Virus record (IMG/VR): IMGVR_UViG_3300025120_000414
Location: 1 to 27,787 of that record
Length of the DNA: 27,787 nucleotides
Source: a virus
Strand: one strand, 5' to 3'
Part shown: piece after piece, positions 1-27,787 of the stretch
Position numbering within the stretch: the stretch's first letter is position 1
Layout of the letters: each line of letters begins with the position of its first letter
Notes under the pieces: generated by a model
What the model saw: only the letters and a program-made list of their open reading frames with translations
The model's database searches: none
What the model was told of the DNA's origin: nothing
Made by a program: the position numbers and the translations under genes

Positions 1-64
1 GGTGATTTGTAACACCGTCCAATAAGGTTGGCTTTGTTTATCCCTTCTATCCACGCTTTCGCGC

Positions 65-232
65 TCAGTGGTTCAGGTATAACTTAGCTGACCTACCTGA
101 TTTAGTGGTCAGTACCATTGTAGCGATGGGTGGAATCGAACCACCATCAGCCCTCATGCTCATTGCCATAAGTCCGTGGTCATCACGCCGTCGCAATACA
201 AAAAAGAAATAACCTACCGAGCGTTCTGACAT
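65..232 (-). CDS. small hypothetical protein (55 aa), uncertain
   Basis: An open frame of 55 codons starts with ATG and ends in TGA on the minus strand, downstream of the 130-aa gene ending at 319. The protein has an aromatic stretch (GYFFFV) near residues 7-12, then Arg/Asp and Met-rich segments. I do not recognise it. Its middle (ADGGSIPPIA) is what a tRNA T-arm gives when translated, and a tRNA-like segment overlaps it, so the frame could be a by-product of an RNA gene. It lacks the ATGA coupling that links most leftward genes. Either the ORF or the RNA reading may be wrong. Confidence 0.35.
   Translation of the reverse strand: MSERSVGYFFFVLRRRDDHGLMAMSMRADGGSIPPIATMVLTTKSGRSAKLYLNH
73..112. 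repeat. inverted repeats near left edge
   Basis: TCAGGTA (73-79) and TACCTGA (94-100) form a perfect 7-bp inverted repeat with a 14-nt loop. CTGACC (88-93) and GGTCAG (107-112) form a competing stem. The neighbouring 45-72 segment also holds a short stem closed by a GAAA tetraloop when read on the minus strand. Together they suggest a structured transcript, possibly the end of the leftward operon, but no U-tract terminator follows. Confidence 0.35.
122..197 (-). other. tRNA-like segment, probably degenerate
   Basis: Read on the minus strand, this 76-nt stretch contains a perfect T-arm (GGTGG, loop TTCGATT, CCACC) followed by CATCGCT and A. A 7-mer at the right distance upstream (TGCGACG) pairs with CATCGCT at five of seven positions. 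I could not fold a normal D-arm or an anticodon loop with U33, so it does not qualify as a working tRNA by eye. It may be a decayed tRNA, a tRNA mimic or chance within the overlapping 55-codon frame. Confidence 0.3.
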
Positions 233-318
233 CCCCTGCCTGCAAGCAATAGGAGCGTACTAAGCCTTTCGAACGGTTATTCCTCTGGTTTCGCCTAACT
301 CACACTCATTGGGATTCG

Positions 319-711
319 TTATGACAGGTATTCAGTAATCCCGTCTTGGTCATTCTCGATGCGTTGCTCTTGCAAGTCGTTGGCATCCCGCAACTTATTT
401 GCAAACCACAGCTTGAACTCCATCATATCATCACCATGACAACCCCATGAGCCATTCTTGATGACGCTTCTGCGGTGTCCGTTTTGATCGTACATAACGA
501 GGAAGGCATATATGTATGGACTGAGTCTTGCGTGTCCCTCTTCGACTCGATACTCGATAGCTATCTTGACTACCTTTCTCCCGAACTCATTGCGTCCTGG
601 GATTAGTGTGCTTGTGAGTATGGACTTGTGGTTATCGGGGTTGATTCCGACTACTTCCAGTCTGTCCCATGCATCCAGCAAGTGGGTCAATTTAAGGTGT
701 GTACATTTCAT
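319..711 (-). CDS. hypothetical early protein (130 aa)
   Basis: I do not recognise this soluble, mildly acidic 130-aa protein. An in-frame extension reaches 777 but runs through the promoter and the leader element, so I place the start at 711, 3 nt after the shared leader motif. The protein has a mixed N-terminal half, a central segment with several hydrophobic and aromatic residues (YIYAFLVMY, about 81-89) and a charged C-terminus rich in Asp, Glu and Gln. It has its own strong promoter at 747-777 and so starts a transcription unit separate from the gene cluster at 810-2077. Unlike some other leftward genes it uses several AGA arginine codons. Confidence 0.75.
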   Translation of the reverse strand: MKCTHLKLTHLLDAWDRLEVVGINPDNHKSILTSTLIPGRNEFGRKVVKIAIEYRVEEGHARLSPYIYAFLVMYDQNGHRRSVIKNGSWGCHGDDMMEFKLWFANKLRDANDLQEQRIENDQDGITEYLS

Positions 712-714
712 GTA

Positions 715-728
715 ATTGAGATTTTGAT
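715..728 (-). promoter_or_regulatory. shared 14-nt leader element, copy 1
   Basis: On the minus strand the sequence is ATCAAAATCTCAAT, ending 3 nt before the ATG at 711. The same 14 bases occur at the same spacing before three other leftward genes. The element lies downstream of the promoter, so it is part of the 5' leader and probably acts in translation or mRNA control. It is not a Shine-Dalgarno sequence. Confidence 0.75.
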
Positions 729-746
729 TAGTGCCGATTGGCTTTG

Positions 747-777
747 CAAATATACAACATTTAAACCCTGTTGTCAA
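747..777 (-). promoter_or_regulatory. Bacteroidota-type promoter (TTG-N20-TATATTTG)
   Basis: On the minus strand, TTG (777-775) is followed by a 20-nt spacer and TATATTTG (754-747). This matches the -33/-7 promoter of Bacteroidota. The predicted start lies around 742, giving a leader of about 30 nt that contains the shared leader element of the 130-aa gene. The 3' end of the spacer, AATGTTG, is also found in the promoter at 2108-2138. Confidence 0.8.
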
Positions 778-787
778 GTTTTTTTTC

Positions 788-802
788 TAAGTCTCTGACT
801 TA
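788..802 (-). terminator. candidate hairpin between two leftward units
   Basis: TAAGTC/GACTTA is a perfect 6-bp stem with a 3-nt loop, between the stop codon at 810 and the next promoter at 777. Its position suits termination of the 810-2077 gene cluster. On the minus strand it is followed by an A-run, not a T-run, so it is not a classical intrinsic terminator. Confidence 0.35.
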
Positions 803-809
803 CAATGTT

Positions 810-992
810 TTAGAATGGCAATTCCTCTGCCGTTAGTAGGAATTCGTATCGCGCTTTGTCTAGGTAAGCACAGGCATCTACATCTCTGCCTTGCGCCCAC
901 ACTGCCAGACCTGTCTTTGCGTAGTGTACGCATCGCTCGCTCCTGATCGCTTCACCCTTGCGAATCATAATTTCAAATGTACTTCGTGTCAT
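810..992 (-). CDS. small hypothetical protein (60 aa)
   Basis: Last gene of a chain of overlapping leftward genes. Its ATG overlaps the TGA of the 38-aa gene upstream in an ATGA arrangement, which supports the start at 992 and indicates translational coupling. The 60-aa protein is mixed alpha-helical in appearance, with a basic N-terminal third (RKGEAIRSER) and an acidic C-terminus. I recognise no domain. A hairpin and then a new promoter follow its stop codon, so it probably ends the operon. Confidence 0.6.
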   Translation of the reverse strand: MTRSTFEIMIRKGEAIRSERCVHYAKTGLAVWAQGRDVDACAYLDKARYEFLLTAEELPF

Positions 993-1105
993 AATTTCTC
1001 GTCTTGGTATTTGTCATGCTGTTCGTCCGCCTGTTCATAGTAATCGCGCTCCTCGCATTCGTCATCTGACGGGTAGTCGTACCCTTCTTTCCATAAGTTA
1101 CTCAT
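989..1105 (-). CDS. small acidic protein (38 aa)
   Basis: A 38-codon frame that overlaps both neighbours. Its ATG at 1105 lies within the 3' end of the 36-aa gene (stop at 1098-1100) and its TGA overlaps the next ATG at 992. The protein is strongly acidic and rich in Tyr, Asp and Glu (for example DDECEERDYYEQADEQ), with no Leu-rich core. Small acidic early proteins in phages often bind host proteins or mimic DNA, but nothing here shows that directly. The tight coupling on both sides is the main reason to accept it. Confidence 0.55.
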   Translation of the reverse strand: MSNLWKEGYDYPSDDECEERDYYEQADEQHDKYQDEKL

Positions 1106-1208
1106 AGCTTCCAGTTGATTCCATGTATTCGTCGATCAGCGCGGACTCGAATCCGCCCACTGTCTTAGGCCGCTCGTACAGCGCGTCAATGTGTTGTTGT
1201 GTTTTCAT
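1098..1208 (-). CDS. small hypothetical protein (36 aa)
   Basis: A 36-codon frame whose ATG at 1208 overlaps the TGA of the 86-aa gene upstream (ATGA), and whose end overlaps the start of the 38-aa gene by 8 bp. The sequence begins MKTQQHIDALYERP and has a probable second helix (ESALIDEYMEST). I see no known motif. Acceptance rests on the unbroken series of overlaps from 1841 to 810, which would be unlikely if these were chance frames. Confidence 0.55.
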   Translation of the reverse strand: MKTQQHIDALYERPKTVGGFESALIDEYMESTGSYE

Positions 1209-1465
1209 AGGTCAATGATTACGCCCTTCTCTTTGAGGGCTTCGATTATGTGTTCAGGGAGTTCAAAGCATCCGTCATACCCCACGAGGGTAACTGAGCC
1301 GTCTGATTCGAAGTCCACTTCGAGTTCACCATCGGCATAGAAGCGTTCTCCGCCTGTGTCTATGTCGTAGGTTTCGTACCATCCGCCGTGTTCTGGGTCA
1401 ATGCCCACGGTGGTTTCCATCGCCCAGCCTGATACTGTGCTGTTGAATTTGTTGTTGAATTTCAT
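1205..1465 (-). CDS. hypothetical acidic protein (86 aa)
   Basis: A longer in-frame extension exists to 1648, but it overlaps the upstream gene extensively. The start at 1465 is preferred because the ATG follows an A-run and overlaps the TGA of the 23-aa peptide gene. The 86-aa product has an alternating beta-like pattern with many Gly, Asp and Glu residues (GERFYADGELEVDFESDG near 45-62) and a helical C-terminus (PEHIIEALKEKGV). It resembles a small beta-sheet protein. I do not recognise the family. Confidence 0.65.
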   Translation of the reverse strand: MKFNNKFNSTVSGWAMETTVGIDPEHGGWYETYDIDTGGERFYADGELEVDFESDGSVTLVGYDGCFELPEHIIEALKEKGVIIDL

Positions 1466-1533
1466 TTTTTCAGGGATTGAATCGTTACGATTACCGTTCC
1501 CACAGCGTAGGCACAAAGGATTGCTGTGCTCAT
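1462..1533 (-). CDS. putative single-span membrane microprotein (23 aa)
   Basis: A 23-codon frame fills the only gap in the overlapping gene chain. Its ATG overlaps the TGA of the 103-aa gene (ATGA) and its TGA overlaps the ATG of the 86-aa gene (ATGA). The product starts with MST, has a hydrophobic core AILCAYAVGTVIVTI and ends in SLKK, which is the shape of a single membrane helix with a basic cytoplasmic tail. Function is unknown; inner-membrane phage microproteins can act in exclusion or membrane remodelling, but that is only a possibility. Confidence 0.5.
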   Translation of the reverse strand: MSTAILCAYAVGTVIVTIQSLKK

Positions 1534-1841
1534 TTGATTGAAGTTTCGAAGTTTGGGACTCCCAAGGTGTATCCTCGGCGAGTGTCATGTAGCATAAGCA
1601 TAGGTTGGATTTCCACAGGGTCATTGATGCCCCATACATCCTTGTCATCTGTGATGACCCCTTGCTCTTTTAGGTACTCATATGATTGCCCTACGATATC
1701 GCCTATCTGATAGTCGTATGAGAGCCACTTGGCAACGTTGTTACGTTCGTCCTTGATTCTAACCCTAGCACCTTTGGTGTTGGTTGGACTGAAAAACTCG
1801 ATGTGCAGGGCACGGAGTCGGGGGATGTGATGTGTGTTCAT
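1530..1841 (-). CDS. hypothetical early protein (103 aa)
   Basis: The start at 1841 is fixed by the shared leader element 3 nt upstream; the in-frame extension to 1865 would translate that element. The 103-aa protein has a basic, Arg-rich segment (ARVRIKDERNNVAKW, about 24-38), then an acidic segment around DDKDVWGINDPVEI, and no recognised domain. No TAnnTTTG promoter lies directly upstream, so it is probably read from the promoter at 2108-2138 through the 58-aa gene. It heads a run of six genes linked by overlapping stop and start codons. Confidence 0.7.
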   Translation of the reverse strand: MNTHHIPRLRALHIEFFSPTNTKGARVRIKDERNNVAKWLSYDYQIGDIVGQSYEYLKEQGVITDDKDVWGINDPVEIQPMLMLHDTRRGYTLGVPNFETSIK

Positions 1842-1844
1842 GTG

Positions 1845-1858
1845 ATTGAGATTTTGAT
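1845..1858 (-). promoter_or_regulatory. shared 14-nt leader element, copy 2
   Basis: ATCAAAATCTCAAT on the minus strand, 3 nt before the ATG at 1841. This copy has no promoter immediately upstream, which shows that the element is not simply part of the promoter and points to a role at the mRNA level. Confidence 0.75.
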
Positions 1859-1867
1859 TTGACACAG

Positions 1868-1881
1868 ACGCTTCGCAGCGT
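1868..1881 (-). other. short hairpin between two leftward genes
   Basis: ACGCT and AGCGT flank a 4-nt loop, giving a 5-bp GC-rich stem between the stop at 1901 and the leader element at 1845. No T-run follows on the minus strand. It may be a processing or attenuation hairpin that separates the 58-aa gene from the 103-aa gene. Confidence 0.3.
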
Positions 1882-1900
1882 TTCGACCACTCAGGTCTCG

Positions 1901-2077
1901 TCAGTGTGCCTGACCATTAAGTCTGTGGATTTCATCCAGAAGCCACCACCTCTGCTCGTCAGTGAACGCCCCGTACGTCTGAAGCTGACGCCCCTCGAAG
2001 TACTTCACTTTGTCCACGTTCTGCTTGAACATGTGGTAGGCAATCTTGGGTAAGTACCCGTTTTCGTATTTGCTCAT
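1901..2077 (-). CDS. hypothetical early protein (58 aa)
   Basis: First gene after the promoter at 2108-2138. The start at 2077 is set by the shared leader element; an upstream in-frame ATG at 2125 lies inside the promoter. The 58-aa product is basic at its N-terminus and ends in a Trp-rich helix (DEQRWWLLDEIHRLNG). I do not recognise it. Another frame at 1959-2150 covers part of the same DNA but lacks the leader spacing and is taken as a shadow. Confidence 0.65.
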   Translation of the reverse strand: MSKYENGYLPKIAYHMFKQNVDKVKYFEGRQLQTYGAFTDEQRWWLLDEIHRLNGQAH

Positions 2078-2080
2078 GTG

Positions 2081-2094
2081 ATTGAGATTTTGAT
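2081..2094 (-). promoter_or_regulatory. shared 14-nt leader element, copy 3
   Basis: ATCAAAATCTCAAT on the minus strand, 3 nt before the ATG at 2077 and about 14 nt downstream of the -7 box at 2108. It would lie near the 5' end of the transcript. Confidence 0.75.
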
Positions 2095-2107
2095 TTTGAA
2101 GACGATG

Positions 2108-2138
2108 CAAATATACAACATTCAAACACCGAAGTCAA
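2108..2138 (-). promoter_or_regulatory. Bacteroidota-type promoter (TTG-N20-TATATTTG)
   Basis: On the minus strand, TTG (2138-2136) is followed by a 20-nt spacer and TATATTTG (2115-2108). It would drive the 58-aa gene and the overlapping cluster down to 810. The spacer ends in GAATGTTG, much like the promoter at 747-777. Confidence 0.8.
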
Positions 2139-2172
2139 ATTTATTTTCATTTCCTCAGTGTTTACAGGGGCT

Positions 2173-2772
2173 TCAGAGCCATCGATTACGGATGGTCACC
2201 CAGATAACAGCCTGCAACTCGTAAGGTTTGTAACCCATGCTCCGTGCCAGCTTGCAGAAGTGTCCGCTCAGTCGGTCGTATTGCAGAGGGGTCACGCTGG
2301 TTTGTACCTCCTTGGGTGTCTGCGATGTAGTCACGAAGGCACGAAGCATCCACTTGTCAATTGTAACGACAGACTCATCCATCATCCCCACATTGAGGGC
2401 GAAAGCGTGAGTTTTCCTAGCCTTACGGAGCATTTCGATATCTCCACTCAAGATCGCCCACGCCCTGCGCTTGTTGCTCGTATATGTGCATACCTTGACA
2501 GACTCCATGGATTCACCATTCACAAAGGCTTGGATGAGATTGAATGCATCAATCTTATTACGCTCCCACTTGTTGTTTGGCGAGAGTGCGCTGATGACTG
2601 CCGCGGCTACGACCTTGGATATATTGAAAGTTATCGATAGATACTCAGCGAATTCCATGGCAGAAGCATACCATGCTTTGCCCTCTCGTATTTCGTCCTC
2701 CGTCGCACGCCCCGTCCACGATTTAACGTGAGCGGTGACGCGCTTCAGTGGGTATGTGCTTAGGCTATTCAT
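2173..2772 (-). CDS. conserved phage protein, possible HhH-GPD-like fold (199 aa)
   Basis: The 199-aa protein is helix-rich. Its central part, about residues 118-146, reads KTHAFALN...VTIDKWMLRAF. This spacing resembles the Lys-Thr and the catalytic-Asp 'VDxxVxR' segments of helix-hairpin-helix DNA glycosylases, and similar uncharacterised proteins occur in many phages. I saw no [4Fe-4S] Cys cluster and no clear LPGVG hairpin, so enzymatic activity is uncertain. Its ATG overlaps the TGA of the 235-aa gene (ATGA), so both share the promoter at 3520-3550. None of its roughly 14 arginines uses AGA, in contrast to the portal gene. Confidence 0.75.
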   Translation of the reverse strand: MNSLSTYPLKRVTAHVKSWTGRATEDEIREGKAWYASAMEFAEYLSITFNISKVVAAAVISALSPNNKWERNKIDAFNLIQAFVNGESMESVKVCTYTSNKRRAWAILSGDIEMLRKARKTHAFALNVGMMDESVVTIDKWMLRAFVTTSQTPKEVQTSVTPLQYDRLSGHFCKLARSMGYKPYELQAVIWVTIRNRWL

Positions 2773-3476
2773 ACTTCAAAGTTCATTGTGAGTTTCTCAG
2801 CCTCCAGAAGCGTAGCTTCTAATTCAGCACTTGCGGCTTGGATTTTAAAGCGTCGGATGCCTTCCTCGGGTGTCTCGCCAGGTAGGAGGGTGAGCGTCAT
2901 CTGCTCTCGCTTGACTGCCTTGCGCTCCTCAACAGGCACTTCCATTCGAGGCTCTAAGGGTTGCGCTTCCTTGCCAGTGACAGCGTGAACAACCTTCGTT
3001 TTCTTGACCTTACCAACCTTGTTGGCAGTTGCAGTCCGTGCTTGTGCTTGCTCAAGCCCAGCCTCGCTGGAACGTTTGGGTCGCTTGACAGCCTTGGAAG
3101 CCTTTACAGGCTTTTTCTTGCGCTTTGGCTTGTTCGTAGGCTCAGGGTCTGGTACGTCATGGAAAAGGATAAGAGCAACCAATTGCTTTTTGGTCATTTT
3201 CAGAAGCCTAGCTTCGTCAGTCATCGCAGGCTTGACTGCCTTGGGTGCCTTAGTGGGATGGTCTGGTAGCGAGTCCCAACCAGTCTTAGCCTTAGGTTCA
3301 GGCTGAGAGTCCCAAAACTGCTCAGAGTGAATGTCACCCTTTATGGGCTTACGCTTGGACTTGGGTGTCGTAGCGACACGCTCTGAAGCGTATCGAGCCT
3401 TGTTAGCGGCTTTCCGTTCAGCCTTCGTAAACTTGCGCCCCGTCTCAGGGCAGTGGGTTGGTGTGTATGTTAACAT
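2769..3476 (-). CDS. Lys-rich basic hypothetical protein (235 aa)
   Basis: The first gene of the leftward module. The start at 3476 is set by the shared leader element and promoter; the longer frame to 3533 covers both. The 235-aa protein is highly basic and of low complexity. It has an N-terminal basic segment (ETGRKFTKAERKAANKAR), a probable folded patch around residues 85-104 (TDEARLLKMTKKQLVALILF), a Lys/Pro/Ala linker and a C-terminal helix rich in Glu, Ala and Leu. It looks like a DNA- or RNA-binding or scaffold-like protein with disordered linkers. I recognise no family. It is translationally coupled to the HhH-like gene. Confidence 0.75.
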   Translation of the reverse strand: MLTYTPTHCPETGRKFTKAERKAANKARYASERVATTPKSKRKPIKGDIHSEQFWDSQPEPKAKTGWDSLPDHPTKAPKAVKPAMTDEARLLKMTKKQLVALILFHDVPDPEPTNKPKRKKKPVKASKAVKRPKRSSEAGLEQAQARTATANKVGKVKKTKVVHAVTGKEAQPLEPRMEVPVEERKAVKREQMTLTLLPGETPEEGIRRFKIQAASAELEATLLEAEKLTMNFEV

Positions 3477-3479
3477 ACT

Positions 3480-3493
3480 ATTGAGATTTTGAT
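3480..3493 (-). promoter_or_regulatory. shared 14-nt leader element, copy 4
   Basis: ATCAAAATCTCAAT on the minus strand, 3 nt before the ATG at 3476. The three bases between element and ATG are AGT here but CAC or TAC in the other copies, so the 14-mer itself is the conserved unit. Confidence 0.75.
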
Positions 3494-3519
3494 GAACCGA
3501 CAGCGGTGGCGATTCGGGG

Positions 3520-3550
3520 CAAAGGTATGTCATTCAAGCACCTTTGTCAA
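3520..3550 (-). promoter_or_regulatory. Bacteroidota-type promoter (TTG-N20-TACCTTTG)
   Basis: On the minus strand, TTG (3550-3548) is followed by a 20-nt spacer and TACCTTTG (3527-3520). It is the outermost promoter of the leftward module. The spacer contains CTTGAATG, similar to the other two leftward promoters. Confidence 0.8.
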
Positions 3551-3677
3551 GTGCTGAGGTGAAAGTTTTTTCGAAAGCCCAGCAAATACAGGGGTTTCAG
3601 AGGCAAAGTTTTTTTGGGTCGCCTTGTGTGCGTGCCTGCATCATGACGCACCATGAGGGGTCACGTGAGGGTCATCT

Positions 3678-3952
3678 GGGGGTGTGCGGATTGCATGGCT
3701 GTGTGCCTGCGTGTACGTGTATATGTGAGCGTGCATATAGTCGTGGGTGGGATTGTCACAGTCTCTTTCTCAGAGGTTTAGCGTCCCTAACTTCAACTTT
3801 TGCTTGAGCCATATGCTGTCAATATCCTGCTTCTCAGCTAGTTACGGCATACAAAAAGCTCAAATGTGTGCGCGTTATGCGGGTGTATTGTAGGGGGGTG
3901 GGTTGCATGATGTGTTTTGGGTGCGCTTGCGTAGCGTGTACATGTATATATA
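3678..3952. repeat. degenerate duplicated module in intergenic region
   Basis: Copy 1 is near 3678-3728 and copy 2 near 3894-3952. Both contain GG(A/G)TTGCATG followed, after a GT-rich spacer, by GCGTGTACRTGTATATRT (3709-3726 and 3934-3951; 16 of 18 bases match). The spacer differs by several bases. The copies could be binding sites for a phage replication or transcription protein. Confidence 0.5.
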
Positions 3953-4010
3953 ATCCCCTAGATCTGTATTACTGACCTTTTTAACCCTTGTTTTAGAAAT
4001 CTTTTTTTAC

Positions 4011-4031
4011 AAAAAAATACCTTAATAAGGT
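4011..4031 (-). terminator. candidate intrinsic terminator
   Basis: On the minus strand, ACCTT-ATT-AAGGT is followed after one base by a run of seven T. The shape is that of a rho-independent terminator, although the stem is short and AT-rich. It could stop leftward readthrough from the rightward module before it reaches the intergenic repeats. Confidence 0.35.
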
Positions 4032-4086
4032 TTATTAGGCTGTATATTAGTCAATTAGGGTAGCTTACATAAACTGCTTTATAGAC

Positions 4087-4117
4087 TTGACTTTGTAAGA
4101 AAAAAGTTGTAACTTCG
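4087..4117 (+). promoter_or_regulatory. rightward promoter (TTG-N20-TAACTTCG)
   Basis: TTG (4087-4089), a 20-nt spacer and TAACTTCG (4110-4117), one base from the TAnnTTTG consensus. It points into the rightward module and would give a leader of about 150 nt before the gene at 4273. That leader carries a 14-nt direct repeat with one mismatch (AAACCTAnGAAGCT at 4136-4149 and 4155-4168) and an 8-codon frame starting at 4185. Confidence 0.6.
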
Positions 4118-4260
4118 CCAAAGCTCTCTAGCGATAAACCTAAGAAGCTGTTTTAAACCTACGAAGCTATCTTTAGGATTACTTATGAAAGTAATAAATC
4201 AGAAGCTCTGAAGCGTCAATCAAACTAATTAAGTTGTAAAGGCGCAAAAACTGTCTTCAT

Positions 4261-4269
4261 TATATTTGC
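4261..4269 (+). promoter_or_regulatory. -7-like box TATATTTGC next to a start codon
   Basis: TATATTTGC ends only 3 nt before the ATG at 4273. No TTG lies at the 20-21 nt spacing; the nearest is 24 nt upstream of the box. If used, the transcript would begin at or within a base or two of the start codon. Confidence 0.5.
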
Positions 4270-4272
4270 AGT

Positions 4273-4500
4273 ATGAGAGTTAAGAAGCGTAACTACAAAG
4301 AGGAGTACAAGAAGTTTGGATCTGGCGGCAGAGCAAAGAAGAAACGGGCTGAGCTAAACCAGTACAACCGAGAGAAAGGAACCTATGGGAATGGGGACAG
4401 CCTTGATGCATCTCATAAGGGTGGGAAGATCGTAGGTTTTGAGGCAGAGGGTAAGAATCGTGGTAGGCGAGAGAAGTCCCGACTCAAGAAAAAGAAATAA
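4273..4500 (+). CDS. small basic phage protein, HNH-like relic family (75 aa)
   Basis: A 75-aa, very basic protein that begins MRVKKRNYKEEY and ends in KSRLKKKK. The central pattern of basic helix, GNGD-x-x-D-x-x-H (about 41-49) and a C-terminal Asn-Arg-Gly-Arg segment resembles a widespread marine-phage family of small 'GDG..DH' proteins that look like reduced HNH folds. The full set of HNH metal ligands is not visible, so it may bind nucleic acid without cutting. It is the first rightward gene, directly behind a TATATTTGC box. Role in the virion or in packaging is a guess. Confidence 0.7.
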   Translation: MRVKKRNYKEEYKKFGSGGRAKKKRAELNQYNREKGTYGNGDSLDASHKGGKIVGFEAEGKNRGRREKSRLKKKK

Positions 4501-4502
4501 CT

Positions 4503-4511
4503 TATATTTGC
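4503..4511 (+). promoter_or_regulatory. -7-like box TATATTTGC next to a start codon
   Basis: TATATTTGC ends 3 nt before the ATG at 4515 and overlaps the gap after the previous stop codon (4498-4500). No -33 TTG is visible at the usual distance. The arrangement repeats that at 4261. Confidence 0.5.
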
Positions 4512-4514
4512 GGT

Positions 4515-5012
4515 ATGGCCGTACTCACTGTAACGATTAAAGAAGAGCTCACGCTAAACGGATCAAACCGTGGTAGCGAGAACATAACCTCTATAGCAAG
4601 CGTAACTCAATCATTCAACAGAATTGTAACATTACCAGCTAATGGTGGGTCTGGAAATACACAGACTACCGTTGCTGTATTTAAAGATACTGTAGATACG
4701 GATATTAGGACTGGAATTAACGGCGCCATTGACGATGGAGACGCTAAGTATATAAGGGTTACTAATTTGGATGCTGATAATAGCGTTACTCTTTCTCTTC
4801 AGATAGCCGCTTCAGGTACAGACTCAGCTGGTGATTCGGCAAGTGTATTACTCGCTCCTGGTAAGAGCTTTATCTTGGGTGGTTCTGCGGATGCAATCGC
4901 AGTTGATGACGACGCAGCCACACCGATTACTACTTTAGTTCACTTAGAGAGTATCTTGGCAGTTAACGCTACCAACGACACAACACAATTAGAAGTATTT
5001 ATAGCAAGTTAA
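4515..5012 (+). CDS. probable virion beta-rich protein (165 aa)
   Basis: A 165-aa acidic protein made of alternating polar and hydrophobic stretches rich in Thr, Ser, Ala and Asp, without Cys, as expected for a beta-sandwich virion protein. The segment KYIRVTNLDADNSVTLSLQI (about 78-97) and the later LLAPGKSFIL (about 112-121) parallel the 'YIxxKNL...' and 'xxAGDFxFLP' segments of the two proteins encoded at 24647 and 25069, so all three may be distant paralogs. A decoration or minor head role is plausible but not shown. A TATATTTGC box abuts its start. Confidence 0.65.
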   Translation: MAVLTVTIKEELTLNGSNRGSENITSIASVTQSFNRIVTLPANGGSGNTQTTVAVFKDTVDTDIRTGINGAIDDGDAKYIRVTNLDADNSVTLSLQIAASGTDSAGDSASVLLAPGKSFILGGSADAIAVDDDAATPITTLVHLESILAVNATNDTTQLEVFIAS

Positions 5013-5016
5013 TATC

Positions 5017-5235
5017 ATGAAGACTAAAAAGTATATGAAGGGAGGGAAGGCCGCCATGTATGACATGGTGAAGAAGTACATGGCAGGGGGGAAGATGGGT
5101 AACCCAAAGGCAGAAAAGCTAAAACTATTAAAACAACAGCTTTTAGCAGCTAAAAATAGTCAGTACGCTACCGAAAAAGATAGATCTAATGATATCGCTA
5201 TGATACAGCGTCAGATCCGAGATCTTGGAATCTAA
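5017..5235 (+). CDS. small Lys/Gly-tagged protein (72 aa)
   Basis: A 72-aa basic protein whose N-terminus carries two copies of a short tag, KKYMKGGK and KKYMAGGKM (about 4-27). A helical C-terminal half, rich in Lys, Gln and Leu (AEKLKLLKQQLLAAK), looks like a short coiled coil. The same kind of 'K-Y-x-x-GGK' tag occurs in at least three other small proteins of this phage. The start follows 4 nt after the previous stop codon. Function unknown; such proteins may coat or bind nucleic acid or ride in the capsid. Confidence 0.6.
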   Translation: MKTKKYMKGGKAAMYDMVKKYMAGGKMGNPKAEKLKLLKQQLLAAKNSQYATEKDRSNDIAMIQRQIRDLGI

Positions 5236-5244
5236 TTAGGCTTT

Positions 5245-5811
5245 ATGATTGCTAAAAAGTACGATAGAGGCGGGTCTACAAAACCCAAGTACTCCAAAGC
5301 CAGGGGCAAGGAACAGTCTCCAGAAGAAAGATTATCCGATGCTATAGCTAGCCAAGGAAGAGGGGCAAAGGATTTAATGTATATGCTTAGCGCTATGCGA
5401 TCACCTACATCTATAGAGCGTAAAGCTGAGATGTTTGATCCCAGTAGAAGGTTTAAATCTAAGGGTAGGGCTTTCGAGAATAACAGAAAAGCTATGTATC
5501 AAAGACCTTCTGATGTAGAGGGTAAGTACGAGGGCTCAGGAGCTCTACCAACAAGAAAAGATGTAAGAGACATAACTGGAGGTAGAGGTGATATGGGATC
5601 AAGGGTTGAGACCGAGGTCGCTAAAATGCTTCGAGATCCAGCTGTTATTAGATACTTCATGGATTTATACGGTGAGTCTGGAAAGCAAAAAAGATCTAAA
5701 ACAGTTTCTCTTGGAGGCAGGGGCAAAAGCGCTTCTGAATGCGAGATAGAGTTTAAGTCTGGAAATGTGAGCTCCGAGTGCAAGGCTTTCGCTAGGAATA
5801 TGAAGGGTTAG
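5245..5811 (+). CDS. hypothetical basic phage protein (188 aa)
   Basis: A 188-aa basic protein that opens with MIAKKYDRGGSTK, a variant of the Lys/Gly tag found in neighbouring small genes. The rest is rich in Arg, Gly, Ser and Glu with a short hydrophobic segment (DLMYMLSAMRSP, about 43-54) and a more ordered C-terminal third containing two Cys residues. I recognise no family. It sits between the tagged 72-aa gene and the peptidase gene, within a rightward unit with short spacers, and is likely a virion or assembly protein. Confidence 0.6.
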   Translation: MIAKKYDRGGSTKPKYSKARGKEQSPEERLSDAIASQGRGAKDLMYMLSAMRSPTSIERKAEMFDPSRRFKSKGRAFENNRKAMYQRPSDVEGKYEGSGALPTRKDVRDITGGRGDMGSRVETEVAKMLRDPAVIRYFMDLYGESGKQKRSKTVSLGGRGKSASECEIEFKSGNVSSECKAFARNMKG

Positions 5812-5969
5812 TGGGTAGTAAAAACTACTTCAATCCGAGGCTTAAGAGAATTAACCCTGCGTATATTGCAGAAAAAAATAAATTCAATGAGGTTAAGCAA
5901 AAATCTAACGCTAAAAGAAGTGGTGAAGTCCAACACCGCGACCCGAAAGGGGATCGACAACACCCCTGA
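5811..5969 (+). CDS. possible small protein with GTG start (52 aa), uncertain
   Basis: A 52-codon frame starts with GTG that overlaps the TAG of the 188-aa gene and ends inside the peptidase gene, in a different frame. The product is basic and Asn/Lys-rich (NPRLKRINPAYIAEKNKF). It would fill the 75-bp gap before the peptidase start, and its first half has a plausible composition. The second half overlaps coding sequence and has none of the motifs used to identify a gene. It could be a coincidence. Confidence 0.25.
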   Translation: MGSKNYFNPRLKRINPAYIAEKNKFNEVKQKSNAKRSGEVQHRDPKGDRQHP

Positions 5970-6354
5970 CCAGTGGGCTATCAACAATATAAAGGCTGTT
6001 GCGGAAAATATCTTCCAACCTATACGTGATCACTTCGGTGTACCTATCGGGGTGTCGTCTGGATTCCGAGGAAAGGACCTCAATAAGGCTATTGGGGGTA
6101 GTAAATACTCCCAGCATATGATTGGGGAGGCTCTCGACCTAGATGCAGACATGTACGGGAAGGTAACTAACGCCGAAATCTTTAATTACGTCAAGAATAA
6201 TCTCGATTGGGATCAGATGATCTGGGAGTTCGGGGATGACGAGGAGCCAAACTGGGTGCATATATCATACAAAGATGATGGGCCTAACAGAAAGCAGATA
6301 AAAAGGGCTCGAAGGGACGAAAAAGGCAGGACTTACTACACCGTAGAGACCTAA
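5887..6354 (+). CDS. M15-type peptidase, likely endolysin (155 aa)
   Basis: A zinc metallopeptidase of the M15 family (VanY/D-Ala-D-Ala carboxypeptidase-like fold), which cleaves peptide cross-links of peptidoglycan. The visible ligands are His at about 77 and Asp at about 84 in SQHMIGEALDLD, preceded by SSGFRGKDLNKAIGGS, and His at about 125 in EPNWVHISY. The length is usual for a one-domain phage enzyme. I chose the ATG at 5887; a TTG at 5866 would add seven residues. There is no signal peptide, so release would need a holin or another lysis factor. It may instead be a virion-associated enzyme, but the single catalytic domain favours an endolysin. Confidence 0.88.
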   Translation: MRLSKNLTLKEVVKSNTATRKGIDNTPDQWAINNIKAVAENIFQPIRDHFGVPIGVSSGFRGKDLNKAIGGSKYSQHMIGEALDLDADMYGKVTNAEIFNYVKNNLDWDQMIWEFGDDEEPNWVHISYKDDGPNRKQIKRARRDEKGRTYYTVET

Positions 6355-6365
6355 AAAAACTTCTC

Positions 6366-6373
6366 TATATTCG
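6366..6373 (+). promoter_or_regulatory. -7-like box TATATTCG
   Basis: TATATTCG followed by CGG lies just after the peptidase stop codon, one base from the TAnnTTTG consensus and 19 nt before the ATG of the 45-aa gene. No -33 TTG is obvious. Confidence 0.4.
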
Positions 6374-6392
6374 CGGTCCTAAATTTTTTATT

Positions 6393-6530
6393 ATGCGCGA
6401 AAAAGAAGAAGACTTCAACGTAGATTTCCTAGATACAGAAAGAGTTAAAGAGACCGAAGAGAAGGTCAAGACTGGTAAGATCGTGTGTGATATCCACGCA
6501 CCAGAAGGCTGCGAAAACTGTAGCGGCTAA
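6393..6530 (+). CDS. small acidic protein with Cys/His cluster (45 aa)
   Basis: A 45-codon frame, too short for many gene finders. The first two thirds are acidic and charged (MREKEEDFNVDF, then KETEEKVKTG). The end carries C-x2-H and C-x2-C in VCDIHAPEGCENCSG, a candidate zinc knuckle. A TATATTCG box precedes it and the ATG lies in an AT-rich context. It converges with the winged-helix gene and the two stop codons overlap by 4 bp. Function unknown. Confidence 0.55.
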   Translation: MREKEEDFNVDFLDTERVKETEEKVKTGKIVCDIHAPEGCENCSG

Positions 6531-6946
6531 AGAGTGTTGTAGAAACGCTGTACCGTCATTCTGCCTTTCTGCGATAGCGCATATCTTACACGGTAATTAA
6601 ATTTAGTCTCATCTCGGAACAAGTGATCCTCTAAAGTTTGAGAAGGGGTCAGCTTATCGAAGTGCTTGTATAGATAACCAAGCTTCATCAAAGGGTAGAC
6701 TATCCTATCTGCTAGGTTCTTCTTGTACATCCCGTAGTTCTCTGCCACCCACGATATAGTAAAGAACTCCAGATCGTAAATGAACAGCATAAAATATAAG
6801 TATCCCCTAGTGAGGTCAGGGTTACTCTCTATGAAGTCGTTCGTACCAGTTCTTAAGTTCTTTAAATGGTTTTGTTTAACATACCTAGTGGGCAGCTTAG
6901 ACATTTCCCTGAACATCCTTGTTTTCCTTACTTGAGACCTCGGCAT
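6527..6946 (-). CDS. winged-helix DNA-binding protein (139 aa)
   Basis: The only leftward gene inside the rightward module. The 139-aa protein has a basic N-terminus (MPRSQVRKTRMFREM), then a helical core in which NYGMYKKNLADRIVYPLMKLGYL (about 70-92) fits the recognition helix and following helix of a MarR/PadR-like winged helix. The later FNYRVRYALSQKGRMTVQ matches the wing with the usual 'Y.L...G' turn. It is probably a transcription regulator. Its start is 37 bp from the start of the divergent 100-aa gene, and that gene's promoter overlaps this gene's 5' end, so mutual regulation is likely. Confidence 0.65.
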   Translation of the reverse strand: MPRSQVRKTRMFREMSKLPTRYVKQNHLKNLRTGTNDFIESNPDLTRGYLYFMLFIYDLEFFTISWVAENYGMYKKNLADRIVYPLMKLGYLYKHFDKLTPSQTLEDHLFRDETKFNYRVRYALSQKGRMTVQRFYNTL

Positions 6947-6963
6947 ATTACTTTGTATATTTG
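6932..6963 (+). promoter_or_regulatory. rightward promoter (TTG-N21-TATATTTG)
   Basis: TTG at 6932-6934, a 21-nt spacer and TATATTTG at 6956-6963 fit the Bacteroidota promoter. The -33 part lies within the first codons of the divergent winged-helix gene, which starts at 6946. It would drive the genes from 6983 with a leader of about 15 nt. Confidence 0.65.
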
Positions 6964-6982
6964 ACTTAAACGAATTTACACC

Positions 6983-7285
6983 ATGAACCCTAAAGACACC
7001 CTCTTTTTTGCCGAAATGTATTCTCTGGTTAAGAAGATGGAGGATACCATAATCGAATTTGAAATGAAAGATCGGACCCTAGCCGCTATTGTAATAGGAG
7101 TAATAGATTACGATGCTATGGAAAATGAAGACGAAGGTGCTGAAATGAAAACTATGTACAGCTTTAATTTAGAAAATAGAGAAGAGCTAGAGACATTGAA
7201 GCAAATAATGGACACCACCTATCAAAGCAGTGATGATGAGTCACTTGATGGTCTACTCGGTGACTTGGGAATATCACTTAACTAA
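6983..7285 (+). CDS. hypothetical acidic protein (100 aa)
   Basis: A 100-aa, Glu- and Asp-rich protein that starts behind the promoter at 6932-6963. The N-terminal part is helical (LFFAEMYSLVKKMEDTIIEF), followed by a strand-like segment (LAAIVIGVIDY) and an acidic C-terminus (SSDDESLDGLLGDLG). I do not recognise the family. It heads a group of small cytoplasmic proteins that lead to the GroES-like gene, and the next gene starts 1 nt after its stop codon. Confidence 0.6.
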   Translation: MNPKDTLFFAEMYSLVKKMEDTIIEFEMKDRTLAAIVIGVIDYDAMENEDEGAEMKTMYSFNLENREELETLKQIMDTTYQSSDDESLDGLLGDLGISLN

Positions 7286-7286
7286 A

Positions 7287-7523
7287 ATGGAAGGACTTAT
7301 TAGAAAGATTGTGGTCGGACGAGACCCTAAAAACGGCATGGCCTATTATGTAGGAATGAGAGCGGGGTCTGGAGAGGTGTCTGCTATCGTAGAAGACGAA
7401 AGACATCTACATAAGTTTGGAAAGCAGAGATATCTTATATACATTGAAAACGATGAAGGCACTATGCTCTGGAAAGCAGTAGATGAGATGCCATGTGTAC
7501 TTGAATTTGATTTAAATTTTTAA
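7287..7523 (+). CDS. hypothetical protein (78 aa)
   Basis: The start at 7287, right after the previous stop codon, is preferred over the in-frame start at 7230, which would overlap the upstream gene by 56 bp. The product is a compact, beta-rich 78-aa protein (GLIRKIVVG...MAYYVGMRAGSGEV...RYLIYIEN) ending in EFDLNF. It has no recognised motif. Its place directly before the GroES-like gene suggests co-expression. Confidence 0.6.
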   Translation: MEGLIRKIVVGRDPKNGMAYYVGMRAGSGEVSAIVEDERHLHKFGKQRYLIYIENDEGTMLWKAVDEMPCVLEFDLNF

Positions 7524-7526
7524 TTA

Positions 7527-8111
7527 ATGAGGACGTTTAATTTGTTTGTTGTCGAGCTAGAAAAGACGATGAATGACACCATTACAACAGATAGTGGTTT
7601 AGAGCTTTATATAGATAATAGATTCAATGAATTTGAAAACAGAATTACAGAAGGCCCTGTCGTCTCTGTCCCTTTTAAGTACGAAACTGGCGTCAAGCCT
7701 GGCGACACGCTTTACTTCCATCATCTCGTGGTTATCAATGAAGGCCAGCCACTTACTGGTGATGACAATCACTACCTTGTCAGGTATGATGAAGATCACG
7801 CTATCAATAATCAAGCTATTGCTTTTAAAGATAGCGACACGGGTGATGTCCACCCTCTTGCGGGCTGGAGCCTCCTTGAGGCTATCGAAGAAGAGACGGT
7901 TCAAGAATCGTCGATTATCGAGGTTGTTAAACTTGAAGAGAAACTGCCAACAAGAGGTAGAGTCGCATTTACGAGTTCTGGGATTAAGGAAATAGGTCTA
8001 TCCGTAGGCGATGTAGTTGGATTCAAAGAAAACCGAGACTACAGAATCACCATAGACGGTAAAGAGTACTACAGGACCAGGATTGCCGACTTGCTTTACA
8101 AAGAAATTTAA
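7527..8111 (+). CDS. GroES-like co-chaperonin with two GroES folds (194 aa)
   Basis: Phage co-chaperonins replace or modify host GroES so that GroEL can fold phage proteins such as the capsid protein (as T4 Gp31 does). The C-terminal half (about 128-194) has the GroES signature: GRVAFTSSG, then LSVGDVVGFKEN, IDGKEYYRTRIADLLY. The N-terminal half (about 1-105) repeats the plan: ELEKTMNDTITTDSGLELYI resembles the first strand and mobile loop, followed by GPVVSVPFKY, VKPGDTLYFH and NHYLVRYD. At 194 aa it is twice the usual ~95 residues, implying a fused tandem. The mobile loop appears only in the first half. The start at 7527 retains the first beta-strand. Confidence 0.82.
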   Translation: MRTFNLFVVELEKTMNDTITTDSGLELYIDNRFNEFENRITEGPVVSVPFKYETGVKPGDTLYFHHLVVINEGQPLTGDDNHYLVRYDEDHAINNQAIAFKDSDTGDVHPLAGWSLLEAIEEETVQESSIIEVVKLEEKLPTRGRVAFTSSGIKEIGLSVGDVVGFKENRDYRITIDGKEYYRTRIADLLYKEI

Positions 8112-8116
8112 TTGAC

Positions 8117-8386
8117 ATGTTTGAAATGGATAAAGATCACCTCTGGCATTTGCTAGAGGAAGAAGAGTGTTTGCTTGCTGATGGGTTTGATGATGCTGTA
8201 ATAGGAATTAGCCACCAGACTCACGATGTATCAAGAGCTGTATACGATATAGGAAAGATCATTGCCATCCTTTGCGAAGACGATGAGATGACCGACGAGG
8301 ATGCTATGGAGCACTTTGAGTACAATATAGCTGGGGCTTACCTAGGCCCTAAGACGCCAATATTCGTTTTTGGTTATGGCGAGTAA
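8117..8386 (+). CDS. conserved phage protein with acidic helix-rich fold (89 aa)
   Basis: An 89-aa acidic protein beginning MFEMDKDHLWHLLEEEE. The C-terminal part, DEDAMEHFEYNIAGAYLGPKTPIFVF, resembles a small family seen in many phages with the same 'EALEYFxxNxxGAYxGxxTPIF' pattern. Its molecular role is not known to me. It starts 5 nt after the GroES-like gene and its end overlaps the next gene by 11 bp, so the two are likely co-translated. Confidence 0.65.
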   Translation: MFEMDKDHLWHLLEEEECLLADGFDDAVIGISHQTHDVSRAVYDIGKIIAILCEDDEMTDEDAMEHFEYNIAGAYLGPKTPIFVFGYGE

Positions 8387-8663
8387 ATTCACGACAGTAA
8401 GCGCAGCCAGGAAACTTATGGAGAGTATGGAGATCGCAATCAACAATATGATTGAAGAGATCAAGAAGCCTGTCGATCCAGAAGCGGGGGGCTCTGCGCG
8501 TAAGGCCGAGCTCCAATCCATAAAGCAAACGGCTATCGACTGTAAAGAGCTTTTGGTGGAGCGCCAAAGGTTAGAACAAATGGTTAAAGAACTAAAGACA
8601 AATGGAGAAATCGAACAAGACAAAGACTACTCAGGAGGATTCGCAGAAAGATTCTCTAAATGA
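8376..8663 (+). CDS. small coiled-coil protein, candidate small terminase (95 aa)
   Basis: I start this gene at ATG 8376; an in-frame TTG at 8370 would add two residues. The 95-aa product has two probable helices, ARKLMESMEIAINNMIEEI and SIKQTAIDCKELLVERQRLEQ, and a charged end. A short, helical, charged protein less than 1 kb upstream of the large terminase invites the guess that it is the small terminase subunit. I see no clear helix-turn-helix, so this is a weak candidate. Its start overlaps the end of the previous gene by 11 bp. Confidence 0.55.
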   Translation: MASKFTTVSAARKLMESMEIAINNMIEEIKKPVDPEAGGSARKAELQSIKQTAIDCKELLVERQRLEQMVKELKTNGEIEQDKDYSGGFAERFSK

Positions 8664-8763
8664 AGCCAGCGGTTTAATATATTGGGATGACTATAGCTTT
8701 GATAATCAGTCAGTTACTGTAGATCACTTAAAGGTAAACTTTAAGATCAGTAAATCTAAGTAA
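8602..8763 (+). CDS. small hypothetical protein (53 aa), out-of-frame overlap
   Basis: A 53-codon ATG frame begins inside the 3' end of the coiled-coil gene (62 bp overlap, different frame) and continues 100 bp beyond its stop, filling what would otherwise be a gap before the HNH gene. The N-terminus is Lys/Thr/Ser-rich (MEKSNKTKTTQEDSQKD) and the rest is more ordered (GLIYWDDYSFDNQSVTVDHL). The clean fit between neighbours supports it. No function can be assigned. Confidence 0.5.
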   Translation: MEKSNKTKTTQEDSQKDSLNEASGLIYWDDYSFDNQSVTVDHLKVNFKISKSK

Positions 8764-8776
8764 CAATAATTCTAGA

Positions 8777-9124
8777 ATGGCCTATAAAAAGAAAGAAGAT
8801 CAGGCTAGGGCGGGGGCTAAACACTATAAGGATAATTGCGAAAAAGTAAAGGCTAGGTCAAAGAGAAGAAATACATCTCAAAGAAAAAAAAATAAAGATT
8901 TTGTCTGGAGGGTAAAACGCATGTTTAATTGTGTTGATTGCGGAGAAAATAATCCTGTAGTTCTTGAGTTTGATCATGTAAGAGGCAGTAAAAGAGGTAA
9001 TATATCAGACATGGTTCGTTGGTCTTACTGCCTTAAAACAATAAAAGAAGAGGTTCGCAAATGCGAAATAAGATGCGCTAATTGCCATCGTAAAAAAACA
9101 CACGAAAGAAGATCGCACCAGTAG
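8777..9124 (+). CDS. HNH endonuclease (115 aa)
   Basis: A metal-dependent DNA nuclease. The HNH domain occupies the C-terminal two thirds: C-x2-C in FNCVDCGENNP (about 54-62), FDHVRGSKRGN with the central Asp-His (about 67-77), then CEIRCANCHRKKTHER with C-x2-C-H (about 95-110). The N-terminal 45 residues are Lys/Arg-rich and may bind DNA. It could be a free-standing homing-type nuclease, or the HNH that assists terminase in cleavage as in some long-tailed phages, since the terminase gene starts 270 bp downstream. Its last ten bases lie inside the tRNA-Arg gene and its TAG stop is formed by tRNA sequence. Confidence 0.85.
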   Translation: MAYKKKEDQARAGAKHYKDNCEKVKARSKRRNTSQRKKNKDFVWRVKRMFNCVDCGENNPVVLEFDHVRGSKRGNISDMVRWSYCLKTIKEEVRKCEIRCANCHRKKTHERRSHQ

Positions 9125-9188
9125 CTCAGTTGGATAGAGCATCTGCCTTCTAAGCAGACGGCCACAGGTTCGAGTCCTGTCTGGTGTA
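9115..9188 (+). tRNA. tRNA-Arg (anticodon UCU)
   Basis: The cloverleaf is complete. The acceptor is GCACCAG paired with CTGGTGT, with one G-U pair at the first position. The D-arm is GCTC-AGTTGGATA-GAGC. The anticodon stem TCTGC/GCAGA closes the loop CTTCTAA, giving anticodon TCT. The T-arm is ACAGG-TTCGAGT-CCTGT, followed by discriminator A. CCA is not encoded. It reads AGA (and AGG by wobble), the dominant Arg codons in the portal gene. Its 5' end overlaps the HNH gene by 10 bp. Confidence 0.95.
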
Positions 9189-9206
9189 CTAATTAAATCA
9201 AACATT

Positions 9207-9395
9207 ATGCCTGATCTTATTTGCATAAAATGTAAAGCAGAGAAATCTGTAAGAAACCTTACAATGAAATTCAAAGATGGTGGTGTTTACTACCCTGAAG
9301 GACAGTGTGAGTGTGGCGAACAAATGGAGATTAAAAACCCTAAAGAAGGCGTACCTTCGTTGGGTAGAATGAACTCCCACGGACAGAGCTATTGA
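9207..9395 (+). CDS. small zinc-ribbon protein (62 aa)
   Basis: A 62-aa protein with C-x2-C in LICIKCKAEK (about 4-13) and C-x-C in EGQCECGEQM (about 31-40), the layout of a compact zinc ribbon. The C-terminus is a short loop (SLGRMNSHGQSY) without clear structure. It sits immediately upstream of the large terminase; the TGA shares one base with the terminase ATG. Small Cys-rich proteins in this position may assist packaging or regulate late genes. No function is demonstrated. Confidence 0.65.
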   Translation: MPDLICIKCKAEKSVRNLTMKFKDGGVYYPEGQCECGEQMEIKNPKEGVPSLGRMNSHGQSY

Positions 9396-11509
9396 TGTCC
9401 ACTATAATCGACATAAAGGGTTATGAAAGTAAAGGGATTAAGATCGACCCTAACGATACAGAGGGAGAAGCTATCGAGCTCCACGGGCTACTCGTGGTCC
9501 TGCCGAAGAAACCGCGCAAATCGGAAATTCTCTTCTATGACCAACCAAAGAAGTTGCAAATGTGGAGGCGTATCCCTATGCCAGAGGAAATGCTCAGAAT
9601 ACGCAGTATGGATGAGTGGCTCGAAAAACCTGCCGAGTTTCGGAACAAGTTTCGTTCTTACATCGAACAAGAGTTTCAGCGTAGGCGCGACGGTGTATGG
9701 TTTTACAATAATGGGGAACCTACGTATATTACAGGGAGACACTATATGTTTTTACAATGGTCTAAAATTGATATCGGATACCCATCATACCTCGCTTTCC
9801 AAAAAGACATCTTTACGCACATGGCTGCTTGTGAAGCTGACCCTCGTTGTTTCGGTCAGCTTTATACTAAGTGTCGTCGGTCTGGCTACACTAACATATG
9901 CTCTGCTGTCCTTGTGGATGAAGCTAGTCAAGTTAAAGAGAAGCTTCTTGGTATACAGTCGAAAACTGGTAAAGACTCGCAAGAAAATATTTTCATGAAG
10001 AAGGTGGTTGCGATATTTCGCAGTTACCCATTTTTCTTTAAGCCTATCCAGGACGGAACTACAAACCCTCGTATGGAGCTGGCCTTTCGCGAGCCATCAA
10101 AGCGTATTACTAAAAACAATAAAACATCATACAGGGGTGATGCTTTAAATACGGTGATTAACTGGAAGAACACCACAAACAACGCATATGACGGTGAGAA
10201 ACTTCACATGCTTTATCTAGATGAAGCGGGTAAATGGGAAAAGCCAACCGATATTAGAGAAGCATGGAGGATTGAGCGTACGTGCTTGATTGTTGGCCGT
10301 AAAGTAATAGGTAAGGCCATTGTGGGCAGTACGGTAAATCCAATGAACAAGGGAGGAGATGAGTATAAAGGCTTGTGGCATGACTCTGACCCCAATGAGC
10401 GAAACAATAACGACAGAACTAAGACGGGGCTTTATAGAATATTTATTCCAGCTTACGACGCCTTAGAAGGTTTCTTCGATATTTACGGTAATGCTGTTGT
10501 AGAGGATCCACCCCAAAGCGAACACATACAAGGAATAGATGGAGATACCATCGAAATTGGCAGTAAGACCTATCTCAAGAATGAACGCAAGTCGTTTAAA
10601 GACAACCCTTCAGAGCTTAATGAGGTTACTCGACAGTTTCCGTTTACCGAAGATGAAGCATTCAGGGATAGCATCGAGGGAAGCTTATTTAATATAGGTA
10701 AGATATATCAACAGATAGAATATAACGACGAGCTATTTCCCAATCCTGTCGTTGTAGGTAACTTTACGTGGAAGGAAAAAGACAAAGAAGTTGTTTTCTC
10801 GCCCACCCCTAACGGTAGGTTTAGGGTGTCTTGGATGCCTGATCCTTCTGAAAGGAATATATCTAAAACTGAAAGAGGTAAAAAAATAGCTCCTTTTACC
10901 TCTTACGGCTGTGGAGGTGTTGACTCATATGACTTAGATGCCACTGTGGACAATAGAGGGTCTAAAGGTGCTCTTCATATGTATAATAAGTTTAGTATGA
11001 ACCGTCCTTCTAATATGTTTGTTGTGGAATACGCCTCTAGGCCAGACCTAGCTAGCATATTCTATGAGGATGTGCTTATGTGTGCGTTTTATTATGGGTA
11101 TCCTTTACTTGTAGAGAACAATAAGTACGGTATCGTAAGATACTTTGAGTCAAGGGGTTATGATGGCTACTTAATGGATAGACCGAGACACCTTATGAGT
11201 AGTTCTTCTCACGTAAACGTAAAGACAAAGGGGATACCATCTAACTCCCAGGATGTAATACAGTCTCACGCTCAATCTATAGAAAAGTATATTCACGATC
11301 ATGTTGGTGTGAATTACGAAAGCGGAGAGACAGGCACCATGTATTTTAATAAAACCCTTGAGGATTGGATTGGATTTAAAATAGATAAAAGAACTAAGTT
11401 TGACTTAACTATTAGCTCTGGACTGGCCTTACTTGCAGCTCAAAAAGAAAAACAAAAAACTAAGTCTGACTTTAAAGAAAAGGTATTTTTCAGAAAATAT
11501 AAGGTCTAA
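9395..11509 (+). CDS. terL: terminase large subunit (704 aa)
   Basis: The packaging motor that cuts and pumps phage DNA into the prohead. The N-terminal ATPase has an adapted P-loop KCRRSGYTN (about 159-167) in place of GxxxxGK[ST], Walker B LYLDEAG (about 273-279) with the catalytic Glu, and a coupling motif VGSTVNPMNKGG (about 310-321). Upstream, FYNNGEPTYITGRHYMFLQW (about 103-122) is typical of terminases of this size. The C-terminal nuclease has acidic residues in YGCGGVDSYDLD and later VVEYASRPD and LLVENNKYG. I chose ATG 9395; a TTG three bases earlier is less likely. The gene is followed by its expected partner, the portal. Confidence 0.92.
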   Translation: MSTIIDIKGYESKGIKIDPNDTEGEAIELHGLLVVLPKKPRKSEILFYDQPKKLQMWRRIPMPEEMLRIRSMDEWLEKPAEFRNKFRSYIEQEFQRRRDGVWFYNNGEPTYITGRHYMFLQWSKIDIGYPSYLAFQKDIFTHMAACEADPRCFGQLYTKCRRSGYTNICSAVLVDEASQVKEKLLGIQSKTGKDSQENIFMKKVVAIFRSYPFFFKPIQDGTTNPRMELAFREPSKRITKNNKTSYRGDALNTVINWKNTTNNAYDGEKLHMLYLDEAGKWEKPTDIREAWRIERTCLIVGRKVIGKAIVGSTVNPMNKGGDEYKGLWHDSDPNERNNNDRTKTGLYRIFIPAYDALEGFFDIYGNAVVEDPPQSEHIQGIDGDTIEIGSKTYLKNERKSFKDNPSELNEVTRQFPFTEDEAFRDSIEGSLFNIGKIYQQIEYNDELFPNPVVVGNFTWKEKDKEVVFSPTPNGRFRVSWMPDPSERNISKTERGKKIAPFTSYGCGGVDSYDLDATVDNRGSKGALHMYNKFSMNRPSNMFVVEYASRPDLASIFYEDVLMCAFYYGYPLLVENNKYGIVRYFESRGYDGYLMDRPRHLMSSSSHVNVKTKGIPSNSQDVIQSHAQSIEKYIHDHVGVNYESGETGTMYFNKTLEDWIGFKIDKRTKFDLTISSGLALLAAQKEKQKTKSDFKEKVFFRKYKV

Positions 11510-11520
11510 TGATGATTTGT

Positions 11521-11529
11521 TATATTTGC
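11521..11529 (+). promoter_or_regulatory. -7-like box TATATTTGC before portal
   Basis: TATATTTGC lies in the 45-bp gap between terminase and portal. The upstream TTG distance does not fit the consensus. It would separate portal expression from terminase expression. Confidence 0.5.
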
Positions 11530-11534
11530 AGGAT

Positions 11535-11558
11535 ATGCATAATGCAAGTAAATCATGA
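11535..11558 (+). CDS. 7-codon leader frame (MHNASKS), uncertain
   Basis: An ATG 6 nt after the TATATTTGC box opens a seven-codon frame whose TGA overlaps the portal ATG as ATGA. It could set up translational coupling of the portal gene. It could also be chance. It would translate as MHNASKS. Confidence 0.3.
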   Translation: MHNASKS

Positions 11559-13999
11559 GCCTCGATAAAAACAGCAAGCATTCTTTCCCAAACCCTCTAG
11601 CAGACGCATCAACTAAACAGGGTAAGTCATATGGATTACAGTATGCAAAGGCTATTGAGAATCAGTGGGGCAAAATAAGAGAGGCTACGTCTCTTTATGG
11701 TAAAAGAAATACCGTCTTTGAAAGAAGCAGGGATTACGCTAATGGTACTCAAGACACTAGCATATACAAGAAGCTTCTTCGTTCGTTAAATCCTAACGAT
11801 GGTGATGGGAGTTTAATGAATATGGATTACACTCCTGTTCCTATCTTACCCAAGTTTGTTAGGGTTGTAGTAAATAAAATTCTCTCTAAAGACCCCTATC
11901 CAAATCTAGAGGCTGTAGACCCTTTGTCTTCATCTGAGAAAAACAACAAGAAAAGAAGAATTGAAGTTCAGATTGAGAATAAAGAAAAGCTAAAAGCGCT
12001 TAAAGAAAAAAGAGGATTAGTATTGGATATTGATCCAGATGAACTCCCAGACACATTAGAGGAGGCTGAAATACTTTTAGGCACCAATGTAAAAACTGAC
12101 GCAGAGATTGCTGCCCAGATAGGGACCAATATGACCCTTTCTTGGAATAACTTTAATGACGGAACTTTACGGAGATGCGTTAATGACCTCGTAGCTCTAG
12201 GTATGTGTGTTGTGAAAAGAAGCAATGATCCTAATCACGGAATTAAGACTGATTACGTAGATCCCTCTACTTTTATTCATAGCCATACAGAGGACCCGTT
12301 TTTTGAAGACTTGATTTATGCGGGTCATGTTAAGTCTATCTCTATACAGGAGTTAAGAAGAATATCTGCTGGTGAAATTACAGAAGAGGAATTAGAGAAT
12401 ATAGCGAAGTCAGTTAAGGGTAAGTACGGAAACAATTCTAGTTCTTTTGGTAAAAACGGTTACAACAGCCTATCTCAAACAACTGATTACGGGTATGACG
12501 AGTACATGGTAGATGTGCTTGAGTTCGAGTTTATTTCTGTTGACTGCATATACTTTGAAGAAAAGCAAAACCGCTTTGGTAACGTAAACTTTTTTATGAA
12601 AGGGCTTGAATACACTGAAAAACCAGGCAGTGTATTTGAAAGAAATCCAGTTAAGATGGATGTTGCTACTGTTTATGGGGGTATGTATGTTATGAATGGA
12701 TCTGACATCGTATTTAATTACGGTAGGTCTAAAAACGTTCCAAAAAATATACACGACATATCATCTGTAAGGCTGTCTTATTCTCCAGTGGCTACCAATA
12801 TTCGGGATATGATGCCGAAGTCTATGGTGTCTAGCTGTACTGGTTTTGCTGACATGCTCCAGCTGACCCACCTTAAGATCCAGCAAGCTATCGCTAAAGC
12901 GAAACCAGACGGATTGATTATTGATATCGAGGGATTGGAGAATGTGCAGCTAGGCAAAGGCGGAGATTTACAGCCTTTGGATTTACACGATATCTACGAA
13001 CAGACTGGTGTGTTCTATTATAGAAGTAAAAACCCAGAGGGAGGATTCCAGAATCCACCAGTAAGGGAAATAGGTAATAGTATCCGAAACATCAACGAGC
13101 TTATCGGTCTTTATAATCACTATCTGCGTATGATCCGAGACGCTACAGGCGTCAATGAGATGATGGATTCTTCCACACCTAAAGGGGATACTTTGGTGGG
13201 TGTTCAGCAAAACGCTATAGCCGCAGGAAACAATGCTATATATGACATAACTAATGCTTCTATGGTTCTTTACAAGAAAGTTTGTGAGGATATAGTTAAG
13301 TGTTTGCAGATTATTCCAGAAGATTCTGTTCTTTATGATATATATAGCAATGCAATAGGCAAGGAAAACATGTCTGTTCTTTCTTCATTTAATGATCTCC
13401 CTATGTACAACTTTGGCGTCCAGGTTGTCAGAGAAATGGAGGATAAAGACAGAGCTTATTTAGAGCAGAATATCCAAATCTCTTTACAGCAAAAAGAACT
13501 AGACATCGAAGATGCGATTTCTATAAGATCCTTGAAGGACGTGAACCAAGCAGAGAGGCTTCTAGTGGTTAGGAGAAAAAAGAGAATAGCCAAACAGCAA
13601 GAGATAGCCGCTCAGAACTCTCAGATGCAGGCTCAATCAGCGCAAATGTCAGCTCAGTCTACCTCTCAGGCAAGACAGCAAGAAATGCAGATGGAGGCTC
13701 AGCTAGAGGCTCAACAGATGCAGCTTAAGGCTCAGCTAGAGGCTCAGCTTGAGCAGGTTAAGCATGGATTTAGGAAGGAAATAGAGATAATAAAAGCTCA
13801 AGCCACCCTTGGATTTAAAACTGACGATCAAGAGTTTAAGGAGAAGATAGAAGTTCTCAAAGAAGATAGAAAGGACGACAGGGTTAAAAAACAATCTTCG
13901 GAACAAAGTAAACTTATATCTCAGAGGCAGGGGAAGAGAGGTGAATTAGAGGGCTCTGGAGACAGCGTAGACAATATTGTAAACTCACTATTAGGATAA
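11555..13999 (+). CDS. portal protein (814 aa)
   Basis: The portal forms the dodecameric ring at the head vertex through which DNA passes. Identification rests on size, position right after the large terminase and a sequence typical of marine phage portals: PVPILPKFVRVVVNKIL (about 93-109) near the N-terminus, a conserved central region with VDPSTFIHSHTEDPFFEDL, and DATGVNEMMDSSTPKGDTLVG (about 530-550), the usual clip and wing area. The last 120 residues are Gln/Ala/Met-rich, beginning with NSQMQAQSAQMSAQS, then heptad-like charged helices, and probably form a coiled-coil crown inside the head. Arginine is encoded mostly by AGA here. Confidence 0.88.
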   Translation: MSLDKNSKHSFPNPLADASTKQGKSYGLQYAKAIENQWGKIREATSLYGKRNTVFERSRDYANGTQDTSIYKKLLRSLNPNDGDGSLMNMDYTPVPILPKFVRVVVNKILSKDPYPNLEAVDPLSSSEKNNKKRRIEVQIENKEKLKALKEKRGLVLDIDPDELPDTLEEAEILLGTNVKTDAEIAAQIGTNMTLSWNNFNDGTLRRCVNDLVALGMCVVKRSNDPNHGIKTDYVDPSTFIHSHTEDPFFEDLIYAGHVKSISIQELRRISAGEITEEELENIAKSVKGKYGNNSSSFGKNGYNSLSQTTDYGYDEYMVDVLEFEFISVDCIYFEEKQNRFGNVNFFMKGLEYTEKPGSVFERNPVKMDVATVYGGMYVMNGSDIVFNYGRSKNVPKNIHDISSVRLSYSPVATNIRDMMPKSMVSSCTGFADMLQLTHLKIQQAIAKAKPDGLIIDIEGLENVQLGKGGDLQPLDLHDIYEQTGVFYYRSKNPEGGFQNPPVREIGNSIRNINELIGLYNHYLRMIRDATGVNEMMDSSTPKGDTLVGVQQNAIAAGNNAIYDITNASMVLYKKVCEDIVKCLQIIPEDSVLYDIYSNAIGKENMSVLSSFNDLPMYNFGVQVVREMEDKDRAYLEQNIQISLQQKELDIEDAISIRSLKDVNQAERLLVVRRKKRIAKQQEIAAQNSQMQAQSAQMSAQSTSQARQQEMQMEAQLEAQQMQLKAQLEAQLEQVKHGFRKEIEIIKAQATLGFKTDDQEFKEKIEVLKEDRKDDRVKKQSSEQSKLISQRQGKRGELEGSGDSVDNIVNSLLG

Positions 14000-14000
14000 A

Positions 14001-14447
14001 ATGGCAAGCAAAGTAAACTTAGACGTAGCTGAAAAGCTTGATATCACTTGTAGAAGAGGAGACACCTTTTCCCTTACTCTTACATTAAATGATTCTAGTG
14101 GAACTGCTTTAGACTTGACTGGCTATGAGTTTTTAATGGATGTAAAGACTAATCCCGTTCGATCTAGATCAGGAGTTTCTGAAAGGGAAGTGATTGCTTC
14201 TAGCAGCCTTTCTTCTTCGACTTCAAACGCCAAGGCTTTAAGCGAAGAACAAAGATCGAAACTAAGTAATGGCTTTGTTTTTAGCGACGGCACTACTTCT
14301 GGTGTTGTTTCCGTTACAGCCTCAGCGGATACAATGAAGGAAATGCCTGTTGGTTCTTTTACTTACGATATTCAACAAAAAGTTAGTGAGGTGGTAACCA
14401 CTATATTAAGGGGTTCATTCACTGTAAACGAAGACATCTCTAGATAA
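14001..14447 (+). CDS. probable tail or neck-associated structural protein (148 aa)
   Basis: A 148-aa beta-rich protein. The opening, KLDITCRRGDTFSLTLTLND followed by LDLTGYEFLMDVK, is the pattern of phage proteins related to the baseplate/tail BppU-type N-terminal domain, which pairs a 'RGDT' strand with a 'GxxFxMxVK' strand. The end, GSFTYDIQQKV...ILRGSFTVNEDI, also fits. It follows the portal by one base and precedes the collagen-like protein, so it likely anchors fibres. Exact position in the particle is unknown. Confidence 0.68.
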   Translation: MASKVNLDVAEKLDITCRRGDTFSLTLTLNDSSGTALDLTGYEFLMDVKTNPVRSRSGVSEREVIASSSLSSSTSNAKALSEEQRSKLSNGFVFSDGTTSGVVSVTASADTMKEMPVGSFTYDIQQKVSEVVTTILRGSFTVNEDISR

Positions 14448-14448
14448 C

Positions 14449-14928
14449 ATGGCTATAACGGTAACATCTAGTGGGGGAAATTCCATTGTCGCCAGTGTTA
14501 GCGGGGGGACTTCTGTTTCTTTTGATCAGATAGTCCAGTCCATTTCTGTGTCTGTACCTAGGACCTCTCCCGTAGTGGTCGCTAATGTTTCAGGGCCTAA
14601 AGGCGATGTGGGAGCCACAGGAGCTACAGGCGCTCAAGGTGTAAGCGGTGAGTCTCCCACCGTGTCTAATATATCGGCCCTGGGTGCTTTATTTAATATC
14701 TCAGAAGATACCTCACCTCAGTTGAGTGCCAACTTAGACGTTCAGTCTACATCTCTTTTTACAAGCACGAGCAACGGAGACATACAGTTTACCCCCAACG
14801 GAACAGGAAGTGTAAACCTAGACGGAACCGTTAAATTTAAGCGGTTTTCTTCTGGCTCTGCACCTGATCCTTTTGAGGGTGGGATGTATGCTGATGATAA
14901 TGATGAGCTCTACTTCGGCGTTTCTTGA
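14449..14928 (+). CDS. collagen-like tail fibre-type protein (159 aa)
   Basis: The 159-aa product has a short collagen-like triple-helix segment, GPKGDVGATGATGAQG (about 49-64), flanked by beta-rich domains. Gly-X-Y segments of this type trimerise phage fibres. The C-terminal half reads NGDIQFTPNGTGSVNLDG and then KFKRFSSGSAPDPFEGGMYADDNDELYFG, as found in receptor-binding or fibre-tip proteins. It is likely a minor fibre or adhesin. It starts one base after the previous stop codon. Confidence 0.72.
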   Translation: MAITVTSSGGNSIVASVSGGTSVSFDQIVQSISVSVPRTSPVVVANVSGPKGDVGATGATGAQGVSGESPTVSNISALGALFNISEDTSPQLSANLDVQSTSLFTSTSNGDIQFTPNGTGSVNLDGTVKFKRFSSGSAPDPFEGGMYADDNDELYFGVS

Positions 14929-14958
14929 TAAATAACTATCTTTACAAAAAATACATAA

Positions 14959-16266
14959 ATGGCTACTTGGAAGAAAATATTAACAGAAGCAGACGCTCAA
15001 AGAGACCTTATAGCGGGTGCTGGTCTTTCTGGAGGGACAAACAATAATGTTCTTGTTGGCTCTGATGCTGATGTTACTATAGCGGTTGACATAAATGGTG
15101 CAACTGACCTTGGCAGTGGTGTTGCAAGCGGAGACGAAATCCTAGTTGCTGATGTGAATGCCAGCAACGCGATTAAAAAAACTACAGTAGGTGATATTGT
15201 AAATCTTGCGAGCAGTGGGGTTAGCGGCAATACTTTTGCTAGTGACTTAAAAATCGGTAGGGATGCGGACAACCTGATTGACTTTGCTACCGCCGATAAT
15301 GAAATTACGTTTCGCGCCAACGGTTCCGATGTTTTAGAGCTGACCAACAACTCTGGAGACTCTATCCTCTCTTTGCTTACTCAAGACAAAAACTTTCAGA
15401 TTAAGGGTAACGACGGCGGTGCTGCTATCCTTGCTCTTGATATCGACATGGCGGCAGCTGGTAAAGCTACTTTTATTGGAGAGGTCGTTGCCCCATCTTT
15501 AGATATTGAGAACGACGTCGATGTTAACGGAACCCTTGAGGCCGATGCCATTACCATCAACGGTACAGCTATTGCCTCTGTATTAAGCCCAGTTGCTGGT
15601 AACACCAGCCTTGTAACCACTGGCGCCCTTGATACTGGCTCTATTACTTCTGGGTTTGGTAATATAGACGTAGGGGGTAGCTCGATAGCGGCTGGTAGCT
15701 TTGATGCTTCAGATGGTAATATAACAAATGTTGGTAGTATATCGCTAGACGCTATTATAGCTGACGGGACTGCCATTACTATAGGCACGGACACATCAGG
15801 TGATACCGTAACAATCGGTCACACGACATCAGAGGTTACTATCGGTGATAACTTAACAGTCAATGGTGATCTAACGGTTAGCGGGACAACCACTACGATA
15901 AACACCACAAACCTTGAGGTTGAAGACCATATTATCCTGTTAGGCACTAATGCTAGTCCAACGGCAGATACAGGAACTCTTTCTGGAATTGAGGTTGAGA
16001 CAAGCGGTACAGCATCAAAAAGAGCCAGCATTATATGGACCAAGGATTTAGGGGCATCTAATGACGGAACATATGATGGCTCTGGTACTGCTGTTGGGCT
16101 TACTGGCTGGGCATGTACAAATCACCAAGAAAGTAATCAAGCTTCATTCCCTATTGCTGTGATGGAGTTTAGTACTAACTCTACAGCTCCTACGTCTAAC
16201 TCAGCTGGAGTTGGCTGTTTTCACTATGACACTGGAGACGATAAACTTTATATTAGAACCGCGTAA
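14959..16266 (+). CDS. repetitive tail fibre protein (435 aa)
   Basis: A 435-aa, low-Cys, Ala/Thr/Ser/Gly/Asp-rich protein of the type forming long beta-solenoid or triple-stranded fibres. The N-terminus MATWKKILTEAD resembles that of the fibre encoded at 16576 and may attach both to the same baseplate or neck element. The middle contains many I/V-N/D-G repeats, and NLTVNGDLTVSGTTTTINT (about 298-316) followed by NLEVEDHIILLG is typical of marine phage fibres. The C-terminal 100 residues (AVMEFSTNSTAPTSNSAGVG) likely carry the receptor-binding tip. Confidence 0.8.
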   Translation: MATWKKILTEADAQRDLIAGAGLSGGTNNNVLVGSDADVTIAVDINGATDLGSGVASGDEILVADVNASNAIKKTTVGDIVNLASSGVSGNTFASDLKIGRDADNLIDFATADNEITFRANGSDVLELTNNSGDSILSLLTQDKNFQIKGNDGGAAILALDIDMAAAGKATFIGEVVAPSLDIENDVDVNGTLEADAITINGTAIASVLSPVAGNTSLVTTGALDTGSITSGFGNIDVGGSSIAAGSFDASDGNITNVGSISLDAIIADGTAITIGTDTSGDTVTIGHTTSEVTIGDNLTVNGDLTVSGTTTTINTTNLEVEDHIILLGTNASPTADTGTLSGIEVETSGTASKRASIIWTKDLGASNDGTYDGSGTAVGLTGWACTNHQESNQASFPIAVMEFSTNSTAPTSNSAGVGCFHYDTGDDKLYIRTA

Positions 16267-16445
16267 TGAGTCAAATACTGAGGAAGCAAGGCTTCGAAGC
16301 AGATGCCTTCACTCAGCAGGAATTAAATTATTTGTTAGCCTTAGTTTCTAGGTCTAACTTCGAGGGACGGGATGTTTTTATTCTTGCTGACGTTGTAAAT
16401 AAATTGAAAGCTAAAATTAAATCGAATGAAACTGGAAATAAATGA
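16266..16445 (+). CDS. small helical protein (59 aa)
   Basis: A 59-codon frame whose ATG overlaps the fibre stop codon (TAATG) and whose end overlaps the next small gene by 20 bp. The sequence is helical and charged (FTQQELNYLLALVSRS, VFILADVVNKLKAK). Small helical genes next to fibre genes can be fibre chaperones, but that is a guess. Its length falls just under common gene-finder cut-offs, so it may be missed in automated annotation. Confidence 0.55.
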   Translation: MSQILRKQGFEADAFTQQELNYLLALVSRSNFEGRDVFILADVVNKLKAKIKSNETGNK

Positions 16446-16572
16446 AGTGCAGATATTAAATCAAGCAATAAGTAACTCAACGATTAAAGGATCAGACGCT
16501 AAGGCTGTGTCGGATATAATCATAAAGCTTGAGAAAGAGTTCGAGAGACTTTTCAAAGCACAAGAAAAATAA
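16426..16572 (+). CDS. small helical protein (48 aa)
   Basis: A 48-codon frame starting inside the 3' end of the 59-aa gene (20 bp overlap, different frame). The product is helical (LEINEVQILNQAIS, then DIIIKLEKEFERLFKAQ) and similar in character to its neighbour: both look like small helical accessory proteins between two fibre genes. The next fibre gene starts 3 nt after its stop codon. Function unknown. Confidence 0.5.
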   Translation: MKLEINEVQILNQAISNSTIKGSDAKAVSDIIIKLEKEFERLFKAQEK

Positions 16573-16575
16573 GAA

Positions 16576-17304
16576 ATGGCTACATGGAAGCAAGTTTTAC
16601 TTGATGGCGACTCTGGCACAACCATTAATAATAACGCTGATAACAGGGTAATTACTGGGTCTGGAACCGCTAACACGCTTAATGGTGAGGCCAACGTAAC
16701 GTATGACGGAACCGACTTAGCTGTTGCTTCTGGTGGCATCCAACTTGATAATAACCAGTCTTTTTTTGCTAAAAACACGAGCGGCACCGATAGAACATTA
16801 GCCAAAGCAGACGGCTCCAATGTGGCTGTATTTAACGGAGGGTTTACCCAGACACTTATTGGCGGGGCAAGCGGAATCACGCTAAGCGGTCCTGTTACCG
16901 CAGAATCAATAATCCAGCAGCACGACAATGTAAGTTCTGAGGGGGACTTTGGCGCGGGTGCAGATATTACTTTTCTCGGAAGCTCTAGCACCAGTACCGT
17001 GGTTGGTAAGGTCTACTATTACGATGGTAGTACGTGGCAGGCTTTTTCTTCCGCTACAGAAGCTGCTCAAAAAGCTTTATTAGGTATTGCTCTAGGCACT
17101 ACAATGGCTTCTGGCTTTTTATTAAAAGGTTTTATTCATCCATCTTCTGGCACCTTGACTACTGCTGCACCAGTGTTTGGGGCTACCGATGCTTCTTTCC
17201 AATCCGCCGCTCCTAGTAGTGGATTTCAAAGGGTTTTGGGTCACGCGATTAGCACTTCTGCTATTTATTTCAATCCTTCTCAGGAGTATATAGAGCTAAG
17301 TTAA
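16576..17304 (+). CDS. tail fibre-type protein (242 aa)
   Basis: A 242-aa Gly/Ser/Thr/Ala-rich protein whose first residues MATWKQVLLDGD parallel MATWKKILTEAD of the 435-aa fibre, suggesting a shared attachment sequence. It has beta-helix-like repeats (NGEANVTYDGTDLAVASGG) and a C-terminal domain with GKVYYYDGSTWQAFSS, common at the end of marine phage fibres. Its stop codon overlaps the LamG-type gene by one base (TAATG), so the two are probably co-translated. Confidence 0.72.
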   Translation: MATWKQVLLDGDSGTTINNNADNRVITGSGTANTLNGEANVTYDGTDLAVASGGIQLDNNQSFFAKNTSGTDRTLAKADGSNVAVFNGGFTQTLIGGASGITLSGPVTAESIIQQHDNVSSEGDFGAGADITFLGSSSTSTVVGKVYYYDGSTWQAFSSATEAAQKALLGIALGTTMASGFLLKGFIHPSSGTLTTAAPVFGATDASFQSAAPSSGFQRVLGHAISTSAIYFNPSQEYIELS

Positions 17305-18254
17305 TGCCTGATATTTCCAAACTTAGTGGTATAGACATCGACTCGGTAGCTAAATTGTCAGGGGTGGCTAAGTCATCTATAGCTAAAGTCGGAGGCGTGT
17401 CTATAGCGGCCTCTGGCTTTAGCAACACCAAATCTCTGGACACGGATGGAGTCAACGACTACTTTGAAGCGGCTCTTTCTTCTGACATCGTAAACACCGA
17501 TACTGGATCTATTTCTTTTTGGGTAAAGCTAACTACAGGGGAAACTGGAACAGGTAGATATATTCAGCTATATGAGAATGGCAGCACCGCCACCAGAATT
17601 GAAGTGCTCCTTTTCTATGTATCTGGTTCCCCTCAAGCTAAGTGTATAATGGGGAACTATAGATCACAATCAGCATCCAGGGTTACCAGCGCAAAAACAG
17701 AGTCTAGTTTTCACGGAAGACCCTTTTCTAGAAGCTCTGGTAATTATGGCGATTTTGGGGCAGGAGGTTCTGACTATATGTATCAATATGGGTTAGATCT
17801 TGATAGCTGGCATCATGTTGTTTTTACATGGGATACGGGCGGTAGCTTTACTTACGGCTCGACTACATACAACGGAGTGCTGAAATTGTATTTTGATGGT
17901 GTATTGGTTGATGAAGGTCAGTCAACTGTTCCTAGTAATAGAGGGGTAGGTTCGGCATCATCCATTACTGCCGTTCCTTCTAGCGTGACTATAGACAGGG
18001 TAAGAGTGGGCGCAAGCCAAGCAGGTAATTCGCCTCTTGACGGCTTGCATGATGAGGTTGCAATATTTAATAGCGTTCTTTCTTCAACTGATGTAAGCAA
18101 CATATATAATTCTGGAACTCCTGCCGATCTATCGTCTTACAATAATCTAATTGGTTGGTGGAAATTTGATGATAACGGAAACGATTCATCGTCTAATTCA
18201 AACAACGGATCTTTATATAACGGAGCTTCATACAGCTCTACAGTGCCTACGTAA
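17304..18254 (+). CDS. LamG-type (concanavalin-like) adhesin (316 aa)
   Basis: A 316-aa protein with a short N-terminal linker (MPDISKLSGIDIDSVAKLSG) and a concanavalin A-like/LamG domain from about residue 50 to 300. Signature strands are SLDTDGVNDYFE, SISFWVKLT, SWHHVVFTWD, LKLYFDGVLVDEG and DEVAIFNSVLSSTDVSNIY, ending in LIGWWKFDDN. Such domains bind glycans or fold as lectin jelly-rolls, so it probably contacts the host surface. There is no signal peptide, so it acts as part of the virion rather than as a secreted protein. Confidence 0.85.
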   Translation: MPDISKLSGIDIDSVAKLSGVAKSSIAKVGGVSIAASGFSNTKSLDTDGVNDYFEAALSSDIVNTDTGSISFWVKLTTGETGTGRYIQLYENGSTATRIEVLLFYVSGSPQAKCIMGNYRSQSASRVTSAKTESSFHGRPFSRSSGNYGDFGAGGSDYMYQYGLDLDSWHHVVFTWDTGGSFTYGSTTYNGVLKLYFDGVLVDEGQSTVPSNRGVGSASSITAVPSSVTIDRVRVGASQAGNSPLDGLHDEVAIFNSVLSSTDVSNIYNSGTPADLSSYNNLIGWWKFDDNGNDSSSNSNNGSLYNGASYSSTVPT

Positions 18255-18496
18255 TGCTTCCAACCACCAACACTTATTGCATAATAGATTCTAATAATCT
18301 TGAATCTATGGACTTCTCTCAACTAGAAGATACTTCCGCAGACACCGTTCGATACAATTTAGAAGGAACTAAATTTATCATAGAGTACTCAGGGCCAAAG
18401 CCTGATTTTGTTTTAGCTTCAACCGAGTACACTCACGCCGAGATCAAGGCTTTGGTTTTAGATTTTGAAGAGGGCTGGGAGGAGAGCACCATATAA
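18254..18496 (+). CDS. small acidic protein (80 aa)
   Basis: An 80-aa acidic protein starting with MLPTTNTYCIIDSNN and overlapping the LamG-type gene's stop codon by one base. It has beta-like segments (VRYNLEGTKFIIEYSG) and a helical end (THAEIKALVLDFEEGWEES). Similar short genes follow fibre or adhesin genes in other phages and may be assembly or chaperone factors, but I recognise no specific family. A TATCTTTGC box follows it. Confidence 0.55.
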   Translation: MLPTTNTYCIIDSNNLESMDFSQLEDTSADTVRYNLEGTKFIIEYSGPKPDFVLASTEYTHAEIKALVLDFEEGWEESTI

Positions 18497-18517
18497 AAAA
18501 CCTTATTCTGTTTTTGT

Positions 18518-18526
18518 TATCTTTGC
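18518..18526 (+). promoter_or_regulatory. -7-like box TATCTTTGC next to a start codon
   Basis: TATCTTTGC ends 3 nt before the ATG at 18530, another case of a -7-like box directly beside a start. No -33 TTG at 20 nt; an upstream T-run (18511-18515) precedes it. It could drive the basic protein and the T9SS cassette that overlaps it. Confidence 0.5.
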
Positions 18527-18529
18527 TTT

Positions 18530-18823
18530 ATGGCTCTAACCAAAAGCGAAAAAGCAAAGATAAAGCGCTACGGACTTTCTGGTTTAAGTAAGCCAAAGAG
18601 ATCTTCTAGCGGTAAAAAGTCGCATATCGTCGCCGTTAGGATAAACGGTAAGATTAAGATCATTCGCTTTGGGGAGAAAGGTGCGAGCACGGCTGGTAAA
18701 CCAAAGGCTGGTGAGTCAGCCAAGATGAAGGCTAAGAGAAAGTCATTTAAGTCCAGGCATAGAAAAAACATTGCTAAAGGACCGAGTAGCGCTGCTTACT
18801 GGGCAAACAAAGTGAAATGGTAA
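18530..18823 (+). CDS. conserved small basic phage protein (97 aa)
   Basis: A 97-aa, very basic protein with the pattern KSHIVAVRINGKIKIIRFGEK (about 29-49), a Lys/Arg-rich middle and KSFKSRHRKNIAKGPSSAAYWANKVKW at the end (about 71-97). The 'AYWA..VKW' ending and the 'RFG.KG' motif mark a family found in many marine phages, usually among structural genes. It probably binds DNA or RNA in the virion, which is inferred from its charge. The next gene starts within its last codons (7 bp overlap), coupling it to the secreted cassette. Confidence 0.72.
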   Translation: MALTKSEKAKIKRYGLSGLSKPKRSSSGKKSHIVAVRINGKIKIIRFGEKGASTAGKPKAGESAKMKAKRKSFKSRHRKNIAKGPSSAAYWANKVKW

Positions 18824-20892
18824 GAACACTAATCTTTTTCTTGCTGTTTCCAGCAATTGCTTTTGCTCAGCCAAGCTGGGTAAACGTATCTATATTTAGT
18901 GATCTCTATGGTGGTGAAACCAGCTGGGAGATATACAACGGTCCAGAGGTTGTCGCTCAGTCTTCTGGGGTTTTATTCAGCAACGCTCTCTCTAACAGCA
19001 TGGTGTTCTTGCCAGCTGGTGAGTATGAGTTTGTTATATACGACTCTTTCGGGGACGGCATATGCTGTGCGTTTGGTGAGGGTTGGTTTGGATTAAACAA
19101 CACCTGCGGGTTGGACACCGCTGTGTACGACTTTGCCTTACCTCAAATGAACATTCCCTTTGTCTTGGAGCCTTGCGCTCCACTAGTGCTTGGGTGTATG
19201 GACGAAGAGGCAAACAACTACAACCCTTGGGCCACACTAGATAACGGTAGCTGTAACGTGAGTCAATGCCCAGAGGGGGAGGCGTTTGTATCTATGGAGC
19301 TTACGTTAGATAACTGGCCCAATGAGACTGGGTTTACTCTCGTCAACCTAGCTGTAGGTGAGTTTTACGATCAGGTGCTTCCAGGTCAGTTTAACTTTGG
19401 GGATCAGCTAGCTACATATACATACGATTTTTGCGTATCCCTTGGATTTGAGCTAATACTAACGGATACATTCGGGGATGGCATTAACGGATCTACTAGT
19501 GGGGGGCAGGACGGAGCTGTAGTAATCACATCCTGTGAAGACAGCATTATATGGGAGCTTGATGATTTAGCTTTCGCTGCTGATGGGGGTAACGTCTATT
19601 ACTCAGGGGCTGTATTTGTAGACCCTTGCGTTTCAGAAGAGGCTGTCGTTGGATGCATGGATGACGACTACGTTGATTACAATCCAGAGGCTACTGAGCC
19701 CGCTGATTGCTTGACGCTACACACCTGGGGCTGTATGGATTCTGAATCTTTTAACTACGATAGCACCGCTACAATATCAGACATCATCAGTCCTTGCTCG
19801 ATCACTATCACGCTTGAGGATGACGCTGGAGACGGGTGGGGCAACTCTCACCTTGGTGTTGCACAGGGCGCACAGCAGTGGATATTTACTGTTGGGCCTG
19901 ATGAGTTTTCTCAGTCATGGGATCTTACACTTGACTCAGACGAGGAGGTTGATATATACTATTTTGAGATCGGCGGTCCACAACAGCCCCCACAAGAAAC
20001 TGAGTTTCAGACACTTCACAATTCTGTAGTTGTAACCAACAGCCTTGGAGACACGCTTCTTATTGAGGGCGATAACCCCTTCTTCGATAACGGTCAGGGC
20101 GCACTACAGCCTTTCGGTAATCCAGAGTGGAATGTGTATCACTTCACTCCCTACTGCGGTAATAGCTGCCTTCCTTTTGTTTATGGTTGCGTAGACTCAG
20201 AGGCTCAGAACTACAATGAGTTAGCTAACACAAGTGACGAGAGTTGCTACTACGCTGCTGGTTGTATGCAGGCTGGATATCTAGAATACTACACTCAAGG
20301 GTATGAAGCTGACTTCGATGACGGAAGCTGTCAAGAGTTAGCCGTGTTCGGTTGCACCGATCCAGAGGCAATCAACTTTGACCTAGCTGCGAATGTAGAT
20401 AACAACGGGTGCATTCCTGTAGTTGTTGGTTGCATGGATATTGACGCCGCTAACTACAATGAAAATGCAAACACCCCAGACAGTGAATCTTGCCTGTATG
20501 ATGCAGGTTGCATCGGTGAGCCTGGAGATCCATACTGGGCCAACGACTTGTGTTACTCCTGGGTGATTGAAGTAGACCCTTACTGCTGTGAGCAAGGATG
20601 GGATAACGCCTGTGTTGATCTGTACGAGTATTGCGAAGAGGGGTCAGCAACATATGTTCTTGACTACAATTACGATGCATCTATCAAGGTGTATCCAAAT
20701 CCAGTCTCGAAAAGACTAAACATTAGAACAGATAAAAACATAACCACCGAAGTCTACAATATACTGGGTAGACTGGTTGTCCCTAAAACAAACAGTAGGC
20801 AAATAGACGTGTCTTCTCTTCCTTCTGGTTTTTATCAAGTTGTTGTTAGATACGACGACAGATACACTGTAAAGAAAATTTCAAAAAAATGA
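18817..20892 (+). CDS. secreted Cys-rich repeat protein with T9SS sorting domain (691 aa)
   Basis: A signal peptide (MVRTLIFFLLFPAIAFA, cleavage near 17/18) would send it to the periplasm. Near residues 70-90, and again further on, it has DxFGDGI segments. About seven Cys-rich repeats of 25-45 residues follow, such as GCMDEEANNYNPWATLDNG, GCTDPEAINFDLAANVDNN and GCMDIDAANYNENANTPD, then a separate Cys cluster (CCEQGWDNACVDLYEYC). The last 70 residues (from about 622, with KVYPNPVSKRLNI and SSLPSGFYQVVV) are a type A T9SS C-terminal sorting domain, which directs export across the outer membrane of Bacteroidota. It would act outside the host cell. Role unknown: adhesion, surface masking or matrix. 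Confidence 0.85.
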   Translation: MVRTLIFFLLFPAIAFAQPSWVNVSIFSDLYGGETSWEIYNGPEVVAQSSGVLFSNALSNSMVFLPAGEYEFVIYDSFGDGICCAFGEGWFGLNNTCGLDTAVYDFALPQMNIPFVLEPCAPLVLGCMDEEANNYNPWATLDNGSCNVSQCPEGEAFVSMELTLDNWPNETGFTLVNLAVGEFYDQVLPGQFNFGDQLATYTYDFCVSLGFELILTDTFGDGINGSTSGGQDGAVVITSCEDSIIWELDDLAFAADGGNVYYSGAVFVDPCVSEEAVVGCMDDDYVDYNPEATEPADCLTLHTWGCMDSESFNYDSTATISDIISPCSITITLEDDAGDGWGNSHLGVAQGAQQWIFTVGPDEFSQSWDLTLDSDEEVDIYYFEIGGPQQPPQETEFQTLHNSVVVTNSLGDTLLIEGDNPFFDNGQGALQPFGNPEWNVYHFTPYCGNSCLPFVYGCVDSEAQNYNELANTSDESCYYAAGCMQAGYLEYYTQGYEADFDDGSCQELAVFGCTDPEAINFDLAANVDNNGCIPVVVGCMDIDAANYNENANTPDSESCLYDAGCIGEPGDPYWANDLCYSWVIEVDPYCCEQGWDNACVDLYEYCEEGSATYVLDYNYDASIKVYPNPVSKRLNIRTDKNITTEVYNILGRLVVPKTNSRQIDVSSLPSGFYQVVVRYDDRYTVKKISKK

Positions 20893-22274
20893 AAAAACTA
20901 TTAGCTATTGCGATGATGGCAATGAGCTTTTGCTCGTTATCTCAGCCAGACCTGGTTGTAACTGACCTCTACACAGACAGCCTGTGTGTTAGCGGTATAG
21001 CCTACTACTCTGTTCACTTCCTTGTAACCAATCAGGGCGATGAACCCAGCGAGTATTTCTGCTATGAGCTAGACGGAAACGAATCCTGTCCAGACACTTC
21101 TGGTGGCACTTATCCGTTGAATCCAGGTGGTAATAGATCCTTTGTTGTGGGCTGGCTTAATTTCAATAATTTTGGTGAGCCCCTAACTGTTGAGCTTGTA
21201 AACGATGAAGACGAAGTAAACACGTTAAATAATTCATCAACCATTATTATACCAGATCAGCATGAGTGTCCTGCCCTTGAGGTTGATCTCAGCGTAGATA
21301 CAGTTCTATACGAAACTGGATGCGATGTGTTTGGTCCCTATTTAGAACCAAAAATTTTCATATCCAATCATGGCACCGAAGACATAACGGATTTCTGTGT
21401 AAAGTTTCAGGTACTCGGCCAAACAAATGACACTGTTTGTTTTACTGGTCAAAGCTATCTTCCTTTGGGGCCTGGGTCTACGGCTGTTCAGCAGTGGCCT
21501 AGAATATATGTAGACGGCGTTCTTAGCCTCCACTTGCTAGATGTAAATGGAGAGAGTGAATTTTGGTGGATCGACTTTGGTCTTGATGAGAACTCATACA
21601 ATAACACTTATGTGCAGGTGCTCCCTAATATAACCACTTCTTGGTGCACGTCTGGATGCACAGACGGGTTGGCTTGTAATTACATGGGGGATGTATTTAT
21701 CGACGACGGATCTTGTACCTATGCAGACGCTGGATATGATTGTGATGATGTTTGCTTGAACGACACAGATGAAGACGGAGTATGCGATGAATTTGAAGTC
21801 GCTGGTTGTTCCGATGATGCGGCCTGCAACTATGACGCCGATGCCACCGACGACGATGGTTCGTGCACGTTCCCGACCACGGGTTACGACTGCAACGGAG
21901 ACTGCTTATACGACGCTGATCAAGATGGAATATGCGATCAATTCGAAATACCAGGATGCACTGATTTAGATGCAGACAACTATAACCCTGAAGCTACAGA
22001 CGATGACGGTACTTGCGAGTATACAATAAACTTAGCGCGTGAGGTGGATTACGTAGAGGATTTGAATGTCTACCCTAACCCCTTTGATGATGTAATTTAC
22101 GTATCTACCCTTCCTGGATCTCTCTGTAGAGTAAGAGACATGAACGGACGAATCGTCATTGAAAGAACTATGTCCGCTGTTATTAGCATGAACTTGCTGG
22201 GAAGCGGGGTTTACTTTGTTGATTGGATACTAGACGGTGAGGTAGCCTTAACGAAGAAGATTGTAAAGAAATGA
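20889..22274 (+). CDS. secreted T9SS-sorted protein with CARDB-like and Cys-rich repeats (461 aa)
   Basis: Signal peptide MKKLLAIAMMAMSFCSLS (cleavage near 18). Two CARDB-like Ig-type domains follow: residues about 20-110 (PDLVVTDLYTD and FLVTNQGDEPSEYF) and about 120-235 (LEVDLSVDTVLYETG, FISNHGTEDITDF). Then come three Cys-rich repeats (GCTDGLACNYMGDVFIDDG, GCSDDAACNYDADATDDDG, GCTDLDADNYNPEATDDDG) alternating with DTDEDGVCDEFEV and DADQDGICDQFEI, thrombospondin-3-like Ca2+-binding segments. The final ~73 residues (LNVYPNPFDDVIYV and LLGSGVYFVDW) are a T9SS sorting domain. Start and stop codons overlap with both neighbours (ATGA), so it is translated together with the 691-aa gene and the beta-barrel gene. 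Confidence 0.85.
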   Translation: MKKLLAIAMMAMSFCSLSQPDLVVTDLYTDSLCVSGIAYYSVHFLVTNQGDEPSEYFCYELDGNESCPDTSGGTYPLNPGGNRSFVVGWLNFNNFGEPLTVELVNDEDEVNTLNNSSTIIIPDQHECPALEVDLSVDTVLYETGCDVFGPYLEPKIFISNHGTEDITDFCVKFQVLGQTNDTVCFTGQSYLPLGPGSTAVQQWPRIYVDGVLSLHLLDVNGESEFWWIDFGLDENSYNNTYVQVLPNITTSWCTSGCTDGLACNYMGDVFIDDGSCTYADAGYDCDDVCLNDTDEDGVCDEFEVAGCSDDAACNYDADATDDDGSCTFPTTGYDCNGDCLYDADQDGICDQFEIPGCTDLDADNYNPEATDDDGTCEYTINLAREVDYVEDLNVYPNPFDDVIYVSTLPGSLCRVRDMNGRIVIERTMSAVISMNLLGSGVYFVDWILDGEVALTKKIVKK

Positions 22275-23311
22275 GGCTGCTATTCGCTATAGTGTTTTGT
22301 TTTTTCAGCCTTACTGCTGAGGCTCAGTTCTTAAAGAAGACATTTAAGTTTGCTACGTTCTACACGGCTTTTAGCGGAAACAACTCAGTGTCTGATGTGG
22401 ATGTATTCTCCGTTTCCAATGGCCCATTGCAAACAGACGTAATTAAGACCCCATTCGATTATGCCTTCACAGCAGGTGTAAGAAAGATAGCTAGGTTTGG
22501 ATACGAAAACAGAGCCAACAACTTCTATAGCGGAAGCGAGACATCATATAGCGACGCAGCTACAATCGGCAAAATAAAGGGTTTTGAGTTTTTGTTTCAG
22601 GGGTCGTATCAAAGACAGCAGGGGATAGAGTTCCTAAATCAAGATCACTTCTTAAGATATGTAGGAGAGCACTGGATAGGAAAGGTAGAGTTCTTGCAGG
22701 ATGGGTTTGCTGATGTAAGCTACTTCGAGGGGTCTCAAAGGGGTAGAATCAACTTAGGAAAGAAGCTGTCGATAAACCTGGGTGTTGTGCAGAGGTTGTC
22801 AGAGCCATACGGGTATGACCCGCTAGGAGAATGGATGCTAGCAAATAACAGCATACACTACACTCAGCTTGCTATACAGGAAGGGTACAATGTAGACTTT
22901 GTTACTGGGGAGTTTTTAAATCCTGATGGCGATGTAGTTGCAGAAAACGTTGAGGTATGGGAGTCTGTAGTTGTACCAGAGGTTATTGGAGATTACGTAA
23001 ACAGAAAGAGAAGTGAACTACCAAGTCAGTGGAACTACTCAGTTATTGCTGGGTTTGATTTCTATCACTTTACAAAAGACTTCTGGCTGCACAGCTGGGC
23101 AAATGCCCTTCCCTATCACCTTGCTTCCGACAGCGAGTTCTCTTATCAAAACTTTATTGACGGAGACCAATGGTTTGATTACTCAGGAGGATTGATCTTT
23201 GGTTGGAAACTAAACAAAAGCCTAGGGATGTTTCTCGAAGGCAGATACCATAAGTATTGGAACAGGGAGTGGCACAACTTCTCTGTGGGGTTAAATTATG
23301 TAATTATTTGA
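22271..23311 (+). CDS. predicted outer-membrane beta-barrel protein (346 aa)
   Basis: A signal peptide (MRLLFAIVFCFFSLTAEA, cleavage before QF) precedes a protein with many amphipathic beta-strands with alternating aromatic residues (KFATFYTAFSGN, FEFLFQGSYQR, NYSVIAGFDFYHF, WFDYSGGLIFGWKLN). It ends in a strand with a hydrophobic last residue, HNFSVGLNYVII, as expected for outer-membrane barrels. I recognise no specific family; PorP/SprF-type barrels partner T9SS adhesins, and a comparable partnership is possible. Its ATG overlaps the stop codon of the T9SS-sorted gene upstream, and the next, coiled-coil gene starts after one base. Confidence 0.7.
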   Translation: MRLLFAIVFCFFSLTAEAQFLKKTFKFATFYTAFSGNNSVSDVDVFSVSNGPLQTDVIKTPFDYAFTAGVRKIARFGYENRANNFYSGSETSYSDAATIGKIKGFEFLFQGSYQRQQGIEFLNQDHFLRYVGEHWIGKVEFLQDGFADVSYFEGSQRGRINLGKKLSINLGVVQRLSEPYGYDPLGEWMLANNSIHYTQLAIQEGYNVDFVTGEFLNPDGDVVAENVEVWESVVVPEVIGDYVNRKRSELPSQWNYSVIAGFDFYHFTKDFWLHSWANALPYHLASDSEFSYQNFIDGDQWFDYSGGLIFGWKLNKSLGMFLEGRYHKYWNREWHNFSVGLNYVII

Positions 23312-23312
23312 T

Positions 23313-23597
23313 ATGGCAAAGAAGTTGAACGAGGACACTAGCTTCCAAGTAAGCGTAAAGACATTAGCTGGCATTGGTGCTGTAATGGCCGCTGTGATTA
23401 GCGGTTGGTTTATTTTGCAAGCTGATATTGCAGAAGCAAAGGAGCTACCGCTCCCATCCGAACCAGAGATAACTCGAATGGAGTTTGACATGAAAGACCA
23501 GCTAATCAGACAGACAATTATGTCTACTCAAGAAGATGTCACTGAGATCAAGGATGATATGAAAAGGATCGAGGAGAAAATAGATAAACTAAAATGA
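23313..23597 (+). CDS. membrane-anchored coiled-coil protein, candidate lysis factor (94 aa)
   Basis: A 94-aa protein with one predicted membrane span, LAGIGAVMAAVISGWFILQA (about 18-37), then an acidic-to-basic coiled coil (DMKDQLIRQTIMSTQEDVTEIKDDMKRIEEK, split here by function, about 59-89). A small protein with one N-terminal span and a long periplasmic or cytoplasmic helix fits a holin or inner-membrane spanin partner; similar proteins occur in marine phages and their role is not settled. It lies between the secreted cassette and a secreted thioredoxin-like protein. Its start codon comes one base after the barrel's stop codon. Confidence 0.65.
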   Translation: MAKKLNEDTSFQVSVKTLAGIGAVMAAVISGWFILQADIAEAKELPLPSEPEITRMEFDMKDQLIRQTIMSTQEDVTEIKDDMKRIEEKIDKLK

Positions 23598-23600
23598 GAA

Positions 23601-23966
23601 ATGAAAACTCTTGCAATTGCATTATTTGCGCTATTATCAGCAACAGCTTTTATGGCTGTTGTAACGGCTGAGGAATCACCCGTTTGCCAGTCTGGGATTT
23701 GCGTGGTTGAATTTAACGCCGCGTTTAACTCTCAGAATAGCGTTGAGTGGATCGACAAGCTAAGCGACTGCGAGGTTGCTAGGGTAGACATCCTGGCTAG
23801 TCCTGATATGCAAAAAGAACACAAGATAGTTGTAGTCCCTACGATTATCGTTTTTAATGATGGCGAAGAAGCTGATAGGTTTCAAGCTAACATTATGATG
23901 GCTATAGACGCCACCAAGAAAGACGTGCAAAGCGTTATTGATGAAATACTAATGAGCTCGTTCTGA
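23601..23966 (+). CDS. secreted thioredoxin-like protein without CxxC (121 aa)
   Basis: Signal peptide MKTLAIALFALLSATAFMAVVTA (cleavage near 23). The mature part has a compact thioredoxin-like plan: a first strand and loop (SPVCQSGICVVEFNA), a helix (NSVEWIDKLSD), a strand (VARVDIL), and HKIVVVPTIIVFNDGEEADRF with the cis-Pro of the thioredoxin fold (about 71-90). The usual WCxxC is missing; Cys residues sit at CQSGIC instead. It is probably periplasmic and may be redox-active through a shifted Cys pair or act as a structural domain. It overlaps the start of the Lys/Gly-tagged gene by one base. Confidence 0.65.
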   Translation: MKTLAIALFALLSATAFMAVVTAEESPVCQSGICVVEFNAAFNSQNSVEWIDKLSDCEVARVDILASPDMQKEHKIVVVPTIIVFNDGEEADRFQANIMMAIDATKKDVQSVIDEILMSSF

Positions 23967-24157
23967 TGAAAACGATGAAGTACAAAAAAGGCGGAAAGCT
24001 TTCTGTCTCTAGTAAAAAAGTATCTGTAGACCCACCAAGCGGTTATCACTGGATGGAGGAGCAAGGAAGATACTATCTTATGAAGGGGGATTACAAGCCG
24101 CACCCTGGAGCTGTAGCTAAAGCAAAGTTTAAGATTGCTAATCACCCCAAGTCATGA
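23966..24157 (+). CDS. small Lys/Gly-tagged protein (63 aa)
   Basis: The 63-aa product begins MKTMKYKKGGKLSVS, with the short Lys/Tyr/Gly tag. The rest, SGYHWMEEQGRYYLMKGDYKPHPGAVAKAKF, resembles a small conserved phage family with 'G.HWM....G.Y.LM.G.Y.PH.GA' pattern. Highly basic. Its start overlaps the thioredoxin-like stop codon by one base and its end overlaps the 48-aa gene in an ATGA arrangement. Function unknown. Confidence 0.65.
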   Translation: MKTMKYKKGGKLSVSSKKVSVDPPSGYHWMEEQGRYYLMKGDYKPHPGAVAKAKFKIANHPKS

Positions 24158-24300
24158 AGATTAACAAAAAATATTTAGCTGGTAGTAAAGACCCTAAGCG
24201 TCGTGCCGCTCTGATTAGAAGAATTTCAGCTATATACAAGAAGGGTAAGCCATACCCAAAGAACTTAGATCAACTTATGAAACAAAGAGATTCGCTATGA
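24154..24300 (+). CDS. small basic protein (48 aa)
   Basis: A 48-codon frame linked to both neighbours by ATGA overlaps. The product starts MKINKKYLAGSKDPKRR and continues with a helix (ALIRRISAIYKKGKPYP) and a charged end. It carries a variant of the Lys/Gly tag (KKYLAGSK). Highly basic, with no Cys. Its short length means it may be missed by standard gene finders, but the two overlaps support it. Function unknown. Confidence 0.6.
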   Translation: MKINKKYLAGSKDPKRRAALIRRISAIYKKGKPYPKNLDQLMKQRDSL

Positions 24301-24614
24301 AAGCAAAAAAAGCATACAAAAAAGGGGGTAAGTTCCCTGACCTGACTGGTGATGGTAAGGTCACTCAAGCTGACATTTTGAAAGGCCGAAAGGTATTTAA
24401 GATGGGGGGCAAGATGAAGATGTACAAGAAGGGCGGCATGGCTGGACTTAGCGCTGTGCAGAAACAAGTTTATAAGCGCGGCTTAGCTGCTTACATGTCT
24501 TCAGGTAACAGACCTAAAGTGTCTCAACACGCTTGGGCAATGGCAAGAGTGAAGAGTGACTTCGGCAAGAAGGAGGCAGCTAAGATCAGGGCTGGAAAAG
24601 GGAAGAAAAAATAA
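24297..24614 (+). CDS. Lys/Gly-tagged protein with EF-hand-like loop (105 aa)
   Basis: A basic 105-aa protein with an N-terminal tag (MKAKKAYKKGGKFPD), then DLTGDGKVTQADILKGRKVF (about 15-34), which has the D-x-T-G-D-G-x-V-x-x-x-D spacing of dockerin/EF-hand calcium loops and is seen in other marine phage proteins. Two further tag-like repeats follow (KMGGKMKMYKKGGM, about 36-49). The rest (VQKQVYKRGLAAYMSSG and HAWAMARVKSDF) belongs to a conserved phage family. It could be a small virion protein with a Ca2+-binding or DNA-binding patch. Function is not established. Confidence 0.68.
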   Translation: MKAKKAYKKGGKFPDLTGDGKVTQADILKGRKVFKMGGKMKMYKKGGMAGLSAVQKQVYKRGLAAYMSSGNRPKVSQHAWAMARVKSDFGKKEAAKIRAGKGKKK

Positions 24615-24618
24615 TGCT

Positions 24619-24627
24619 TATATTTGC
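24619..24627 (+). promoter_or_regulatory. -7-like box TATATTTGC before head genes
   Basis: TATATTTGC is followed by a leader of about 16 nt and the ATG at 24647. No -33 TTG at the canonical spacing. It probably drives the head-protein block up to the capsid gene. Confidence 0.5.
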
Positions 24628-24646
24628 GTTCATATAACCAACAACA

Positions 24647-25069
24647 ATGGCTACTACTACTGCAACACTAACACTTTCGAGCGGGGACCTTACGGGTGAC
24701 GCTCTCGCGCTCTCTACTACAGCAACACTCACTAAGGCTGGTACGGTTACTGGTCTTGATCAGACTACTGGCGTTGCCAGAAAACTTTTTTCAAGTGCTG
24801 TTAGCGCAGAAAAGCTGATTGACAAGGCTCTTTTTTCTGATTGGTCTTCAAGCAATCAGGTGGCGCATAAGGTTTATATCAAGAACCTTTCTACAACTCC
24901 TGGCGAGTATATCACAATCGGATTTGACGATGGTTCTAATACTATTGGTATTGGAATGCTTTACGCTGGTGACTTTTTGTTCTTGCCTTACGAGGGTACA
25001 AAAGACATTGAGGTTACTACTTCTGACGCAAACATGACTGTTGAGTACTTGGTAATTTACGAAGCATAA
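24647..25069 (+). CDS. probable head structural protein, paralog 1 (140 aa)
   Basis: A 140-aa Thr/Ser/Ala/Gly-rich beta protein. It begins ATTTATLTLSSGDLTGDALALSTTATLTKAG (about 2-32, split as ALALSTTATLTKAG and TATLTLSSGDL), a family common in marine tailed phages, and later has KVYIKNLSTTPGEYITIGF and YAGDFLFLPYEGTKD. The neighbouring gene (25069) shares the 'S.D.L..ALALST.A.LT' pattern and a similar ending, so the pair are tandem paralogs. Position before scaffold and capsid genes suggests a head decoration or completion protein. Confidence 0.7.
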   Translation: MATTTATLTLSSGDLTGDALALSTTATLTKAGTVTGLDQTTGVARKLFSSAVSAEKLIDKALFSDWSSSNQVAHKVYIKNLSTTPGEYITIGFDDGSNTIGIGMLYAGDFLFLPYEGTKDIEVTTSDANMTVEYLVIYEA

Positions 25070-25476
25070 TGGCAATAGTACGCGCTTCACTCAGCCTTAA
25101 TAGTGCTGACGTGCTTACAAGCGCGTTGGCCTTAAGCACAGTGGCTAACCTCACTTGCGATTCTGGTAGTTTGATCAGAGCCAAGGTAAAAGGCACGACT
25201 GCGGATACGGACGATCTGGTTGTATATAAAGCAAACGATAAAAGCGAAAGAGCTTATATCTATATCAAGAATTTAGAAGGGGAGCTAGAGAATTACATCT
25301 ACGTAAGAAATGAAACCGAAAGCAACACCGCACTTGTAGCCAAGATTGGAGGTGGTGAGTTCGCTTTTATTCCTTTAGCTCCAGACAAGACTTACGAGGT
25401 TATTGCAACTAGAGTTGACAGCCTTATTGAGTACGGTGTGTTTGGTAATGACAACTCAGCAGTTTCTCTAGCATAA
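25069..25476 (+). CDS. probable head structural protein, paralog 2 (135 aa)
   Basis: Paralog of the previous gene, starting at the last base of its stop codon. It shares ALALSTVANLTCDSG with ALALSTTATLTKAG and has YIYIKNLEGELENYIYV and GGGEFAFIPLAPDKTYEV where the other has KVYIKNLSTTPGE and AGDFLFLPYEGTKD. The sequences differ in length and detail, so they have separated for some time. A tandem duplication of a decoration protein is the simplest reading, and a hetero-oligomer is possible. Confidence 0.7.
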   Translation: MAIVRASLSLNSADVLTSALALSTVANLTCDSGSLIRAKVKGTTADTDDLVVYKANDKSERAYIYIKNLEGELENYIYVRNETESNTALVAKIGGGEFAFIPLAPDKTYEVIATRVDSLIEYGVFGNDNSAVSLA

Positions 25477-25488
25477 AATAAATAAGAT

Positions 25489-25992
25489 ATGGCATTTAAA
25501 ACAGTAACAGTAACGCCAAGCATTCCAACGGGAGAGTATGCGGCGCTTGACGTTCTTTTTAACCCGACCAAGCTACAGCTGCCTTCACGCGGAGCTAAAT
25601 TAGTATCGCTTTATTTTGCCGATACAAACAAGCAGCTTAATTCCGAGAGCCTGCAAATTTTGTTTTTTCAAAAAAACACGCATGATTTGGGCACACAAAA
25701 CGCTACAGCCGATATAAGTGTTGCTAACTTCAGGGAAAATCAATTTATCGGAATTTGTAACATGAGCGCTGAATCAGGCGGGGTAGGTCCTTTAGACAAT
25801 ATAAATCTAAGGTTTGGAGATAAGTATCATGACCAGACTGATAACAATGTTACTGGAAATATAGATTTAGTTTTAAGCAGCATTGAAACTGGAAATGCTA
25901 TTTATGTTGCTGCAATAATTGCGACAACTTCTACGAATCCAAATTTCAGCAGCGCAGATAGCCTTGATATTGTCTTTGGCTTTGAATGCTAA
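25489..25992 (+). CDS. probable virion structural protein (167 aa)
   Basis: A 167-aa beta-rich protein, neutral to acidic, without Cys until its last residue. It begins MAFKTVTVTPSIPTGEYAALD and has strand-like segments such as KLVSLYFADTNKQL, LQILFFQKNTHDLG and AIYVAAIIATTSTNPNF. It fits the mixed beta-sandwich proteins of phage heads or necks. I recognise no specific family. It lies between the two paralogous structural genes and the scaffold gene. Confidence 0.6.
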   Translation: MAFKTVTVTPSIPTGEYAALDVLFNPTKLQLPSRGAKLVSLYFADTNKQLNSESLQILFFQKNTHDLGTQNATADISVANFRENQFIGICNMSAESGGVGPLDNINLRFGDKYHDQTDNNVTGNIDLVLSSIETGNAIYVAAIIATTSTNPNFSSADSLDIVFGFEC

Positions 25993-26012
25993 TACACACT
26001 TAATTAAATAAA

Positions 26013-27146
26013 ATGGAACAAAATACAATCGAAGAGATTGGTGGAATGAAGGTCTTCAGTAATCCTGAGGACCTTGCTGCGTCTATGAACAGCACACCAG
26101 AACAACCAGCTGTACAGGCTGAAGAGCAACCACAAGCTGAACAAGTAACACCTGAACAGCCTACGGTAGAAGAGACTCCAATGCAAGAAACTCCCGTACA
26201 GGAGATGCAGGCGGAGCAACCAACACAAGAGAACGAGGTTCAGCAGGAAACTGCCGAGCCAACATCTAATACAGAGTATTCTGAAGGCGAACTCGAAGGA
26301 GCTGTTATGGAATTTCTAAGCAACCGCTTGGGAAGGGAGATCAGTTCTTTTGATGAGTTTGAAAATACTCAACAAGCTGAAGCAAGCGCTATTGACGAGC
26401 GTGTTGAAGCCATCGCAAAGTTCGTAGAGGAAACGGGCCGAGCACCAGAGGATTGGTTTAGGTATCAGTCATTGAATCCAGAAGGTATGGATGACATGAC
26501 AGCTATTCGCATTCAAATGGCGAATGAATACCCCAACCTATCTTATGATGAGCTAGACTTACTCGTTAACAGCAAGTACAAAGTTGATCCAGACCTTAAT
26601 ACTGAGGGAGAGGTTCAGCTTGCACAACTACAGCTTAAAATTGATGGTGATAAAGCGCGTCGAGACATCGAAGGGATTAGAGGTAAATACTCTGCCCCTG
26701 AAGCTGTCGAGTCAGCGCCTCAATCGCTTATTAATGACGAATGGGTGGCGGCAATGTCTAAGGAAGTTAACGATCTCACAGGTCTAGAGTTTGACCTAGG
26801 GAATGAGAAGACTTTCGAATTTGGCCTTGACGACAACTACAAGTCGCAACTAATAAATAAGAATGCTCGTCTTGACGAGTACTTCGATGATTACGTGAGG
26901 GAGGACGGAAGCTGGGATTACGATATGCTGTCTTCGCATAGGGCTTTGATTGATAACATTGACAAAATTGTCAAGTCTGTTTACACCCAAGGGTTGGGTG
27001 ACGGTCAAAAAACTATCGTGAACACAGCGGCTAACGTATCTACGCAGACAGCCCCTACTACGAATCAAAATCAAACAAATCCGTTAGCTGACCAACTTAA
27101 AAATATTCTTGGCGGTCAGTCTAACAAACTAACTTTTAAAGTCTAA
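26013..27146 (+). CDS. probable head scaffolding protein (377 aa)
   Basis: Scaffolding proteins template the procapsid and leave before DNA packaging. The 377-aa product sits just before the capsid gene, as expected. Its N-terminal ~90 residues are highly charged and Glu/Gln/Pro-rich (PEQPAVQAEEQPQAEQVTPE), then helical segments follow (AEASAIDERVEAIAKFVEE, AQLQLKIDGDKARRDIEG). It ends with the short capsid-binding-type tail NPLADQLKNILGG and KLTFKV. No protease motif was seen. Confidence 0.78.
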   Translation: MEQNTIEEIGGMKVFSNPEDLAASMNSTPEQPAVQAEEQPQAEQVTPEQPTVEETPMQETPVQEMQAEQPTQENEVQQETAEPTSNTEYSEGELEGAVMEFLSNRLGREISSFDEFENTQQAEASAIDERVEAIAKFVEETGRAPEDWFRYQSLNPEGMDDMTAIRIQMANEYPNLSYDELDLLVNSKYKVDPDLNTEGEVQLAQLQLKIDGDKARRDIEGIRGKYSAPEAVESAPQSLINDEWVAAMSKEVNDLTGLEFDLGNEKTFEFGLDDNYKSQLINKNARLDEYFDDYVREDGSWDYDMLSSHRALIDNIDKIVKSVYTQGLGDGQKTIVNTAANVSTQTAPTTNQNQTNPLADQLKNILGGQSNKLTFKV

Positions 27147-27151
27147 AAATT

Positions 27152-27787
27152 ATGGCTACTACTGCTGCGGCGGCAGGTGGTGTGGACGGAGCTAAGTCCA
27201 ACCTGCGATTATCGCCCGAAACTTATACTACTATCGGCACTTTGCTGGATCAAAACAAAGATTTTGTAATTCCTCAACTTGTCGAAACATATGGTGATCA
27301 AGGTATCACTGGGATGTTGAAATTAACTGGCGCTATTAACGCTGGAGGTACTTCTGATGAAGTACGATATCACGAAGTCGGAAGACGTCACAGAACAGTT
27401 TCTGTTACAGCAACTTCGTCAAAATCTGGAGACCAAACAACTATTGCTTTCGCTGCTGATGGCACTGATGGTATTCCTTTTGGTGCTAACGATGTATTGA
27501 TGGATAGCGCTGACGGTAGACGCTATATCGTTATTTCCATTGATACTGCTAGTCCTGGAACTGCTGATGCAGCTGTTGTTGCTTCATTGGACGGTGAGGC
27601 TGCGGTAGCTGACGCTACTTCAACTCGTGACTGGATTGTTCTTGGAAACCTATACGGACAAGGACAAGAGCAGCCATCTCACTTCACTGATAGTGATATC
27701 GTAAAGCGTCAGAATCCATTTATGATTGTTAAGGACCGCTACCAAGTGAGCGGTTCACAAGCAACCAATATCGGCTGGGTTGACACT
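27152..27787 (+). CDS. major capsid protein, N-terminal part (212 aa, truncated by window edge)
   Basis: The frame runs open from ATG 27152 to the right edge of the window, 212 codons, so the C-terminal part is missing. The N-terminal ~10 residues are Ala/Thr-rich, followed by an alpha-helical arm (SPETYTTIGTLLDQNKDFV), then beta-rich segments with GAINAGGTSDEVRYHEVGRR (about 60-79) and RQNPFMIVKDRYQVSGSQ near the end. The latter fits the HK97-type fold of marine phage capsid proteins. Context (scaffold gene directly upstream) is the strongest evidence. It would form the bulk of the icosahedral head. Confidence 0.82.
   Translation, partial: MATTAAAAGGVDGAKSNLRLSPETYTTIGTLLDQNKDFVIPQLVETYGDQGITGMLKLTGAINAGGTSDEVRYHEVGRRHRTVSVTATSSKSGDQTTIAFAADGTDGIPFGANDVLMDSADGRRYIVISIDTASPGTADAAVVASLDGEAAVADATSTRDWIVLGNLYGQGQEQPSHFTDSDIVKRQNPFMIVKDRYQVSGSQATNIGWVDT

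Follow-up and report, generated by a model that had tools for sequence, protein, structure and literature searches.

A putative lysis-type cassette with T9SS cargo and an outer-membrane barrel in phages of Bacteroidota

Phage-encoded cargo of the type IX secretion system (T9SS) is not new in itself. Three variable T9SS cargo genes were described in 'Cryophage', where superinfection exclusion was proposed (Bellas et al., 2020; PMC7468147), and sorting domains have been mentioned in crAss-like phages (PMC6949934). Like the cargo studied here, the Cryophage proteins are phage products with type A sorting domains, but they are encoded by variable accessory genes (endoglucanase, GH39, PA14), whereas in our locus a single cargo family is tied to three further genes (w26 to w28), a holin and an endolysin. 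A preliminary description of the locus had called it the best candidate in the window for an undescribed phage-host system; we found no published description of the cassette in a partial literature search, but phage T9SS cargo as such was published in 2020.

Other known systems share parts of this arrangement. The T9SS type A cargo of Bacteroidota (TIGR04183, PorV-dependent; RgpB, RemA, NucA) has the same Sec signal and C-terminal Ig-like sorting domain, and the C-terminal domain (CTD) fold of our larger cargo protein, w24, matches solved T9SS CTDs; w24 differs in being phage-encoded, its gene sharing a conserved module with those for an outer-membrane barrel and for lysis. Among type B substrates there are known pairs of cargo and outer-membrane barrel (PMC9143113; PMC12618676), the cargo genes adjoining those of PorP/SprF shuttle or anchor barrels much as the cargo genes here adjoin that of w26, a likely partner. 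Here, however, the cargo belongs to type A, and no PorP/SprF model matches w26. In spanin lysis cassettes (lambda S-R-Rz/Rz1, T7 17.5-18.5/18.7), holin and endolysin likewise move with envelope proteins, and w27 may resemble the inner-membrane and coiled-coil component, whereas at the outer membrane the cassette has a barrel and a surface protein where spanin cassettes have a small lipoprotein.

Cargo, barrel and small partners in the window

The DNA analysed (the window) is an IMG/VR virus record of 27,787 bases and is a fragment. The preliminary description had singled out two genes at 18817-22274 encoding proteins with signal peptides, repeats and T9SS tails. Both ORFs are present with these features, and the two-gene unit is real; it is too small, leaving out w26, w27, w28 and the association with holin and endolysin. 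The features are:

5866..6354, + strand: M15 endolysin (PF08291 E 3.4e-19, phrog_894 E 6.8e-39)
18817..20892, + strand: w24, T9SS cargo of 691 aa (ORF, TIGR04183, PF18962, AlphaFold2 model)
18817..18867, + strand: signal peptide of w24, ending in AFA before Q18 (read from the sequence)
20689..20889, + strand: T9SS type A sorting domain of w24 (DNA-level TIGR04183 search, E 2.6e-14)
20889..22274, + strand: w25, second T9SS cargo, 461 aa (ORF, TIGR04183, PF18962)
22068..22271, + strand: T9SS type A sorting domain of w25 (DNA-level TIGR04183 search, E 3.9e-10)
22271..23311, + strand: w26, exported outer-membrane beta-barrel of 346 aa (structure matches, signal peptide)
23313..23597, + strand: w27, 94-aa single-TM protein with a C-terminal coiled coil (alignment, sequence layout)
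23601..23966, + strand: w28, exported thioredoxin-fold protein of 121 aa (sequence, fold)

Both cargo proteins exceed the curated cut-off (23 bits) of TIGR04183, one of the two sorting-domain profiles proposed for a search in the preliminary description: w24 scores 43.8 bits (E 1.9e-11, residues 625-691) and w25 30.8 bits (E 2.1e-7, residues 394-461). With the Pfam family PF18962 (cut-off 27) the scores are 49.1 and 27.5 bits. The other profile, TIGR04131 for type B sorting domains, was unlisted at E<=0.01 in the NCBIfam scan of the cargo that listed TIGR04183, and the DNA-level TIGR04183 search of the window found no third T9SS tail. The signal peptide of w25, also read from the sequence, ends in SLS before Q19. 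Glutamine at +1 after the signal peptide is a Bacteroidota pattern, the Q-rule (PMC5837995), and a simple heuristic scan found Q-rule signal peptides in 171 of 188 cargo-family ORFs. The w24 and w25 genes overlap by 4 bp (ATGA), and a second ATGA overlap (22271/22274) couples w25 to w26, another exported protein. These features support the view that w24 and w25 are phage-encoded proteins addressed, as judged from their signals, to the host T9SS. A change of the cell surface, exclusion of other phages and altered gliding, as suggested in the preliminary description, would be hypothetical consequences.

In the AlphaFold2 model of w24 (mean pLDDT 74, pTM 0.37), residues 619-691 fold as a T9SS C-terminal domain. 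VIA-align gave Z 8.0-9.1 over 65-70 residues against the CTDs of RgpB, RemA, RemZ, NucA and FspA, and the domain also matches 8glk, a sorting domain solved in a T9SS complex, with 33% identity. The protein further comprises predicted beta-sandwich domains, GC[TM]D repeats and a Cys-rich CC..WD..C segment; a fold search outside the sorting domain returned no specific function, and parts of w24 resemble flavobacterial surface-protein domains without known lytic activity. Relatives of w24 occur at 68 viral loci. Selection maintains both cargo genes, because dN/dS is low: about 0.06 for w24 among its closest relatives, beyond which synonymous sites are saturated, and 0.12-0.14 for w25. We dropped w25 as a core member of the module, since its pairing with w24 is confined to phages closely related to that of the window.

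Twelve strands are predicted in w26, and Q19 is invariant after the signal peptide in 30 divergent members; in the heuristic scan 192 of 196 w26 ORFs had a Q-rule signal peptide. Every strong structural match is to an outer-membrane barrel (Z ~11). The fold search gave no specific function, returning barrels in general and no pore-former, and PorV of the T9SS is among the matches, not ahead of unrelated barrels. Membership of the PorP/SprF family was rejected, no such model being found among 30 w26 members at E<=1. The gene evolves under dN/dS of 0.04-0.07; this value and that of w24 are similar to the terminase's. At least 599 stretches match w26 in IMG/VR viral contigs, at least 579 of them confirmed relatives. 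By comparison, 84,980 bacterial and archaeal species genomes yielded five contigs, all from metagenome bins, and in three such bins an ORF with a T9SS tail directly adjoins w26.

The layout of w27 was read from its sequence, with no model match, and would be i-spanin-like, with an inner-membrane segment and a periplasmic coiled coil. The CXXC motif is absent from w28; a redox role is not favoured, given that the CXXC site is replaced.

The preliminary description had placed the pair between an ordinary small phage protein and virion/lysis genes. The genes are flanked in the window by tail-type genes and the capsid gene; a lysis gene is not adjacent, since the M15 endolysin, the sole one found in the window, lies 12.5 kb upstream of w24. 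No holin match was found in the 27,787-base fragment. Judging from the arrangement in relatives, this endolysin is probably the partner of the module. Among the tail-type genes, 17304-18254 encodes a protein with a Laminin-G/concanavalin-like domain (PF13385 E 6.5e-13), a possible adhesin.

Conservation, lysis linkage and transfer of the module

The preliminary description had also proposed looking for the same cassette in other phages, and it recurs, conserved, in many. To measure this we used 93 distinct w26 genes flanked on either side by 5 kb or more of sequence, counting neighbours within 6 kb; counts were made over distinct w26 genes since those over loci took some contigs twice. The cargo family was present near 93/93, w28 near 91/93 and w27 near 90/93, and in relatives the module genes are all on one strand. 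At E<=0.001, T9SS tails were found in all 49 records bearing w26, 45 of them over the TIGR04183 cut-off, and in none of four named phages without w26, three of which have a related terminase or portal and the fourth of which, Cellulophaga phage phi14:2, was chosen for its Bacteroidota host. By these sequence comparisons, cargo, w26, w27 and w28 are one conserved module.

Some cassettes vary in content. A DUF2279/VanZ-like small exported protein is encoded between w27 and w28 at L033:11322-11624, and several other cassettes have an extra gene at this place. One IMG/VR record of 95,981 bases (G020, loci L048 and L049) carries two w26 copies, 92% identical and near the contig ends. Both are accompanied by a T9SS tail and lysis genes, so that the cassette may be duplicated or an end of the contig mis-joined.

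Genes for lysis are frequent neighbours of the module. The M15 endolysin gene directly follows w28 in many relatives, a holin family (phrog_3427; E 7e-22 to 1e-26 for three members) is often nearby, and arrangements like cargo-w26-w27-w28-M15-holin are seen repeatedly. Of 44 records, 36 have a holin or M15 endolysin gene no more than 6 kb from the cargo, against a mean of 11.4 and a maximum of 22 for random positions (5000 draws); TerL is that close in 2 records only. The linkage is not obligatory, because the distance from cargo to lysis genes exceeds 6 kb in eight records, one of them the window. Holin had no match in 3/44 records and M15 none in 15/44, some of which are fragments.

Our data further indicate that this block moves between phages. 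Across 20 records, identity of w26 was unrelated to that of TerL (Spearman rho 0.03); one pair shares 19% identity in TerL and 85% in w26, and phages with unrelated terminases (19-32% identity) reach 92% in the barrel. We compared 23 phage pairs with TerL below 35% and w26 at 70% or more; drawn from 12 records, the pairs lack independence, and we chose the thresholds after a first look. Genes common to the pairs (at least 50% identity, within 10 kb) were w26, w27 and w28 in all 23, cargo in 22, M15 in 21 and holin in 18, followed by the next gene family in 5 only. Gene-by-gene and DNA comparisons of example pairs showed a common block of module and lysis genes with little else around it. In sequence, the cargo diverges more than w26 or w27. 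Because phages with unrelated TerL have in common the module, the endolysin and the holin and little else nearby, the module is, on this comparative evidence, a lysis-type cassette that travels between phages.

A candidate role at the outer membrane, and its alternatives

The linkage to holin and endolysin points to a function in exit rather than in early exclusion. We propose that the module acts at an outer-membrane or surface step of exit, a proposition whose chances we put at about even. In tailed phages of marine Bacteroidota, the cassette would be a mobile, lysis-type, envelope-directed unit. Late in infection, Sec would export w24, w26 and w28; the type A sorting domain of w24 would direct this protein to the host T9SS for passage across the outer membrane, w26 would be inserted in that membrane as a barrel, and w27 would be anchored in the inner membrane, its coiled coil lying in the periplasm. 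T9SS depends on the proton motive force, which holins collapse. Export of w24 must therefore, we infer, precede holin firing, at which the holin would stop the T9SS as well. The M15 endolysin would then cut peptidoglycan, and the envelope proteins, perhaps in a physical complex and with w24 on the outer face, would open or destabilise the outer membrane, the job of spanins elsewhere. A more specific version, which we hold tentatively as something short of an even bet, is a barrel-based envelope set that replaces spanins, needs the host T9SS to place one part outside and has spread among unrelated tailed phages.

The search for lipoproteins bears on this version. Only unimolecular spanins were found in Bacteroidetes phages in a survey (PMC12596118). 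A crude lipobox heuristic placed a small lipoprotein near the module at 7 of 196 loci, 4 of these being w28 itself, and the lipobox scan of five long module-bearing records gave no convincing candidate. The same scan recovered lambda Rz1 and a T7 candidate as controls and found plausible small lipoproteins in three module-free relatives; it is a crude heuristic applied to few genomes, which a spanin of another type could escape. The scarcity of lipoproteins near the module may thus hint at spanin replacement.

Surface masking is the main rival, which we regard as rather unlikely: w24 and w26 would coat or block the phage receptor, giving superinfection exclusion or, late, keeping progeny from binding debris, as Llp of phage T5 does. 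Masking would suit a surface-addressed cargo with an outer-membrane partner, the stronger divergence of that cargo and a horizontal exchange befitting a host-adapted trait, and it was earlier proposed for the Cryophage T9SS cargo (PMC7468147). It sits poorly with a module that is nearly invariable under strong purifying selection and is co-transferred with endolysin and holin, not with tail fibres. Exclusion genes, moreover, are usually patchy. We judge the exit role to rank ahead of superinfection exclusion or receptor masking.

The remaining readings have less in their favour. Segments of w24, chiefly the GC[TM]D repeats, have protein matches in 66 of the 148 genomes from a single order of flavobacteria, as they would if w24 were a captured host surface protein making cells sticky or altering attachment or nutrition; this is improbable, in that the full architecture and w26 are phage-specific (the five contigs mentioned above) and the linkage to lysis genes is left unexplained. 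Genes lying between tail-type genes and the capsid gene might encode virion components with signal-like ends by chance. We consider this still more improbable, with Q-rule Sec signals in nearly all w26 and most cargo ORFs, 0 in portal, capsid and M15, and a module position that varies relative to the structural genes. Host-like domains could reflect an assembly chimera or host contamination, a concern raised in the preliminary description; the cassette recurs in viral contigs with 165 distinct w26 genes, and 46 of the 49 w26-bearing records tested carry a phage terminase, which refutes this reading and reduces its chances to practically nil.

An exit role would matter beyond this locus. Much of the degradation of marine polysaccharides is due to Bacteroidota, whose phages are common but breach the outer membrane in a poorly known way. 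The cassette, at no fewer than 579 places in viral contigs, could explain the outer-membrane step without a lipoprotein spanin and, if the proposal is true, would link the exit of the phage to a secretion system of its host, the T9SS. A swappable block of lysis genes, barrel and T9SS cargo suggests an unrecognised way of handling the host outer membrane at the end of infection, and the cassette offers four directly testable gene families.

The phage background

The TerL of the window matches phrog_6681 (E 7.7e-207), and among the named relatives of its terminase, phages infecting Flavobacterium, Cellulophaga and other Bacteroidota predominate. A tblastn search of 50,697 named-phage records with w24, w26, w27, w28 and one divergent w26 gave no match. 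A probable relative of w26 from a named virus is the BFVD protein A0A516LKJ4 (342 aa; 25% identity, Foldseek E 4.9e-24).

Upstream of TerL, the window holds a tRNA-Arg (tct) at 9115-9189, directly 3' of an HNH endonuclease gene (8777-9124). Small, very basic proteins with KKGG motifs are encoded at 4273-4500, 5017-5235, 23966-24157 and 24297-24614, and for proteins of this type at related loci the matches are to DUF6321 and to PHROGs without an assigned function. In three related records TerL has in-frame stops inside otherwise long matches (one TGA each in G020 and G023; one TAG and two TAA in G017), for which stop reassignment, an intron and sequencing error are candidates.
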